Translations under genes and position numbers: made by a program
The notes under the pieces: model-generated
The model's database searches: none
Told to the model about the DNA's origin: nothing
The model's input: the letters and a program-made list of their open reading frames with translations, nothing else
Part shown: positions 1 to 64,000 of the stretch, in pieces
Layout of the letters: the number at the start of each line of letters is the position of its first letter
Numbering within the stretch: the stretch's first letter is position 1
Origin: Saccharothrix carnea
GTDB lineage: Bacteria > Actinomycetota > Actinomycetes > Mycobacteriales > Pseudonocardiaceae
Length of the DNA stretch: 64,000 nucleotides
Direction: 5' to 3'
Assembly: GCF_003014735.1 (NCBI RefSeq)
Contig: NZ_PYAX01000007.1
Span: forward strand, 434,001-498,000

Positions 1-465
1 TTCCGGCACATGATGGACGGGGTGGAGGTCGGCCGGGTCAACGTGGCGGCGCGGGCGTGCGGCATCGCGCTGCGGTCGTTCGAGCTGGCCATCGAGTACG
101 CGCAGCAGCGCAAGACGTTCGGCAAGCCGATCGTGGAGCACCAGGCCATCGCGTTCAAGCTGGCCGAGATGGCGACCAAGGTCGAGGCCGCGCACCTGAT
201 GATGGTGAACGCGGCGCGGCTGAAGGACTCCGGCGCGCGCAACGACGTCGAGGCGGGCATGGCCAAGCTCATCGCGTCGGAGTACTGCGCCGAGGTGACC
301 CAGGAGGCGTTCCGCATCCACGGGGGGTACGGGTACTCCAAGGAGTACGAGATCGAGCGCCTGATGCGCGAGGCGCCGTTCCTGCTCATCGGTGAGGGCA
401 CCAGCGAGATCCAGAAGACCATCATCAGCCGGGGTCTCCTGCGCGACTACCAGTCCCGCGGCTGA
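1..465 (+). CDS. Acyl-CoA dehydrogenase, C-terminal part (5' end outside window)
   Basis: The reading frame is open from the first base, so the gene enters from the left and only its last 154 residues are visible. They form the C-terminal helical bundle of FAD-dependent acyl-CoA dehydrogenases: the QQRKTFGKPI segment, the IHGGYGYSKEYEIERLMRE motif near the end, and the GEGTSEIQ motif that packs on the flavin. These enzymes introduce an alpha-beta double bond into an acyl-CoA in the cytoplasm during fatty-acid or branched-chain amino-acid breakdown. Chain-length preference cannot be read without the N-terminal half. The catalytic glutamate is often in the missing or central part, so activity is assumed rather than shown. 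Confidence 0.93.
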   Translation, partial: FRHMMDGVEVGRVNVAARACGIALRSFELAIEYAQQRKTFGKPIVEHQAIAFKLAEMATKVEAAHLMMVNAARLKDSGARNDVEAGMAKLIASEYCAEVTQEAFRIHGGYGYSKEYEIERLMREAPFLLIGEGTSEIQKTIISRGLLRDYQSRG

Positions 466-648
466 TCCCGCTGGTCAAGATCAAAGATCGGCGGCCACCA
501 GAGCCCGGCCATCGGACCCCAGCCACCAGGCCTGCCCCGGGCGCTGATGGTCAGGTCACGTTTCGCGTCCGTTCGCACTAACCCGTTTCGCGCTGATCGC
601 CCGGTGTTGGCAGGATGGGGTGATCAGCACCGCGAAGAGGTGGTCACC

Positions 649-1185
649 GTGACGAGTTCATTCTCCGGCCAGAACCGACCCGGGGTGCCTCCCCGCCTGC
701 CCACCCCGCCCACCGGCTGGCCCATCGGCTCGTACAGCACCTACGAGGAAGCACAGCGAGCGGTCGACTTCTTGGCCGATGACGACTTCCCCGTCCAAGA
801 GGTCACGATCGTCGGTGTCGACCTGATGCTCGTCGAACGGGTCACCGGTCGCCTCACCTGGGGCCGCGTGCTGGGCACCGGAGCGGCGTCGGGGGCGTGG
901 TTCGGGTTGTTCGTCGGCGTCCTGCTCAGCCTGTTCAACACCAGCCCCGGCGCGAGCCTCGGGCCCATCGTCGCGGGCCTGGTGGTCGGCATCGCGTTCG
1001 GCTTGATCTTCGCGGCGGTCGGGTACGGGTCGGCGCGCGGCAAGCGGGACTTCCAGAGCGCCAGCCAGCTGGTCGCGGGCCGCTACGACGTGCTCTGCCA
1101 GCCCCGTTCCGCCGAACGTGGCCGTGACCTGCTCGCCAAGCTCGCCATGCGCCCCTCGGACGCGGGTGGGACCGGCCAAGCCTGA
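649..1185 (+). CDS. GSP17M/YflT-like small membrane protein
   Basis: This 178-residue protein has an N-terminal half (about residues 25-70) resembling the general-stress-protein 17M (YflT-like) domain, with the pattern GSYSTYEEAQRAVDFLADDD followed by a short beta strand. Two glycine-rich hydrophobic helices follow (about 85-145), with a basic C-terminus. I chose the GTG at 649 because gaagagg ends 8 nt upstream; an in-frame ATG further upstream has no ribosome site and adds unconserved sequence. The family is widespread in actinobacteria and no enzymatic role is known to me. Upstream, gtttcgcg occurs twice 25 bp apart (560 and 585), a possible regulatory motif. Confidence 0.75.
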   Translation: MTSSFSGQNRPGVPPRLPTPPTGWPIGSYSTYEEAQRAVDFLADDDFPVQEVTIVGVDLMLVERVTGRLTWGRVLGTGAASGAWFGLFVGVLLSLFNTSPGASLGPIVAGLVVGIAFGLIFAAVGYGSARGKRDFQSASQLVAGRYDVLCQPRSAERGRDLLAKLAMRPSDAGGTGQA

Positions 1186-1279
1186 CGTCGAAGACCGAGG
1201 TTTAGCGCGCCACCTGATCGGGTAAGGCCGTTCCGGGCTCCGGTGGTTGCGGCACCTGATCACCGGGCCTACGTTCGTT

Positions 1280-1306
1280 CCACCGGTCGGCCCAGCCGAC
1301 CGGTGG
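1280..1306 (+). promoter_or_regulatory. Strong hairpin in the leader of the sugar ABC operon
   Basis: A perfect 12-bp stem (ccaccggtcggc and its complement) closes on a 3-nt CCA loop, 64 nt before the lpqY start. There is no T tract, so it may be a pausing, mRNA-stability or operator element rather than a terminator. Two direct copies of cacctgatc (1211 and 1253, 42 bp apart, four helical turns) lie just upstream and could be a repressor site pair for this operon. Function is inferred. Confidence 0.5.
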
Positions 1307-1369
1307 GCACGACGAGGTGCCGGGCGCTGTCGGTCTGGCTCCTCCGTTGTCGGGAAGGAGGCAGGACCG

Positions 1370-2626
1370 ATGAGGGGCAAGGGCCATCGGTTGGCCGCCG
1401 CAGGGGGCGCCGCGCTGATCGCGACGTCCGTGCTGGCGGGTTGTGGTTCGGGTGACGGCGGGATCACCATCAACGTCTACAAGTACCCGCAGGAGAACTT
1501 CCAGAAGATCGTCGACAACTGCAACGCCCAGGCCGACGGCTACGAGATCGTCTACCACAAGCTGCCGCGCGAGGCGGACGGCCAGCGCGAGCAGATGGTC
1601 CGCAGGCTCGCCGCCGGGGACGCCGGCATGGACGTGCTGGCGCTCGACGTCACCTGGACCGCCGAACTGGCCAAAGCGGGCTGGATCAAGGAGTTCACCG
1701 GCCAGGCCAGGTCCGAGGTCGAGGACGGCACGCTGGAGACGCCGCTGGAGACCGCCCGCTACGAGGGCAAGCTGTACGGCGCGCCGGACAACACCAACGT
1801 CCAACTCCTCTGGTACCGCGCGGACCTCGTGCCCACCCCGCCGAAGACGTGGGACGAGATGATCGAGCTGGGCGCGAAGCTCCAAGCGGACGGCAACGAC
1901 AAGACGCCGGGCCTGGTCGCCGCCCAGGGCAAGCAGTACGAGGGCCTCGTCGTCCTCTACAACACCCTGGTCAGCACCGCGGGCGGGCAGATCGTGGACG
2001 ACAACGGCACCAAGGCCGTGGTCGACGACGGCGCGGTCAAGGCGCTGGAAGTGCTCAAGAAGTTCGCCACCTCCGACGTGGTCGACCCGTCGTTCTCCAA
2101 CGCCGCCGAGGACGACGCCCGGCTCGCCATGGAGGGCGGCAAGGCGGCGTTCATGCTGAACTGGCCGTACGTCTACGCCGCCGCGCAGAAGGTCGAGACC
2201 ATCGCGCCGCACCTCAAGTGGGCACCCTACCCGTCGATCGACGGCGACCCGGCCAAGGTCACCGTCGGCGGCATCAACTACGCGGTCAGCGCCTTCACCG
2301 AGCACACCGAGGAGTCGTTCGACGCGGTGCTGTGCCTGCGCAGCGCCGAGCACCAGAAGTTCGCCGCCATCAACGACGGCGTGCCGCCGACCATCGAGTC
2401 CGTCTACGACGACCCGGAGATGGCCGAGCCGTACCCGATGAAGGAAGCGATCCTGGAGACGCTGAAGAACGCGAGCGTGCGCCCGCGGACCCCCGCCTAC
2501 CAGAACGTCTCCACCGTCATCTCCACGATCCTGTCGCCACCGGCGGGCATCGACCCGCGGGGCACCGCCGAACGGTTGCGCACCGAGCTGCAGGACGCGC
2601 TCGACTCGAAGGGGGTGCTGCCGTGA
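1370..2626 (+). CDS. lpqY: Trehalose-type ABC transporter substrate-binding lipoprotein
   Basis: This 418-residue extracytoplasmic solute-binding protein starts with a lipoprotein signal ending in the lipobox LAGC (acylated Cys25). It belongs to the carbohydrate-binding family 1 fold. Segments such as [41 protein letters not shown] and RPRTPAYQ match what I recall of mycobacterial LpqY, which captures trehalose outside the cell. The ATG at 1370 follows a good ggaagga site; upstream in-frame starts would spoil the signal peptide. It is the first of four coupled genes (binding protein, two permeases, ATPase), the same order as lpqY-sugABC. Trehalose as substrate is inferred from resemblance; maltose or another disaccharide is possible. 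Confidence 0.88.
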
Positions 2627-3570
2627 GCCACGCTGTGAAGACCGACAACGCCGAACCTGCGCTCCCGCCGAAGGCCAAGGCCGCGCTCAGCGAGGGCAAG
2701 AGAGCCGAACGGCGGCTCGGCCTGCTGCTGTGCGCGCCCGCGATCCTCATCATGGCCGCCGTCGCCGGCTGGCCGATCCTGTACTCGCTGTGGCTGTCCC
2801 TGCAGCGCTACGACCTGAAGTTCCCCGACCGCACCGAGTTCGTCGGCCTGGAGAACTACGTCACCGTGCTGTCCAACCCGTACTGGTGGAACGCCATGTG
2901 GGTCACGGTGCTGATCACCGTGGTGTCCGTGGCGGTCGAACTGGTGCTCGGCATGGCGCTGGCGCTGATCATGCACCGCACGCTGGTCGGCCGCGGCATC
3001 GTGCGCACGTCCACGCTCATCCCGTACGGCATCGTGACGGTCGTCGCCGCGTTCTCCTGGCGCTACGCCTGGACACCGCGCACCGGCTACCTGGCCGAGA
3101 CGATCGCGGGCGGCGACCCGGTGCTCACCGAGAAGATCCCGGCGATCATGGTGGTGACGCTGGCCGAGATCTGGAAGACCACGCCGTTCATGGCGCTGCT
3201 GCTGATGGCGGGCCTGGCGCTGGTGCCCGACGACCTGCTCAAGGCCGCCGCGATGGACGGCGCGAGCGCGTGGCAGCGGTTCACCAAGGTGATGGTCCCG
3301 GTGATGAAGCCCGCGATCCTGGTGGCGCTGCTGTTCCGCACGCTCGACGCGTTCCGCATCTTCGACAACCTGTTCGTGCTCACGGCGGGCTCGCAGGGCA
3401 CGTCGTCGGTGTCGATGCTGACCTACAACAACCTGATCAAAGGTCTGAACCTGGGCATCGGCTCCACCATGTCGGTGCTCATCTTCATCGCGGTGGCGAT
3501 CATCGCTTTCGTGTTCGTGAAGCTGTTCGGCACCGCCGCACCCGGCGGCGACGGCGGGGGGAGGCGCTGA
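2623..3570 (+). CDS. sugA: Sugar ABC transporter permease, SugA/MalF-like
   Basis: This 315-residue inner-membrane permease has about six membrane helices and one copy of the EAA loop ([15 protein letters not shown], near residue 210) that docks on the ATPase. The N-terminal 30 residues are charged and cytoplasmic. The GTG start overlaps the lpqY stop by 4 nt (GTGA), implying translational coupling. By position and sequence it pairs with the next gene as the heterodimeric channel of a carbohydrate importer. MalF-type proteins are often longer; the short periplasmic loop here is typical of actinobacterial SugA. Confidence 0.88.
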
Positions 3571-4415
3571 TGGCGGGCATCGGCGGGGCCGTGACCACGG
3601 GCCGCAAGGCGCGCTGGACCGTGCTCAACATCCTGGTGGTGGCGTACGCGCTGGTACCGGTGCTGTGGATCGTGTCGCTGTCGTTCAAGACCAAGGAGAC
3701 CTTGGCGGACGGCAACTTCATCCCGCGCGCGTGGACGCTGGACAACTACAAGGCGATCTTCTCCACCACGGAGTTCGTCCGCGCGCTGGTGAACTCGATC
3801 GGCATCGCGCTCATCGCCACGGCCGTCGCGGTCGTGTTCGGCACGATGGCCGCCTACGCGATCGCCCGGCTCGACTTCCCCGGCAAGCGGCTGCTGGTCG
3901 GGGTGTCGCTGCTGATCGCGATGTTCCCGCAGATCTCGCTGGTCTCGCCGCTGTTCGAGATCGAGCGGACGCTCGGGCTGTTCGACACCTGGCCCGGCCT
4001 GATCCTGCCCTACATCACGTTCGCGCTGCCGCTGGCGATCTACACGCTGTCGGCGTTCTTCCGCGAGATCCCGTGGGAGCTGGAGAAGGCGGCGAAGATG
4101 GACGGCGCGACGCCCGGTCAGGCGTTCCGCCGGGTCATCGCGCCGCTGGCCGCGCCCGGCGTGTTCACCACCGCGATCCTGGTGTTCATCTTCTGCTGGA
4201 ACGACTTCCTGTTCGCGATCTCGCTGACCTCCACCGAGGCGTCCCGCACGGTGCCGGTCGCGCTGTCGTTCTTCACCGGCAGCTCGCAGTTCGAGGACCC
4301 GACCGGGTCGATCGCCGCCGCCGCGGTGGTGATCACCATCCCGATCGTCCTGTTCGTGTTGTTCTTCCAGCGTCGGATCGTCGCCGGGTTGACCTCCGGC
4401 GCCGTCAAGGGGTGA
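3570..4415 (+). CDS. sugB: Sugar ABC transporter permease, SugB/MalG-like
   Basis: This 281-residue permease has six predicted membrane helices and the EAA motif [19 protein letters not shown] (about residues 170-188) typical of MalG-type carbohydrate permeases. Its ATG overlaps the sugA stop by one base (TGATG), so it is translationally coupled. It should form the second half of the membrane channel with SugA and bind the SugC ATPase. Length and topology are normal for the family. Confidence 0.89.
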
Positions 4416-4419
4416 AGCA

Positions 4420-5601
4420 ATGGCCGAGATCGTTCTGGACAGCGTGACCAAGCAGTACCCCGACGGCGCGGTGGCCGTGCGGGACGTGGACATCGAGATC
4501 GCCGATGGCGAGTTCATCATCCTGGTCGGCCCCTCTGGCTGCGGGAAGTCCACGACCCTCAACATGATCGCGGGCCTGGAGGACATCACGTCCGGCGAGC
4601 TGCGCATCGGCGGCGAACGGGTCAACGAGCGCGCGCCCAAGGACCGTGACATCGCCATGGTGTTCCAGTCCTACGCGCTGTACCCGCACATGACGGTGAA
4701 GGAGAACATGGCCTTCCCGCTGCGACTGGCCAAAGTGGACGACACCACGGTGGAGAAGAAGGTCCGCGACGCCGCCGAGATCCTGGACCTGACCCAGCAC
4801 CTGGACCGCAAGCCGTCCAACCTGTCCGGTGGGCAGCGGCAGCGGGTCGCGATGGGGCGGGCGATCGTGCGCAGCCCCAAGGCGTTCCTGATGGACGAGC
4901 CGCTGTCGAACCTCGACGCCAAGCTGCGCGTGCAGATGCGCACGTCGGTGTCGCGGCTGCAGAAGCGGCTCGGCACCACCACCGTGTACGTCACGCACGA
5001 CCAGACCGAGGCGATGACCCTCGGCGACCGGGTCGTGGTGATGCGAGGCGGCGCGGTGCAGCAGGTCGGGGCGCCGCAGTTCCTCTACGACAACCCGGCG
5101 AACCTGTTCGTGGCCGGGTTCATCGGCTCGCCCGCGATGAACTTCGTGCCCGCCGCGCTGGAGGACAACGTGCTGCGCTCGGCGCTCGGCGACGTGCCGC
5201 TCACCGACCGGGTGCGCGGGCTGCTGGAAGGCGCCGACGCGCCCCGCGAGGTGATCATGGGCCTGCGGCCGGAGCACTTCGAGGACGCGCGGCTGGTGGA
5301 CGAGGCCGTGCGCGCGAAGGGCGTCACGTTCACCAACCAGGTGGACGTGCTGGAGTCGATGGGCTCGGACAAGTTCGCCTATTTCAGCCTCCAGGGTGAA
5401 CAGGCGACGTCGGCGGAGCTGGCCGAGCTCGCCGCCGACGCGGGCTCGGCCGACGTGCCCGGCGGTGGCGTGTCGCTGGTCGCCCGGATCGCCGCGACGT
5501 CCACCGCCGTCGCGGGCGAACCCGCCGACATCTGGTTCGACGCGGACAAGGTGCAGCTGTTCGACCCGGGCAACGGCCGCAACCTCACCTACCGCGGCTG
5601 A
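4420..5601 (+). CDS. sugC: Sugar ABC transporter ATPase, SugC/MsmK/MalK-like
   Basis: This 393-residue ATPase powers the importer. All nucleotide-binding elements are present: Walker A GPSGCGKST (37-45), Q-loop glutamine 83, signature LSGGQ (135-139), Walker B FLMDEP (156-161) and switch His193. The region after about residue 235 is the MalK-type regulatory (TOBE/OB) domain, including GLRPEHF. It starts 4 nt after sugB ends and is the last gene before a strong terminator, so the operon is lpqY-sugA-sugB-sugC. MalK-type ATPases can serve several importers in actinomycetes, so it may not be exclusive to this one. Confidence 0.93.
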   Translation: MAEIVLDSVTKQYPDGAVAVRDVDIEIADGEFIILVGPSGCGKSTTLNMIAGLEDITSGELRIGGERVNERAPKDRDIAMVFQSYALYPHMTVKENMAFPLRLAKVDDTTVEKKVRDAAEILDLTQHLDRKPSNLSGGQRQRVAMGRAIVRSPKAFLMDEPLSNLDAKLRVQMRTSVSRLQKRLGTTTVYVTHDQTEAMTLGDRVVVMRGGAVQQVGAPQFLYDNPANLFVAGFIGSPAMNFVPAALEDNVLRSALGDVPLTDRVRGLLEGADAPREVIMGLRPEHFEDARLVDEAVRAKGVTFTNQVDVLESMGSDKFAYFSLQGEQATSAELAELAADAGSADVPGGGVSLVARIAATSTAVAGEPADIWFDADKVQLFDPGNGRNLTYRG

Positions 5602-5615
5602 CCCGTCCGCGCCCG

Positions 5616-5650
5616 AAGGCCGCCCCCGCTGTCCACCGGGGGCGGCCTTT
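5616..5650 (+). terminator. Terminator of the sugar ABC operon
   Basis: A perfect 13-bp stem (aaggccgcccccg with its complement) and 8-nt loop lie 15 nt after the sugC stop, ending in ttt. This is the clearest intrinsic terminator in the left part of the window. Confidence 0.9.
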
Positions 5651-5885
5651 CACACTTTCGGGTAAGGCCAACCGGGGTGTTTGCCGAGGTCACTGCGAGT
5701 TACTGACCAGCCGAGGGCATCAGCAGGGACGAACTCCATAGGCCATTCAGCGCAGCAAACCCACACCTCGTCGCAATTGTCGCGCCCGGACCGCCGCCGA
5801 TCTCCACGCTGGGCGCAGGCGGAAACGACTCCGGCCGGAAAGGGCCGGGGCAGGGGAGTCCGCCGAGCACAGAGAAGAGCGCGAG

Positions 5886-6773
5886 ATGGGGATTCTTGAC
5901 GGCAAAGCAGTCGTGATCACCGGGGCGGGACGAGGTTTGGGTGAGGCCTACGCGATGCACGCCGCGCAGGCCGGTGCGGCGGTCGTGGTCAACGACATCG
6001 ACGCTGAGCAGGCCGAACAGGTCGCCGAGCACATCCGGGCGTACGGCGGGCGCGCGGTGGCGAGCACGGCGACGGTGGCCGATCCCAGCGAGGCCGAGAA
6101 GATCGTGGGAATGTGCCTGGCCGAGTTCGGCCGGGTCGACGGCCTGGTCAACAACGCCGGGCTGAACTACGAGGCACTGCCGTGGGAGGACGAGCCGGAA
6201 TCCATCCGGCGGATCATCGAGGTCAACCTCCTGGGTGTCATATACACGGGAATGGCCGCGATGCGCGTGATGCGCGAGCAGGGCCACGGTTCGATCGTGA
6301 ACATTTCGTCAGGGGCGTTTCTCGGCCAGCGCAAACTCGCGACCTACTCGGCCACCAAAGGCGCGGTGGCCTCGCTCAGCTCGTCGTGGGCCCTGGACCT
6401 CGAAGGGGACAACATCCGGGTCAACGCCGTCTGCCCGGTCGCGCACACCCGGATGGTGTGGAAGTCGGAGCGGTCCCTGAGGGCCATCCCGGCCGACCGC
6501 ACCCCCGGCAAGGTCGCGCCGCTCGTGCTGTTCCTGCTCAGCGACGCGGCGCACGGCATCACCGGCCAGATCGTCCGGTGCAACGGAAGGCAGCTGCACC
6601 TGGTCGGCCACCCGTACTTCAAGCAGCCGATCCTGGAGAGCGACACGTGGGACACCGCGTCGGTGAAGCGCGCGTTCGACGGCGTCCTGCAAGCCCACCT
6701 GGAACCGTTCGGCCTGGAGAAGCGCATGCCGCCACGCCTGCGTGAACTGGTCGAACCCGGCCGCACGGCGTGA
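5886..6773 (+). CDS. Short-chain dehydrogenase/reductase
   Basis: This 295-residue cytoplasmic oxidoreductase has the classical SDR pattern: cofactor motif TGAGRGLG (12-19), NNAG (89-92), catalytic Ser141/142 and YSATK (Tyr154, Lys158). Asp37 after the second strand suggests NAD(H) preference. The C-terminal about 50 residues (from PYFKQPILES) extend beyond a minimal SDR and resemble forms acting on bulky or CoA-linked substrates; the substrate is not readable. The gene stands alone between two hairpin terminators. Its 235-bp upstream region contains nested hairpins (gactcc/ggagtc at 5827-5860 enclosing ccggcc/ggccgg), so the mRNA leader may be structured. No known riboswitch class was recognised. 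Confidence 0.88.
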   Translation: MGILDGKAVVITGAGRGLGEAYAMHAAQAGAAVVVNDIDAEQAEQVAEHIRAYGGRAVASTATVADPSEAEKIVGMCLAEFGRVDGLVNNAGLNYEALPWEDEPESIRRIIEVNLLGVIYTGMAAMRVMREQGHGSIVNISSGAFLGQRKLATYSATKGAVASLSSSWALDLEGDNIRVNAVCPVAHTRMVWKSERSLRAIPADRTPGKVAPLVLFLLSDAAHGITGQIVRCNGRQLHLVGHPYFKQPILESDTWDTASVKRAFDGVLQAHLEPFGLEKRMPPRLRELVEPGRTA

Positions 6774-6775
6774 GA

Positions 6776-6810
6776 CGAGCGGGGAAGTGCCGACTGCGCT
6801 TCCCCGCTCG
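6776..6810 (+). terminator. Hairpin after the SDR gene
   Basis: A perfect 12-bp stem (cgagcggggaag and its complement) with an 11-nt loop starts 3 nt after the SDR stop. No T tract follows, which is common for actinobacterial terminators. Confidence 0.72.
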
Positions 6811-6906
6811 TGGACCGAGTTCACCTGGTTGCCGCGACCTGAATCGCGTTCCCGCCGCTGGTCACACCTTCGGGTGATCGCCTGATAGGTGGGTTGGCCT
6901 GCGACG

Positions 6907-7887
6907 ATGCTGGACATGGGCACGCGCACTCCCCGGGTCACGGACTGGCGGCTGGTGGTGCAGTCGCGGCTGGACCGCGTGCGTGCCGACCTGGCCGCGC
7001 TCGGGCCGCCGGATCCGCTCGACCAGGAGAGCCGGCAGTGGCGCGCGGTGGTGGAGCAGGAGGCCGCCGTGGTCGAGGACATGATCACGCGCACCGAGTC
7101 GCGGTGGCGGACGGTGGCGTCGTGGTGGTCCGGGTGGCACATCGAGCGGGCCTGGCGGTCGCTGCACGAGGCCGAGATCGCGGTCGTGGCGGCGGGCAGC
7201 GGGTTCCTCGGGCGGCTGCCGGGGTTGAAGGCCCGGGTCGCCGAGAACCTGCACGAGGACGACCCGCGGCGCGTCGCGCTGGAGGAGCTGCGGCCCGGTG
7301 AGTTCCCGCTGGCCGTGGAACGGGAGGTCGTGGTCGACGCGCTGCGGGCCGCGTTCGACGCGTCCGACTTCGCCCACGCCGGGTCGCGGGCGCTGCGCAA
7401 CAAGCTCATCGCCACCTCCGTGGTGCTGTTCGTGATCAACACCGTCCTGGGTGTCATCGGCCTGGTCGAGACCGGCCTCATCCCGATGTGCGTCAGCGCG
7501 GAGAAGCTGCCCACGGTGTGCCCGTCCGGCAAGGCGGCGACCGGCGCGGACGTGTGGCTGATCCAGGTGTTCGGCGCGTTCGGCGCGGTGCTCTCGGCCG
7601 TCGTGCTGCTCCTGCGGCGACGGCCCAGCCTCTCGCCGTACGTGATGGTCGGCTACCAGGCGCTGATCAAGGTCCTGCTCGGCGCGGCGCTCGCGGTGGT
7701 CGGCATCCTGGCGCTGGGCGCGGGCGTGACGACCGGCCTCATCGGCGTGGCGTCGCAGGCCGCCCTGCTGCTCTGGGCGGTCATCCTCGGCTACGGCCAG
7801 CAGGTCGCCACCCGCCTGCTCGACAGCTACACGGACCGGGTGATGGACCAGGCCCGCCCGCTGCCGCGGCTCGAAGGCCAGCGCTAA
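6907..7887 (+). CDS. Conserved hypothetical membrane protein
   Basis: This protein of about 326 residues has a long soluble, partly helical N-terminal half (to about residue 165) and a C-terminal half with four to five hydrophobic helices. A two-cysteine loop (MCVSAEKLPTVCPS) lies between the first two helices. I do not recognise the family. The start is uncertain: ATGs at 6907 and 6916 and a GTG at 6889 are in frame and none has a convincing ribosome site; gatgct before the ATG at 6916 would suit leaderless expression. The gene ends within 4 bp of the convergent ParB-like gene. Confidence 0.72.
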   Translation: MLDMGTRTPRVTDWRLVVQSRLDRVRADLAALGPPDPLDQESRQWRAVVEQEAAVVEDMITRTESRWRTVASWWSGWHIERAWRSLHEAEIAVVAAGSGFLGRLPGLKARVAENLHEDDPRRVALEELRPGEFPLAVEREVVVDALRAAFDASDFAHAGSRALRNKLIATSVVLFVINTVLGVIGLVETGLIPMCVSAEKLPTVCPSGKAATGADVWLIQVFGAFGAVLSAVVLLLRRRPSLSPYVMVGYQALIKVLLGAALAVVGILALGAGVTTGLIGVASQAALLLWAVILGYGQQVATRLLDSYTDRVMDQARPLPRLEGQR

Positions 7888-8729
7888 CGGCGTGACCGCA
7901 GGGTCGAGATCACGTCCGGGTCCCACCGGTGCGTGCGGATCAGCCGGTACCGCTCGGCCGCCACCCACACGTAAGCCTCGGTCTCCGTGCGGTCACCGAC
8001 CAGGTCCGCCTGCCGCAGCATCCCCACCACCGGCTGGTACTCCTCGGCGTACCAGCGCCGGGCGACCGTGACGCGGTCCAGGAGCCCGCCCTCGTCCTGC
8101 ATCAGCCGGAACCCCCACGCCTCCACGTGCTCGCCCAGCTCGGCGTACTCCCACGGGTCCGACAGCAGCACCGCCGCCCGCGCCTCACCGCCCAACGGCA
8201 CCCGCTCCAGGAACAGCCGCCGGTAGTCCTTCACGATCAGGTCGCCGCGGTGCCGGATGCCGTGCGCCGCGATCCGCGTCACGACCTCCGTCACGTACGC
8301 GTCGATCACCTCCAGCCCCAACGCGTGCGCCACCGACACCCGGTGGTGCCCGTCGTGGACGAAGTGCAGGTCACCGACCCGGTACACCTCGATCGGCGGC
8401 ACCGGCTCGCCCCGCCGCTGGGCCAGCGCCAGCCGTTGCCACCGCTCGCGCACCCGCGCCGACGTGGGCCGGAACCGGCGGTCGAAGTCCCTGGTCCGGT
8501 CCACGCTGCCGACGATCGACTCCAGCCGGATCGTGCGCAGCCCCAGCCGCCGCTCGCTGAGCATCCCCAGCGACTCCACCACCTCGTGGAACGGCAGCAT
8601 GATGTTCACGTCGTCGGGCTCGCGGCGCAGCCACGCGGCCAACCGCGACAGCACCTGCCGTCGCCGGGCGCGCAGGAAGTCGTTCTCCGCGTCGGCCCGC
8701 GGAAAACCGGTGTCACGGGGCACGGGCAC
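7884..8729 (-). CDS. ParB/sulfiredoxin-fold domain protein
   Basis: This 281-residue protein has a ParB-like nuclease/sulfiredoxin fold at about residues 65-150. The signature is IEVYRVGDLHFVHDGHHR followed by SVAHALGL, with the DGHHR box at 126-130. No helix-turn-helix typical of chromosomal ParB is visible, so this is one of the stand-alone 'ParB N-terminal-like' proteins, possibly nucleotide- or phosphate-binding. The GTG start is set by an excellent gaggagg 7 nt upstream. It lies 6 bp downstream of the metallophosphoesterase on the same strand, so they are probably co-transcribed, which may suggest a shared phosphate chemistry. Confidence 0.8.
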   Translation of the reverse strand: MPVPRDTGFPRADAENDFLRARRRQVLSRLAAWLRREPDDVNIMLPFHEVVESLGMLSERRLGLRTIRLESIVGSVDRTRDFDRRFRPTSARVRERWQRLALAQRRGEPVPPIEVYRVGDLHFVHDGHHRVSVAHALGLEVIDAYVTEVVTRIAAHGIRHRGDLIVKDYRRLFLERVPLGGEARAAVLLSDPWEYAELGEHVEAWGFRLMQDEGGLLDRVTVARRWYAEEYQPVVGMLRQADLVGDRTETEAYVWVAAERYRLIRTHRWDPDVISTLRSRR

Positions 8730-8735
8730 TCCTCC

Positions 8736-9398
8736 TCAGGTCGTTCCGGACGGGATGTCCAACACCTGGTACCCCACCACGTTCACCACCCGCGTCCCGT
8801 CGAGCGCGCGGTCGGGTTTGACCTGGCCGTGCGGGTGGATGTGCCCGTGCAGCATGACCGGGGGCCTCAGCCGCCGCACGGCCTCGTGCAGGCACGCGAA
8901 CCCGCGGTGCGGCGGGTCCGGCTCGTCACCGCAGCCCAGCGGCGGCGAGTGGGTGAGCAGCACGTCGACCCCTCGCCCGTCACGCCACCGCCGCCACCGG
9001 GCCGCCCGCAGCACCCGCCGCAGCCGCCGTGCCTGCTGCCGCTCGGTCCACTGGTTCGGCCCGCCGCTGTACCGGACGGACCCGCCCAGCCCGGCGATCC
9101 GCAGCCCGGCCACGTCCACCACCCGTTCGTCGGCGTTCACGCCGCCCGCCGGACCGGGCCACCGCGCCGGCAGGCCCGCCTTCGTCCACAGGCCCCGCAC
9201 GTTGGCGTACCCGGTCAGGTCGACGTCGTGGTTGCCAGGCACGAACACGCACGGCCGGTCCAGCGCGCCCGCCAGGAACTCCAGGTAGTCGAACGGCAGG
9301 TCACCGGCCGCGACGACCAGGTCGACGTCGTGGCGGCGCACCTGTTCGGTCCACAACGACTCGACCACCTCGTCGGCCACCGCGAGCACCCTCGGCAT
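8736..9398 (-). CDS. Calcineurin-like metallophosphoesterase
   Basis: This 220-residue phosphoesterase shows the core metal-binding blocks GDL (32-34), GNHD (55-58), LLTHSPP and HGHIH. The first block reads AVADEV, so the usual DxH histidine is absent; a YfcE-like subfamily with ADEV in this place is known to me, so this is probably natural rather than damage. Substrates of this subfamily are usually phosphodiesters and cannot be predicted here. The ATG at 9398 diverges from the DUF2332 gene, with 106 bp shared between them. It is likely the first gene of a two-gene unit with the ParB-like protein. Confidence 0.84.
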   Translation of the reverse strand: MPRVLAVADEVVESLWTEQVRRHDVDLVVAAGDLPFDYLEFLAGALDRPCVFVPGNHDVDLTGYANVRGLWTKAGLPARWPGPAGGVNADERVVDVAGLRIAGLGGSVRYSGGPNQWTERQQARRLRRVLRAARWRRWRDGRGVDVLLTHSPPLGCGDEPDPPHRGFACLHEAVRRLRPPVMLHGHIHPHGQVKPDRALDGTRVVNVVGYQVLDIPSGTT

Positions 9399-9504
9399 CC
9401 ACCGAGCCTAAGCGCTGCCGCAGACGGCGACACATCGCTGGTGAAAGGGTGAACAACGCGTTCCTCCCCCTGCCGCACAAGGGAAATCGGGTTAACGTCA
9501 CAGG

Positions 9505-10590
9505 GTGCTCGCCGAGCTGTTCCTCGACGCGTCCCGCGGCTGCGGAGTCCACAGCCCGCTCACCCGCACCCTGCTGGTGGCGGCGGCGGACGACCTGGCC
9601 CGCGGTGGTATCACCGCGCGGGTGATGGCGGGCGCCGAGTGCGACCGGCACGGCACCGTGCCCGGCCTGCGGTTCGCGGGCGCGCTGCACCGGTTGGTGC
9701 TGGAGGGCCGGGCGCCCACGCTGGCCAAGCACTACCCCACAGTCGGCGGCAAACCCGACCTGGACACCCTCTGGGACGACGCGCTGACCGTGCTGCACGA
9801 GCACACCGACGAGCTGCACGTCCTGGTCACGTCCACCGTCGTGCAGACCAACGAGCCCGGCCGCAGCGCGCCCCTGTTCGGCGGCCTGCAGACCGCGACC
9901 CACCTGGCCGCCGACGAGGCGGGCCGCCGCGCCACGTTCCCGATCCGGCTGCTGGAGGTCGGCGCGTCCGGCGGGCTGAACCTGCGCCCGCACCGCATCG
10001 CCTACCGGGTCGACGGCGTCACCTACGGCGACCCGGGCAGCCCGTTCGCCCTCGACCCGGGGTGGACCGGCAGGCCGCCGGTCGACCCGGGCCACAACCT
10101 GCGCCTGGTCCGCCGGGCCGGCTGCGACCTCAACCCGGTGGACGTGTCCACAGAGGACGGGCGGCTGCACCTGTCGTCGTTCGTCTGGGCCGACCAGGTC
10201 GACCGCTTCGACCGGCTCCAGACCGCCGTGGAGCTGGCCAGGCTCGACCCCGTCCCGGTGCGGCGGGCGACCGGCCCGGAGTGGCTGGCCGAGCAGCTCG
10301 CCCGCCCGGAACGCGACGTGCTGACCGTCGTCTGGCACTCGGTCGTCTGGCAGTACGTGTCACCGGCCGACCGCGCCATGGGCCGCGCGATCCTGGCCGA
10401 CGCCGCCGCCCGCGCCACCCCGATGGCGCCGCTGGCGCTGCTGGTCTACGAGCCCAGGCGCACGCACACCGCGGGCCGGTACGAGTTCCAGCTGCTGCTC
10501 AAGCTGTGGCCGGCCGGCATCTCGCTGCGCCTGGGCACGGGTGTGGGGCACGGCATCCCCTTCACCTGGGACACCGCACCCTGGAACTGA
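9505..10590 (+). CDS. DUF2332 family protein (paralogue 1)
   Basis: This 361-residue protein belongs to the actinobacterial DUF2332 family. Visible family blocks are HYPTVGG, TSTVVQTNEPGRSAPL, LLEVGASGGLNL (about 150-161) and WHSVVWQY. LLEVGASGGLNL resembles motif I of SAM-dependent methyltransferases, suggesting a Rossmann-like fold; activity is unknown. A perfect TAACGT box lies 6 nt before the GTG (9493-9498), so it is probably translated from a leaderless mRNA. A second, divergent DUF2332 gene lies 2 kb downstream at 12607. Confidence 0.84.
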   Translation: MLAELFLDASRGCGVHSPLTRTLLVAAADDLARGGITARVMAGAECDRHGTVPGLRFAGALHRLVLEGRAPTLAKHYPTVGGKPDLDTLWDDALTVLHEHTDELHVLVTSTVVQTNEPGRSAPLFGGLQTATHLAADEAGRRATFPIRLLEVGASGGLNLRPHRIAYRVDGVTYGDPGSPFALDPGWTGRPPVDPGHNLRLVRRAGCDLNPVDVSTEDGRLHLSSFVWADQVDRFDRLQTAVELARLDPVPVRRATGPEWLAEQLARPERDVLTVVWHSVVWQYVSPADRAMGRAILADAAARATPMAPLALLVYEPRRTHTAGRYEFQLLLKLWPAGISLRLGTGVGHGIPFTWDTAPWN

Positions 10591-10591
10591 G

Positions 10592-10687
10592 TCAGCCGCC
10601 GTTCGCGATCAGCAGGGTCACCGTGGTGAGCCAGCCGATCAGGAACGTGAGCACCCAGAACCGCGGGTTGGTGAAGATCCTGGTCAT
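10592..10687 (-). CDS. Putative 31-residue membrane peptide next to corA
   Basis: A short frame on the reverse strand encodes MTRIFTNPRFWVLTF followed by a hydrophobic stretch ending in NGG: a basic N-terminus and one transmembrane helix, the typical look of a small bacterial membrane protein. It sits 42 bp downstream of corA on the same strand and fills the gap before the convergent DUF2332 gene. No strong ribosome site is visible (ggga about 9 nt upstream), so translation is uncertain. It may be co-expressed with CorA. Confidence 0.45.
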   Translation of the reverse strand: MTRIFTNPRFWVLTFLIGWLTTVTLLIANGG

Positions 10688-10729
10688 GTCGGAACATCCC
10701 GTCGCTGGAAGAAGGGCAGGTGAGCGGAC

Positions 10730-11806
10730 TCAGAGCCATTGGTTCCGGCGGAATATTCGGTACAGCGTCAGGCACACCACGAGGATCACCGCGATCACCA
10801 TGGGGTAGCCGTAGCGCCAGCGCAGTTCCGGCATGTAGTCGAAGTTCATGCCGTACACGCCGACCACCATGGTCGGCACGGAGATGATCGCCACCCACGC
10901 GGCGAGCTTGCGCATGTCCGAGTTCTGCTGCAGCGTGATCTTCGCCAGCACGGCGTTGACCAGCGTGGTCAGCAACTCGTCGAAGTTGATGACGCGCTCG
11001 GACACCTCGGTGAGGTGGTCGTCCACGTCGCGGAAGTACGAGCGCACCTGCTCGGGGATCAGCGGCGTGTAGCCCTCCGCCAACCGCCGCAGCGGCACGG
11101 CCAGCGGCATCACCGCCCGGCGCAGCTCCAGCACCTCGCGCTTCATCAGGTAGATCTGGTCGGCGCTGACCCGGCTGCGCGGCTGGAAGACCAGCGCCTC
11201 CATCTGGTCGATGTCGTCCTCGATGTGGTCGGTCACGTCGAGGTAGTTGTCGACCACGTGGTCGGCGATCGCGTACAGCACCGCGGCCGGGCCGGAACTC
11301 AGCCGCTCGGGCTCCGCCTCCAGCTCGCGGCGCACCGCCGCCAGCCCCGAGTGGTTGCCGTGCCGGACCGTCACCACGAACTCGCGGCCCAGGAACACCA
11401 TGATCTCGCCGCTCTCGACGATCTCGTTGGCCGTGTCCGGTGACGCGTTCTGGATGTACCGGACCGTCTTGAGCACCATGAACAGCATGTTGTCGTAGCG
11501 CTCGAGCTTGGGCCGCTGGTGCGCGTGCACCGCGTCCTCGACGGCCAGCTCGTGCAGCCCGAACGTCTCCGCGACGCCCTGGATCTGCTCCTCGTCCGGT
11601 TCGTGCAGCCCGATCCAGACGAAGCCCTCGCCGCGCCGGCGCACCTCTTCGACCGCGTCGGTGTGCGACCAGCGGCCGGGCAGGCGGGTGCCGTCGACGT
11701 AGACGCCGCAGTCCACCACGTAGTGCGACAGCGGCACGGGGATGGGCACGGCGGGGCGTTCCGGCGCGCGGCCTCTCCGACCGCCGAGCGAGGGCAAGCT
11801 GGGCAC
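10730..11806 (-). CDS. corA: Magnesium/cobalt transporter CorA
   Basis: This 358-residue protein is a CorA-type divalent-cation channel. A long cytoplasmic N-terminal domain is followed by two C-terminal membrane helices, with the selectivity motif YGMN after the first (followed by FDYMPEL). Members form pentamers importing Mg2+ (also Co2+ or Ni2+) through the inner membrane. The GTG start is supported by a good ggagg 7-8 nt upstream. A 31-residue peptide may be encoded just downstream, and about 295 bp of leader-like sequence lie upstream. Confidence 0.93.
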   Translation of the reverse strand: MPSLPSLGGRRGRAPERPAVPIPVPLSHYVVDCGVYVDGTRLPGRWSHTDAVEEVRRRGEGFVWIGLHEPDEEQIQGVAETFGLHELAVEDAVHAHQRPKLERYDNMLFMVLKTVRYIQNASPDTANEIVESGEIMVFLGREFVVTVRHGNHSGLAAVRRELEAEPERLSSGPAAVLYAIADHVVDNYLDVTDHIEDDIDQMEALVFQPRSRVSADQIYLMKREVLELRRAVMPLAVPLRRLAEGYTPLIPEQVRSYFRDVDDHLTEVSERVINFDELLTTLVNAVLAKITLQQNSDMRKLAAWVAIISVPTMVVGVYGMNFDYMPELRWRYGYPMVIAVILVVCLTLYRIFRRNQWL

Positions 11807-12101
11807 GAGGGTCCTCCAGTGGGGGCGTCGACTCGACGAACGACGACGGCACGTCCCCGACCGGTACCGCTGGGCCTAGCTGTGGAAAGCCGGCTCCCCG
11901 ATGAGGACGCGCGAGGTACTCGCAGGATGGGGGTCGTTACTCATCGGTAGTCCTCACCTCCTCGGGTCGCTTGGTCCCGGCGGTGTAGTCGCTCACAGAC
12001 CAGTTGCCGAGGGTACTCCCCCGGTGCTCACACTGTCGTCCCGGTCGGAGTGGTCTTCCATCACACCGACTTCACACAGAGCCGGCCAACGGAGGCGTGC
12101 G
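11807..12101. other. Divergent intergenic region between corA and the MaoC gene
   Basis: This 295-bp region must hold promoters for corA (leftward) and the hydratase (rightward). Palindromic bits such as gcgaggtactcgc (11911-11923) are present. On the reverse strand a well-spaced gaggagg precedes an ATG at 11944 that could encode a 22-residue peptide ending at 11876, a possible leader peptide for corA. I could not match a known Mg2+ riboswitch here. Confidence 0.4.
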
Positions 12102-12605
12102 GTGCAGTTCGGGCGTTATTACGAGGAGTTCGAGGTCGGCGCGGTCTACAAGCACTGGCCCGGGAAGACGGTCACCGAGTACGACGACCACCTGTTCTGC
12201 CTGCTCACCATGAACCACCACCCGCTGCACATGGACGCGCACTACGCGGCGGAGACCACCGACTTCGGCAAGAACGTGGTCGTCGGCAACTACGTCTACT
12301 CGCTGCTGCTGGGCATGTCGGTGCCGGACGTGTCGGGCAAGGCCATCGCGAACCTGGAGGTGGAGTCGCTCAAGCACGTGAAGCCCACGTTCCACGGTGA
12401 CACCATCTACGGTGAGACCGAGGTGCTGGACAAGACGCCGTCGAAGTCCAAGGACGACCGCGGCGTGGTCTACGTCGAGACGCGCGGGTACAAACAGGAT
12501 GGAACGGTCGTCTGCGTGTTCCGCCGGAAGGTCATGGTGCCCAAGCGCTCCTACGGCGAGGCGCGCGGCGGCGAGCAGCCGGGCAGGCCCGAACCCAAGG
12601 AGTGA
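12102..12605 (+). CDS. MaoC-like hotdog-fold dehydratase
   Basis: This 167-residue protein is a single hotdog domain of the MaoC / (R)-specific enoyl-CoA hydratase type, with the characteristic NHHPLHMDAHYAAET segment (about 37-51), where Asp and His act on the acyl thioester, and the later GDTIYGETEV block. It probably hydrates an enoyl-CoA or belongs to the citramalyl/mesaconyl branch, where such genes travel with acyl-CoA dehydrogenases. GTG at 12102 follows a strong ggaggc; the longer frame upstream lacks support. The last codon is 1 bp from the start of the next gene. Confidence 0.84.
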   Translation: MQFGRYYEEFEVGAVYKHWPGKTVTEYDDHLFCLLTMNHHPLHMDAHYAAETTDFGKNVVVGNYVYSLLLGMSVPDVSGKAIANLEVESLKHVKPTFHGDTIYGETEVLDKTPSKSKDDRGVVYVETRGYKQDGTVVCVFRRKVMVPKRSYGEARGGEQPGRPEPKE

Positions 12606-12606
12606 C

Positions 12607-13692
12607 GTGACCTCGCTGGATCTGGTGCGGCAACGACTGGCCCGGTTCGCCCGCAGCGAGGCGCACGGCGTCTCGCCGCTCTACGAGCACCTGGCCGCGC
12701 ACGCCGCCGACGATCCGGAGGTCGCCGGCCTGCTGACCGCCGCCCCGGAGCGGTTCGCGCACGCGACCCTGCTCCTGGCGGCGGCGCACCGGCTGGTGCA
12801 GGCCGAGCCGTTCCACGAGCTGTCCAACTACTACCCGTCGCTCGGCGGCACGTACGGCGCGGACGAGAGCACGTGGCGGCTGTTCCGGGAGTTCGTGCTG
12901 GAGCGGGCCGACCGGATGCGCGAGCTGATCGGCAACCGGACCGTGCAGACCAACGAGGTGCGGCGGGCGACCCTGCTGTACCCGGCGCTGGCGAAGGTCA
13001 AGGGACCGGTCGGGCTGCTGGAGGTCGGCTGCTCGGCCGGTCTGCTGCTCGGGCTGGACCAGTACGGCTACCGGTACCAGACCCAGCAGGCCGGGCAGCT
13101 GGTCGCGGGGCCCGCCAAGGCGGCGCTCGGGCTGCACTGCGCGCTGGAGCTGGCGCCCGGCGCGGAGCTGCCGAAGATCCCCAAAACGGTGAAGATCGCG
13201 GCCAAGGTCGGCCTGGACCGGGCACCCGCCGACCTGACCGACGAGGACACCTACGCGTGGCTCGAAGCGTGCGTCTGGGCCGACCAGCCGGAGCGGCTGC
13301 GGCTGTTCGGCGTGGCCGCGACCGTGCAGCGCAAGTCGCCGCCGGAGTTCGTGGTCGGCGACGCGGTGGCCGACCTCGGCAAGGCCGCCGCCCGCGTGCC
13401 CGAGGACCTGCCGCTGGTGGTCCTGACCAGCAACGTCCTGCCGTACCTGGCGGGGGAGGAGTTCGTCGCCGCGCTGCGCGACCTCGGTCGTCCGGTGTGG
13501 TGGCTGAGCCACGAGGGCTACCCGGCGGGCCTGGTCCACGTGCTGCCGGAGCGGGACGACCTGCGGCCCGCGGCGGACGAGGCGGCGTTCGGCGTGGTGG
13601 GCCTGGTCCGGTTCGAGGGCGGCGAGGTGCGGTCGGCGCAGGCGTTGGCGAAGACGGCGCCGCACGGCCAGCGGTTGGTGTGGCTCCCCTGA
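12607..13692 (+). CDS. DUF2332 family protein (paralogue 2)
   Basis: This 361-residue protein shares with the gene at 9505 the blocks NYYPSLGG, RTVQTNEVRRA, LLEVGCSAGLLL (about 137-148) and WADQPERL, but is otherwise strongly diverged. The glycine-rich motif again resembles a SAM-binding loop. It starts 1 bp after the MaoC-type hydratase stop, so the two are co-translated, hinting at a link to acyl-CoA metabolism, though the family function is unknown. It ends 14 bp from the convergent NUDIX gene. Confidence 0.84.
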   Translation: MTSLDLVRQRLARFARSEAHGVSPLYEHLAAHAADDPEVAGLLTAAPERFAHATLLLAAAHRLVQAEPFHELSNYYPSLGGTYGADESTWRLFREFVLERADRMRELIGNRTVQTNEVRRATLLYPALAKVKGPVGLLEVGCSAGLLLGLDQYGYRYQTQQAGQLVAGPAKAALGLHCALELAPGAELPKIPKTVKIAAKVGLDRAPADLTDEDTYAWLEACVWADQPERLRLFGVAATVQRKSPPEFVVGDAVADLGKAAARVPEDLPLVVLTSNVLPYLAGEEFVAALRDLGRPVWWLSHEGYPAGLVHVLPERDDLRPAADEAAFGVVGLVRFEGGEVRSAQALAKTAPHGQRLVWLP

Positions 13693-13706
13693 TCGGGGGA
13701 TGACGA

Positions 13707-14120
13707 TCACGACCGGGGGAGTTGGCCCCAGGCCGCGAGGGTGTCGTGGAGCATCTCGGTCAGTGGGAGTGTGGCCAAGATCGCAGCATCGGCCCACCGC
13801 GCGTCCGAAGCGTCGTCGCCCGGTCTGAGGACGCCGGATCGCACCTGGCAGGCGTAGTCGTGGATCTCGTAGAGACCGCGTGGCGCCGGTCGGGTGACCG
13901 TGCCGATCAAGGCGCCGACGGTCACGGAGAGTCCCGTTTCTTCGCGAAGTTCCCGCATAAGTGCGGTTTCGTCCGACTCGTCGGGTTCGACTCGGCCACC
14001 CGGTAACGACCACAGTCCCTCACCTGGCGGATTGGCCCTTCTCACGAGTAGCAGTCGCCCGTCCGGGTTGTGCGCGATGCCGCCGACACAGCGGATCCGG
14101 AGCTCACGTTCGGCCGTCAC
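13707..14120 (-). CDS. NUDIX hydrolase
   Basis: This 137-residue protein is a single NUDIX domain. The box GGRVEPDESDETALMRELRE followed by ETGL fits GX5EX7REUXEEXGU, with the glutamates that bind Mg2+. It hydrolyses a nucleoside diphosphate linked to another moiety, with ADP-ribose, NADH or mutagenic NTPs typical; the substrate is not predictable. I chose GTG at 14120 because a perfect TACGCT -10 box lies 8 nt upstream, suggesting a leaderless start; GTG at 14126 or TTG at 14129 would add two or three residues. Confidence 0.85.
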   Translation of the reverse strand: MTAERELRIRCVGGIAHNPDGRLLLVRRANPPGEGLWSLPGGRVEPDESDETALMRELREETGLSVTVGALIGTVTRPAPRGLYEIHDYACQVRSGVLRPGDDASDARWADAAILATLPLTEMLHDTLAAWGQLPRS

Positions 14121-14169
14121 GATCACCAAGCGTAGTCACACCGGGTTGGCGGTGCAGCACGCTGACCCA

Positions 14170-14243
14170 AGTGCGGTACAAATCTCCCGACGTGTCGCGG
14201 AGTGCGGTACAACGGTTTTCACTGGCGCCATACGGGTGCGGTA
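14170..14243 (+). promoter_or_regulatory. Three GTGCGGTA direct repeats (iterons)
   Basis: agtgcggtacaa occurs exactly at 14170-14181 and 14201-14212, and the core gtgcggta again at 14236-14243. Repeat spacings are 31 and 34 bp, about three helical turns, so a protein could bind all on one face. The array lies between the divergent NUDIX gene and the small-peptide/PH-domain operon, so it is a plausible operator. No regulator is identified. Confidence 0.5.
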
Positions 14244-14262
14244 GCGAACGGGGTTGATCACC

Positions 14263-14421
14263 GTGAATCTGAAGAAGATTCTCACTTTCGCCGGGGTCGG
14301 CTTGGTCCTGTTCTTCCTCATCGCGGAGCCACAGCAGGCGGCTCAGCTGGTGCAGAACATCCTGGGCACGCTGCGGGATGCCGCTGAGGCGCTCATCACC
14401 TTCGTGAAACAATTGTTCTGA
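14263..14421 (+). CDS. 52-residue membrane peptide upstream of the PH-domain gene
   Basis: A short GTG-started frame encodes a peptide with a basic start (VNLKKIL), a transmembrane helix (about 8-22) and an amphipathic tail rich in Ala, Gln and Leu ending FVKQLF. It lies 38 bp before the PH-domain gene on the same strand and codon use is actinobacterial with G/C wobble. The ribosome site is weak. The repeat array just upstream is consistent with a promoter for this unit. Function unknown; it may assist the PH-domain membrane protein. Confidence 0.62.
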   Translation: MNLKKILTFAGVGLVLFFLIAEPQQAAQLVQNILGTLRDAAEALITFVKQLF

Positions 14422-14459
14422 GTCGACCGGCTCCTCCCCCCACGGCGAGAGGTCGAAGC

Positions 14460-15020
14460 ATGTTCGCACCACGGGACCCCGACGAGTACCTGCTCCCCAC
14501 GGAGCGTCGGGTCATCCGGGTCCGCAGGCACTGGAGCAGTCTGCTCTGGGATCTCGTCGAGGCGGGCGCACTGCTGGCCGGCGCGATGATGATCTCGTAC
14601 CTGCTGCCCGACAACGCGGGCATCATCCAGAACATCCTCTGGTACGCCTCGCTGTTCGTGCTGCTCAGGCTGGCCTACTTCGTCATGGAGTGGTGGGTGG
14701 AGCGCATCGTCGTCACCGACAAGAGGTTCATGATCTCCTCGGGGGTCTTCGAGACCAAGGTCGCCATGATGCCGATCAGCAAGGTCACCGACCTCACCTA
14801 CGAGCGTTCGGTGCTCGGGCGCATGTTCGGCTTCGGCACCCTGGTCGTGGAGTCGGCGGGTCAGATCCAGGCCCTCAACCGGATCGAGTACCTGCCCAAC
14901 CCCGAGGAGGTCTACGACGCCATCTCGGAGTTGACCTTCGGTGACAAGAAGGCGCAGGCCGAGCGCTTCTCGATGATCAAGGCGCAGCGGGCGGCGCGCG
15001 GCAAGAAGATGGTGCCGTAG
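14460..15020 (+). CDS. PH domain (bPH2/YdbS-like) membrane protein
   Basis: This 186-residue protein has two N-terminal membrane helices (about 28-50 and 58-78) and a C-terminal bacterial pleckstrin-homology domain of the bPH2 type, with WVERIVVTDKRFMISSGVFE and PISKVTDLTYERSVLGRMFG in the expected places. The C-terminus is basic. ATG at 14460 follows gagagg. Such proteins probably organise membrane complexes; a specific role is unknown. Confidence 0.85.
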   Translation: MFAPRDPDEYLLPTERRVIRVRRHWSSLLWDLVEAGALLAGAMMISYLLPDNAGIIQNILWYASLFVLLRLAYFVMEWWVERIVVTDKRFMISSGVFETKVAMMPISKVTDLTYERSVLGRMFGFGTLVVESAGQIQALNRIEYLPNPEEVYDAISELTFGDKKAQAERFSMIKAQRAARGKKMVP

Positions 15021-15034
15021 TTCAGACTGGGTGG

Positions 15035-15892
15035 GTGCGCATCGACCTGCACACCCACTCGACCGAGTCCGACGGCACCGACACGCCCGCGGAGTTGGTG
15101 GCGGCCGCGGCCGCCACCGGCTTGACCGCGGTCGCGCTCACCGACCACGACACCGCAGCAGGCTGGGCGGAGGCGGCCAACGCGCTGCCACCCGGCTTGA
15201 AGCTGGTGCGCGGCGCCGAGCTGTCCTGTGCCTCCGACGACGGCCGGGGCCGGGTCATCACCGTCCACCTGCTCGCCTACCTGTACGACCACACCTCGCC
15301 CGCGCTGGTCGAGGAGCAGCTGCGGCTGCGCCTGGAACGACGGCACCGACTGCGCCGGATGGCCGAGCGGATGGTCGCCGACGGGTTCCCCATCGACCCC
15401 GACGAGCTGATGGCGGCCATGCCTGCCGACGCGCCCGCCGGGCGTCCCCACCTCGCCATGGCGCTGATCCGGGCGGGTGTCGTGGCCACCGTGGACGAGG
15501 CGTTCGCCCGCTACCTGACCGGCGGCCGGTACTACGTGCCGCGCACCGACACGCCCGTGGCGCGGGCGATCGAGATGATCACCGAGGCGGGCGGGGTGAC
15601 GGTGCTGGCGCACCCCTTCGCGACCTCGCGCGGGCCGATCGTGACCGACCAGGTGGTGGCCGACCTGGCCGCGTTGGGCCTGGCCGGCGTCGAGGTCGAC
15701 CACCCCGACCACGACCAGGGGACGCGGGCGCGGCTGCGCGGCCTCGCGGGGGAGCTCGGCCTGCTGACCACCGGTTCCAGCGACTACCACGGCACGAACA
15801 AGACCGTGCGGCTCGGCGCGGAGACGACGTCGCCGGAGGTGCTGGACGCCTTGGCCGATCGGGCAACCGGGTGCAAGATCCTCGTCGGGTGA
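15035..15892 (+). CDS. PHP-domain phosphoesterase
   Basis: This 285-residue protein starts at once with the PHP metal motif IDLHTHSTESDGTDTP, followed by LTDHD, RGAELSC, LAHPF and a late SSDYHG: the full set of His/Asp ligands of a trinuclear PHP phosphoesterase. The order and length match RNase AM/YciV-like nucleotide or oligonucleotide phosphatases of about 280 residues. The substrate is likely a short RNA 5'-end or 3',5'-nucleoside bisphosphate, by family knowledge. GTG at 15035 lies 12 nt after the PH-domain stop. Confidence 0.88.
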   Translation: MRIDLHTHSTESDGTDTPAELVAAAAATGLTAVALTDHDTAAGWAEAANALPPGLKLVRGAELSCASDDGRGRVITVHLLAYLYDHTSPALVEEQLRLRLERRHRLRRMAERMVADGFPIDPDELMAAMPADAPAGRPHLAMALIRAGVVATVDEAFARYLTGGRYYVPRTDTPVARAIEMITEAGGVTVLAHPFATSRGPIVTDQVVADLAALGLAGVEVDHPDHDQGTRARLRGLAGELGLLTTGSSDYHGTNKTVRLGAETTSPEVLDALADRATGCKILVG

Positions 15893-15925
15893 AGGACTGT
15901 CGTACCGGATGGGTAGCTTGAACCC

Positions 15926-16765
15926 GTGCAGGAGCAGCTTGGGTTCGACTTCGGCGCGATGCCGAAGAAGCTGGTGCGGGTGACGCCGGCGAAGCTCGCC
16001 ACGTGGGCCGACTGCCCGCGTCGCTTTCGCATGGCCTACCTCGACCGGCCGTCGCCGCCGCGCGGTGGGGCGTGGGCGCACAACACCCTGGGCGCGGTCG
16101 TGCACAACGCGCTGAAGGCGTTGTTCGACCTGCCCGCCGAGCGCCGCACCCCCGAGCAGGCGGTGGCGCTGCTGCACCGGCAGTGGAAGAACGACGGCTT
16201 CCGGGACGCCGAGCAGGCCGCCGTGTACCGGGACCGGGCGGTCGGGTGGGTCCGCGACTACGTCAGCGAGCTGGACACCTCGATCGAACCGGTCGGCATC
16301 GAGCGCTGGGTGTCCACGCCCACGTCCAAGATCGTCGCCGAGGGCCGGGTCGACCGGATCGACCTGCGCGACGGCGAACTGGTGATCGTGGACTACAAGA
16401 CCGGGCGGCACGCGCTCACCGTGGACGACGCGCGCGGCTCGCAGGCGTTGGCCCTGTACGCGCTGGCGGCGCGGCGCACGTTGCGCAAGCCGTGCCACCG
16501 GGTGGAGCTGCACCACCTGCCCACGGGCACGGTGTCGGTGTGGGAGCACACCGAGGAGAGCCTGGGCCGGCACGTGTCGCGGGCCGAGGAGGCGGCGGAC
16601 GAGCTGCGGCTGGCCACCGACACGCTGGAAGCGGGCGGCGACCCGGAGATCCTGTTCCCGCCGCGCACCGGCAACCAGTGCACGTGGTGCGACTTCCGCC
16701 GGTCGTGCCCCGAAGGTCAGCGGGCGGCGCCGTCCCTCGATCCGTGGGCGTTGCTCGCGCCGTAG
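15926..16765 (+). CDS. RecB-family nuclease with 4Fe-4S cluster
   Basis: This 279-residue protein is a stand-alone PD-(D/E)XK nuclease of the RecB/Cas4-like group. The core shows H80, EGRVDRID and VDYKTG (Asp156, Lys158), and four cysteines (C30, C252, C255, C261) form the split C...CxxCx5C cluster that staples these nucleases. There is no helicase domain. Such proteins occur widely in actinobacteria as single genes and probably act in DNA end processing. A perfect TAGCTT box lies 6 nt before the GTG at 15926, so it is likely leaderless. Confidence 0.88.
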   Translation: MQEQLGFDFGAMPKKLVRVTPAKLATWADCPRRFRMAYLDRPSPPRGGAWAHNTLGAVVHNALKALFDLPAERRTPEQAVALLHRQWKNDGFRDAEQAAVYRDRAVGWVRDYVSELDTSIEPVGIERWVSTPTSKIVAEGRVDRIDLRDGELVIVDYKTGRHALTVDDARGSQALALYALAARRTLRKPCHRVELHHLPTGTVSVWEHTEESLGRHVSRAEEAADELRLATDTLEAGGDPEILFPPRTGNQCTWCDFRRSCPEGQRAAPSLDPWALLAP

Positions 16766-16775
16766 AGTTGGCCGC

Positions 16776-17078
16776 GTGACGATGGTGGACAGCGGACCCG
16801 AACCACGCCTGGCGAGGCTGTGGCGCGGCGTCAGCGGCGCGCTCGCCGTCGGCTTGGTGCTGCTGGCGCTGGCGATGATCGGCGTGCAGGTCTACGCGGG
16901 CACCCGCGACCTGCCCGGACCGGGGTTCGACGTGGTGGTCGGCCACGTCGTCGCGGCCGCGGCCGCCGTGGTGGCCCAGGTCGTCGCGGACCGCCGCCGG
17001 GGCTGGGTGGTGGCGTTGTGCGGCCTGGCGGTCGTGCTGCTGGTGGCGTCGACGCTGTGGTTCTTCTGGTGGGCCTGA
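16776..17078 (+). CDS. Small three-helix membrane protein
   Basis: This 100-residue protein has three hydrophobic helices (about 20-40, 52-70 and 78-97) with a double-arginine cytoplasmic loop (DRRRG). No known domain. It begins 10 bp after the nuclease gene; TAGAGT 7 nt before its GTG suggests its own leaderless promoter. It is followed by a strong terminator. A GTG start, not the ATG three codons in, is chosen for this spacing. Confidence 0.7.
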   Translation: MTMVDSGPEPRLARLWRGVSGALAVGLVLLALAMIGVQVYAGTRDLPGPGFDVVVGHVVAAAAAVVAQVVADRRRGWVVALCGLAVVLLVASTLWFFWWA

Positions 17079-17080
17079 GG

Positions 17081-17110
17081 CGCGTCGGCCGGACGGGTCC
17101 GGCCGACGCG
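17081..17110. terminator. Bidirectional terminator between convergent genes
   Basis: A perfect 13-bp stem (cgcgtcggccgga with its complement) on a 4-nt loop fills the 39-bp gap between the convergent small membrane protein and lectin genes, so it can serve both. Confidence 0.85.
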
Positions 17111-17117
17111 TGCCGGG

Positions 17118-17594
17118 CTAGGCCTTGTGGATGATCCAGCGCTGGTCGAACCGGCCGGGGTTGCACGACGTCAGGATCAGTTCCTTGTACGTGCCGTTGT
17201 GCGTGACGCAGTCATCGGTGCCCCGCAGCTCGAACAGCCACGAGTAGTAGCCGTCGTAGGAAGTGCCGTCCCACCGCTGGCTGTCGGAGCCGTCGCAGGG
17301 CCGGCCGGCCAGCTTGCCGCCGACCGAGGTGGCGCACCACCCGTTGTACTGCACGTTCCTGATCGTGCCGTCGTCGGAGATGTACCACTTCTGGTTGTCC
17401 CCGTCGTGCCTGGGGTGGGGGATGATCGGGTATTCCGGGTCCCAGGCCCAGTTGGTCTGGTCCCACACGTCGTTCGGCACGGCGACGCTCTCGAGCACCC
17501 ACCGGTCCGGCTCCGGGGCGGCGTTGGAGATCGGCGCGACGAGCAGCGCCGAGGCGGCCGCGACGATGGCCGTGAGGATTCGTGCGAGTGTCAT
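17118..17594 (-). CDS. Secreted ricin-type (R-type) lectin domain protein
   Basis: This 158-residue protein begins with a Sec signal (MTLARILTAIVAAASALL...) and a likely cut after SNA. The mature part is one beta-trefoil with three QxW motifs (NQKWYI, SQRWDG, DQRWII) and paired cysteines, the mark of R-type carbohydrate-binding modules. No catalytic domain is attached, so it is a free secreted lectin rather than a glycosidase fragment. ATG at 17594 has aaggaa 8 nt upstream; the ATG at 17600 lies too close to it. Ligand sugar unknown. Confidence 0.85.
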   Translation of the reverse strand: MTLARILTAIVAAASALLVAPISNAAPEPDRWVLESVAVPNDVWDQTNWAWDPEYPIIPHPRHDGDNQKWYISDDGTIRNVQYNGWCATSVGGKLAGRPCDGSDSQRWDGTSYDGYYSWLFELRGTDDCVTHNGTYKELILTSCNPGRFDQRWIIHKA

Positions 17595-17815
17595 TCCCAT
17601 GGTCCTTCCGGTGTCCGTCTTGTTCGGGTGCACCGTTAAGTAGAAGCGCCGGAAGGTGCCCGCGACCAGCGGAAACACCGATGGTGGCGGTAAACGACCC
17701 GGTCCGGTTCGGCCGTGCGTCGCGCCCGTCACGCACACGGCGCGGGAGACACTCCACCGTGCGCGGTGCGGTCGTTCCGGGGGGTGACCGGGAAGGCGGG
17801 TCGCTGCGGGCGTTG

Positions 17816-18688
17816 TCAGGAGAGCCAGGCGCGCCACGTCGGCAGGAGCGTGGCCAGCAGGGCGTCCGGGGCCTCGGTGTTCGGGTTGTGCATCACGCCC
17901 GACAGCACGGCGAAGTCGGCGTCCAGGCGTTCGGCCATGTCGCGCTGGCTCGCCGCCGACCAGGCGTCGTCGAACTCGCCGCACACCACCAGGCACGGGA
18001 TGCCCGTCGTGCGCAGGACGCGGGCCAGCTTGGCGACCAGGTCCGGCTCGGTGCGCAACGCCTCGCCCATGCCCAGCAGCCCGACCGGCGACGACCGCAC
18101 GAACCGCTCGCGGTAGAAGTCCTTCAGGTCCTGGGGGATCACCCGCCAGCGCGGGTTGAGCGCCTGGCGGGTCTCGTTGACCTGCTGCGACGCCTCGACG
18201 CCCTGCTCGCGCAGCACGATCTCGCCGTAGTCCAGGGCGGTGCGGCGCTCGCCCGGCGGCAGCTCGGACGGGCCGGACGCCATGAGCGTCAACCCGGCCA
18301 CCGGCGCACCGGCCAGCACCGCGCCGCGGGCCACCAGGCCACCGAACGAGTGGCCGAGCAGCAGCACGCGCCTGCCCTCGGCGGCCAGTTTCGCGACCAG
18401 TTCGGCCACCGCCGAGCCCAGCACCTCGGGCCGGTAGTCGGATTCGACCAGCGGGCCCGGCGACTCGTACTGGCCGGGCAGGTCGATCGCCACGACTTCA
18501 ACCCCGGCGTCGGCGATCGGGTCGACCAGCGGCGCGAAGTCCTCTTTGGACCCCGTGTAACCGGGGACGAGCAGCGCGGTGGCGCCCAGGTCGCGGCCCG
18601 CGGCGGGGGCGTGCAGGGCCGCGATCGGGCCGTGCCTGCCGGGCAGGTCCACGCGTTGCGCCCGGTGCGGGCTGAACTGCGAGTGCAC
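17816..18688 (-). CDS. Alpha/beta hydrolase
   Basis: This 290-residue cytoplasmic hydrolase shows the nucleophile elbow GHSFGG (Ser114), an oxyanion block LVPGYTGSKEDF and a late acid/His region (GEFDDAW and MHNPNTEAP). It belongs to the broad family of esterases and lipases; the substrate cannot be assigned. It starts with GTG at 18688. It lies on the same strand as the PQQ-propeller gene, 42 bp after it, and may be transcribed with it. Confidence 0.82.
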   Translation of the reverse strand: MHSQFSPHRAQRVDLPGRHGPIAALHAPAAGRDLGATALLVPGYTGSKEDFAPLVDPIADAGVEVVAIDLPGQYESPGPLVESDYRPEVLGSAVAELVAKLAAEGRRVLLLGHSFGGLVARGAVLAGAPVAGLTLMASGPSELPPGERRTALDYGEIVLREQGVEASQQVNETRQALNPRWRVIPQDLKDFYRERFVRSSPVGLLGMGEALRTEPDLVAKLARVLRTTGIPCLVVCGEFDDAWSAASQRDMAERLDADFAVLSGVMHNPNTEAPDALLATLLPTWRAWLS

Positions 18689-18730
18689 GTCTGGCAGTCT
18701 GCCGCACCGGCCGCGCGGGTGCGTGGCGCG

Positions 18731-20071
18731 TTACCGCAGTGCGACGAGCGTGCCGCCGCGCTGCTCCAGCACGACGGGACCCTCGGTGGCCATCTCGACC
18801 GGGCCGGTGTGGTCGCCGCGGTCGACCGGGATCGCCGCGACTTCCTGGCCGGAGACCTGGTCGAGCACCTTCAGCCCGTCCTCGACCGGCAGCAGCAGCC
18901 GACCGGCGAGCGTGGTGCCCGCGCCGAGGGTGTCGTTCGCGGTCCACAGCGGGTTCAGGTCGGCCAGTGACAGCGCCACCGTCTTCGACCCGGTGAACCA
19001 GTAGGTGTTCGCGGTGCTGGTGAACGTCGACGCCACCCGTCCGGGCGGGTCGCCCGCGAGCTCGTCGGCGGTGACGTCGACCTGGTGGTCGGCGACCGCG
19101 GCGCCGGTCTCGGAGTCGAACACCACGATCCGGCCCGGCACGGCCAGCGCGACCCGGTTGGCGGTGACGGCGATGACGCGGGCGCCGTTCTCGCCGGTCA
19201 CCGTGCTGCTGATGACCTGCGGCTCGTCGGACTTCTCGGGGTTGGGCTTGAGGATCGTGAGGCGGTCGGACGGGTCGAGGGCGGGGCAGCGCTCGATCAT
19301 CGCGATCTTGCCGGCGGTGACCGCGAACGAGTGGTAGGTGCAGCCGGTGCGCGGCTGCTTGTTCGGGTTCACGATGGCGCGCAGGGCGCCGTACTCGAGC
19401 GAGCGGACCAGGTCGTCGCGGCGGTAGACCTCGACGTACGTGCCGCCGGTGGTGAGGACGTGCGAGCCCTCGTTGAGCAGTCGGGTGCCGAACTCGGCGT
19501 CGCCGTTGCGCTGCGGGCCGCGCTTGCCGGAGGCGTTCTCAAGGGTGGTGACCTCGGAGCAGTTGGTGTCCTTGCGGTGCACCGCGAAGATGCGGCCCCA
19601 GGCCGTGGAGACGGTGCACAGGGGCAGGTCGCGGGCGTAGCGCCAGCGGACGTCGCCGGTGAACGCGTCCCGGCCGACGACCTCACCGCCGTCGCCGGTG
19701 ACGACGACCGAGTCGAGGTTCACCGGAACGGGGGTCGCCCCGCTGGGGGCGCGCCAGATCTCGGAGAGCGTTGGCGGCATCGCGGTGACGGGTTGCAACG
19801 GGGTGACCTCGGACGGACCCGTCTGGCTGATCGTGTTGCGGGCGTCGCTGGTCAGCCACAGCACCAGGCTGGCGACGAGCACCGCGACCACGACCAGCGC
19901 CACGCCGATGAAGTCGCCCTTCGTGCGCCACGACCTCGCCGGCAGCGGCTCGAATGGCTCGACTGCGTCGTCGTCCCGCGGCTCGCCCTGGGCTTCGCCG
20001 GCCTCCGCCAGGACGTCTTCCTCGTCCAGCACGACCTGCCCGTTCGACTCCGCCTGCTCCGGCTGGCCCAC
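18731..20071 (-). CDS. Membrane-anchored PQQ/WD-like beta-propeller protein
   Basis: This 446-residue protein has an acidic cytoplasmic N-terminus, one membrane helix (about 53-74) and an extracellular region of repeated beta blades (VVVTGDGGEVVGRDAFTGDVRW and similar) like outer-surface PQQ-binding propellers. Four cysteines suggest disulfides. The GTG at 20071 has gggagc 7 nt upstream; the open frame continues further but without conserved sequence. By position next to the DEAD-box helicase and ferritin-like genes it looks like the Rv3212 counterpart of M. tuberculosis (my recollection). Role unknown. Confidence 0.78.
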   Translation of the reverse strand: MGQPEQAESNGQVVLDEEDVLAEAGEAQGEPRDDDAVEPFEPLPARSWRTKGDFIGVALVVVAVLVASLVLWLTSDARNTISQTGPSEVTPLQPVTAMPPTLSEIWRAPSGATPVPVNLDSVVVTGDGGEVVGRDAFTGDVRWRYARDLPLCTVSTAWGRIFAVHRKDTNCSEVTTLENASGKRGPQRNGDAEFGTRLLNEGSHVLTTGGTYVEVYRRDDLVRSLEYGALRAIVNPNKQPRTGCTYHSFAVTAGKIAMIERCPALDPSDRLTILKPNPEKSDEPQVISSTVTGENGARVIAVTANRVALAVPGRIVVFDSETGAAVADHQVDVTADELAGDPPGRVASTFTSTANTYWFTGSKTVALSLADLNPLWTANDTLGAGTTLAGRLLLPVEDGLKVLDQVSGQEVAAIPVDRGDHTGPVEMATEGPVVLEQRGGTLVALR

Positions 20072-20938
20072 TGCCCGGCTCCCGATGGTCGGTGATCTAT
20101 CGCGTTCGGTCTGGCGACATGCTGCCACCACCGGGAAGAGGTCGGTGTGAGGCGGCAGCAGGTTCCGTTCACAGCGGCGTCCCGCAACCCCGAGCCGAGA
20201 CCCTTTCGCGCCGTGTCGGCCGGCGGCTCGACGCTCAAACGTAGCGCGCTCAACAGCCGAGCCAACCGGTCCAGTCCACCCGATCCGCCCCGGCTGATCC
20301 AACCCCGGCCCGGCCGACCTTGCCCGCTTGATCGAACCGGCCCGCTCCGGCCTGGCCGACCCGATCTCGCGATTCGATCCCGCGGCCCGATCCCGCGGCC
20401 CGATCCAGCTCGCCCCGATCCGGCGCGCCCATCCGACCTGCCTGTCGAGCCCGCCCGCTCCAGCCCGCCAGCCTGGCCGATTCGTCCCGCTTGCTCATCC
20501 CGCCCGATCCGGGCTGGCCGAGCCGGCGACCCGCCTGGCTGGCCGACCCGGCGACCCGGCGACCCCCGCCGGCCCGTCTCGACCCGGTCCGTCGCTGCGG
20601 CGCGGGTCGCTGCGGCGCGTCACGTTGGGCGCGGCTTGGGCCGTTCCGTGGCGCGCCATGGGGCGGGCGGTGTGGTCGGTCCTTGCCGTCCATGCCGGGC
20701 CGCGTTCCGTGGATGGCGGCCCTGGCGTGGGCGGGCTGGGGGCTGGTGTTCGGTCCGGTGGTCTGGCGGCCCGGTCGCCTGGAGGGTTTCCGGGGTGCCG
20801 GGGTGGTTCGGCGGCTCCTCGATTCTAACCGAGGTGCGGTAACAGTGTTTCCGTACATTTTCGGGTCATGTTCACCCGATTGGGTTTGGGCGGGCCGGGC
20901 AGCGCTGGTGCAGAGGCGCTGCCCACCGCGATTGTTCC
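20072..20938. repeat. 867-bp noncoding tract rich in GATCC/CCGATC repeats
   Basis: No gene is convincing here. From about 20265 to 20620 the DNA is built of irregular repeats of gatcc, ccgatcc, cggcc and cccgc; the clearest is a 13-bp tandem repeat cgatcccgcggcc (2.5 copies, 20375-20406). Open frames on both strands give only Pro/Arg/Ser-rich, low-complexity protein. An AT-richer patch (20821-20890) precedes the helicase terminator. The region is probably evolutionarily unstable spacer. Confidence 0.55.
20897..20924 (-). terminator. Hairpin downstream of the DEAD-box gene
   Basis: A 9-bp stem (gggcagcgc and its complement) with a 10-nt loop lies 15 bp beyond the helicase stop on the reverse strand. 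Confidence 0.6.
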
Positions 20939-22630
20939 CTAGTCGGCCGGGGTGGAGTCCGGGGTTTCGCTGCCGCCCGTGCGGCGGCGCCGGCGGCGGC
21001 GGGGGCGTTCGCCCTCGGCTGACGCGGCCGTCGACTCCTTGGCCGGTGCGCCCGCGGTGACCTCGGAGGATCCCTCGGTCGTCGTGCCGTTCTCGCCCGC
21101 GCTGACGCCGGCGCGGCTGCGGCGGCGGCGACGTGGGCGCGTGCCGCCCTCCTCGCCGGGGCCGGAGTTCGAGCCGGAACCCGAGCCGGCGGTGCCGGTG
21201 CCGGGTTCGGTCGGCTGGGCGCTGTCGGCACCCGCGCGGCCGCTGCGGCGGCGTTTGCGGGTCTTCTTCTCGCCCTTGAGGTTCTCCTCCGGCTCGGCGC
21301 CCAGGCCCGCGCGGGTGCGCAGGCCCAGCGGCAGCCGGCCGGTCGAGCCCGCCGGGATGTCCAACTCGGCGAACAGGTGGTCGGACGTCGAGTACGTCTC
21401 CACCGGCTCCGGCTTGCCCAGGTCGAGCGTGTCGCTGATCAGCTTCCACCGGGGCATCTCGTCCCAGTCCACCAGCGTGACCGCGACACCCGTGCGACCC
21501 GCCCGACCCGTGCGGCCGATGCGGTGCACGTAGGTCTTCTCGTCCTCCGGGCACTGGTAGTTGATCACGTGCGTGACGCCCTCGACGTCGATGCCGCGGG
21601 CGGCCACGTCGGTCGCCACCAGCACGTCGATCTTGCCCGAGCGGAACGCCCGCAGGGCCTGCTCACGCGCACCCTGGCCGAGGTCGCCGTGCACGGCCGC
21701 CGCGGCGAAACCGCGTTCGACCAGGTCGTCCGCCACCTTCTGGGCGGTGCGCTTGGTCCGGGTGAAGACCATCGACAGGCCGCGCTCACGGGCCTGCAAC
21801 GCCCGCGCCAGCAGCTCCGACTTGTCCAGCGCGTGCGCCCGGTAGACGAACTGCTCGGTGCGCTCGTGGATCGCGCCCGCGTCGTTCTCCTCGGCACGCA
21901 CGTGCGTGGGTTGGTTGAGGAACGTGCGCGCCAGCGTGATGATCGGCCCCGGCATGGTCGCCGAGAACAGCATGGTCTGCCGCTCGTCGGGCACCATCCG
22001 CAGGATCCGCTCGATGTCGGGCAGGAACCCGAGGTCGAGCATCTCGTCGGCCTCGTCCAGCACGAGCCCGCGCACCTTGCCGAGCACCAGGTGGCGCTGC
22101 TCGGCCAGGTCGAGCAACCGGCCCGGCGTGCCGACGACCACGTCGACGCCCTTGCGCAGCGCCGCGATCTGCGGCTCGTACGGCCGGCCGCCGTAGATGG
22201 CCAGCACGCGCACGTTGAGGTGCTTCGCCGCGTCGGTCAGGTCGTGGGTGACCTGCAGGCACAGCTCGCGCGTCGGCACGACGACGAGCGCCTGCGGCGT
22301 GCCGTCACCCGGCGTCACGATGCGCTGGAGCAGCGGGATGCCGAAGCCCAGCGTCTTGCCGGTGCCCGTGCGGGCCTGGCCGATGACGTCGTCGCCGGCC
22401 AGCGCCAGCGGCAGGGTCAGCTCCTGGATGGCGAACGTGCGGTGGATGCCCGCCTCGGCCAGGGAGCGCACGATCTCCTCGCGCACCCCCAGCTCGCCGA
22501 ACGTGGGCGAATCGGGTTTGACCGGGGCGTCGGCGACGAGCGGGTGCGAGGTGTCGTCTTCCGGGACACCCGCCTCGCTGTGCTCCAAGGCCACCGGGTC
22601 GATGTGGGTCTCTTCGTTCGTCGCGGTCAG
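20939..22630 (-). CDS. DEAD-box ATP-dependent RNA helicase
   Basis: This protein carries all DEAD-box motifs in order: Q motif [17 protein letters not shown] (I), PTRELCLQ (Ia), TPGR (Ib), VLDEADEM (II), SAT (III), VFTRTKRT (IV), [10 protein letters not shown] (V) and [10 protein letters not shown] (VI). The C-terminal about 170 residues are a low-complexity RNA-binding tail with RRRRR and S/G/T-rich stretches. It remodels structured RNA. The start is unclear: a CTG at 22630 is 8 nt from gagagagg, while the first GTG-type start upstream (22756) adds sequence unlike the family. The gene corresponds to Rv3211 (rhlE) of M. tuberculosis by order. Confidence 0.9.
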
Positions 22631-22948
22631 GGTGATCGCCTCTCTCGTACCAGCGCGCCACGGCCTGTACGGGCCGCTCGACCGCGTCACCGCCACTCGG
22701 GCCACCGCAAGGGGCCGGGCGGGTCGCGGGAGGGCCAGCGAGGTGTGTGCGCGCACCCTCTCCTGGCGGCACGGTGCCGCCGCAGTTCAGCCTTCGGCAC
22801 CGCTAGCGAGCCCCCACTGGGCCGCGCCGCGCCGGGCGTCGTCTGTCGAGTCTACCCGGCGACTAGGCCGATCGGGCTGGTTCGCGGCCTCGAGTGCGGT
22901 TTCGCGTGCCTGGGGTGTTGTCAACGACACCCGGCTAGGCTCCGTGGC

Positions 22949-23647
22949 ATGAGCGACCCGGGAGTGGATGCGGCGGTGGGTCAGTCGGTGGCGGTGGGTG
23001 ACGGAGACCAGGTGGCAGAGGGTGTGGTGGACCTGCTCGGCGCCCTCGCGTACGGCGAGCTGTCGGCGTTCGACCGGCTCGCCGAGGACGCCCGGACCGC
23101 GCCCACGCTGGCCGGGCGCGCCGCGTTGTCGCGGATGGCGGCGGCCGAGATCGGCCACTACGGGCTGCTGGAGCGCTACCTGGCCGAGCGCGGCCACTCG
23201 CTCGAGGAAGCCATGCGGCCGTTCGCCGCGGGTTTCGACGGGTTCCACGCCTCCACGGCGCCGCGCAGCTGGCTGGAGTCGCTGGTGAAGGCCTACGTCG
23301 GCGACGCCCTGGCGGCCGACTTCTACCGCGAGGTCGCGGAGTGGCTGGACGAGCCGACCAAGCAGCTGGTGCTCGCGGTGCTGGCCGACACGGGCCACTC
23401 GGCGTTCGCCGAGCGCGAAGTCCGGGCCGCCTGCGACGACGACCCGACGCTGCGAGACCGGCTCACGTTGTGGGGTCGCCGACTGCTCGGCGAGGCATTG
23501 ACGCAGGCCCAGTACGTGGTGGCGGAGCGGGACGGGCTCGCGGAGCTGATCGTGCGCGGCTCGGGCGACCTGGCGGGCATCGCGGCGCTGTTCCGGCGGC
23601 TCCAGCAGAGCCACACGCGGCGCATGACGGCGCTCGGGCTCGGCTAG
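22949..23647 (+). CDS. Ferritin-like diiron-fold protein
   Basis: This 232-residue helical protein fits a ferritin-like four-helix bundle. The first helix has [11 protein letters not shown], the second [15 protein letters not shown] with an E-x-x-H metal motif, and later helices have YREV and GHSAFAE. Family members are annotated as tRNA-modifying monooxygenase-like or of unknown function. TAGGCT lies 7 nt before the ATG at 22949, so it is probably leaderless. It is divergent from the helicase and upstream of the DUF3107 gene, the order seen in mycobacteria (Rv3210c, Rv3208A). Confidence 0.83.
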
Positions 23648-23688
23648 GGTTGGTGTTCGAAAGCCATCAACGCCGCACGGAGGTCAGC

Positions 23689-23919
23689 GTGGAGGTCAGG
23701 GTCGGGATCGCGGACAGCCCGCGGGAGCTCGTGGTGTCCAGCGGGCTCACCCCCGAGGAGGTCGAGGCGCAGGTCGCGGACGCGCTGAAGGCCGGCACCG
23801 GGCAGCTCGTGCTGGTCGACCAGAAGGGCGCCCGCTACTTGGTGCCGGCGTCGCGCATCGCGTACGTGGAGATCGGTCCGAGCGACTCGCGCCGCGTCGG
23901 GTTCGTCTCCGGCGACTGA
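23689..23919 (+). CDS. DUF3107 family small protein
   Basis: This 76-residue protein of the actinobacterial DUF3107 family reads VEVRVGIADSPRELVV, then TPEEVEAQVADAL, and ends KGARYLVPASRIAYVEIG. The fold is a small alpha/beta domain whose last part resembles a ligand- or protein-binding strand. GTG at 23689 follows cggagg. The mycobacterial homologue (TB9.4, Rv3208A) is a small secreted or cytoplasmic protein of unknown role. Confidence 0.85.
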   Translation: MEVRVGIADSPRELVVSSGLTPEEVEAQVADALKAGTGQLVLVDQKGARYLVPASRIAYVEIGPSDSRRVGFVSGD

Positions 23920-24010
23920 GCGGCGGAGGGCCGAGAACCGCGCGGTCGACGGGATCGACCGTCCGCGCGGCGCACCGGCCGAACGAGCGTTCTCCGGGCC
24001 ACCGGACACC

Positions 24011-24040
24011 AGAAGGGGCACCCGATCGGGTGCCCCTTCT
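24011..24040. terminator. Perfect palindromic terminator between convergent genes
   Basis: A 13-bp stem (agaaggggcaccc and its complement) with a GATC loop lies between the DUF3107 gene and the convergent DUF4873 gene, serving both strands. Confidence 0.9.
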
Positions 24041-24060
24041 CGCGTTTGTCGAGCCCCTGG

Positions 24061-24363
24061 TCAGCCGACCGCGAACGGCGGCGTGGAGGTGCCGGCCACG
24101 CGGTAGCGCCGCCAGGGGTCGGGGTCGGTGAGCGACCCGGTCGCCGAGCCGTCGGGTGTGCGCAGCAGCGCGGTCCGCGCACCGCCCTCCACCAGCTCGG
24201 TGACCTGCTCGTTCGCGCCGACCCGGCCGTACCAGTGGTAGCGGCCGTCGATGGGCTGGAAGTAGCCGCGCAGCTCCACGCTCACCGGCACCTCCCGCTC
24301 GTCGAACACCAGCACGGCCGCGCCGGTGTAGCCCTCTTCGTCGTGCTCGTGTTCCTCGCTCAT
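24061..24363 (-). CDS. DUF4873 domain protein
   Basis: This 100-residue protein consists of one DUF4873 domain, recognisable by GYTGAAVLVFDEREVPVSVE, GYFQPIDGRYHWYGRV and DPWRRYRVAGTSTPPF. The domain is often fused or adjacent to flavin-dependent monooxygenases and oxidation genes in actinobacteria; its function is unknown. The ATG overlaps the TetR stop by one base, so the two are co-translated. The pairing with a diiron oxygenase across the divergent promoter suggests a role in the same oxidation or detoxification pathway. Confidence 0.82.
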   Translation of the reverse strand: MSEEHEHDEEGYTGAAVLVFDEREVPVSVELRGYFQPIDGRYHWYGRVGANEQVTELVEGGARTALLRTPDGSATGSLTDPDPWRRYRVAGTSTPPFAVG

Positions 24364-25097
24364 CACGCCTCCTCGACGTCGACGACCCGCAGGTGGGGGC
24401 CTTCGGGCAGGTCCGCTGCGGGGAAATCGCTGGTCAGCGGCGCGTCCGGGTCGAGTTCCACGCCCGCGGAGCGGAGCAGGCCGTCGATGGCGTGCCAGAT
24501 GATCGTGGTCAGGTAGTCGCTCAGGCTCGCCCGTGTCATCGACTGCCGGTCCAGCCACCAGTCGCCCGCGTTCTGCACCATGCCGACCAGCGCGTGCGCC
24601 CACGGCTCGGCACCGCCGGAGTCCATGTCGAACGCGCGCAGGTAGTCGCCGAGCAGCCGGGCCAGGGCCGCCGCGATCAGCTCCTTGTCCTCGCTGACCA
24701 CGTCCTGCTCGACCGGCCGGTCGGTGAACGACTTGCGCACCACGAACCGGTACAGGTTCGGGTGCTCCTCGATCACCGACAGGTAGGCGTCCACGATGCG
24801 CTTGATGCGCTGCCGGATCGGGCCGTCGTGCTCGATCGCGGGCCCCATCTTGTCCATCAGCATCTCGGTGCCGCGCCGGCCCACGGCGAGGTAGAGGTCG
24901 GACTTGTCGGCGAAGTGCCGGTAGAGCACCGGCTTGCTGACGCCCGCCTCGGCGGCGATCTCGTCCATGCCCACGTCCGGGCCGTGCTTGGCGACGGCGC
25001 GGATGGTCGCTTCCACGAACTCGGCGCGCCGCGCCTCGCGGTGCCCCTTCCACCGTTCCCGGCGGGCGTCCGTGCCGCCCTTGACAGTTCGAGCCAT
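24363..25097 (-). CDS. TetR-family regulator
   Basis: This 244-residue repressor has the TetR N-terminal helix-turn-helix (ATIRAVAKHGPDVGMDEIAA then EAGVSKPVLYRHFADKSDLY) and a helical ligand-binding C-terminal domain. ATG at 25097 is chosen; the frame continues upstream but only as leader. It lies divergent to the diiron oxygenase with 64 bp between, in which an inverted repeat sits. Autoregulation and control of the oxygenase are therefore likely. It heads a two-gene unit with the DUF4873 gene. Confidence 0.88.
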   Translation of the reverse strand: MARTVKGGTDARRERWKGHREARRAEFVEATIRAVAKHGPDVGMDEIAAEAGVSKPVLYRHFADKSDLYLAVGRRGTEMLMDKMGPAIEHDGPIRQRIKRIVDAYLSVIEEHPNLYRFVVRKSFTDRPVEQDVVSEDKELIAAALARLLGDYLRAFDMDSGGAEPWAHALVGMVQNAGDWWLDRQSMTRASLSDYLTTIIWHAIDGLLRSAGVELDPDAPLTSDFPAADLPEGPHLRVVDVEEA

Positions 25098-25116
25098 GTG
25101 ACGCACGCTACCAGAA

Positions 25117-25137
25117 GTAACCGTTACCTCAAGTAAC
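25117..25137. promoter_or_regulatory. Probable TetR operator
   Basis: gtaac-c-gttac is a perfect inverted repeat (25117-25127) followed by a third half-site aagtaac (25131-25137), AT-rich for this genome, centred between the divergent TetR and diiron oxygenase starts (25097 and 25162). Its place over both promoters fits an operator. Confidence 0.7.
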
Positions 25138-25161
25138 AGATAACTCCCGGGGAGGGACCCG

Positions 25162-26061
25162 ATGACGAGGACCTTGAAGGTCGCGGATCGAGAGAAGACC
25201 GCCGAGCGTCTGCTCAACTCCTCGGCCGACAAGTTCTACGACCCTGAGGTCGACATCGACTGGTCCGCGCCTCTGGTCGACGGCCTGCGGTTCACGCCGG
25301 AGCACCGGTGCTCGCTGTACGGCACCGAGCTGTGGGACCAGATGAGCCCGGAGCAGCGCATCGACCTGTCCCGGCACGAGGTGGCCAGCGTCGCCAGCGT
25401 CGGGCTGTGGTTCGAGATCCTGCTCATGCAGATGCTGCTCAAGGAGGTCTACCGCTCGGACCCGACGACCAAGCACGCGCAGTACGCGCTGACCGAGGTC
25501 GCCGACGAGTGCCGGCACTCGACGATGTTCGCCCGGATGGTCGAGGCGATCGGCTGCCCGCCCTACGGCCCCCGCCAGTACACCTACCAGCTGGGCAAGC
25601 TGCTGCCGGTGGTCGGCTACGGGCCCGCGCTGTACGGGTCGATCCTGGTCGCCGAGGAGATCCTGGACCGGTTGCAGCGCGAGACGATGGCCGACGAGAC
25701 CGTGCAGCCGCTGGTGCGCATGGTCAACCGGATCCACGTGCTCGAAGAGGCCAGGCACGTCCGGTTCGCGCGCGAGGAGGTCGTGCGCGGGATGGAGAAG
25801 CTGACCAAGAAGGAGCTGCCCTACCAGCGGTGGCTGATCGCGACCACGTCCATGTTCATCACCCGGTCGCTGATCAACCCGGAGGTGTACGCGGCCGTGG
25901 GGCTGGACAAGGAGCAGGCGCACAAGGCGGCGCTGGGCAACCCGCACTGGCAGGAGAGCATCCGCTGGTCCGGCGAGCGGATCATGAAGTTCCTGGACGA
26001 GGTCGGTCTGGTCGGCAAGCCGGGAATGCGGGCTTGGCGCCGGTCGTTCCTGCTCGGATGA
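25162..26061 (+). CDS. AurF-type diiron oxygenase
   Basis: This 299-residue protein is of the AurF/p-aminobenzoate N-oxygenase family. Two ExxH sites are visible (E116-H119 in EVADECRHS and E196-H199 in EEARHVRF), plus E85, E165 and H192, giving a full set of ligands for a ferritin-like diiron centre. AurF members oxidise aryl amines or other substrates with O2; the actual substrate cannot be read. It overlaps the following hydrolase by 4 nt (ATGA) and is divergent from a TetR repressor, so the operon is probably inducible. No biosynthetic genes lie nearby, so it may be a detoxifying or lipid-modifying enzyme. Confidence 0.87.
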   Translation: MTRTLKVADREKTAERLLNSSADKFYDPEVDIDWSAPLVDGLRFTPEHRCSLYGTELWDQMSPEQRIDLSRHEVASVASVGLWFEILLMQMLLKEVYRSDPTTKHAQYALTEVADECRHSTMFARMVEAIGCPPYGPRQYTYQLGKLLPVVGYGPALYGSILVAEEILDRLQRETMADETVQPLVRMVNRIHVLEEARHVRFAREEVVRGMEKLTKKELPYQRWLIATTSMFITRSLINPEVYAAVGLDKEQAHKAALGNPHWQESIRWSGERIMKFLDEVGLVGKPGMRAWRRSFLLG

Positions 26062-26981
26062 GGGCCCGGGTGGCCGCGCCGCGGGAGTCCGACCAGCGGT
26101 TCGTGACCTCGGACGGCACGGCGTTGCACGTCGTCGACACCGGGCCGCGTGACTCCGACGTGACGACCGTGCTGCTGCACGGCTGGACGTTGGACCACAC
26201 GTCGTGGGACGCGGTCGCGGCCGGGCTGCCGGGGCGCGTGCTGCGGTACGACCACCGCGGTCACGGCGGCTCGGCGCCCGCGCCGGCCGGGACGGCCACG
26301 ATCGCCCGGTGCGCGGACGACCTGGCCGAGCTGGTCGCGGCCTGGGTGCCGACCGGGCGGCTGGTGCTGGCCGGGCACTCGATGGGCGGCATGACGATCA
26401 TGGCGTTGGCCGAGCAGCACCCCTCGCTGCTCGACCGCGTCGCCGGCGTCGTCCTGGTCGCCACCTCTTCGGGTGAACTCGCCGGCTCGACGCTGGGCCT
26501 GCCCGGACCGCTCGGCCGGGCGTTCGTGGCGGGGGAGAAGGCGGTCAACCGGCGGATCGCGCGGTTGCGGCGGGCCGAGCTGCTCAAGCGCACCGAGGTG
26601 GCCAGGCCGGGGCTGCGGTGGCTGCTGTTCGGCAAGCGGCCGTCGTGGCGGCACGTCGTGATGACGGCCGGGATGGTCGGCCGGTGCCACCCGGTGAGCA
26701 TGGTCGGGTTCCGCGACTCGCTCGACGAGCACGACCGGCGCAAGGCGCTGGCCGGGCTGGCGGGCATCCGGGCGGTGGTGCTGGCGGGCGCGGAGGACCG
26801 GCTCACCCCGCTGCGGCACGCCCGCGTGCTGGCCGACGAGCTGCCGCACGCCGAGCTGGTGATCTACCTCGGCGCGGGCCACATGCTGCCCTTGGAGAGG
26901 GCGGACGACGTCACCGCGCACATCGCCGGGGTCGTATCGACCTGCTTCCGGCCGGTCGGCGAGGCCGCGCGCGGCACCTGA
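26058..26981 (+). CDS. Alpha/beta hydrolase, cotranslated with the diiron oxygenase
   Basis: This 307-residue protein has an alpha/beta-hydrolase fold with oxyanion block LLHGWTLDHTSW, nucleophile elbow GHSMGG (Ser114), acid GAEDRLTP and catalytic His in GAGHMLPLE. Its ATG overlaps the oxygenase stop (ATGA). It probably processes an ester or acts in the same pathway. The C-terminus is basic and ends near an interspersed hairpin element. Confidence 0.85.
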   Translation: MRARVAAPRESDQRFVTSDGTALHVVDTGPRDSDVTTVLLHGWTLDHTSWDAVAAGLPGRVLRYDHRGHGGSAPAPAGTATIARCADDLAELVAAWVPTGRLVLAGHSMGGMTIMALAEQHPSLLDRVAGVVLVATSSGELAGSTLGLPGPLGRAFVAGEKAVNRRIARLRRAELLKRTEVARPGLRWLLFGKRPSWRHVVMTAGMVGRCHPVSMVGFRDSLDEHDRRKALAGLAGIRAVVLAGAEDRLTPLRHARVLADELPHAELVIYLGAGHMLPLERADDVTAHIAGVVSTCFRPVGEAARGT

Positions 26982-27002
26982 GCTGCCGGAGGCCGAGCCG
27001 GA

Positions 27003-27094
27003 GCAAGCGTCCCCCGCCGAAGGGGAACCCTTGCTTTGATCCTGCCGGCAAGCACCGACAATCTCCGCGCGACCACAGCGACCTGTGGACAACT
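27003..27094 (+). repeat. Hairpin-DnaA-box element, copy A
   Basis: 22 bp after the hydrolase stop, an imperfect stem (gcaag...tcccc / gggga...cttgc) is followed by tttgatcctgcc, ccgaca 20 bp after the tttgat start, and cctgtggacaact 47 bp after it. tgtggacaa (27084-27092) is a perfect reverse-strand TTGTCCACA, the actinobacterial DnaA-box consensus. Copy B at 31442 has the same parts at the same spacings. The hairpin can act as terminator. Confidence 0.65.
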
Positions 27095-27110
27095 CGGCGC
27101 GGTGGTGATC

Positions 27111-27148
27111 GCCGGTGAGGGCCGCTGTCGGGGGCGGCCCTCACCGGC
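27111..27148. terminator. Perfect 15-bp hairpin terminator
   Basis: gccggtgagggccgc pairs perfectly with its complement across an 8-nt loop. It lies between convergent genes, 70 bp from the TetR stop, and can stop both. Confidence 0.85.
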
Positions 27149-27150
27149 AC

Positions 27151-27196
27151 CGTGCCCAGTCCTGCCTGTGCTCAGTCCTGCACTGTGCTCAGTCCG
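27151..27196. repeat. Short 17-bp tandem repeat
   Basis: ctgtgctcagtcctgca occurs at 27166-27182, again (partly) at 27183-27195 and degenerately before 27166. It sits downstream of the TetR gene between it and the terminator; no function is apparent. Confidence 0.5.
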
Positions 27197-27217
27197 GTCC
27201 GGCTCTCAGCGCTGCCC

Positions 27218-27865
27218 TCAGTGCTGAAGCGGGAAGCCGCCGCCGATGCCCCGCCAGGCGAGGTTCGAGATCAGGGCGACCGCGTCTTCCTTCGCCAGCT
27301 TCCGGTCGTCGGCGAGCCAGGAACGTGCCGTGACCTGCGACAACCCCACCAGGCCGACGGCCAGCAGCCGGGCGCGGTGCTCGTCCAGGCCCGCGTCGGC
27401 GGTGATGGTGTCGGTGATGGCTTCCACGCTGTCCGTCGTCGCCCGCTCCACCGCGCGCGCCACGGCGGGCTCGCCGCGCAGGTCCGACTCGAACACCATC
27501 CGGAACGCCTGGCCCTCGCCGTCCACGAAGTCGTAGAACGCGGCGACCGCGGCCTTCACCCGCTGCTTGTTGTCCGTCGTGGACGCCAGCGCGCCGCGCA
27601 CGCGGTTCACCAGCTCGTCCACGTGGGACTCCAGCAGCGCCAGGTAGAGCTCGAGCTTGCCGGGGAAGTGCTGGTAGAGGACCGGCTTGCTGACTCCCGC
27701 GCGCTCGGCGATCTCGTCCATCGCGGCGGCGTGGTAGCCGTTGGTCACGAACACGTCCTGCGCCGCGGCCAGCAACTGGGCACGTCGAGCGGTGCGCGGG
27801 AGCCGTACACCCCGCCCCGCAGCGCCGCTGTGGTGCCCGACCGCAGTCTGGGCCGTCTCCGTCAT
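27218..27865 (-). CDS. TetR-family regulator
   Basis: This 215-residue regulator has a clear TetR HTH (TARRAQLLAAAQDVFVTNGY then AERAGVSKPVLYQHFPGKLE) and a helical C-terminal domain. ATG at 27865 follows ggaggc 6 nt upstream. It is divergent from an alpha/beta hydrolase (start 28006), a likely target. Position and strand match Rv3208 of M. tuberculosis by recollection. Confidence 0.88.
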   Translation of the reverse strand: MTETAQTAVGHHSGAAGRGVRLPRTARRAQLLAAAQDVFVTNGYHAAAMDEIAERAGVSKPVLYQHFPGKLELYLALLESHVDELVNRVRGALASTTDNKQRVKAAVAAFYDFVDGEGQAFRMVFESDLRGEPAVARAVERATTDSVEAITDTITADAGLDEHRARLLAVGLVGLSQVTARSWLADDRKLAKEDAVALISNLAWRGIGGGFPLQH

Positions 27866-28005
27866 GGTGCCTCCAGCCAACCAATCACTTCGCGGAACCG
27901 GGAAAGGGGTTGCCCTTCCGGCTCGCCGGCAACCTTACTCGCTGGTAGCAGCGTTCCCGCAAAGCTTCTCGTTTCGTAGGACGCCCGGACAGGCATCCTG
28001 GGGTG

Positions 28006-28989
28006 GTGACCGAGACGCTGGAGGCGCGCAGAACCGCCATCACCCACGTGCCCCTGTCCACCGCGCCGCTACCTCCGCTGGACACAACGATCCAGCCGTG
28101 GCCTGGTGACTACGTCGAGGTCGGCGGGCACCGCATGCACGTCCGCCGCACCGCCGGACCGGCCGACTCCAAGGCCGTCTACGTGCACGGACTCGGTGGC
28201 TCGGCGACCAACTGGACCGACCTCGCCGCGCAGCTGCGCGAGCACGTCGAGGGCCACGCGCTGGACCTGCCCGGGTTCGGCCGCTCGGAGCCGATCGACG
28301 GCTACGACTTCCGGATGGCCACGCACGCGCGGGTGGTCACCGAGTACATCGAGTCGCTCGACGACGGTCCCGTGCACCTGTTCGGCAACTCCATGGGCGG
28401 CGCGATCACGTTGATGGTCGCGGCCTCCCGGCCGGACCTGGTCCGCACGCTGACCCTGGTGTCACCCGCCGTGCCGGACCTGCGGGTGAGCCTGCGCCGG
28501 GTGTCGGACCGGCGGCTGCCGCTGGCGTTCCTGCCGGTCATCGGCCCGCGGGTGCGCGAGCAGCTCGCCACGGTGACGCCGCGTGAGCGGACGCACCAGA
28601 TGCTGCGGCTGTGCTTCGCCGACCCCCGCTCGGTGCCGGCGAACCGGATCGAGCAGAGCGAGGAGGAGTACAGCGAGCGGTCGGCGCAGGCGTGGGCGGG
28701 CAACGCGCTCAGCGCCAGCACGATCGACCTGATCCGGTCGTGGCTGGTGCCGAGGTCGAAGTCGATGTGGCTGCTCCCGCCGAAGATCAGCGCGCCCACG
28801 CTGGTCGTGTGGGGTACCGAGGACCGGCTGGTGAGCGTGCGCAAGGCGCCGCGCGTGGCCCGGCTGATCCCGCGCGGGCGGCTGCTCGTGCTGCCCCGGA
28901 CCGGGCACGTGGCGCAGATGGAACGGCCGGTGTCGGTGGCACGCGCGGTGGTGGGCATGTGGGAGGCGGTCGAGAGGAACCAGTGGTGA
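28006..28989 (+). CDS. Alpha/beta hydrolase
   Basis: This 327-residue hydrolase has VYVHGLGGSATNW (oxyanion), GNSMGG with the nucleophile Ser, GTEDRLV acid and GHVAQME catalytic His. GTG at 28006 is preferred (catcct 6 nt upstream suits a leaderless start); GTG at 28003 is one codon earlier. It is divergent to the TetR gene with 140 bp between and could be its target. Substrate unknown. Confidence 0.85.
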   Translation: MTETLEARRTAITHVPLSTAPLPPLDTTIQPWPGDYVEVGGHRMHVRRTAGPADSKAVYVHGLGGSATNWTDLAAQLREHVEGHALDLPGFGRSEPIDGYDFRMATHARVVTEYIESLDDGPVHLFGNSMGGAITLMVAASRPDLVRTLTLVSPAVPDLRVSLRRVSDRRLPLAFLPVIGPRVREQLATVTPRERTHQMLRLCFADPRSVPANRIEQSEEEYSERSAQAWAGNALSASTIDLIRSWLVPRSKSMWLLPPKISAPTLVVWGTEDRLVSVRKAPRVARLIPRGRLLVLPRTGHVAQMERPVSVARAVVGMWEAVERNQW

Positions 28990-29044
28990 CGCACAGGTCA
29001 CCTGGAATCCGCCATCCGGGTGCGGTTGTGGCACCCTGGTCGCC

Positions 29045-30079
29045 GTGAACCGGACGTCGCAGGGCGCGCGTGACACGGCGCCGTCCCACGATGGTCGGCC
29101 GTTGTCCGAGGACCGCTACCGCCGCGGTACCCGCCGCACCGGCGCGGAGCCGCTGGCCGCGTCTTGGGAACCGACCGGTCACCGGCGTCGCAAGCGGCGC
29201 CGGGGCGTGAAAGGCCTGATCGCGGGGTACGGGTGGCGGATCTACGCCATCCCGGTGCTGCTCGTGCTCACCGCGCTGGTCGTGCTGGACACCGCGGCGC
29301 CGTCGACGATCGCCGGCGGGGAGACGAACCCGGCCGACCCGGGCACCGGCGCGTCCGCACCGCCGACCACCACCGGCCCGCCCGAGGCGACCGAGAAGCC
29401 GCCGGTCGAGATCGACCTGAAGAACTTCCCCACCGCGCAGCTGCCGGACGGGCCGAAGTTCTCCGAGCAGGGCGCGGGCACGTTCGCCGTGATCCCGGGC
29501 ACCACGCAGCCCGCGGGCACGGGCGGCAAGCTCTACCGGTACGCGATCGCCATCGAGGACGGCGTCGAGCCCGCCGACTACAACGGCGACCGCGAGGCGT
29601 TCGCCCGGACGGTCGACGGCATCCTGGCCGACCCGCGCAGCTGGATCGGCACCGGCCAGGTGACCATGCAGCGCGTCGACGCCGAACCGGTCGACTTCAC
29701 CGTGAGCTTGACCACCACCAGCACCACGCACGCCATGTGCGGGTTCCAGATCCAGTTCGAGTCGTCGTGCTGGCACAACCTCTCCAAGCGGGTCGTCATC
29801 AACACCGCGCGGTGGGTGCGCGGCGGCAAGGTCTACGGCAGCGACCTGAGCGCGTACCGGACCTACGCGATCAACCACGAGGTGGGCCACGTGCTGAAGA
29901 ACCCGCACGAGGGCTGCAAGGAGAACGGCAAGGCCGCGCCGGTGATGATGCAGCAGTCGTTCGGCGTGGCCAACGACTACGTCGCCCAGCTCAACTCCGT
30001 CGACTCCTCCAACCGGTACGCGGTGGAGGCCAACGGCCTGGTGTGCACACCCAACCCGTTCCCGGTGGCGCCGCAGTGA
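29045..30079 (+). CDS. DUF3152 membrane-anchored metallopeptidase-like protein
   Basis: This 344-residue protein has a basic N-terminus, one membrane helix (about 65-82), a P/T-rich spacer and a DUF3152 domain. The domain holds INHEVGHVL with the zinc motif HEVGH and a following NPHEGC, like metzincin-type zinc peptidases. It is therefore predicted to be a surface zinc peptidase, which family knowledge allows but does not prove. GTG at 29045 has caccct 7 nt upstream. It matches Rv3207c of M. tuberculosis by neighbourhood and lies just before moeZ. Confidence 0.86.
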   Translation: MNRTSQGARDTAPSHDGRPLSEDRYRRGTRRTGAEPLAASWEPTGHRRRKRRRGVKGLIAGYGWRIYAIPVLLVLTALVVLDTAAPSTIAGGETNPADPGTGASAPPTTTGPPEATEKPPVEIDLKNFPTAQLPDGPKFSEQGAGTFAVIPGTTQPAGTGGKLYRYAIAIEDGVEPADYNGDREAFARTVDGILADPRSWIGTGQVTMQRVDAEPVDFTVSLTTTSTTHAMCGFQIQFESSCWHNLSKRVVINTARWVRGGKVYGSDLSAYRTYAINHEVGHVLKNPHEGCKENGKAAPVMMQQSFGVANDYVAQLNSVDSSNRYAVEANGLVCTPNPFPVAPQ

Positions 30080-30115
30080 CAGTGCCATCGGCGCGACCTC
30101 GCGGCGGGTAGGAGT

Positions 30116-30175
30116 GCCCGGTGACGGGCGCGGAGGTTGCGTCCCGAGCCTTGGGACGACTTCCCATCCGGGAAG
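30116..30175 (+). promoter_or_regulatory. Cluster of three hairpins upstream of moeZ
   Basis: Three short stems follow each other: gcccg/cgggc (30116-30129), gtccc/gggac (30141-30157) and cttccc/gggaag (30160-30175). They lie between the DUF3152 stop and moeZ and may be a terminator followed by a structured moeZ leader. Weak individually. Confidence 0.35.
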
Positions 30176-30236
30176 ACGGACGGGCAGGCTGGTGTTGTCC
30201 GTCGGTACAGGACATGTTTCGTCGAGGAGGACTCAG

Positions 30237-31409
30237 ATGGCGCTTCCGCCGCTCGTGGAGCCCGCAGCGGAGCTGACCAAGGAAGAAGTAGCGCGCTACA
30301 GCCGCCACCTGATCATCCCGGACGTCGGGGTCGACGGGCAGAAGCGGCTGAAGAACGCGAAGGTCCTGGTCGTCGGAGCCGGTGGGCTGGGCAGCCCGGC
30401 CCTGCTCTACCTCGCGGCGGCGGGCGTCGGCACGCTGGGCGTGGTCGACTTCGACGTCGTCGACGAGTCGAACCTCCAGCGCCAGGTCATCCACGGCCAG
30501 TCGGACATCGGCAAGCCGAAGGCCGAGTCGGCGCGGGACTCGGTCGCCGAGATCAACCCGTTCGTGAAGGTGGTGCTGCACCAGACCCACCTGAACTCGG
30601 AGAACGCGCTCGACATCTTCCGCGACTACGACCTCATCCTGGACGGCACGGACAACTTCGCCACCCGGTACCTGGTCAACGACGCGGCCGTGCTGCTGGG
30701 CAAGCCGTACGTGTGGGGCTCGATCTTCCGGTTCGAGGGCCAGGTCAGCGTGTTCTGGGAGGACGCGCCCAACGGCCAGGGCCTGAACTACCGCGACCTC
30801 TACCCCGAGCCGCCGCCGCCCGGCATGGTGCCGTCGTGCGCGGAGGGTGGCGTGCTGGGCGTGCTGTGCGCGTCGATCGGGTCGGTCATGGTGACCGAGG
30901 CGATCAAGCTGCTGACCGGCATCGGCGACCCGCTGCTCGGCCGCCTCATGGTCTACGACGCCCTGGACATGTCCTACCGGACCATCAAGATCCGCAAGGA
31001 CCCGGAGAGCCCGAAGATCACCGAGCTGATCGACTACGAGGCGTTCTGCGGTGTCGTGTCCGACGACGCCCAGCAGGCCGCCGCGGGCAACACGATCACG
31101 CCGCTGGAGCTGAAGCAGAAGCAGGACAGCGGCGAGGACTTCCTGCTGGTGGACGTCCGCGAGCCGCACGAGTACGAGATCGTGAAGATCCCGGGCTCGG
31201 TGCTGATCCCGAAGGACCGCATCCTGTCGGGCGAGGCGTTCGCGGAGCTGCCGCAGGACAAGCAGGTCGTGCTGCACTGCAAGTCGGGCGCGCGCTCGGC
31301 GGAGGCGCTGGCCGTGCTGCACCAGGCCGGGTTCAAGGACGCCGTGCACGTGGGCGGCGGCGTGCTCGCGTGGGCCCGCGAGGTCGACCCCTCGCTGCCG
31401 ACCTACTGA
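30237..31409 (+). CDS. moeZ: Adenylyltransferase/sulfurtransferase MoeZ
   Basis: This 390-residue protein joins a MoeB/ThiF-type adenylyltransferase (GAGGLGSP at 47-54, NLQRQV, DGTDNFATRYL) and a C-terminal rhodanese domain with HCKSGAR, whose Cys carries the persulfide. In M. tuberculosis MoeZ activates CysO and MoaD2 by adenylation and thiocarboxylation, feeding cysteine and molybdopterin synthesis (family knowledge). ATG at 30237 has gaggagg 6 nt upstream. Molybdopterin supply fits the nitrate reductase encoded 1.1 kb downstream, which needs it. Confidence 0.94.
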   Translation: MALPPLVEPAAELTKEEVARYSRHLIIPDVGVDGQKRLKNAKVLVVGAGGLGSPALLYLAAAGVGTLGVVDFDVVDESNLQRQVIHGQSDIGKPKAESARDSVAEINPFVKVVLHQTHLNSENALDIFRDYDLILDGTDNFATRYLVNDAAVLLGKPYVWGSIFRFEGQVSVFWEDAPNGQGLNYRDLYPEPPPPGMVPSCAEGGVLGVLCASIGSVMVTEAIKLLTGIGDPLLGRLMVYDALDMSYRTIKIRKDPESPKITELIDYEAFCGVVSDDAQQAAAGNTITPLELKQKQDSGEDFLLVDVREPHEYEIVKIPGSVLIPKDRILSGEAFAELPQDKQVVLHCKSGARSAEALAVLHQAGFKDAVHVGGGVLAWAREVDPSLPTY

Positions 31410-31441
31410 TCGCCGCCGAGCCGGCTGCGGACCGACGCTTC

Positions 31442-31531
31442 GCAGGGGTCCCCGCCATGGGGACCCCTGCTTTGATTTTGCCAGGTGGGACCGACAGCGG
31501 GCGGTGGGCAGGCGCGGGCCTGTGGACAACT
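31442..31531 (+). repeat. Hairpin-DnaA-box element, copy B
   Basis: 33 bp after the moeZ stop, a perfect 12-bp stem (gcaggggtcccc with complement, loop gccat) is followed by tttgattttgcc, ccgaca 20 bp after the tttgat start, and cctgtggacaact 48 bp after it. tgtggacaa (31521-31529) is again a perfect TTGTCCACA on the reverse strand. It matches copy A at 27003 in organisation. Confidence 0.7.
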
Positions 31532-31663
31532 GGTGTCATAGGTCACAGCCAGCGCGTTCCCGCTGAGACCGCAATAATGCGGTTACGCCGAATGCGTGGA
31601 CACCACGTGTTCGAACCCCTCACGTCCACCAACGCGAGCCCCGCTCCAGGTAGCGTGCCGGCC

Positions 31664-32458
31664 GTGACCACTCCGGAGCCGCCACCGTCGCACGTGCGCG
31701 CCGCGTTCGGCGCGCGCGACGCCGAGCCGGAGCTGATCGACGGCGGCCCGGTGTGGAGGTGCGGCGACGCGGCCATCCGGCCCGCCGGCAAGCCGGCCGA
31801 GGCCACCTGGGTCGCCAAGACCCTCGACGCGCTCGACGTCGAGAACCTGCGCGTCGCCCGCCCTCTGCGTTCCACGGACGGCCGTTACGTCGTCGGCGGC
31901 TGGGCGGCGACCAAGTACCTCTCCGGCCGGGCCGAACCGAGGCACGACGAGGTGGTGGACGTGGCCGTCAAGCTCCACCGCGCCACCGCCGACCTGCCGA
32001 AGCCCCGCTTCCTCGACGCCCGCACCGACCTGTTCGCCACGGCCGACCGCTGCGCGTGGGACGAGGAGAAGGCCGAACTGGACCCCGACCTGGGCGGCCG
32101 GTTGTTCGAGCAGTGCGCGGCCTACCGCAAGCCGGTCACGCTCAAGCCCCAGGTCGTGCACGGCGACCTGTTCGGCACCGTCCTCTTCGCCGGCGACGCG
32201 GCACCCGCGATCATCGACTTCGTCGCCTACTGGCGGCCCGCGCCCTACGGTGCCGCCGTGGTCGTCGTGGACGCCCTGTCCTGGGGTGGCGCGGATCACG
32301 GCCTCCTCCAGCGCTGGTCCCACCTGGACGACTGGCCGCAAATCCTCCTGCGGGCAACCCTGTTCCGCCTCGCAGTCCACGCCCTGCACCCCCGTTCGAG
32401 CAGACAATCTCTCGTCGGGCTGGAGCGAACGGCCGCACTCGTCCTCGATTCCCTGTGA
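31664..32458 (+). CDS. TIGR02569 family protein (aminoglycoside phosphotransferase-like)
   Basis: This 264-residue protein resembles the TIGR02569 family that follows moeB1/moeZ in mycobacteria (Rv3205c). It has a kinase-like, aminoglycoside-phosphotransferase fold: KLHRATAD, VVHGDLFGTVLF (HGD, near the catalytic Asp) and AIIDFVAYWRPAPYG. Several activating residues of true kinases are unusual, so phosphotransfer is not certain. TAGCGT lies 7 nt before GTG at 31664, fitting a leaderless start. Confidence 0.82.
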   Translation: MTTPEPPPSHVRAAFGARDAEPELIDGGPVWRCGDAAIRPAGKPAEATWVAKTLDALDVENLRVARPLRSTDGRYVVGGWAATKYLSGRAEPRHDEVVDVAVKLHRATADLPKPRFLDARTDLFATADRCAWDEEKAELDPDLGGRLFEQCAAYRKPVTLKPQVVHGDLFGTVLFAGDAAPAIIDFVAYWRPAPYGAAVVVVDALSWGGADHGLLQRWSHLDDWPQILLRATLFRLAVHALHPRSSRQSLVGLERTAALVLDSL

Positions 32459-32553
32459 CCTCACCCGCTCCGCGCCAACCACGAGCAGGCAAGTTCGCGT
32501 GGACGAAACAATCCGCGTTCTGTCGTTAACAGCCGCTTCTTACCGTCAGGCTC

Positions 32554-34580
<2,027 letters not shown>

Positions 34581-34584
<4 letters not shown>

Positions 34585-36023
34585 GGAACGTTGTCATCGT
34601 GGGCTACGGCATGGCCGGTGCCCGGTTGGCCGACGAGATCCGCCGCCGCGACCCGAAGGCGGAACGGGTCTCGGTGACCGTGCTGGGCGACGAGGCGCAC
34701 CCCGCGTACAACCGGGTGCTGCTGTCCAGCGTGGTCGCCGGGTCGCTGACACCCGAGGCCGTGCGGCTGCACGACCCGGACTGGGCCCCGAAGCACCACG
34801 TGGACCTGCGGCTGGGCGGGTCGGTCAGCAAGATCGACCGGACCCGGCGGGTGGTGCACGTGGGCGACCAGGAGGTGCCGTACGACTCGCTGGTGCTGGC
34901 CACCGGTGCCCGGTCGTGGGTGCCGCCGACACCGGGGCTGCTCGACGGCAACGGCGTCCTGGCGCCCGGTGCGGTGGCGTTCCGCTCGCTGGACGACTGC
35001 GCCCGGATCGTGGACCACGCCTCGCCGGGGACGCCGGTCGCGGTGCTCGGCGGCGGGCTGCTCGGGCTGGAGGCCGCGCGCGGCCTGGCCGGGCGAGGCT
35101 GCCTGGTCACCGTGGTCCACCCGGTCGGGCACCTGATGGAACGGCAGCTCGACGCGGGCGCGGGCCGGGTGCTGGCGACCACGTTGGAGGGCCTGGGCAT
35201 CGAGTTCCGGCTCGGCGTGCTGGCCACGAAGTACACGCCCGGCGAAGGGCTGGAGCTGAACGACGGCACGCACGTCCCCGCGGACCTGGTCGTCGTGTCG
35301 GCGGGCGTGCGCGCGGAGACGAGCCTCGCCGACGAGGCGGGCATCGAGGTCGACCGGGGCATCCTCGTGGACGACGCGCTGCGCACCTCCGACCCCAGGG
35401 TGCACGCCATCGGCGACTGCGCCCAGCACGTCGGCACGGTGTCCGGCCTGGTCCAGCCCGCGTGGGAGCAGGCCGCCGTGCTGGCCGACCGGCTCACCGG
35501 CGTCGCGCCCGCCGCCCGGTACGCGGGCACCACGGTCGTGACCAGGCTCAAGGCCCGTGACGTCGACCTGGCCGCGTTGGGTGACGTGCACGTGGGCGTC
35601 GACTCGCCCGACGACGAGGTGCTGTGCTTCCAGGACCCGGCCCGCGGCCGGTACGCCAAGCTCGTGCTGCGCGACGACAAGGTCACCGGCGCGATCGTGC
35701 TCGGCGCCCCGGACGCGGCGGCGGCCATCACCCAGCTGTTCGACCGCGGCCTGCCCGCGCCGACGGACAGGCTCGCGCTGCTGCTGGGCCGCGCGCTGCC
35801 CGCCGAGAACGAGGCCAGCCCCGCCGACCTGCCCGCGTCCGCGGTGGTGTGCCGGTGCAACACGGTCAGCAAGGGCCAGCTGGTCAGCGCCTGGCGCGCG
35901 GGCGCCACGACGCTGTCCTCGATCGCCGAGGTCACGCGCGCGAGCACCGGCTGCGGAGGCTGCAAGGACGCGGTGTGCGGGATCGTCGACTGGCTCGCGG
36001 CCTCACAGCCCCAGTCCGCGTGA
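34581..36023 (+). CDS. FAD-dependent reductase with BFD-type [2Fe-2S] domain
   Basis: This 480-residue protein is the FAD/NAD(P)H half of NirB-like enzymes without a siroheme part. Two nucleotide-binding sites are seen (VIVGYGMAGARL near the start and VAVLGGGLLGLEAARG), with TSDPRVHAIGDCAQ for FAD. The last 60 residues are a BFD-like [2Fe-2S] domain, VCRCNTVSKG...TGCGGCKDAVC. ATG overlaps the nasC stop (ATGA). It should pass electrons from NAD(P)H to the nitrate reductase. Confidence 0.9.
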
Positions 36024-36123
36024 TGTGCAGAGGAGTTGCCGCCGACGACACCTGTCCGAACGTCGGGGTAACGGACCGTTCTTAGTGTTCCCGCAACGGG
36101 AAATCGGTGTCCGGGAGGGTCCA

Positions 36124-37476
36124 ATGAGCACGGTGATGGAGACCCAGAGCGTTGCGCCCCAGGCGAAGCGCGGTGGTCGGTGGATCGAGCACTGGGAGCC
36201 GGAAGACCCGTCGTTCTGGGCGGCGACCGGCAAGAAGGTGGCCCGCAAGAACCTGGTCTTCTCCATCCTGGCGGAGAACCTGGGCTTCACGGTGTGGAGC
36301 CTGATGAGCATCGTCGTGGTCAGCCTCGGCTCCGTGGGCTTCAGCTTCAGCGTCGGCCAGACGTTCTGGCTGCTCATCGTGCCGAACCTGGTCGGCGCGG
36401 TGCTGCGCATCCCCTACACGTTCGCGGTGCCGAAGTTCGGCGGGCGCGCGTGGACCACGATCAGCGCCGGCCTGTTGCTGATCCCCACCACCATGCTGGC
36501 GATCGCGGTGAGCAATTCCGGCACGCCGTACTGGTTCTTCCTGCTCACGTCGGCCGCGATGGGCTTCGGCGGCGGCAACTTCTCGTCGTCCATGGCGAAC
36601 ATCTCGTTCTTCTACCCGGAGGGCAAGAAGGGCCTGGCGCTCGGCCTGAACGCGGCGGGCGGCAACCTCGGCGTGGCCATGGTGCAGCTGGTCGTGCCGA
36701 TCATCATCTCCCTGGGCACGGGCATCAACCTGGCCTACGCGGCGCTGTTCTGGATGCCGTTCATCATCGTCGCCTCGGCGTGCGCGTGGTTCCTGATGGA
36801 CAGCCTCACCCAGGCCAAGCCGGACGGCACGTCGTACAAGAAGGCGATGTCGAACAAGCACACGTGGGTGATGTCGTTCCTGTACATCGGCACGTTCGGC
36901 TCGTTCATCGGCTTCTCGTTCGCGTTCCCGTCGCTGATCAAGCTGAGCTTCGTGGACTACAAGAGCTTCGTCGGGCTGGCCTTCCTCGGCGCCCTCATCG
37001 GCTCGGTGAGCAGGCCGTTCGGCGGGTGGCTCGCCGACCGGTTCGGCGGCGCGCGGATGACGATGGCGGTGTTCCTCGGCCTGGCCGCGGGCACGGTCAG
37101 CCTGCTGGTCAGCATCGAGATCCGCAGCTTCGCGCTGTTCTTCGGCTCGTTCATCGCGCTGTTCGTGCTGGCCGGTGTCGGCAACGGCTCGACCTACCGG
37201 ATGATCCCGGCGATCTTCGCCGCGCAGACGGAGGACATGCGTTCGGCCAAGCGGCAGGCAGCCGCCGTGGTCGGCATCGCGGGCGCGATCGGCGCGTTCG
37301 GCGGCGTGCTGGTGAACCTGGTGTTCAAGTTCTCGCTCGAGGGCAGCAAGACCCTCGTGCCCGCGCTCACCGCGTTCCTGGTCTTCTACGGCCTCTGCAT
37401 GGCCACCACGTGGTGGTTCTACATGCGGCGCCGGGTGTTCGCCCGCGTGCCGAGCCTCGCCTACGCCGGTGTGTGA
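36124..37476 (+). CDS. narK: Nitrate/nitrite transporter, NarK/NNP family
   Basis: This 450-residue MFS transporter has about 12 membrane helices and the nitrate signature GFGGGNFSSSMANISFFYP, then GKKGLALGLNAAGGNLG; a second signature GNGSTYRMIP is in the C-half. It moves nitrate (or exchanges it with nitrite) across the inner membrane. ATG at 36124 has gggagg 7 nt upstream. It lies within the nitrate cluster between the FAD protein and nirB. Confidence 0.94.
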   Translation: MSTVMETQSVAPQAKRGGRWIEHWEPEDPSFWAATGKKVARKNLVFSILAENLGFTVWSLMSIVVVSLGSVGFSFSVGQTFWLLIVPNLVGAVLRIPYTFAVPKFGGRAWTTISAGLLLIPTTMLAIAVSNSGTPYWFFLLTSAAMGFGGGNFSSSMANISFFYPEGKKGLALGLNAAGGNLGVAMVQLVVPIIISLGTGINLAYAALFWMPFIIVASACAWFLMDSLTQAKPDGTSYKKAMSNKHTWVMSFLYIGTFGSFIGFSFAFPSLIKLSFVDYKSFVGLAFLGALIGSVSRPFGGWLADRFGGARMTMAVFLGLAAGTVSLLVSIEIRSFALFFGSFIALFVLAGVGNGSTYRMIPAIFAAQTEDMRSAKRQAAAVVGIAGAIGAFGGVLVNLVFKFSLEGSKTLVPALTAFLVFYGLCMATTWWFYMRRRVFARVPSLAYAGV

Positions 37477-37595
37477 CGCACACAACGCTCTGAAGTGCGG
37501 CGTGAGGCTGCTTTAACGCCTGCGCAACATTCGCGACCTTGGCACGACACGGTGCCCGGTGAGCATTGACCCGGGCAGAAGAAGGGATTGGTCCC

Positions 37596-40100
37596 ATGAC
37601 GCGAACGCTCGTAGTGGTCGGTCACGGCATGGTCGGTCACCGCCTCGTGGAGGCCCTCCGCGAGAAGGACGTGACCGGTCAGTGGCGGGTCGTCGTGTTC
37701 GCCGAGGAGACCCGTCCGGCCTACGACCGGGTCGCCTTGTCGTCCTACGTCGACAGCTGGGACGCCGAGTCGCTCAGCCTCGCGCCGCACGAGGACGACG
37801 CCGTCGTGCTGCACCTGGACGACAAGGTGGTGCACATCGACCGGGACAACAAGGTCGTGCGCACCACCAAGGGCAGGGCGCAGCCGTACGACGCGCTGGT
37901 CCTGGCCACCGGCTCGGTCCCGTTCGTGCCGCCCGTGCCGGGCCGCGACCTGCCCGGCTGCCACGTCTACCGCACCATCGAGGACCTCGACGGCATCCGC
38001 GCCACGGTCGAGTCGGCGCGCGCCGCCGGACGGCACGCGGGCATGGTGCTCGGCGGCGGCCTGCTCGGCCTGGAAGCGGCGAACGCGCTGCGCGGCATGG
38101 GCATCTCGCCGCACGTGGTCGAACTCGGCCCGCGGTTGATGCCGCTGCAGGTGGACGAGGGTGGCGGCGGCCTGCTCAAGCGCCTGGTCGAGAAGCTGGA
38201 CCTGACCGTGCACACCGGCACGTCGGCGTCCTCCATCGAGCAGGACGGCGAACGGCTCATCGCCAAGCTGTCCAACGGCGTCGAGCTGGACCTGGACGTC
38301 GTGGTGTTCTCCGCGGGCATCCGGCCGCGCGACGAGCTGGCCCGTTCGTTCGGTCTCACCGTCGGCGAACGCGGCGGCATCGTGGTCGACCAGGCCTGCC
38401 GCACCTCCGACGAGCACATCTACGCCATCGGCGAGTGCGCCAACATCGGTGGCATGGTCTACGGGCTGGTCGCGCCCGGCTACTCCATGGCCGAGGTCGT
38501 GGCCGACCGGCTGCTCGGCGGCTCCGCCGAGTTCCCCGGTGCGGACATGTCCACCAAGCTCAAGCTCCTCGGCGTGGACGTCGCCTCGTTCGGCGACGCG
38601 CACGCCAAGGAGGAGGGCGCGCTGGAGGTCGTCGTCAACGACGCCGTGGCGGGCACGTACGCCAAGGTCGTGGTGTCCGACGACGCGAAGACCCTGCTCG
38701 GCGGCATCCTGGTCGGTGACGCGTCCAAGTACACGATCCTGCGCTCGCTGGTCGGCCGGCCCGTGCCCGGCGACCCGGTGGCGCTGATCGGGCCCGAGGG
38801 CGGCGTCGAGCTGTCCATGCCGCACGACGCCCAGGTGTGCTCGTGCCACGCGGTCACCAAGCAGCAGATCGTGGACGTGGTCAACTCCGGCGACGCGGTG
38901 GACGTGCCGGGCATCAAGGCCTGCACCAAGGCGGGCACCGGCTGCGGCTCGTGCGTGCCGATGCTGAAGAAGCTGCTGTCCGAGTGCGGCGTCGAGCAGT
39001 CCCGCGCGCTGTGCGAGCACTTCGACCACTCGCGCGCCGACCTGTTCGAGATCGTCCGATCCACCGGCATCACCACGTTCAGCGACCTGATCACCCGGCA
39101 CGGCCGCGGCCTGGGCTGCGACCTCTGCAAGCCCGCCGTCGCCTCGATCCTCGCGTCGCTGGACAACGGGCACGTGCTGGAGGGCGAGCAGGCCACCCTG
39201 CAGGACACCAACGACCGGTTCCTGGCCAACATGCAGCGCAACGGCACCTACTCGGTCGTGCCGCGCATCCCCGGCGGCGAGATCACGCCGGAGAAGCTGA
39301 TCGTCATCGGCGAGGTCGCCCGCGACTTCGGCCTCTACACCAAGATCACCGGCGGCCAGCGGATCGACCTGTTCGGCGCGACCGTCGACCAGCTGCCGGA
39401 GATCTGGAAGCGCCTGGTGGACGCCGGGTTCGAGTCCGGGCACGCCTACGGCAAGGCGTTGCGCACGGTGAAGTCGTGCGTCGGCACCACGTGGTGCCGC
39501 TACGGCGTGCAGGACTCGGTGTCGCTGGCCATCGCGCTGGAACTGCGCTACCGCGGCCTGCGGTCGCCGCACAAGCTCAAGTCCGCCGTGTCCGGCTGCG
39601 CGCGTGAGTGCGCCGAGGCGCGCGGCAAGGACTTCGGCATCATCGCGACCGAGAACGGCTGGAACCTCTACGTCGGCGGCAACGGCGGCTTCACCCCGCG
39701 CCACGCCGACCTGATCGCGTCCGATGTGGACACCGAGACCCTGATCAAGCTGATCGACCGGTTCCTGATGTTCTACATCCGCACCGCGGACCGGTTGCAG
39801 CGCACCTCGACGTGGATCGAGTCGCTGGAAGGCGGGCTGGACCACCTGCGCGACGTCATCGTGAACGACAGCCTCGGCATCTGCGCCGACCTGGAAGCCG
39901 CGATGGAGAAGCACGTGGACAACTACGCCGACGAGTGGCGCGGCGTGCTCGAGGACCCGGAGAAGCTGGCCCGCTTCACGTCGTTCGTGAACGCGCCCGG
40001 CACGCCCGACCCCACGATCTCGTTCCGGGAAGAGCGCGGCCAGAAGGTGCCGGTTCTGTTGGGTGTTCCCAGTGTTGTCCAGGCGGAGGTATCCCGATGA
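37596..40100 (+). CDS. nirB: NADH-dependent assimilatory nitrite reductase, large subunit
   Basis: This 834-residue enzyme has an N-terminal FAD/NADH part (VVVGHGMVGHRLV, MVLGGGLLGLEAAN, YAIGECANIG), two BFD-like [2Fe-2S] regions (VCSCHAVTKQQ...TGCGSC and GCDLCKP) and a C-terminal siroheme half with cluster cysteines C628, C634, C668 and C672. It reduces nitrite to ammonium in the cytoplasm. ATG at 37596 follows gaaggg; 119 bp of upstream space can hold a promoter. It overlaps nirD by 4 nt (ATGA). Confidence 0.95.
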   Translation: MTRTLVVVGHGMVGHRLVEALREKDVTGQWRVVVFAEETRPAYDRVALSSYVDSWDAESLSLAPHEDDAVVLHLDDKVVHIDRDNKVVRTTKGRAQPYDALVLATGSVPFVPPVPGRDLPGCHVYRTIEDLDGIRATVESARAAGRHAGMVLGGGLLGLEAANALRGMGISPHVVELGPRLMPLQVDEGGGGLLKRLVEKLDLTVHTGTSASSIEQDGERLIAKLSNGVELDLDVVVFSAGIRPRDELARSFGLTVGERGGIVVDQACRTSDEHIYAIGECANIGGMVYGLVAPGYSMAEVVADRLLGGSAEFPGADMSTKLKLLGVDVASFGDAHAKEEGALEVVVNDAVAGTYAKVVVSDDAKTLLGGILVGDASKYTILRSLVGRPVPGDPVALIGPEGGVELSMPHDAQVCSCHAVTKQQIVDVVNSGDAVDVPGIKACTKAGTGCGSCVPMLKKLLSECGVEQSRALCEHFDHSRADLFEIVRSTGITTFSDLITRHGRGLGCDLCKPAVASILASLDNGHVLEGEQATLQDTNDRFLANMQRNGTYSVVPRIPGGEITPEKLIVIGEVARDFGLYTKITGGQRIDLFGATVDQLPEIWKRLVDAGFESGHAYGKALRTVKSCVGTTWCRYGVQDSVSLAIALELRYRGLRSPHKLKSAVSGCARECAEARGKDFGIIATENGWNLYVGGNGGFTPRHADLIASDVDTETLIKLIDRFLMFYIRTADRLQRTSTWIESLEGGLDHLRDVIVNDSLGICADLEAAMEKHVDNYADEWRGVLEDPEKLARFTSFVNAPGTPDPTISFREERGQKVPVLLGVPSVVQAEVSR

Positions 40101-40417
40101 CACCTGTGTGCGAGTTGAGCGCCCTCCGGCCCGACCAGGGAGTCGCGGCCCTGCTGCCGGACGGTTCCCAGGTGGCCGTGTTCCTGACCTCGGCGGGCAC
40201 GGTGCACGCGTTGGGCAACATCGACCCGTTCAGCGGCGCGGCGGTGCTGGCGCGCGGCATCGTCGGCGACCGCGGCGGCGTGCCGGTGGTGGTGTCGCCG
40301 GTCTACAAGCAGGCGTTCGAGCTCTCGACCGGCAAGTGCCTGGACGACCCCTCGACCGGGGTGCCGGTGCACCCGGTGGTCGTGACCGACGGCGTCATCC
40401 AGGTCGGGTCACCGTGA
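40097..40417 (+). CDS. nirD: Nitrite reductase small subunit, Rieske-like fold
   Basis: This 106-residue protein fits NirD by place (ATGA overlap with nirB) and sequence (VHALGNIDPFSGAAVLARG, GVPVVVSPVYKQAFELSTGKCLDDP). The fold is Rieske-like, but neither CxH nor CxxH is present, so it carries no [2Fe-2S] cluster. That is usual for NirD subunits, which support NirB activity. It overlaps the next gene by 4 nt. Confidence 0.92.
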   Translation: MTPVCELSALRPDQGVAALLPDGSQVAVFLTSAGTVHALGNIDPFSGAAVLARGIVGDRGGVPVVVSPVYKQAFELSTGKCLDDPSTGVPVHPVVVTDGVIQVGSP

Positions 40418-41529
40418 ACGCCGCCCCGCTGGCCGGGTACACGGTCGGGGTGACCGCCGCCCGGCGGGCCGACGAGCTCTCGGCTCTCCTGGAGCGCAAG
40501 GGCGCGACCGTGCTGCACGGCGCCGCCATCAGGATCGTGCCGCTGCCCGACGACGCGGAGCTGCTGGCCGCGACGCGGCTGGTGGTGGAGGAACCGGTGG
40601 ACGTCGCGGTGGCGACCACCGGCATCGGCTTCCGCGGCTGGGTCGAGGCCGCGGAGGGGTGGGGCCTGGGCGCGCGGCTGCTGTCGCGGCTGTCCGGGGC
40701 GCGGGTGCTGGCCAGGGGGCCGAAGGCGCGGGGCGCGGTGCGTGCCGCCGGGTTGGTGGAGGCGTGGTCGCCGGAGGGGGAGAGCAACGCCGAGCTGCTC
40801 GACCACCTGTTGCGGACGGGTGTGTCCGGGCAGCGCATCGCCGTGCAGCTGCACGGCGAGCCGTTGCCGGAGTTCACGTCGACCTTGCGCGCGGCCGGTG
40901 CCACGGTCGTGGAGGTCCCCGTCTACCGCTGGACCGGCCCGGCCGACCCCGCGCCTCTGGAACGGCTGCTGGAGGCCGTGCTGGCGGGCCAGGTGGACGC
41001 GCTGACGTTCACCAGCGCGCCCGCCGCCGCGTCCGTGCTGCGGGTGGCGGAGAGCATGGGCAAGCTGACCGAGCTGACCTCGGTGCTGCGGCGGGACGTG
41101 CTGGTGGTGGGCGTCGGCTCGATCACCGCCGGACCGCTCGTGGCGGCGGGCATCCCGGTGGTGCAGCCCGCCCGTGCCCGGATCGGCGCGCTGGCCCGTG
41201 AGCTGACGCTGGAACTGCCCGCCCGGGCGACCCGGCTGCGGATCGCGGCCCGGGACATCGAACTGCGCGGCCAGGCCGTGGTGGTGGACGGCGAACTGCG
41301 CCCCGTGCCGCCCGCGCCGATGGCCGTGCTGCGGGTGCTGGCCGCCGCGCGTGGCCGGGTGGTGTCGCGGCGCGAGTTGCTGGCCGCGCTGCCCAGCGGT
41401 GGTGAGGAGCACGCCGTGGAGACCGCGATCGGCCGGCTGCGCTCGGCGCTGGGCGAACCGCGCATGGTCACCACCGTCGTCAAGCGCGGCTACCGCCTGG
41501 CCATGGACCCCGCCGGAGTCGCGGTATGA
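40414..41529 (+). CDS. Uroporphyrinogen-III synthase (HemD)-like fused to an OmpR-type winged helix
   Basis: This 371-residue protein has a HemD-like N-terminal region (about 1-265; GYTVGVTAARRADEL, TTGIGFRGW, TFTSAPAAASVL) and a C-terminal trans_reg_C winged helix (about 285-365; VLRVLAAARGRVVSRREL then EEHAVETAIGRLRSALG and VKRGYRLAM). A similar fusion is known in mycobacteria beside narK3 (Rv0260c, by memory). It could make uro'gen III for siroheme, act as a tetrapyrrole-sensing regulator of this cluster, or both. GTG overlaps nirD by 4 nt and the chelatase gene by 4 nt. Confidence 0.9.
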   Translation: MNAAPLAGYTVGVTAARRADELSALLERKGATVLHGAAIRIVPLPDDAELLAATRLVVEEPVDVAVATTGIGFRGWVEAAEGWGLGARLLSRLSGARVLARGPKARGAVRAAGLVEAWSPEGESNAELLDHLLRTGVSGQRIAVQLHGEPLPEFTSTLRAAGATVVEVPVYRWTGPADPAPLERLLEAVLAGQVDALTFTSAPAAASVLRVAESMGKLTELTSVLRRDVLVVGVGSITAGPLVAAGIPVVQPARARIGALARELTLELPARATRLRIAARDIELRGQAVVVDGELRPVPPAPMAVLRVLAAARGRVVSRRELLAALPSGGEEHAVETAIGRLRSALGEPRMVTTVVKRGYRLAMDPAGVAV

Positions 41530-42191
41530 CCCTCGTTCTCGTCGCGCACGGCACCCGTGACCCCGCAGGTGCCGTTGTGGTGGAAGAAATCGCGTCCCTG
41601 GTGCGTGCCCGGTTGGGTGGCGTGCCGGTGCGGGTGGCTTACGCGGACGTGCGGCAGCCGGACGTCACCTCGGTGCTGTCGTCCGTCTCCGGCCCGGCCG
41701 TCGTCGTGCCCGCCTTCCTCGCCGCCGGGTACCACGTCCGGGTGGACATCCCGGCGCAGGTCGAGGCGTCCGGTCACCCCGACGTGGTGATCACGGACCC
41801 GATCGGGCCCGCCCTGCTGCCCGCGCTGCTGGCCCGGTTGACCGAGGCCGGCTGGGCGCCGGGCGACTCGGTGGTGCTGGCCGCCGCGGGCTCGTCGGAC
41901 CCCCGTGCGCTGGCCGACGTCCGCGCCGTCGCCACGGCCTTGTCGCGCCGCGTGGGTCCGGTGACCATCGGTTACGCCGCCACCGCCGAACCCCGCATCA
42001 CGGACGTGGTGGCCGCGGCGTCGGGCCGGGTGGCGGTGGCCTCGTGGTTGCTGGCGCCGGGTCTGTTCCACCAGGTCGTGGCCGGTTCGGGGGCGCACGT
42101 CGTGGCGGAGCCGATCGGGGCTCACCTGCGGGTGGTGGAGGCGGTCCTGCTGCGGTACTACGAGGCCCGCTGCTTCCAGGACGTCGCCTGA
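41526..42191 (+). CDS. Sirohydrochlorin chelatase (CbiX/SirB-like)
   Basis: This 221-residue protein of the CbiX/SirB chelatase family has VAHGTRDPAG with the metal-binding His at the start, and the second half-domain LAAAGSSDPRA and LLAPGLFHQVV with its His. It would insert Fe2+ (or Co2+) into sirohydrochlorin; the nirB neighbourhood indicates iron for siroheme. ATG overlaps the HemD-like stop (ATGA) and it is the last gene of the cluster. Rv0259c of M. tuberculosis is comparable by memory. Confidence 0.91.
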   Translation: MTLVLVAHGTRDPAGAVVVEEIASLVRARLGGVPVRVAYADVRQPDVTSVLSSVSGPAVVVPAFLAAGYHVRVDIPAQVEASGHPDVVITDPIGPALLPALLARLTEAGWAPGDSVVLAAAGSSDPRALADVRAVATALSRRVGPVTIGYAATAEPRITDVVAAASGRVAVASWLLAPGLFHQVVAGSGAHVVAEPIGAHLRVVEAVLLRYYEARCFQDVA

Positions 42192-42194
42192 CCC

Positions 42195-42300
42195 GCGTGT
42201 CCTACGTCCGGAACACGAGAGTCCTACGTTCGGAGCGCGAGAGTCCTACGTTCGGAGCGCGAGAGTCCTACGTTCGCGACCCCCGAGTTCAACGCTCGGG
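42195..42300. repeat. 22-bp tandem repeat with inverted end, after the nitrate cluster
   Basis: A unit starting gagagtcctacgttcgg is repeated at 42217-42238 and 42239-42260 exactly, partially at 42261-42275, and degenerately at 42195-42216. The block ends in cccgag-ttcaacg-ctcggg (42282-42300), an inverted repeat. gacccccgagttcaacgctc at 42278-42297 is matched at 19 of 20 positions inside adnB (49053-49072). No coding potential. It looks like an interspersed repeat family. Confidence 0.75.
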
Positions 42301-42328
42301 TGTCGTCGGCGTGCCGCTGTGGCAGTGG

Positions 42329-42350
42329 AATAGTTGAGGTTTCAACTATT
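42329..42350. promoter_or_regulatory. Perfect AT-rich palindrome (operator)
   Basis: aatagttga and its exact complement tcaactatt are separated by 4 nt (ggtt), about 53 bp upstream of the TPR gene. ttgacg follows directly (42352-42357), a -35 match. Such a palindrome in this GC-rich DNA is probably a regulator site; TAGTTGA/TCAACTA arms are like those bound by MarR-type regulators. No MarR gene is adjacent. Confidence 0.75.
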
Positions 42351-42402
42351 GTTGACGCGGGTGAGACCGCCGAACCGGGCGGTCACCGCCCGAGGAGGTG
42401 TC

Positions 42403-42807
42403 ATGACCGACGTCCTGGAGCTGCTGCGCAAGGGTCGCATGTTCCGCGCGTCCGGCGACCCGAGCGGCGCGGCGCGCTACCTGGCCGAGGCCGCGGAGCA
42501 CGCGCCGCACGACCGGACCGTGCTGACCGAGCTGGCGCTGGCGCACTTCCAGTCGGCCGCGCTGGGCAAGGCCGAGGGCGTGCTGACCACCCTGGTCGAC
42601 CTCGACCCGTCGGACGGCTACACGCGCCTGCTGCTCGGCCGCACGCTCAGCCGGCAGAGCAGGCACGCCGAGGCGCTGCCGCAACTGCGCCTGGCCGCCG
42701 CGATCACGCAGGACCCCGAGGTCGCGTCCGAGGTGGCCCGGGTCGAGGCCCGGCTCACCACCGACCGGGTCACCACAGGCCAGGAGGCTCTTCCGCCTTC
42801 TCCTTGA
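42403..42807 (+). CDS. Small tetratricopeptide-repeat protein
   Basis: This 134-residue protein consists of about three TPR-like helical repeats (GDPSGAARYLAEAAEHAPHD, LALAHFQSAALGKAEGVLTTL, LLGRTLSRQSRHAEALPQLR). It is cytosolic and probably a protein-interaction adaptor. ATG at 42403 has gaggagg. It overlaps the convergent alkyltransferase-like gene by 38 bp. Confidence 0.8.
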   Translation: MTDVLELLRKGRMFRASGDPSGAARYLAEAAEHAPHDRTVLTELALAHFQSAALGKAEGVLTTLVDLDPSDGYTRLLLGRTLSRQSRHAEALPQLRLAAAITQDPEVASEVARVEARLTTDRVTTGQEALPPSP

Positions 42808-43096
42808 CCGCGTCCTCCCAGCGGTACGTGCGCAGGTCGACCTTGCCGTTGTCGGCCACCACGCCCTCCTCGCGCAGCAGCTGCAACTGCTCGTCGGCGA
42901 TGTGGGGCGCGCACGTGCCGTTGGCGCGCAGCACCCGGTGCCACGGCAGGTCGTGCCCGTCCTGGTTGAGCACCTGCCCGACCAGGCGGGGCGACGGCGC
43001 GCGGGCGATGTCGGCGACGTCACCGTAGGTCGCGACCCGGCCGCGCGGGATCTTGCGCACGACCTCGCGGACCATCTCGTGCAGCTCTTCGTCCAC
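42770..43096 (-). CDS. Alkyltransferase-like (ATL/MGMT-family) DNA-binding protein
   Basis: This 108-residue protein has the MGMT DNA-binding fold (RGRVATYGDVADIA, RLVGQVLNQDG) but the active PCHRV is replaced by PWHRV (Trp52). That makes it an alkyltransferase-like protein that flags O6-alkylguanine for other repair, not a transferase. GTG at 43096 is preferred; aagctt 6 nt upstream could be a -10. In M. tuberculosis Rv3204 lies in the same place next to adnAB. It overlaps the TPR gene at its 3' end. Confidence 0.88.
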   Translation of the reverse strand: MDEELHEMVREVVRKIPRGRVATYGDVADIARAPSPRLVGQVLNQDGHDLPWHRVLRANGTCAPHIADEQLQLLREEGVVADNGKVDLRTYRWEDAVKEKAEEPPGLW

Positions 43097-43203
43097 ACCC
43101 CCAAGCTTTCCACCTCCGCCGCAACCACCCCACGCGACCTCGCCCGCGACGGCGGAGGCGGCGCAATCCAGCACTGTCGGGGGTCTGTGGTTCCATCTGC
43201 GCC

Positions 43204-46200
43204 GTGGCAGTGAACAGGGCGCCGTTGCTGGTGCGCCGGGTGCGGCAGGACGAGCCCCGGCGTGACTGGGACGCGCCCGCACGCGCCGTGTTCGACCACG
43301 CCGGCGGTCCGTTGCGCGTGCTGGGCGGCCCCGGTACCGGCAAGACGACGTTGCTGGCCGAGGTGGTGGCGCACCGGGTGCTGCGCGGCGGCGTGCACCC
43401 GGAGAACGTGCTGGTCCTCACCCCGAACCGACGCGCTGCCGAGGCGATGCGCGCGCACATCACCCGCCTGCTGACCGGCGCCCGGACGGACGGCGTGCTG
43501 CCGACCACGCAGGAACCCCTGGTCCGCACGGTCCACTCCTACGCCTTCGCGGTCCTGCGCGCCCAATCCGTCCACCAAGGCGAACCGGCCCCTCGCCTGC
43601 TCTCCGGCCCCGAACAGGACGCCGTGGTGCGCGAACTGCTCGCCGGTGACGTGAGCATGGGCGCGCCGAAGTGGCCCGAACGCCTCCGCCCCGCCCTCAC
43701 CCTCCCCGGCTTCGCCCACGAACTGCGGGACCTGATGCTGCGCGCCACCGAACGCGGCCTCGCCCCGGAGGACCTGACCGAGCTGGGCCGCAAGCACTCC
43801 CGCGAGGAGTGGGTGGCGGCCGGTCTGTTCGCCACCCAGTACGAACAGGTGAACCTGCTGGCCAGCAGCGGCCAGGGGCACGCGCCATCCTTCGACGCGG
43901 CGGAGCTGGTCGGCAGCGCGCTGCTCGCCTTCCAGACCGAGCCGGACGTGCTGGCCGCCGAACACCGACGCGTCCGGCACCTGCTCGTGGACGACGCCCA
44001 GCACCTCGACCCGTTGCAGTACGAGTTCATCAGGACCCTCGGCGAATCCGCCCAGGAGTTCGTCCTGGCGGGCGACCCGGACCAGGCGGTGTTCTCCTTC
44101 CGGGGCGCCGACCCCACGCTGCTGGCCGAGGCGGACGGGCCCGCGGTGGTCCTCACCACGGGCTACCGGATGGCACCGGAGATCCGGGCCGCCGTGGGCC
44201 GCCTGGCCGCACGCCTGCCGGGCGCCTCACCGACCCGCGACGTCTCCCCGGTCGACGGCACCGGCCACGTCCGAGTCCGCCTGTTCGCGTCCGCCGCGCA
44301 GGAGGCGAGCTGGGTGGCCGACCAACTGCGCCGGGCACACCTGATCGACGAGATCCCCTGGTCCCAGATGGCCGTCGTGGCGCGCTCGGCGACGAGATCC
44401 CTGCCGGTCCTGCAACGCGCCCTGCTCGCGGCGGGCGTGCCGGTGGCCGTGCCGCGCGACGAACTGCCGCTGGCCCGGCAACCGGCGGTGATGCCGTTCC
44501 TGGCGTTGCTGCGGTGCGCGGCCGTGCCGGGCAGCCTGGACGAGGACACCGCGGCGATGCTGCTGTCGTCACCGCTGGGCGGCGCGGACCCGTTGGCGCT
44601 GCGGCGGTTGCGGCGCGGTCTGCGCCGGCTGGAGCTGGCCGCGGGCCGCGACCGGCCGAGCGGCGAGCTGCTGGTCGAGGTGATCGAGTCGGACGACCGG
44701 CTGGCCGCGCTGGAGGACGCCGAGGCGCAGCCGGCCCGACGCATCGCCGGGCTGCTCCGCAAGGCGCGCAAGGGGATCGCGGACGGACTGTCGGTCGAGC
44801 AGGTGCTGTGGGAGCTGTGGCAGACCACGGGCCTGGAGCTGCGCTGGGTGGCGCAGTCCGCGCGGCACGGCACGGTGGGCATGCAGGCCGACCGTGACCT
44901 GGACGCGATCGTGGCGCTGTTCGAGGCCGCCGCGAAGTACGTGGACCGGCTGCCGGGTTCGGGCGCGGAGGGTTTCGCGGACTACCTGGCCGCGCAGGAG
45001 ATCGTGGGCGACACGCTGGCCGCCGCCGCACCCACCGGTGAAGCGGTGTCGGTGCTGACCGCGCACGCCGCCGCCGGTCGCGAGTGGACGGTCGTGGCCG
45101 TGCCGGGCGTGCAGGAGGGCAGCTGGCCCGACCTGCGGCTGCGCGGGTCGCTGCTCGGCGTGGAACGCATGGTCGACGTGGTCGCGGGCGTGTCCGCCGA
45201 GACGGTGTCCGCCGTCGCGCCCATCCTGGCCGAGGAACGACGCCTGCTCCTCGTCGCCGCGAGCCGGGCCCGGCGAACGCTGCTGGTCAGCGCCGTCCGC
45301 GGCGAGGACGAGCAGCCGTCCCGGTTCCTGGACGAGATCGAGGAGCTGTCCACCGGCGAACCGGAACGCCCGACGTTCACCCCCGAGCGCGGCCTGGTCC
45401 TGGCCGAGCTGGTCGGCGAACTGCGCCGCGTCGTGTGCTCCGACGACGAGCCGGCCGACCGCCGTGAGCGCGCGGCCGTCCAGCTGGCCCGGTTGGCCGC
45501 CGAGGGCGTGCCCGGCGCTCACCCCGATTCCTGGTACGGCTTGGCGGACGTCACCACGGACAGTCCACTGTGGACCGACGAGCACACGGTGAGCGTGTCG
45601 CCGTCCACCGTGGAGACGCTGGCGAAGTGCCCGCTGCGCTGGGTCGTCGAACGGCACGGCGGGCAGGACCCGGCCGAGCTGGCGTCGATCACCGGCACCC
45701 TCGTCCACGCCCTCGCGCAAGCCGCCGCGACCGGCGCGGACGAGAAGGAGCTGCGCGCCAAGCTGGACGAGGCGTGGGCCGCGGTCGACGCGGGCGCGCC
45801 CTGGTTCTCCCGCCGCGAGCGGATCCGGGTGGAACGGATGCTCGACACGTTCCTGGGCTGGCTCGCCTCCAGCCGCTCCCAGCTCACCCAGGTCGCGGTC
45901 GAGGAGGAGATCTCCGTCGAGATCCCCCGGCAGGACGGCGGCCCGAAACTGCGCGTGCGCGGCCGGGTCGACCGGCTGGAGACCGATCGGGACGGGCGAC
46001 CGGTCGTGGTGGACGTCAAGACCGGCAAGACCCCGGTGAGCAAGAACGACGCCCGGGAGCACCCGCAGCTGGCCGTCTACCAGCTGGCGTCGGCGCTGGG
46101 CGGCTTCACGCACCTCGGCCTGGGCACCGACCCGGGCGGCGCGCGGCTGCTGTACGTGGCCAAGGAGGACCGCAAGACCGGTGCCGTCGAACGGGAGCAG

Positions 46201-46368
46201 GCGCCGCTGGACGAGCAGGGCGTGCGGGTGTGGCTGGAGGCCGTGCAGCTGGCCGCCGGGTCGAGCGTCGGGCCGCGGTACCGGGCCGCGGAGAACGCGG
46301 ACTGTGATCGCTGCCCGGCCCGCACCACCTGCCCGGTGCACTCGTCGGGCCGTCAGGTGAGCCAATAA
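43204..46368 (+). CDS. adnA: Mycobacterial-type DNA end-resection helicase-nuclease, subunit AdnA
   Basis: This 1054-residue protein has an N-terminal UvrD-like motor with Walker A GGPGTGKT (41-48) and motif II DDAQH (rather than DExQ), and a C-terminal RecB-like nuclease with [10 protein letters not shown] Fe-S staple is formed by C809 and [10 protein letters not shown] (C1034, C1037, C1043). It pairs with AdnB to resect double-strand breaks; in mycobacteria AdnA's motor is the weaker one (family knowledge), which agrees with the changed motif II. It is followed by adnB after a 70-bp gap. Confidence 0.93.
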
Positions 46369-46438
46369 GGCCGGCCTGACCAGCGAATACGGCTTCCGCC
46401 TGCGGGTCGCCGAAGCAGCCGGGGCCCGACCACGGAGA

Positions 46439-49995
<3,557 letters not shown>

Positions 49996-49999
<4 letters not shown>

Positions 50000-50535
50000 C
50001 TGTTCACCCGCGCGTTCGCGGGCACTTCCTTCAACACCCGGTCGTAGAGCACTTCCAGCAGCCACCGCCCGAACAGCGACGGCCCGAACTCGGTCGACCG
50101 GTCCTCCGGCGGCACCAGCAGCTCGGCGGCGCCCGCCGAGTCCACCGCGACCACACCGATGCCGTAGTAGTCCAGCTCGATCAACGGCCACGACTGCGTG
50201 CCCTGCGGCCCGGCGGGCAACACCACCGAGCACGGCGCGAGCGTCATCAAGGTTCCGCACGACTGCAACGCGCGGTCGACCGTGGACTCGCCCACCAGGA
50301 CGCCGACCAGCTCCACCGCGGGCACGGGCAACCGGTCGTGCGCGGCCGGCTCGAACCACGAGCGGAACCACGACGGGTCGGCCTGCGGCGGCCAGCCGTT
50401 CGCGCTGCGCCACTCGTGCACATCGGCACGAACCCGCACGACGGCCGACACCTGGTGGCCCAGCACGGCGACGTCGGGCACGACGATGCCGCGCCAACCC
50501 AGCGCCGACGCGGCATGGTGGAGGAGCGGTTGCAC
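49996..50535 (-). CDS. Hypothetical protein, convergent with adnB
   Basis: This 179-residue protein contains no domain known to me. It shows [25 protein letters not shown] and a C-terminal [14 protein letters not shown] helix; no signal or membrane segment. A perfect TAGGAT box lies 6 nt before the GTG, so it is likely leaderless. Its stop codon shares bases with the adnB stop (CTAG). Confidence 0.75.
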
Positions 50536-50614
50536 TCGGGCATCCTAGGACTGGTTGCGGTTTCAATGACAGACCCTCGGCCGCGCTGGGTGGCCAACCC
50601 ACTGCCGAGAGTGA

Positions 50615-50995
50615 TCAGGGAGTTGAGCGCCCCACGCGCAACGCCCACAGGACCAGCGGCACCTGCAACGGCAACCGGCCGTAGGCGATGGCCTTCACCC
50701 TGCGTGACTTTGTGCGGTAGTCGTAGGCCATCTTGACGTTGGCCGGGAACACCGCCGCGAAGAACCCGGCCGCCAGCTTCCCTCCCACGCCCCGCGTGCG
50801 CGGCACGGCGACCGCCGCCGCCAACGCCAGCTCCGCGGCCCCCGACAGGTAGGTCCAGGTCCTCGGCTTGCCCGGCAGCGCACGCGGCACGATCGCGTCG
50901 TACGGCTTCGGCTTGGCGAAGTGCGTGACACCCGCGGCGCCGAGCAGCCCGGCCAGCGCGAGCGCCGACCAGGAACGGGAACGAGTGGGTTCCAT
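50615..50995 (-). CDS. DoxX-family membrane protein
   Basis: This 126-residue protein has four hydrophobic helices and the DoxX-family pattern GVTHFAKPKPYDAIVPRALPG, then YLSGAAELALAAAVAVP and FPANVKMAYD. Its role is probably in the membrane and redox, but unclear. ATG at 50995; divergent from the M20 peptidase. Confidence 0.84.
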   Translation of the reverse strand: MEPTRSRSWSALALAGLLGAAGVTHFAKPKPYDAIVPRALPGKPRTWTYLSGAAELALAAAVAVPRTRGVGGKLAAGFFAAVFPANVKMAYDYRTKSRRVKAIAYGRLPLQVPLVLWALRVGRSTP

Positions 50996-51064
50996 GCGAC
51001 CACCCTGTCACGTCGTCCGCCGCACGGCGCTCCCAGGGTTGTCGCGGGGCTATCCTCCCGCACC

Positions 51065-52477
51065 GTGAGCGGTGATCCCGAAGAACCCGGACATCCCGAG
51101 CGGGCGGCCGTGGCCGCGTTCGCCGACGACTTCCTGATCGGCCTGCGCGAGTGGCTGGCCATCCCGTCGATCGGCGTCGACCCGGCGCACCACGGCGACG
51201 TGGCCGCGTCCGCGCACTGGCTGGCCGAGGCGTTGCGCCGGGACGGGTGGCCTGACGTGCGGGTCTGGGACGAGGGCCCGGCGCTGCCCGCCGTGTACGC
51301 CTGCTGGCCCGCCGCCGATCCGGACGCGCCGACCGTGCTGGTCTACGGCCACCACGACGTGCAGCCGGTCGACCCGGTCGAGCAGTGGCACCACCCGCCG
51401 TTCGAGGCGACGCTGGTCGGCGAGGAGCTGTTCGGGCGGGGTGCCAGCGACGACAAGGGCCAGGTCGCGATGCACCTGCTCGGGCTGCGGGCGCACCTCG
51501 CGGCGACCGGCGCGCAGCGGCCCGCAGTGACGGTGAAGCTGTTCGTGGAGGGCGAGGAGGAGTCCGGCTCGCCGCACCTGACCCGGCTGCTCGACGACCA
51601 CCGCGACGACCTCGCGTGCGACCTGGTGGTGTTCACCGACACGCCGCTGTACGGGCGTGACGCGCCGACCGTGTGCACGGGGCAGCGCGGGGTGTACGGC
51701 GCGGAGGTCGTGTTCACCGGCGGCACGTCGGACGTGCACTCCGGGCGTTCGGGTGGCGGCGTGCCGAACCCGGCGACGGCCATCGCGCGGCTCGTCGCGG
51801 CCCTGCACGACGAGGACGGGCGCGTTCGGCTGCGTGACTTCTACGCCGATGTGATCGAACCCACCGAGGCCGAACGCGCCGACTACGCGGCGCTGCCGTT
51901 CGACGAGGCGGTGTGGCTGGCGAACGCGGGTGGCGCCCAAGGGCTGGCCGGTGAACCCGGTTGGTCGACCCTCGAACGGGTCTGGGTGCGGCCCACGGCC
52001 GAGGTGAACGGCATCCACGGCGGCTACACCGGGCCGGGGCTGAAGACGATCGTGCCGGCGCGGGCGTCGGTGAAGCTGTCGTTCCGGCTCGTGCCCGACC
52101 AGCGGCCCGAGCTGGTGGCGGAGGCGTTGCGCGAGTTCGTCGCCGACCACACACCGCCCGGGCTGCACGCCGAGGTGATCGCGCGCGGTGACGGTGCCCC
52201 GCCCTATGCGGTGGACATCTCCCACCCGGCCGTGGGTGCGGTGCGTGACGCTTTGCAAGCCGCGTTCGACCAGCCGGTCAGGTTCAGCCGGACAGGTGGC
52301 TCCGGGCCGGCGGCGTTGTTGCACGGGTGGCTCGGCGTGCCGGTCGTGTACCTCGGCGCGACGTTGCCGGATGATCGGATCCACGCGCCCAACGAGCGCG
52401 TCGTCGTGCCGCTGCTGCTCCGCGGCGCCGAGGCCGCCGCCCTGCTGTGGCGACTACTCCCGGAGAGGTTGTCATGA
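51065..52477 (+). CDS. M20-family dipeptidase/metallopeptidase
   Basis: This 470-residue zinc peptidase of the M20 (carnosinase/CNDP-like) family has the zinc-ligand blocks VYGHHDVQPV, FGRGASDDKGQV, VEGEEESGS and FTDTPLYG, and a C-terminal IHAPNERV His. It cleaves dipeptides or related amides; the substrate is not known. TATCCT lies 8 nt before the GTG, a likely leaderless start. Its stop overlaps the ion channel start (ATGA). Confidence 0.88.
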   Translation: MSGDPEEPGHPERAAVAAFADDFLIGLREWLAIPSIGVDPAHHGDVAASAHWLAEALRRDGWPDVRVWDEGPALPAVYACWPAADPDAPTVLVYGHHDVQPVDPVEQWHHPPFEATLVGEELFGRGASDDKGQVAMHLLGLRAHLAATGAQRPAVTVKLFVEGEEESGSPHLTRLLDDHRDDLACDLVVFTDTPLYGRDAPTVCTGQRGVYGAEVVFTGGTSDVHSGRSGGGVPNPATAIARLVAALHDEDGRVRLRDFYADVIEPTEAERADYAALPFDEAVWLANAGGAQGLAGEPGWSTLERVWVRPTAEVNGIHGGYTGPGLKTIVPARASVKLSFRLVPDQRPELVAEALREFVADHTPPGLHAEVIARGDGAPPYAVDISHPAVGAVRDALQAAFDQPVRFSRTGGSGPAALLHGWLGVPVVYLGATLPDDRIHAPNERVVVPLLLRGAEAAALLWRLLPERLS

Positions 52478-53538
52478 TCCGCCGCACCAGTCCGGGCGAA
52501 CCGCTGGCCACCCGGCCCGGTCACTCGCTCGTGGGCGTGATCCGGATGCCGGACGCGGTGCAGAGCCCGGTCCGCGCGATTCTCAAACGGGTGATCGGCG
52601 CGCTCACCGCGCTCATGGCCGCCGTGCTGATCGTCTACCTCGACCGCGACGGCTACCGTGACGTCAACGGGGACGGACTGTCCCTCCTGGACGCCGTGTA
52701 CTACGCGACGGTGTCGCTGTCGACCACCGGATACGGTGACATCGCCCCCGCCAGTTCCTCGGCGCGGCTGGTCAACGTCCTGGTGATCACACCCCTGCGG
52801 GTGCTTTTCCTCATCGTCCTGGTCGGTACGACCCTCGAAGTGCTCACCGAGCGTTCGCGGCAGGCGCTGCGCATCCAGAAGTGGAGGACCAAGGTGCGGG
52901 ACCACGTGGTCGTCATCGGGTACGGCACGAAGGGCCGGTCCGCGGTCAGCGCCCTCATGGGCGACGGGGCCGAGCCAGGCTCGATCGTCGTGGTCGACAC
53001 CACGCAGGAGGCCCTCGACGCCGCGTCCGCGATCGGCCTGGTCACCGTGCACGGCTCGGGGACCAGCAACGACGTGCTGCGCGTGGCGGGTGTCCCCCGC
53101 GCGCGTGCCGTCGTGGTCGCCGCGAACCGCGACGACACCGCCGTCCTGGTCACCCTCACCGCCCGCGAACTGGCGCCGAAGGCCCAGATCGTCGCGTCGG
53201 TGCGTGAACGCGAGAACGAGCACCTGCTCCGCCAGTCCGGCGCGGACTCGGTCGTGGTCTCCAGCGAGACCGCGGGCAGGCTCCTGGGCATGGCCACCGC
53301 CACCCCGTCCGTGGTCGACATGGTGGAGGACCTGCTGACCCCGGACGCCGGCCTGGCCATCGCCGAACGCGACGTGGAGCCGTCCGAGATCGGCGGTTCC
53401 CCCCGCCACCTGCCGGACATCGTGCTGGGCGTCGTGCGTGACGGCACCTTGTACCGGGTCGACGCCCCGGAAGCCGACGCGGTGGAAGCCGGCGACCGCC
53501 TCCTCTACGTCAAGAAAGTCACCCCACCGAAGGAGTGA
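52474..53538 (+). CDS. Potassium channel with TrkA-N (RCK) domain
   Basis: This 354-residue protein has two membrane helices around a pore with selectivity filter TTGYGD (84-89), followed by a TrkA-N nucleotide-binding RCK domain (VVVIGYGTKGRSAV, VVDTTQEALDAA). It is a ligand-gated K+ channel of the Kch/MthK type. It overlaps the M20 gene by 4 nt. Position next to adnAB resembles Rv3200c in M. tuberculosis. Confidence 0.9.
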   Translation: MIRRTSPGEPLATRPGHSLVGVIRMPDAVQSPVRAILKRVIGALTALMAAVLIVYLDRDGYRDVNGDGLSLLDAVYYATVSLSTTGYGDIAPASSSARLVNVLVITPLRVLFLIVLVGTTLEVLTERSRQALRIQKWRTKVRDHVVVIGYGTKGRSAVSALMGDGAEPGSIVVVDTTQEALDAASAIGLVTVHGSGTSNDVLRVAGVPRARAVVVAANRDDTAVLVTLTARELAPKAQIVASVRERENEHLLRQSGADSVVVSSETAGRLLGMATATPSVVDMVEDLLTPDAGLAIAERDVEPSEIGGSPRHLPDIVLGVVRDGTLYRVDAPEADAVEAGDRLLYVKKVTPPKE

Positions 53539-53568
53539 CTAGCGCTCGCACGGCCGCTCACCCAGCAC

Positions 53569-55056
53569 TCACTCGGCCAACGGAATCCGCACCTCGAACA
53601 CAGCCCCGGACACCTCCGCACCGTCCCGTCCGGCCGCGTCGGACACCACCTCCGGCCGCGAGACGCCCGCGCCCCGCGGTTCCGGGGTGGAGTCGTCGTC
53701 CCCGGCCACGTCGGGCGCAGCGCTCCCGCCGACCGGGGCCATGCCTGGCCGGCGGTCGTCAGTCACATCGGCGACGGCGTCGGGTTGTCCCGCACTCGCC
53801 ACCGGGTACGGGTCGGCGACTGCACGGTGTTGCCCGGGGGCGATGCACGACAGTTCGCCGCCGTGCGCCCGCACCACGCCGCGGGCGATCGGCAGGCCGA
53901 GGCCCGATCCGCCGGAACGCTGGTCCCTCGCCTCGTCCAGCCGCACCAGCCGGTCGAAGATGCGTTCCCGGTCCTCCATCGGCACGCCCGGACCGTTGTC
54001 GGCCACGACGAACACCGCGAAGCCGCCCTCCCGGGACACGCGCAGCCTGACCCGACCCGACAGGCCGGTGGCCTGGCGGGCGTTGTCGGCCAGGTTCGCC
54101 AACACCTGCGCCAACCGCTGCGGGTCGCCCCGGACGAACGCGGGCTCACCCTCGGCCGCGATGTCGAAGTCCGGCGCGAGCAGCTGCGTCCGCCCAACCT
54201 CGGCCTCGGCCAACGCGAGCAAGTCGACCCGTTCCCGGTGCAGTTCGAGACCGGCCTCGATGCGCGCCAGCGCCAGCAGGTCGTCCACCAGCCGCCCGGC
54301 CCGCCGCGACTCCCGCACCAGCAGCAGGTTCAACCGCTCCCGCTCCTCGGCACCGGCCGTCTGCATCAAGGCCTCCGCGACCGCCTGCACGCCCGCGATG
54401 GGTGTCCGCAACTCGTGCGCCGCGTCGGCCACGAACCGCTTCGTCCGCTCCTCCGATCCCTCCAACGAGTCCAGCATGTCGTCGAATGCGGCAGCCGTGC
54501 GGCCGAGTTCGTTGTCCGCCCGCGACGGGTTGAGCCGGGAGCCCCGGTTGCCGCGCGCGATCGAACGGGCCAGCGTGGTCATGGCGTCCAGGGGCGCCAG
54601 CGCACGCCGGACCGTCAACACCATCGCCCCGGCCGTCACCGCCAGCGCACCGAACCCGACCAGCAGCAACAACCGCCGCAGCCTGGTCTGCGCCGCCGTG
54701 ATGACCGACGACTCCGCGTACACCGTGATCGTCGATCCGTCGATCAACTGCCTGCTGACTTCGTTCGCCACCTCCTCGTCCGGCGCGTTCCCGAACACCG
54801 TCCCGTCCGGCATGACCAGCCGGACCTCCACCCCCCGGCCTTCCAGCCGGTCCACCAGGTCCGCACCGCGCACCCGCTGCTTGACCAACTGCTGCGCCAC
54901 CCGCGCCTTCTCCAGCAGCGCGGTGTCGACGTCCCGCTTGGACTGCGCCGCGAACAGCGCGTCCACCGACAACACGACCCCGATCAGCACCACGGCGAGC
55001 ACACCGATCGCGGAGAGCGTGACCCGCCGACGCAGCGAGACGGTCCGCAGGCTCAC
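53569..55056 (-). CDS. Two-component sensor histidine kinase with a long insert in its ATPase domain
   Basis: This 495-residue membrane kinase has helices at about 12-33 and 128-148, a HAMP region, HisKA with DAAHELRTPIAG (phospho-His), and HATPase motifs NLADNARQA (N), DNGPGVP (G1) and GGSGLGLPIA (G2). An unusual insert of about 80 residues (about 404-482, low-complexity D/P/G/A-rich) lies before the final strand GAVFEVRIPLAE. Its GTG overlaps the response-regulator stop by 4 nt (GTGA). Signal unknown. Confidence 0.92.
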   Translation of the reverse strand: MSLRTVSLRRRVTLSAIGVLAVVLIGVVLSVDALFAAQSKRDVDTALLEKARVAQQLVKQRVRGADLVDRLEGRGVEVRLVMPDGTVFGNAPDEEVANEVSRQLIDGSTITVYAESSVITAAQTRLRRLLLLVGFGALAVTAGAMVLTVRRALAPLDAMTTLARSIARGNRGSRLNPSRADNELGRTAAAFDDMLDSLEGSEERTKRFVADAAHELRTPIAGVQAVAEALMQTAGAEERERLNLLLVRESRRAGRLVDDLLALARIEAGLELHRERVDLLALAEAEVGRTQLLAPDFDIAAEGEPAFVRGDPQRLAQVLANLADNARQATGLSGRVRLRVSREGGFAVFVVADNGPGVPMEDRERIFDRLVRLDEARDQRSGGSGLGLPIARGVVRAHGGELSCIAPGQHRAVADPYPVASAGQPDAVADVTDDRRPGMAPVGGSAAPDVAGDDDSTPEPRGAGVSRPEVVSDAAGRDGAEVSGAVFEVRIPLAE

Positions 55057-55736
55057 GTCTCGTCCGCCCGCAGCACGTACCCGAGCCCCCGCACGGTGTG
55101 CAGCAACCGCGGGCCGTGCTCCTCCAACTTCCGGCGCAGGGCGCTGACGTGCACCTCGACCAGGTTGGGGTCGTAGTCCTCGTAACCCCAGACCGCGGTG
55201 AGGATCTGCGTCTTGCCCACCACCCGGCCCCGCTGCGCGGCCAGGTACCGCAGCAGGCGCAGCTCGGTGGCGGTCAACTCGACCGGCACGTCACCCCGCA
55301 GCACCACCGCCGAATCGGCGTCCACCACCAGGTCACCGATCTGGACGGTGGACGGCGTCCGCCCCAGCCGCCGCAGCACCGCGCTCACCCGGGCGACCAA
55401 CTCGGCCAGCACGAACGGCTTCACCACGTAGTCGTCCGCACCCCGGTCGAGCCCGCGCAGCCGATCGGACACGCCGTCCCGGGCGGTCAGCATCACCACC
55501 CCGGCACCGGACGCCCGCCGGATGACGTCCAGGAGCATGAAGCCGTCCCGACCGGGCAGCATCACGTCGAGCACCACCAAGTCCGGCCGGAACCGGACCA
55601 GCTCGCCTTCCAAGTCACGACCGTCCGGCCGCACCTGCACCTGGTAACCCGCATCCCGCAAGGCGGAACCCACCGCGGCGGCGATCGCCTCCGCGTCCTC
55701 GATCACCAGCACCCTGGCAGCAGTCGACACCTCCAT
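55053..55736 (-). CDS. OmpR/PhoP-type response regulator
   Basis: This 227-residue regulator has a receiver domain with Asp57 (VVLDVMLPGRDG) as phospho-acceptor and Lys in VVKPF, and a C-terminal winged helix (ELTATELRLLRYLAAQRGR, VEVHVSALRRKLE, VRGLGYVLRA). It works with the kinase encoded next, on the same strand, overlapping by 4 nt. The ATG at 55736 has a weak ribosome site. Confidence 0.93.
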   Translation of the reverse strand: MEVSTAARVLVIEDAEAIAAAVGSALRDAGYQVQVRPDGRDLEGELVRFRPDLVVLDVMLPGRDGFMLLDVIRRASGAGVVMLTARDGVSDRLRGLDRGADDYVVKPFVLAELVARVSAVLRRLGRTPSTVQIGDLVVDADSAVVLRGDVPVELTATELRLLRYLAAQRGRVVGKTQILTAVWGYEDYDPNLVEVHVSALRRKLEEHGPRLLHTVRGLGYVLRADET

Positions 55737-56158
55737 ATTCTGCGTCGCGTCGCCTGCCACGGCGGTGAAGCCGCGACAAGCCTGACCAAACCGACTTCCC
55801 CACACTGCACGCCCCGCCACCGGTCGACCTGCAACCGGATGCGACCGCCCCATACGGACCACCGACCGACCATGCGGTCAGTCAGGCGGTCAGCGCCTCG
55901 CCGACCGCCCCTCGGACCGACCGCGCGATCGGCCAGCCGATCTGCCGACCCGCAGACCGTGGGCCTGCCGACCGACCCGCCGACGACCGACCGACCGTGC
56001 GCCTGCCGACCGACCGTGCGGGGTGACCGACCCGCCGGTCGACCCGCACGGTCGTCCGACCGCGTCGTCCGACCGCGTCGTCCGACCGCGTCGTCCGACC
56101 CGAGCGACCAACCCCAGCGACCGACCGTGCGTGCCGGCGTTGTGGGCTGGGCGTTGTG

Positions 56159-56201
56159 GGCCGGTCTCCCCCGACGTGGGCGCGGAAGGGGGAGACCGGC
56201 C
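56159..56201 (-). terminator. Strong hairpin downstream of the leftward SOS promoter
   Basis: A perfect 14-bp stem (ggccggtctccccc with complement) with a 15-nt loop. It lies about 120 nt downstream of the expected start of the leftward LexA-box promoter and would end a short transcript. No T tract. Confidence 0.5.
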
Positions 56202-56320
56202 GTCCGTGGACCCCGCGGGCACCTCGTGTCGACGGGCGGTGGCCGACGACCGGTGTGCCTGTGGGGTCGGAATCCGATGTGGACGGGAACTGGGCGGGTG
56301 GGCGTGGTGTGGAGCCGTGA

Positions 56321-56370
56321 GACCAGTATCGAACAGCAGTTCGAGGGTGGGCAAGATCACGATCGAGTGA
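56321..56370 (-). promoter_or_regulatory. LexA-controlled promoter, copy 1 (leftward)
   Basis: On the reverse strand TTGCCC (56354-56349) and GATACT (56330-56325) are separated by 18 nt, and a perfect SOS box TCGAAC-TGCT-GTTCGA (56329-56344) occupies the spacer. 39 of 50 positions match copy 2 at 60767-60816, including the TCACTCG-N3-GTGATC block. The placing is a textbook LexA operator. Transcription would run left through a noncoding region. Confidence 0.75.
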
Positions 56371-56439
56371 TGTTTGGGCGGGCGGTAGGTGCCTCCGCCC
56401 CCACGACAACCGACCACCCCGTCTGCGACCATCCACGCT

Positions 56440-56877
56440 GTGGCGGTTCCGCGAAGCCCGGTCAGGTGGGCGCTGGTGCTGCTGGTCGTGGGGCTGACAG
56501 CCGTCGCGGCAGCGGTCGCGTTGTGGTGGCCGCGCACGTCCGCCGAAGTCCGCCGGGCCACCGCCACCGTCGTCGCACCCGCCTCCTGCGGTGACGCGGA
56601 GGCCTACGACCAGGTCGAACTGACGATCGGTGACCGGAAGCACACCGTGAAGCTCGACGGCTGCGGCCACCAGCAGGACGAGGTGGTGGAAGTCGTCCTC
56701 CCCGCCGACACCACCGGCGAGTTCACCGTCCAAGCCGCCGCCAGCACGCCCCAGGGCATGCCGTTCGACGTCCGGCTGACCACGTTGCTGATGTGCCTGA
56801 GCGGCCTTGCCGGCGGCCTCTACGCCTACCTGCTGACCAGGCGCTCTCAGCCCACGGCCTCCGCCGAAGCCGCGTAG
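56440..56877 (+). CDS. Small membrane protein (two helices)
   Basis: This 145-residue protein has an N-terminal membrane helix (about 10-29), an extracytoplasmic domain with two cysteines (PASCGDAEAYDQVE...DGCGHQQ) and a C-terminal helix (about 112-132). No known family. GTG at 56440 is preferred for composition and because gaccat lies 7 nt upstream. Its end overlaps the convergent peptidase by 31 bp. Confidence 0.72.
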   Translation: MAVPRSPVRWALVLLVVGLTAVAAAVALWWPRTSAEVRRATATVVAPASCGDAEAYDQVELTIGDRKHTVKLDGCGHQQDEVVEVVLPADTTGEFTVQAAASTPQGMPFDVRLTTLLMCLSGLAGGLYAYLLTRRSQPTASAEAA

Positions 56878-57746
56878 GTGTTGCACGACGACGTCTCACC
56901 GGTGGTGAACCCGAGCGACGCCCACTCGGACTGGTTCTCCGGGCTGCCGTGGGCGTTCTTCTCCGGCGGCTCCTCCACGGCGTACTGGAAGTCGTCCGCC
57001 GCCTCCTGCGCCAGCCCCGTCCCGATCGACTCGGACGCCGCCACCAGGAACATCCCGGCGAAGCAGTTGGCCTGCAGCTCGATCCGCCGCGACATCTCCA
57101 GCCCCGCCGGCGTCTCCTCACCGGCCGAGACGATCTTGCTGTCCGCCGCGCGCAGCATCCCCGACAACGCCTGCACGTGGTGCCCGTACTCGTGCGCCAA
57201 CGTCGCCAGGTGCGACCCGGCGCGCTCACCGCCACCGTTGTCGCGCAGCCGCCGCGTGGGCATGTAGATGGTCCTGTTGCGACCGCAGTAGTACGCGACC
57301 GCCTCGCTCTCCGCGGGCGCCGAGCCGCACGGTCCCTCCACCAGGTCCGGCGACGTGTCCAGCGCGGGCGGGTCGAACGGCAGGTTCACCTGCTCCAGCG
57401 CCGGCCGCCACGCCTGGTCCAGGCACGCCACCCCGGCCTTGTAGTACGCCGACAGCTCCGCGTCCGACACCCCGAACCCCGGCAACGCGCACGTCACGGC
57501 GGGCAGTCGAACAGGCGCGGTGAGCAGCGGGTGGTCGGCCAGCCGGTGCACGGCACGAGGTCGAGGGGCCTCGGTCTCCGTGGTCTGCGGAACCTGCACA
57601 CCGGGCGCGGCCACCGCGCGACCGTTGATCCGCCGGGACGTTTCCAGCTGCGTGATGCCGCCCAGGCCCAGCACGCACAACACGATCAACGAGAACACGC
57701 CGATGAGGACGATCGGGTTGTTCTTGGGCTCCTCGGGCGTGTGCAC
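56847..57746 (-). CDS. Membrane-anchored neutral zinc metallopeptidase (YpfJ-like), paralogue 1
   Basis: This 299-residue protein has one N-terminal membrane helix (about 10-32) and an extracytoplasmic putative-zinc-peptidase domain with LAHEYGHHVQ (HExxH) and conserved RRIELQANCFAG and paired cysteines. It is about 40% shorter than the next, similar gene and lacks the P/Q-rich tail. GTG at 57746 has ggagga upstream. Substrates unknown. Its 3' end overlaps the small membrane protein gene on the other strand. Confidence 0.88.
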   Translation of the reverse strand: MHTPEEPKNNPIVLIGVFSLIVLCVLGLGGITQLETSRRINGRAVAAPGVQVPQTTETEAPRPRAVHRLADHPLLTAPVRLPAVTCALPGFGVSDAELSAYYKAGVACLDQAWRPALEQVNLPFDPPALDTSPDLVEGPCGSAPAESEAVAYYCGRNRTIYMPTRRLRDNGGGERAGSHLATLAHEYGHHVQALSGMLRAADSKIVSAGEETPAGLEMSRRIELQANCFAGMFLVAASESIGTGLAQEAADDFQYAVEEPPEKNAHGSPENQSEWASLGFTTGETSSCNTYAASAEAVG

Positions 57747-57761
57747 GGTCCTCCAGTCGGG

Positions 57762-59042
57762 TCAGCTGACGTCCGCCGCGCTCGCCACCCAAGTGTTGCA
57801 CGCGCTCGTCTCGTTGTTTTTGAACCCGTGGTTGACCCACGCCGCGTTCTTCTCCGGCGCACCGTGGTCCCGGTTGGGGTAGATCGGGTAGTCGCCCCGG
57901 TTGCCCGCGTCGGTCAGGGCCACCGAGATGACGTCACCGGGCACGGCGCCGTGCGACAGCGGCGCCAGCGTCATCCCGCCGAAGCACGTGGCCTGCAGCT
58001 CCTTGCGCCGGTTCAGGTCGAGGCCCTCGGGGGTGTCCCAGCCGCCCTTCTCGTACTGGGCCTGGCTGGACGCGCGCAGGATGCCGGACAGCCACTGGAT
58101 GTGGTGGCCGTACTCGTGCGCGAGCTGCCCCAGATACTTGCCCGGGTGGTTGGGGTTCGCCGAGCCCTGCTCGTTGGCGTAGTGGTTCGGCGTCCAGTAG
58201 ATCGTGCCGTCGCAGTACATGGCGGTGCGGTCCGGGCCCATGTTGCCGCACGTGTTGGTGATCTGGGACGTCACCATGACCAGCTCGACCGGCTGGTAGG
58301 GCAGGTTCGCGCGTTCGAACGACGGCTTCCACATCGCCTCGATGCACGGCAGCGAGGCGCGCAGGAACCGGTCCTGGCCGGCGGGCGAGTAGTCCATCGC
58401 CGGCAGGGCGCAGCCGTCGATGTTGAACGCGCCGAGGCCCGCGGCGTGGATCGGGTTGTCGCCCAGCGTGATGGAGGCCTTGGGGCCCGCCTTCGGCGTG
58501 CTGGTCGAGGGGGACCGCCTGCTGGTGGTCTCCGCGGACGTGGTCGTCGTCGTGGTGGTCGTGGTGGTGGGTTCGGGCGTGTACGTGTAGCTCGCGTACC
58601 CGGCGTTGCCCGAATCGCTCGCCTCTTTGCTGCCGCTGGTCGCGGCCACGATGCCGATCGTCGCGACGCCGAGCACGAGGAAGCCGACGATCAGCACCGC
58701 CACCAGCGGGCCCTTGCTCTTCTGCCGGGGCAGCGGCGGGTAGGGCATCGGCGCCGGGCCCCAGTTCGGCGGCGGTCCGGCCGGCGGCCCCCAGTTCGCC
58801 GGTGGCGGTTGCGGCATCGCGGGCGCCTGCCCGGGCCACTGGGGAGGCTGCTGGAACTGCTGGGGCTGCTGGAACTGCTGGGGCTGGGGTTGTTGCGGCT
58901 GCGGCCCGGTCAGGGGCGGCGGCTGCTGTGCCGGCCACTGACGGGTCGGCTGGGGCTGTTGCGGGTGCAGCGGGGCGGGCATCGGCGGTGGCCCAACCGG
59001 TCGTGGCGGTGGCCAGCCACCCGGCGGCGGTGGTTGCGTCAT
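57762..59042 (-). CDS. Membrane-anchored neutral zinc metallopeptidase (YpfJ-like), paralogue 2
   Basis: This 426-residue protein has a cytoplasmic P/Q/W-rich tail (about 1-108), one membrane helix (about 112-134), a Thr-rich linker with a run of ten Thr and an extracytoplasmic zinc-peptidase domain with LAHEYGHHIQ, RRKELQATCFGG and cysteine pairs. It matches paralogue 1 in the catalytic region. The Pro/Gln-rich tail is typical of actinobacterial envelope proteins. ATG at 59042. It is upstream of and on the same strand as paralogue 1, 15 bp apart, so they are co-transcribed. Confidence 0.88.
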   Translation of the reverse strand: MTQPPPPGGWPPPRPVGPPPMPAPLHPQQPQPTRQWPAQQPPPLTGPQPQQPQPQQFQQPQQFQQPPQWPGQAPAMPQPPPANWGPPAGPPPNWGPAPMPYPPLPRQKSKGPLVAVLIVGFLVLGVATIGIVAATSGSKEASDSGNAGYASYTYTPEPTTTTTTTTTTSAETTSRRSPSTSTPKAGPKASITLGDNPIHAAGLGAFNIDGCALPAMDYSPAGQDRFLRASLPCIEAMWKPSFERANLPYQPVELVMVTSQITNTCGNMGPDRTAMYCDGTIYWTPNHYANEQGSANPNHPGKYLGQLAHEYGHHIQWLSGILRASSQAQYEKGGWDTPEGLDLNRRKELQATCFGGMTLAPLSHGAVPGDVISVALTDAGNRGDYPIYPNRDHGAPEKNAAWVNHGFKNNETSACNTWVASAADVS

Positions 59043-59117
59043 CGCTGGTGGTCCCCCATATCGCGGATGCCCGAATCAGCACAAGAGCTTAGGGGAACTC
59101 CGCTATTCTCCGCGGCC

Positions 59118-60758
59118 GTGTTGAAAAACTGGGGAGCGGCGGCCCTCTGCGCGGTCGCGCTGTGCACGGGCGTCGGCACGGCGTCGGCGCAGCCGAGCGG
59201 CACGGCCGGACTGCCCGGGACGGTCGGCGCGGACGTGCGGCTCAAGCTGGAGCGCGACGGCAGGCTGACCGTGACCGAGGTGGTCACCGTTCCCGACGGC
59301 GGGACGGCCACCCGGGTCGTTCCGCTGCGCGTGCCCGTCTCCGCCGAGCGCGACCGGGTGTTCCAGGTCGCCGACGTGACCGTGGAAGGCGAGGGCACCG
59401 CTACCGCATCGGACGACGAGCTGACGATCGCACTCCGGCCGGGCACGTCCACCGTCCGGTACTCCGTGATCGGCACGGTCGCGAAGATCGGCGACACGCT
59501 GGAGCTGCGCTGGCAGCCCGCGAGCGGCTGGGACACCGCGCTCGACTCGGTGAAGGTCTCCGTGATCACGCCGGACGCGCCCAGGTCGGTGAACTGCCTG
59601 GCCGGCGAGCCGGGCACGTCCAAGCCGTGCACCAGCGCGGACCTCGGCGACGGGCGCGGCGTGCGGGCCACCGAGATCGGCCTGGCCGCCGGTGAGCGGG
59701 TCGACGTGGCGGTCGGGCTGCAGGAGGGCGCGGCGCCGGCCAACGCGCGGGTGGAGGAGACGTCCGGGCTGGCGGCGGCGTTCGCGTTGACGCCGTTGAC
59801 CGGCGCGGGGCTCGGTGGGCTGGTCGTGCTGCTGCTGGGCGGCGGGTTGTTGTTGTGGTACCTGCGGGGGCGGGACGCGCGGGCGTTGGCCAGTGAGGTC
59901 GGACCGGTGAACGTGCTGGTCACGGACGGCTCCGGGCGGATGGTGTTCGCGTCGCCGGACGGCGTGCTGCCCGGCCAGGTCGGCACCGTGGTGGACGAGC
60001 ACGTGGACGTGGTGGACGTGACCGCGACGATCGTGGACCTCGCGGTGCGCAACTACGTGTGGATCGAAGAGGTGGACGGGCACGACTGGAGGTTCGTGCG
60101 GCGCAACCCGGCCGATTCGTCGCTGTCGGGGTACGAGCGGGCGGTGTACGAGGCCTTGTTGCCCGATGGTGTCAACGCGGTGTCGTTGTCCGAGCTGAGG
60201 GGCAGGCGGATCGACCTCTCTCGCGTGCGGGACGCGTTGTACGCCGACGTGGTGGCGAAGAACTGGTTCGCCCGCCGGCCGGACGCGGAGCGCAGCCTCT
60301 GGTGGTGGGCCGGGGTCGGGGTCGGCGTACTGGGCGCGGCGCTGACGGTGGTGTTGGCGCTGGTCGGTGGTGCGGCGTTGTTCGGGCTGGTGGTCGTGGT
60401 GGCCGGGGTGGCGCTGGCGGTGGGCGCGCGGTCGATGCCCGCCCGGACCAAGCGCGGCAGCGCCTTGTTGGAGCACGTGCGCGGGTTGCGCGGGTACCTG
60501 CACACGGCCACGCCGCAGGACATCCCGGAGTCCGATCGGGAGATGGTGTTCTCGCGGTCGCTGCCGTACGCGGTGGTGTTGGGGGAGACGGAGCGGTGGC
60601 TGGCCACGTTCGCCGGCACGCGGCCGGGGCTGTACTGGTTCGGAGAGGCCGAGCAGGGCGGTGACCTGCGGCGATTCGCGCAGCGGTTCCCGGCGTTCCT
60701 CGGTGCGGTCGACGGTGTGCTGGCGCAGGCGGGGCACTTGCGGTCGCTGCGCGGCTGA
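59118..60758 (+). CDS. DUF2207 membrane protein
   Basis: This 546-residue protein has a signal sequence (GVGTASA cut), an extracytoplasmic DUF2207 beta domain (LKLERDGRLTVTEVVTVP, YSVIGTVAKIGDTLELRWQP), membrane helices at about 226-250 and 390-425, and cytoplasmic parts with YVWIEEVDGHDWRF. It probably acts in envelope maintenance; the function is unknown. TATTCT lies 8 nt before GTG at 59118, a likely leaderless start. Divergent from the peptidase pair. Confidence 0.86.
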   Translation: MLKNWGAAALCAVALCTGVGTASAQPSGTAGLPGTVGADVRLKLERDGRLTVTEVVTVPDGGTATRVVPLRVPVSAERDRVFQVADVTVEGEGTATASDDELTIALRPGTSTVRYSVIGTVAKIGDTLELRWQPASGWDTALDSVKVSVITPDAPRSVNCLAGEPGTSKPCTSADLGDGRGVRATEIGLAAGERVDVAVGLQEGAAPANARVEETSGLAAAFALTPLTGAGLGGLVVLLLGGGLLLWYLRGRDARALASEVGPVNVLVTDGSGRMVFASPDGVLPGQVGTVVDEHVDVVDVTATIVDLAVRNYVWIEEVDGHDWRFVRRNPADSSLSGYERAVYEALLPDGVNAVSLSELRGRRIDLSRVRDALYADVVAKNWFARRPDAERSLWWWAGVGVGVLGAALTVVLALVGGAALFGLVVVVAGVALAVGARSMPARTKRGSALLEHVRGLRGYLHTATPQDIPESDREMVFSRSLPYAVVLGETERWLATFAGTRPGLYWFGEAEQGGDLRRFAQRFPAFLGAVDGVLAQAGHLRSLRG

Positions 60759-61091
60759 CCCGCGTTTCACTCGGAAGTGATCTTGCGCTACCTCGAACAG
60801 CAGTTCGACAATGGACCTATCCCCGAACACGGACCCGAGGGCGGCGGGCGAAGGTTCGGGGGGCGAGGCCGAAGTCGTCCCGGTGTCCACACGCGCCGGC
60901 TCCACCGGGTGGTCGGCCTGCTGAGACAGGCGGTGGTCCGGACCGGTGCGGGCGTGTGCCCGGTCCCGGATGGCCGTCGAGCCGCTGGTCGGCCGGTCCG
61001 AGCCCGGTCGTTCGCGCTGGGCGTAGCGGCACGCTCCGGTGGGTGGGCGACCATCGGGCTGGGCGGTGGTGTGAACCCGTAGGCTGCGTTC
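60759..61091. other. 333-bp intergenic region with a rightward SOS promoter
   Basis: Apart from the LexA-type promoter (60767-60816), it contains no convincing gene. A 37-codon ATG frame at 60811 overlaps the promoter -10, so it is unlikely to be used as a leaderless start there. The M16 peptidase at 61092 has its own TAGGCT box (61080-61085), leaving about 270 nt of possible SOS-induced leader or RNA. Confidence 0.5.
60767..60816 (+). promoter_or_regulatory. LexA-controlled promoter, copy 2 (rightward)
   Basis: TTGCGC (60783-60788) and GACAAT (60807-60812) with an 18-nt spacer and a perfect SOS box TCGAAC-AGCA-GTTCGA (60793-60808) overlapping the spacer and -10. 39 of 50 bp match copy 1. 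It points to the M16 peptidase pair and nudC, 270 bp downstream. Confidence 0.75.
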
Positions 61092-62378
61092 ATGGCGCTA
61101 CCCGAACTGCACAGGTTCACGCTTCCCAACGGTCTGCGGGTGGTGCTCGCACCCGACCGCAGCGCCCCGGTCGTCGGGGTGAGCGTGCACTACGACGTCG
61201 GCTTCCGCTCCGAGCCCGAGGGGCGGACCGGGTTCGCGCACCTCTTCGAGCACCTCATGTTCCAGGGCAGTGAGAGCTTGGAGAAGTTGGCGCACTTCCG
61301 GCACGTGCAGTCCTCGGGCGGCACGTTCAACGGGTCGACGCACCCCGACTACACCGACTACTACGAGGTGCTGCCGTCGGCGGCACTGGAGCGGGCTCTG
61401 TTCCTCGAGGCGGACCGCATGCGGGCGCCGAAGCTCACCGAGGAGAACCTGCGCAACCAGATCGACGTGGTGAAGGAGGAGATCAGGCTCAACGTGCTCA
61501 ACCGACCGTACGGGGGGTTCCCGTGGATCCTCCTGCCGCCGGTCCTGTTCCAGACGTTCCCCAACGCGCACAACGGCTACGGCGACTTCACCGACCTGGA
61601 GAACGCCACCGTGGACGATTGCGCCGCGTTCTTCGACACCTACTACGCGCCGGGCAACGCCGTGCTGACGGTGGCGGGCGACTTCGACCCCGAGGGGGCG
61701 AAGGCACTCGTCGAGAAGCACTTCGGTGACGTGCCCGCCCGTCCGGTGCCGGTCCGGCCGTCGTTCGCCGAGGCCGCGCCGAAGGGCGAGCTGCGCGCCG
61801 AGCACACCGACAAGCACGCGCCGATGCCCGCCATCGCCGTGGGCTACCGGATTCCGGACCCGGTGAACGAGGTCGAGGCCTACCTCGCGTACCTGGTCCT
61901 GGCCGGTGTGCTCACCGATGGCGACGGGTCGCGGCTGCAGCAGCGGCTCGTGCACCGTGACGCGATCGTGGTCGACGTGGGTGCGGGGTGCGGTCTGTTC
62001 GGGCCGCTGGAGGCACGCGACCCGGACACGTTCAGCATCACCGCGATCCACCCGCCGGAGGTCACCTCCGAGCAGGTGCTCGCGGCGGTGGACGAGGAGC
62101 TGCTGCGGTTGGCCGAGGAAGGGCCGACTGAGCAGGAGCTGGCGAAGGTCACCGCGCGCTGGGTGTCGACCATGCACCGCGAGCACGACCGGCTCACCAG
62201 CCGGACGCTGGGCCTCGGGTCGGCCGAGCTGCTGTTCGGGCGGGCCGAGCTGCTGTACGAGCTGCCGGACAAGCTGGCCGGCATCACCACCGACGAGGTC
62301 GCCGCGGCGGCCAAGGCGCTGCGGCCGGACTCGCGCGCCGTCCTGACCCTCAAGCCCGTCGACGGAGGTACCGAGTGA
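61092..62378 (+). CDS. M16-family zinc peptidase (catalytic subunit)
   Basis: This 428-residue protein has the inverted zinc motif HLFEH (H50, E53, H54) and the downstream Glu in VVKEEIRLN, as in active M16B/pitrilysin-like subunits, with a second M16 half-domain. TAGGCT lies 6 nt before the ATG at 61092. The following gene overlaps by 4 nt and encodes the partner without the zinc motif, so the two form a heterodimeric peptidase. Confidence 0.92.
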   Translation: MALPELHRFTLPNGLRVVLAPDRSAPVVGVSVHYDVGFRSEPEGRTGFAHLFEHLMFQGSESLEKLAHFRHVQSSGGTFNGSTHPDYTDYYEVLPSAALERALFLEADRMRAPKLTEENLRNQIDVVKEEIRLNVLNRPYGGFPWILLPPVLFQTFPNAHNGYGDFTDLENATVDDCAAFFDTYYAPGNAVLTVAGDFDPEGAKALVEKHFGDVPARPVPVRPSFAEAAPKGELRAEHTDKHAPMPAIAVGYRIPDPVNEVEAYLAYLVLAGVLTDGDGSRLQQRLVHRDAIVVDVGAGCGLFGPLEARDPDTFSITAIHPPEVTSEQVLAAVDEELLRLAEEGPTEQELAKVTARWVSTMHREHDRLTSRTLGLGSAELLFGRAELLYELPDKLAGITTDEVAAAAKALRPDSRAVLTLKPVDGGTE

Positions 62379-63763
62379 GCGCCCCGACCAAGCACCGCAG
62401 CGCCGAGGAGATCGGCCGTACGGAGCTAGGGCCTCGCCCGTTCCCGGAGCTGGGCGAGCAGCGGGCGGCGGCGGACCTCGACACGATCGACACGACGCTG
62501 GCCAACGGCCTGCGCGTGCTGGCCGTGCGCCGGTCGTCGGTGCCGCTGGTGGAGGTGCGGCTGCGGATCCCGTTCGGCGACCCGGCGTCGACCAGCGTCG
62601 GCTCGACGCACGCGGCCCGCGCCGAGGTGCTGGCGAACACGATCCTCACCGGCACCGCCACCCGCAACCGGGTGGACGTGGACACCGAGCTGGCGCTGGT
62701 CGGCGGTGAGCTGGACGCGGTGGTCGACCCGGAGCGGCTGGCGCTGTCCGGCAACGCCCTGGTGTCCGGTTTCGGCACGGTGCTGGACGTGCTGCGGGAC
62801 GTGCTGACCGGCGCGACCTACCCGGCCGACGAGGTCGAGCGGGAACGCGCGCGGCTGGTGGAGCGGATCCGGTTGGCGCGGTCGCAGCCGAACGTGATCG
62901 CGCGGGAGGCGTTGCAGCGCCACCTGTACGGCGACCACCCGTTCGCCAAGGAGATGCCCGAGGCGGACGAGGTCGCGGCGGTCACGCGGGACGACGTGCT
63001 GGCGCTGCACTCGACGGCCGTGCTGCCGCGCGGGTCGGTGATCGTCGTGGTCGGCGACGTGGCGCCGGACGCGGCGGTGCGCGCGGTCGAGGAGGCGCTG
63101 GGCGGCTGGACCGGCGAGGGCACCGCGGTGGCGTTGTCGCCGCTGCAGCCGGTGCGGGGTGGTGACGTGCTGTTCGTGCACCGTCCCGGTGCCGTGCAGT
63201 CGCAGATCCGGCTCGCCGGGCGCGGCCTGGAGCGCACCGACCCCCGCTACCCGGCGTTGCAGCTGGCGAACCTGGTGTTCGGCGGGTTCTTCTCGTCCCG
63301 GCTGGTCGAGAACATCCGCGAGGACAAGGGCTACACCTACAGCGCGCGGTCGCACCCGGAGTTCACGCCGGGCGGCGCGACGCTGCTGGTGGACGCCGAC
63401 ACGGCGAGCGAGGTGACCGCGGCGGCGCTGCTGGAGACCCGCTACGAGCTGGGCAAGCTGGGCCTGGTGCCGCCGACCGAGTCCGAGGTGGACACCGCGC
63501 GCCGGTACGCGATCGGGTCGCTGCTGACCGCGACGTCGTCGCAGGGCGGGCTGGCGTCGTTCCTGATGAACCTCGCCGGGCTCGGCCTGGACGTGGAGTG
63601 GTTCACCGGGCACCCCGGCCGGCTGGCGGAGGTCACCGTCGAGCAGGTCACCGAGGTGGCGTTGGAGTTCTTCGCGCCGACCGCGTTCACCGGTGTGCTG
63701 GTGGGCGACGCGGAACTGCTGACCCCGCAGCTCCGGGCGCTGGGCGGTGTCACCCTGCCGTGA
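62375..63763 (+). CDS. M16-family peptidase-like protein (non-catalytic partner)
   Basis: This 462-residue protein has the M16 fold but reads AARAEVLAN in place of HxxEH, so it lacks zinc. It has the Arg/Tyr-containing block ENIREDKGYTYSARSHPEF, which in M16B partners completes the active site of the catalytic chain. GTG overlaps the first peptidase stop by 4 nt; its own end overlaps nudC by 4 nt. Confidence 0.92.
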   Translation: MSAPTKHRSAEEIGRTELGPRPFPELGEQRAAADLDTIDTTLANGLRVLAVRRSSVPLVEVRLRIPFGDPASTSVGSTHAARAEVLANTILTGTATRNRVDVDTELALVGGELDAVVDPERLALSGNALVSGFGTVLDVLRDVLTGATYPADEVERERARLVERIRLARSQPNVIAREALQRHLYGDHPFAKEMPEADEVAAVTRDDVLALHSTAVLPRGSVIVVVGDVAPDAAVRAVEEALGGWTGEGTAVALSPLQPVRGGDVLFVHRPGAVQSQIRLAGRGLERTDPRYPALQLANLVFGGFFSSRLVENIREDKGYTYSARSHPEFTPGGATLLVDADTASEVTAAALLETRYELGKLGLVPPTESEVDTARRYAIGSLLTATSSQGGLASFLMNLAGLGLDVEWFTGHPGRLAEVTVEQVTEVALEFFAPTAFTGVLVGDAELLTPQLRALGGVTLP

Positions 63764-64000
63764 GCTTCGAGTTGGTGGAACTGCCCGCGCTGTCGCGGTT
63801 CACGGTGGACCGGCAGGAGCCGTTGCGGGGCGACGCGGAGCGCGTCGCGCAGTTGTGGCCGAAGGCGCGCGTGATCACCGTGGACGCGCACGGCCGCACG
63901 TTGGTGGCCGACCGGGCTTCGCGCCTGGTCGACCGCCCCGCCACCGAGTTCGGCGACGGCCCGCCGGACACGGCGGTGCTGCTCGGCGAGCAGGACGGCG
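63760..64000 (+). CDS. nudC: NAD(+) diphosphatase NudC, N-terminal part (3' end outside window)
   Basis: 80 residues are visible: LVELPALSRFTVDR, RVAQLWPKARVITVDAHGRTL and DTAVLLGEQDG, which fit the N-terminal domain of actinobacterial NudC. The catalytic NUDIX box lies beyond the right edge, so activity cannot be judged. GTG at 63760 overlaps the M16 stop. Its place near adnAB and the channel agrees with Rv3199c in M. tuberculosis. Confidence 0.82.
   Translation, partial: MSFELVELPALSRFTVDRQEPLRGDAERVAQLWPKARVITVDAHGRTLVADRASRLVDRPATEFGDGPPDTAVLLGEQDG

Follow-up and report, generated by a model that had tools for sequence, protein, structure and literature searches.

A family of probable composite LexA promoters in Saccharothrix with a putative second operator abutting the -35 element

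The 64,000-nucleotide stretch of the Saccharothrix carnea genome analysed here (the window) contains two similar promoter-like sequences in inverted orientation, each with a LexA box and a further conserved element outside it, which raises the question of which genes they serve and whether a second regulator acts on them together with LexA. The reading favoured here, with a probability of about 0.65 and based on comparison of sequences, is that both copies belong to a family of composite SOS promoters that extends across Saccharothrix and in which LexA would occupy the spacer between the -35 and -10 elements and a second regulator would bind a palindrome.

Anatomy and direction of the window promoters

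The reverse complement of positions 56321-56370 and positions 60767-60816 are identical at 39 of 50 bp without gaps, while the next-best match of the left 50-mer in the window reaches 28 of 50 on the opposite strand, overlapping the right copy, followed by one of 27. Recomputation of this identity agrees with the value given in an earlier note made from the DNA alone, and the promoter frame described there, TTGCCC-18-GATACT on the left and TTGCGC-18-GACAAT on the right with a perfect TCGAAC-N4-GTTCGA in between, was recovered in each copy (Table 1). In both copies the exact box overlaps the core promoter, as is expected of LexA-controlled promoters.

Table 1. Positions of promoter elements and neighbouring genes in the window
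Feature	Position	Strand	Remark
Left palindrome TCAC-TCGATC-GTGA, proposed second operator	56357..56370; extended form 56355-56372	-	calculated centre -45.5
Left -35 element TTGCCC	56349..56354	-	
Left LexA box TCGAACTGCTGTTCGA	56329..56344	-	within -35/-10 spacer
Left -10 element GATACT	56325..56330	-	shares last two bases of LexA box
Predicted left transcription start	56318	-	A of ACG
Right palindrome TCAC-TCGGAA-GTGA, proposed second operator	60767..60780	+	
Right -35 element TTGCGC	60783..60788	+	
Right LexA box TCGAACAGCAGTTCGA	60793..60808	+	
Right -10 element GACAAT	60807..60812	+	
Predicted right transcription start	60819	+	ATC
Response regulator (start near 55730/55736) and histidine kinase genes	53569..55736	-	~0.6 kb downstream of left promoter
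Two M16-family peptidase genes	61092..63763	+	downstream of right promoter
Enclosed block: small ORF (+), two Zn_peptidase genes (-), DUF2207 gene (+)	56389..60758		neither promoter aims inward

Since loose matches to the LexA box are common (26.6 expected in the window from shuffles), only exact boxes were used. Among the 90 matches in the window with at most three mismatches two are exact, both in the promoter pair, and the whole genome contains 19 exact boxes as compared to none for the pattern read backwards. One of them (L019) is located between a LysM gene and lexA, whose product scores 250.7 bits with TIGR00498 (cut-off 110.95). Others are found near an intein-bearing radical-SAM gene and near a 2OG-Fe(II) oxygenase gene, presumably of the AlkB type, and several more lie near genes without a known role in DNA damage. 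Because the same box adjoins lexA, the oxygenase gene and the radical-SAM gene, the assignment of the window boxes to the LexA type is supported.

Both promoters read outward, and the suggestion that the enclosed genes are those affected was not borne out, as the promoters face a two-component system on one side and the M16 pair on the other. The two-component system is of the OmpR type and scores below the MtrA and MtrB cut-offs. On the right, the ATG of the first M16 gene lies 273 nt 3' of the predicted transcription start with TAGGCT-6-ATG just upstream, and the gene carries promoter-like sequence of its own. The left site is present in 20 and the right site in 16 of 25 Saccharothrix genomes, with the LexA box conserved at the orthologous loci of both, and the pair itself is conserved in 16 of the 25, inverted and 4.4-4.5 kb apart.

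Conservation and geometry of the composite across the genus

The S. carnea genome contains four occurrences of TCACTCG-N3-GTGATCTTGC with up to one mismatch, namely the two in the window and those at C5:25370 and C22:7807, and all of them have a perfect LexA box next to them. The palindrome has the consensus (R)ATCAC-YCGAWM-GTGATC, abuts the -35 element with a calculated centre at -44.5 or -45.5, and has a middle, YCGAWM, that is conserved yet asymmetric. Alignments of the right locus (14) and of the priA locus (19) reveal the palindrome, TCTTG and both box halves as a near-invariant block of the promoter region. GATCAC-N6-GTGATC is found exactly at seven places in this genome, two of them composite, no exact LexA box is near the other five, and several near-matches constitute a separate repeat-like family. 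As two mismatches yield 668 places per strand versus 69 for the pattern read backwards, the palindrome by itself is no rare word. At the level of sequence, what connects the palindrome with LexA is the longer CTTG-bearing pattern: TCACYNGN3GTGATCTTG lies beside a LexA box at all 88 of its places, 83 with a perfect box and five with the first box base changed.

Using the pattern GTGATCTTG-N3-9-box, 97 sites were obtained in 22 of the 25 Saccharothrix genomes and none with the pattern read backwards. Widening the gap to 6-36 nt gave 105 matches, and removal of one overlapping duplicate and two matches without CTTG left 102 composite promoters, again in 22 genomes, each with a CAC-N6-GTGA palindrome, CTTG and a LexA box in the -35/-10 spacer. 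Of these, 58 have a spacer of 17 bp and 44 one of 18 bp, the -10 element reads GANNNT in 99 and a purine occupies the predicted +1 in 93, which lends support to the promoter frame well beyond the window. Nine of the 97 sites do not match CACYNG and are therefore not counted among the 102: five, from one locus group, keep GTGATCTTG and lack the left half of the palindrome, and the other four (L161, L162, L198 and L201) have it altered, so that the full dyad is not always kept. At the 102 sites, nevertheless, the second element stands in the fixed geometry with the core promoter that is expected of a dual operator. Anatomy, conservation and geometry can be read directly from the genomes, and the conservation across the genus strongly supports the existence of a second conserved site outside the LexA box, as had been noted for the pair, with its role as an operator being putative.

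Comparison of flanks places the 102 composites at 16 loci, seven of which were seen in a single genome only, and common descent of a single region therefore does not account for the motif. A genome can contain up to eight composites. Beyond the window pair, composites stand at priA, at the gene of an orphan protein and at that of a class A penicillin-binding protein, among other loci. Three of the 25 genomes have LexA boxes (10, 11 and 10) but no composite. A leaderless protein behind every composite promoter was considered and rejected, since a start codon is found at the predicted +1 of only 56 of the 102 sites; ATG or GTG occurs there in 18 of 20 left sites and in none of the 16 right sites. 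No equivalent was found outside the genus in a sample of 397 genomes from the order, which included six of Saccharothrix, four of these with sites. A loosened pattern gave seven matches in six genomes of other genera: six lack CTTG after GTGAN, the match in G100 has GTGAGCTTG but with the LexA box about 12 nt farther than in composites, and the G095 pair, having a repeat in common (85% over 385 bp), is not independent. Within the genomes covered, the composite has so far been seen in one genus only.

Candidate reader of the palindrome and competing explanations

LexA2, the LexA paralog of this genus, is a candidate for the protein reading the palindrome, and the evidence is mixed. Each of the 25 Saccharothrix genomes contains a second LexA_DNA_bind match above the cut-off, and in the S. 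carnea genome LexA2 scores 206.5 bits with TIGR00498 and retains GDSM, ATVKV and an AAG cleavage-like site, motifs whose functional roles are assumed here. The stretch SSSSVSKHL, which we take to be its recognition helix, differs from the STSSVAHQL presumed to hold this position in LexA, and hence LexA2 may have an operator of its own. Precedent comes from gp6 of phage GIL01, a truncated homologue of LexA whose recognition helix contains an essential lysine and which binds a CAC/GTG palindrome at a LexA-repressed promoter (PMC6182141). Also consistent is that G076, the sole other genome seen with GATCTTG-box sites, which are without the GTGA half, has one LexA-type match (57% identity to LexA2). 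Two SOS-cleavable proteins might then gate one promoter, LexA on the box and LexA2 on the palindrome, the latter as co-repressor or as activator like gp6. This identity is tentative and rather doubtful, because LexA2-like proteins (at least 74% identity) occur in many of the 150 genomes sampled from the family, whereas the composite has been seen in Saccharothrix only, LexA2 is also present in the three genomes of the genus without composites, the recognition-helix lysine is an arginine in four of 22 composite-bearing genomes, and no such palindrome is seen upstream of lexA2 among the alignment rows listed (18 of 25 genomes). A shade more doubtful still is a whole Saccharothrix SOS sub-regulon for replication restart and cell envelope held under a double lock of LexA and LexA2; if it exists, damage must remove or convert both proteins.

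It is unlikely that no second protein is involved and that the conserved upstream stretch is an extended -35 element or a contact for RNA polymerase or its own factor. Such a contact would suit the constant distance of the palindrome to the -35 TTG in the 102 sites and the retention of GTGATCTTG without the left half at one locus group; however, the outer dyad TCAC-N6-GTGA is needless for a simple -35 extension, and a contact of this kind should also occur elsewhere, whereas every one of the 88 places with the full pattern adjoins a LexA box. A promoter cassette that was copied or moved through the genome and retained at some sites is very improbable. The number of composites per genome and the seven single-genome loci would agree with it, as would two loci of G150 sharing 45 of 48 bp, with other matches in the 400-bp flanks shown being short. 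However, the G150 pair had been chosen for its likeness, and 217 within-genome pairs from different loci are hardly more alike at free positions than 1000 label shuffles (p values of 0.16 for identical loop, 0.09 for loop, 0.31 for centre and 0.02 for spacer). The permutation test thus does not support a mobile or homogenised element, within-genome similarity falling short of what it would produce, and this was rejected. Least probable of all is a role of the two copies as divergent controls or inverted ends of the enclosed 4.4-kb block: their inversion and their separation of 4.4-4.5 kb in 16 genomes would fit, but both promoters aim outward, other loci carry the same element, and the DUF2207-M16 order exists without the box in two Umezawaea records.

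Proposed mechanism and comparison with known systems

According to the preferred reading of a composite SOS promoter, LexA bound to the 16-bp box within the spacer would block RNA polymerase, and RecA-driven cleavage of LexA, as known from LexA biology, would free the promoter. A second protein would read the palindrome abutting the -35 element, a position fitting a class II activator or a second repressor, so that its effect could have either direction. Leftward transcription would traverse a 0.6-kb leader before the two-component system, and rightward transcription a 0.27-kb leader before the M16 pair, these being the targets we infer. As the M16 gene has promoter-like sequence of its own, the composite would add a damage-dependent transcript. 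The family points to an SOS branch with its own second operator, which the 102 sites define precisely enough to be tested with one probe, and should LexA2 prove to be the second protein, a function could be assigned to the second LexA of these actinobacteria. Since the targets comprise a two-component system, M16 peptidases, a class A penicillin-binding protein, priA and an orphan protein, the list suggests a link between DNA damage and both remodelling of the envelope and the restart of replication.

In one open library, no match was obtained for a GATCAC inverted repeat with a Streptomyces regulator, neither word of a search for Saccharothrix and LexA appeared in any matching title, and listings for LexA together with dual regulation or a further motif showed no such composite. 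The SOS response of Streptomyces venezuelae uses the same TCGAAC-type box, and alkB, a radical-SAM gene and parE in Table 1 of its LexA study have counterparts in kind adjoining boxes here (PMC9380542). In contrast, the available parts of that paper mention neither a second conserved operator, as found at the 102 Saccharothrix sites, nor priA, and none of the putative composite-promoter targets in Saccharothrix, namely the two-component system, M16 peptidases, priA, the penicillin-binding protein and the orphan protein, is among the selected members in its Table 1.

Second regulators beside LexA have precedents. The colicin E8 promoter is controlled by LexA and AsnC and those of pore-forming colicins by LexA and IscR, which likewise combine LexA with another DNA-binding regulator at one promoter in timing SOS output; however, the genes encode plasmid-borne toxins, the AsnC assembly is large, and no fixed -35 palindrome is described in the available parts of the source (PMC4482635). 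DdiA of Myxococcus xanthus likewise adds a second regulator to LexA in the response to damage, but it belongs to the XRE family and acts on a LexA-independent part, with no LexA-box composite described in the sections available (PMC12288472). Promoter P3 of phage GIL01 is similarly LexA-repressed with a CAC/GTG palindrome at the -35 element, bound by gp6 and centred at -43.5, as compared to the calculated -44.5/-45.5 in Saccharothrix; it is one isolated promoter of a phage, with LexA boxes in tandem, whereas the Saccharothrix promoters form a chromosomal multi-locus family with one box in the spacer (PMC6182141).

The window promoters and their family

The two 50-bp promoter copies of the window were indeed found to share 39 of 50 positions without gaps, as the earlier note had claimed, and the core promoters it described, with TTGC(CC/GC), 18 nt and GATACT or GACAAT, were confirmed along with an exact TCGAAC-N4-GTTCGA box inside each. 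These two are the only exact boxes in the window, and a search of the whole 8.9-Mb genome of this strain (G000) revealed 19 such boxes as compared to 0 for the backwards pattern. The conserved upstream pattern TCACTCG-N3-GTGATCTTGC was found with up to 3 mismatches at 38 places in G000 (11 for the backwards control) and with 0-1 mismatch at 4 places, all 4 having a perfect box beside them. It is the longer pattern that shows the apparent link to LexA, the palindrome alone being common in G000, with GATCAC-N6-GTGATC at ≤2 mismatches present at 668 places per strand vs 69 backwards.

GTGATCTTG-N3-9-box occurs in 22 of the 25 Saccharothrix genomes, at 97 sites with 0 backwards, and GATCTTG-N3-9-box in 6 of 150 sampled family genomes (2 of 46 genera). 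An open search leaving the distance from CACYNGN3GTGA to the box core free between 6 and 36 nt listed 105 matches, which, minus one overlapping duplicate and two without CTTG, give 102 sites in a single arrangement. The two sets have 88 sites in common and differ otherwise: 14 of the 102 lie outside the 97 due to a changed box or GTGA(C/G)CTTG, and nine of the 97 are not matched by CACYNG, five of them forming a single locus group that lacks the left half and the other four having it altered. TCACYNGN3GTGATCTTG occurs at 88 places, 83 among perfect-box sites and the other 5 with the first box base changed. As far as sequence tells, the window copies are members of a family, not merely a pair, and the genes bracketed by them were judged a side issue.

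Promoter anatomy and downstream genes

The family consensus reads (R)ATCAC-YCGAWM-GTGATCTTGC(C), a short spacer and TCGAAC-N4-GTTCGA, followed by three A/C-rich bases, T and a further six bases up to the predicted start. Among the 102 sites, -35 and -10 are separated by 17 bp at 58 and by 18 bp at 44 (in the 97-site set 17 or 18 bp, and 19 bp once); 99 sites have GANNNT, and 93 have a purine as predicted +1. The position of the palindrome, whose centre was calculated from the spacings as -44.5 or -45.5, is fixed relative to the -35, while the -35-to-box distance takes either of two values, which fits a factor that would act at the palindrome and work with the -35. The guess of a second factor has a firmer basis than the earlier reader could know. 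The predicted +1 is ATG or GTG in 56 of the 102 sites (left 18/20, priA 17/19, orphan gene 12/12, right 0/16, PBP 1/14). At the left site of the window, ACG replaces the start codon at 56316-56318, and hence the leaderless small ORF seems to be lost in this strain.

Flank comparison distributes the 102 sites over 16 loci, and the left site is present in every one of the 16 genomes that have the right site. OmpR-type genes for a response regulator and a histidine kinase, scoring under the MtrA and MtrB cut-offs, are found ~0.59 kb downstream of the left site; the long leader up to the response regulator gene contains a GACCGACC-type repetitive stretch in the window, and in some relatives, for example at locus L188, it is apparently far shorter. 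The right site is followed 273 nt on by two M16 peptidase genes, the first with TAGGCT-6-ATG in all 14 aligned right loci, and TCTGGTAGACCT lies upstream of the priA start in 18 of 19 aligned loci. We infer that the composite promoters would add a damage-dependent transcript to genes already having a promoter.

PriA and PBP were identified from one representative each (L032 and L140), with NCBIfam scores under the equivalog cut-offs, and the loci of other genomes were assigned because their flanks are similar. The orphan protein, 86-335 aa long in the 11 genomes measured, had no Pfam match in three members tested and no NCBIfam match in two. It is fast-evolving, its ATG is the predicted +1 of the composite in 12 genomes, and most of 11 aligned members contain RHRxLSPxQIRWxRWK close to the N-terminus and GDLARWWDEAxARLDA close to the C-terminus. 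The promoters observed at L145, L178, L189, L201 and L209, likewise grouped by their flanks, are composite or composite-like. The one at L201 runs into the end of a glyoxalase-family gene in antisense direction, and three of the other four are followed by long open frames.

Loci of the composite family and coordinates of features
Feature	Position	Strand	Genomes
Left window site	window 56321-56370	-	20
priA locus			19
Right window site	window 60767-60816	+	16
PBP locus			14
Orphan protein locus (position of gene)	L023:2181-2990	-	12
Minor loci			three in 4 each, one in 2, seven in 1
LexA2, second full-length LexA-type protein	L238:1078-1785	-	
Repetitive stretch in left leader	window 55860-56110		
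tRNA-like ARAGORN match, incomplete anticodon, probably false	window 8-99		
385-bp repeat of G095, duplicated (85%), with LexA-type box	L280 near 2500-2900	+	
Same repeat, second copy	L281 near 2450	-	
Separate repeat-like family around GATCACYCGATCGTGWWC, AACRCYGTTT-like stretch close by	L123-L128 near 2000-2100		

Origin and distribution

In two Umezawaea records the M16 match begins 22 nt past the end of the DUF2207 match, with no box at ≤1 mismatch in the stretch scanned there; S. coeruleofusca has no box at the corresponding place, and S. yanglingensis has the left box only, with the upstream part changed. These observations suggest that the composites arose within Saccharothrix. In an order-wide sample of 397 genomes the arrangement was absent from every other genus, and 7 loose matches were present in six genomes. 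A copy-and-paste origin is unsupported, since pairs of different loci within a genome hardly exceed label-shuffled pairs in their likeness at free positions (p = 0.16, 0.09, 0.31 and 0.02 for four measures). In a genome of another genus, G076, 3 sites have CCACTCGATCGAGATCTTG replacing the palindrome, and two other genomes of that genus have no such sites; L063, L069 and L075 of G076 contain three near-identical GATCCACTCGATCGAGATCTTGCC-box elements with GGAGTCATG after each.

LexA and its putative partner

Once the four composites of G000 are set aside, neighbours, chosen by position and not by expression, were looked up at 14 of the 15 remaining exact boxes; the fifteenth, at L030, yielded no ORF that passed the filter. 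One box is located at lexA itself, with a LysM gene divergent from it, and others are beside genes for a 2OG-Fe(II) oxygenase, which we take to be AlkB-type, an intein-bearing radical-SAM protein, a mycothiol-S-transferase/DinB_2 protein and an endonuclease/exonuclease/phosphatase protein; a gyrB/parE-type gene adjoins the box of L017. The remaining boxes adjoin genes without known damage role, including those for a glycosyl hydrolase 18, TetR regulators, an AhpC/TSA protein, a tRNA-editing protein, an AICARFT enzyme, DUF520, a methyltransferase and an ABC transporter, and a 685 aa protein near one box had no Pfam match. The LexA table of S. venezuelae includes alkB, a radical-SAM gene and parE (PMC9380542), and genes of these three types are common to that table and the G000 boxes. 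Since lexA and other neighbours as well as the table genes match, the box of the window pair is, judged by its sequence, a LexA box.

A candidate for the putative second factor at the palindrome is LexA2, which is present in 25/25 Saccharothrix genomes, has in G000 a recognition helix that differs from the one in LexA and, from motif reading, presumably carries the residues of a self-cleaving LexA. By analogy, a working model might be provided by the P3 promoter of phage GIL01, where LexA is the repressor and a truncated LexA homologue, gp6, with an essential lysine in its recognition helix, binds a palindrome centred at -43.5 and overlapping the -35 (PMC6182141). However, LexA2 is also found in three genomes of the genus and in many of the family without composites, its recognition-helix lysine is changed to arginine in 4 of 22 composite-bearing genomes, and no operator is apparent upstream of lexA2 in the inspected part of an alignment, which covers 18 of the 25 genomes. 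Because of this helix, distribution and upstream evidence, LexA2 is considered an unlikely, although by no means negligible, identity for the second factor.

The system merits attention as a cleanly defined regulon, open to testing, that spans a genus and has a putative extra regulator. LexA promoters with a partner are of a known kind, and what is new is the variant of that kind in Saccharothrix.
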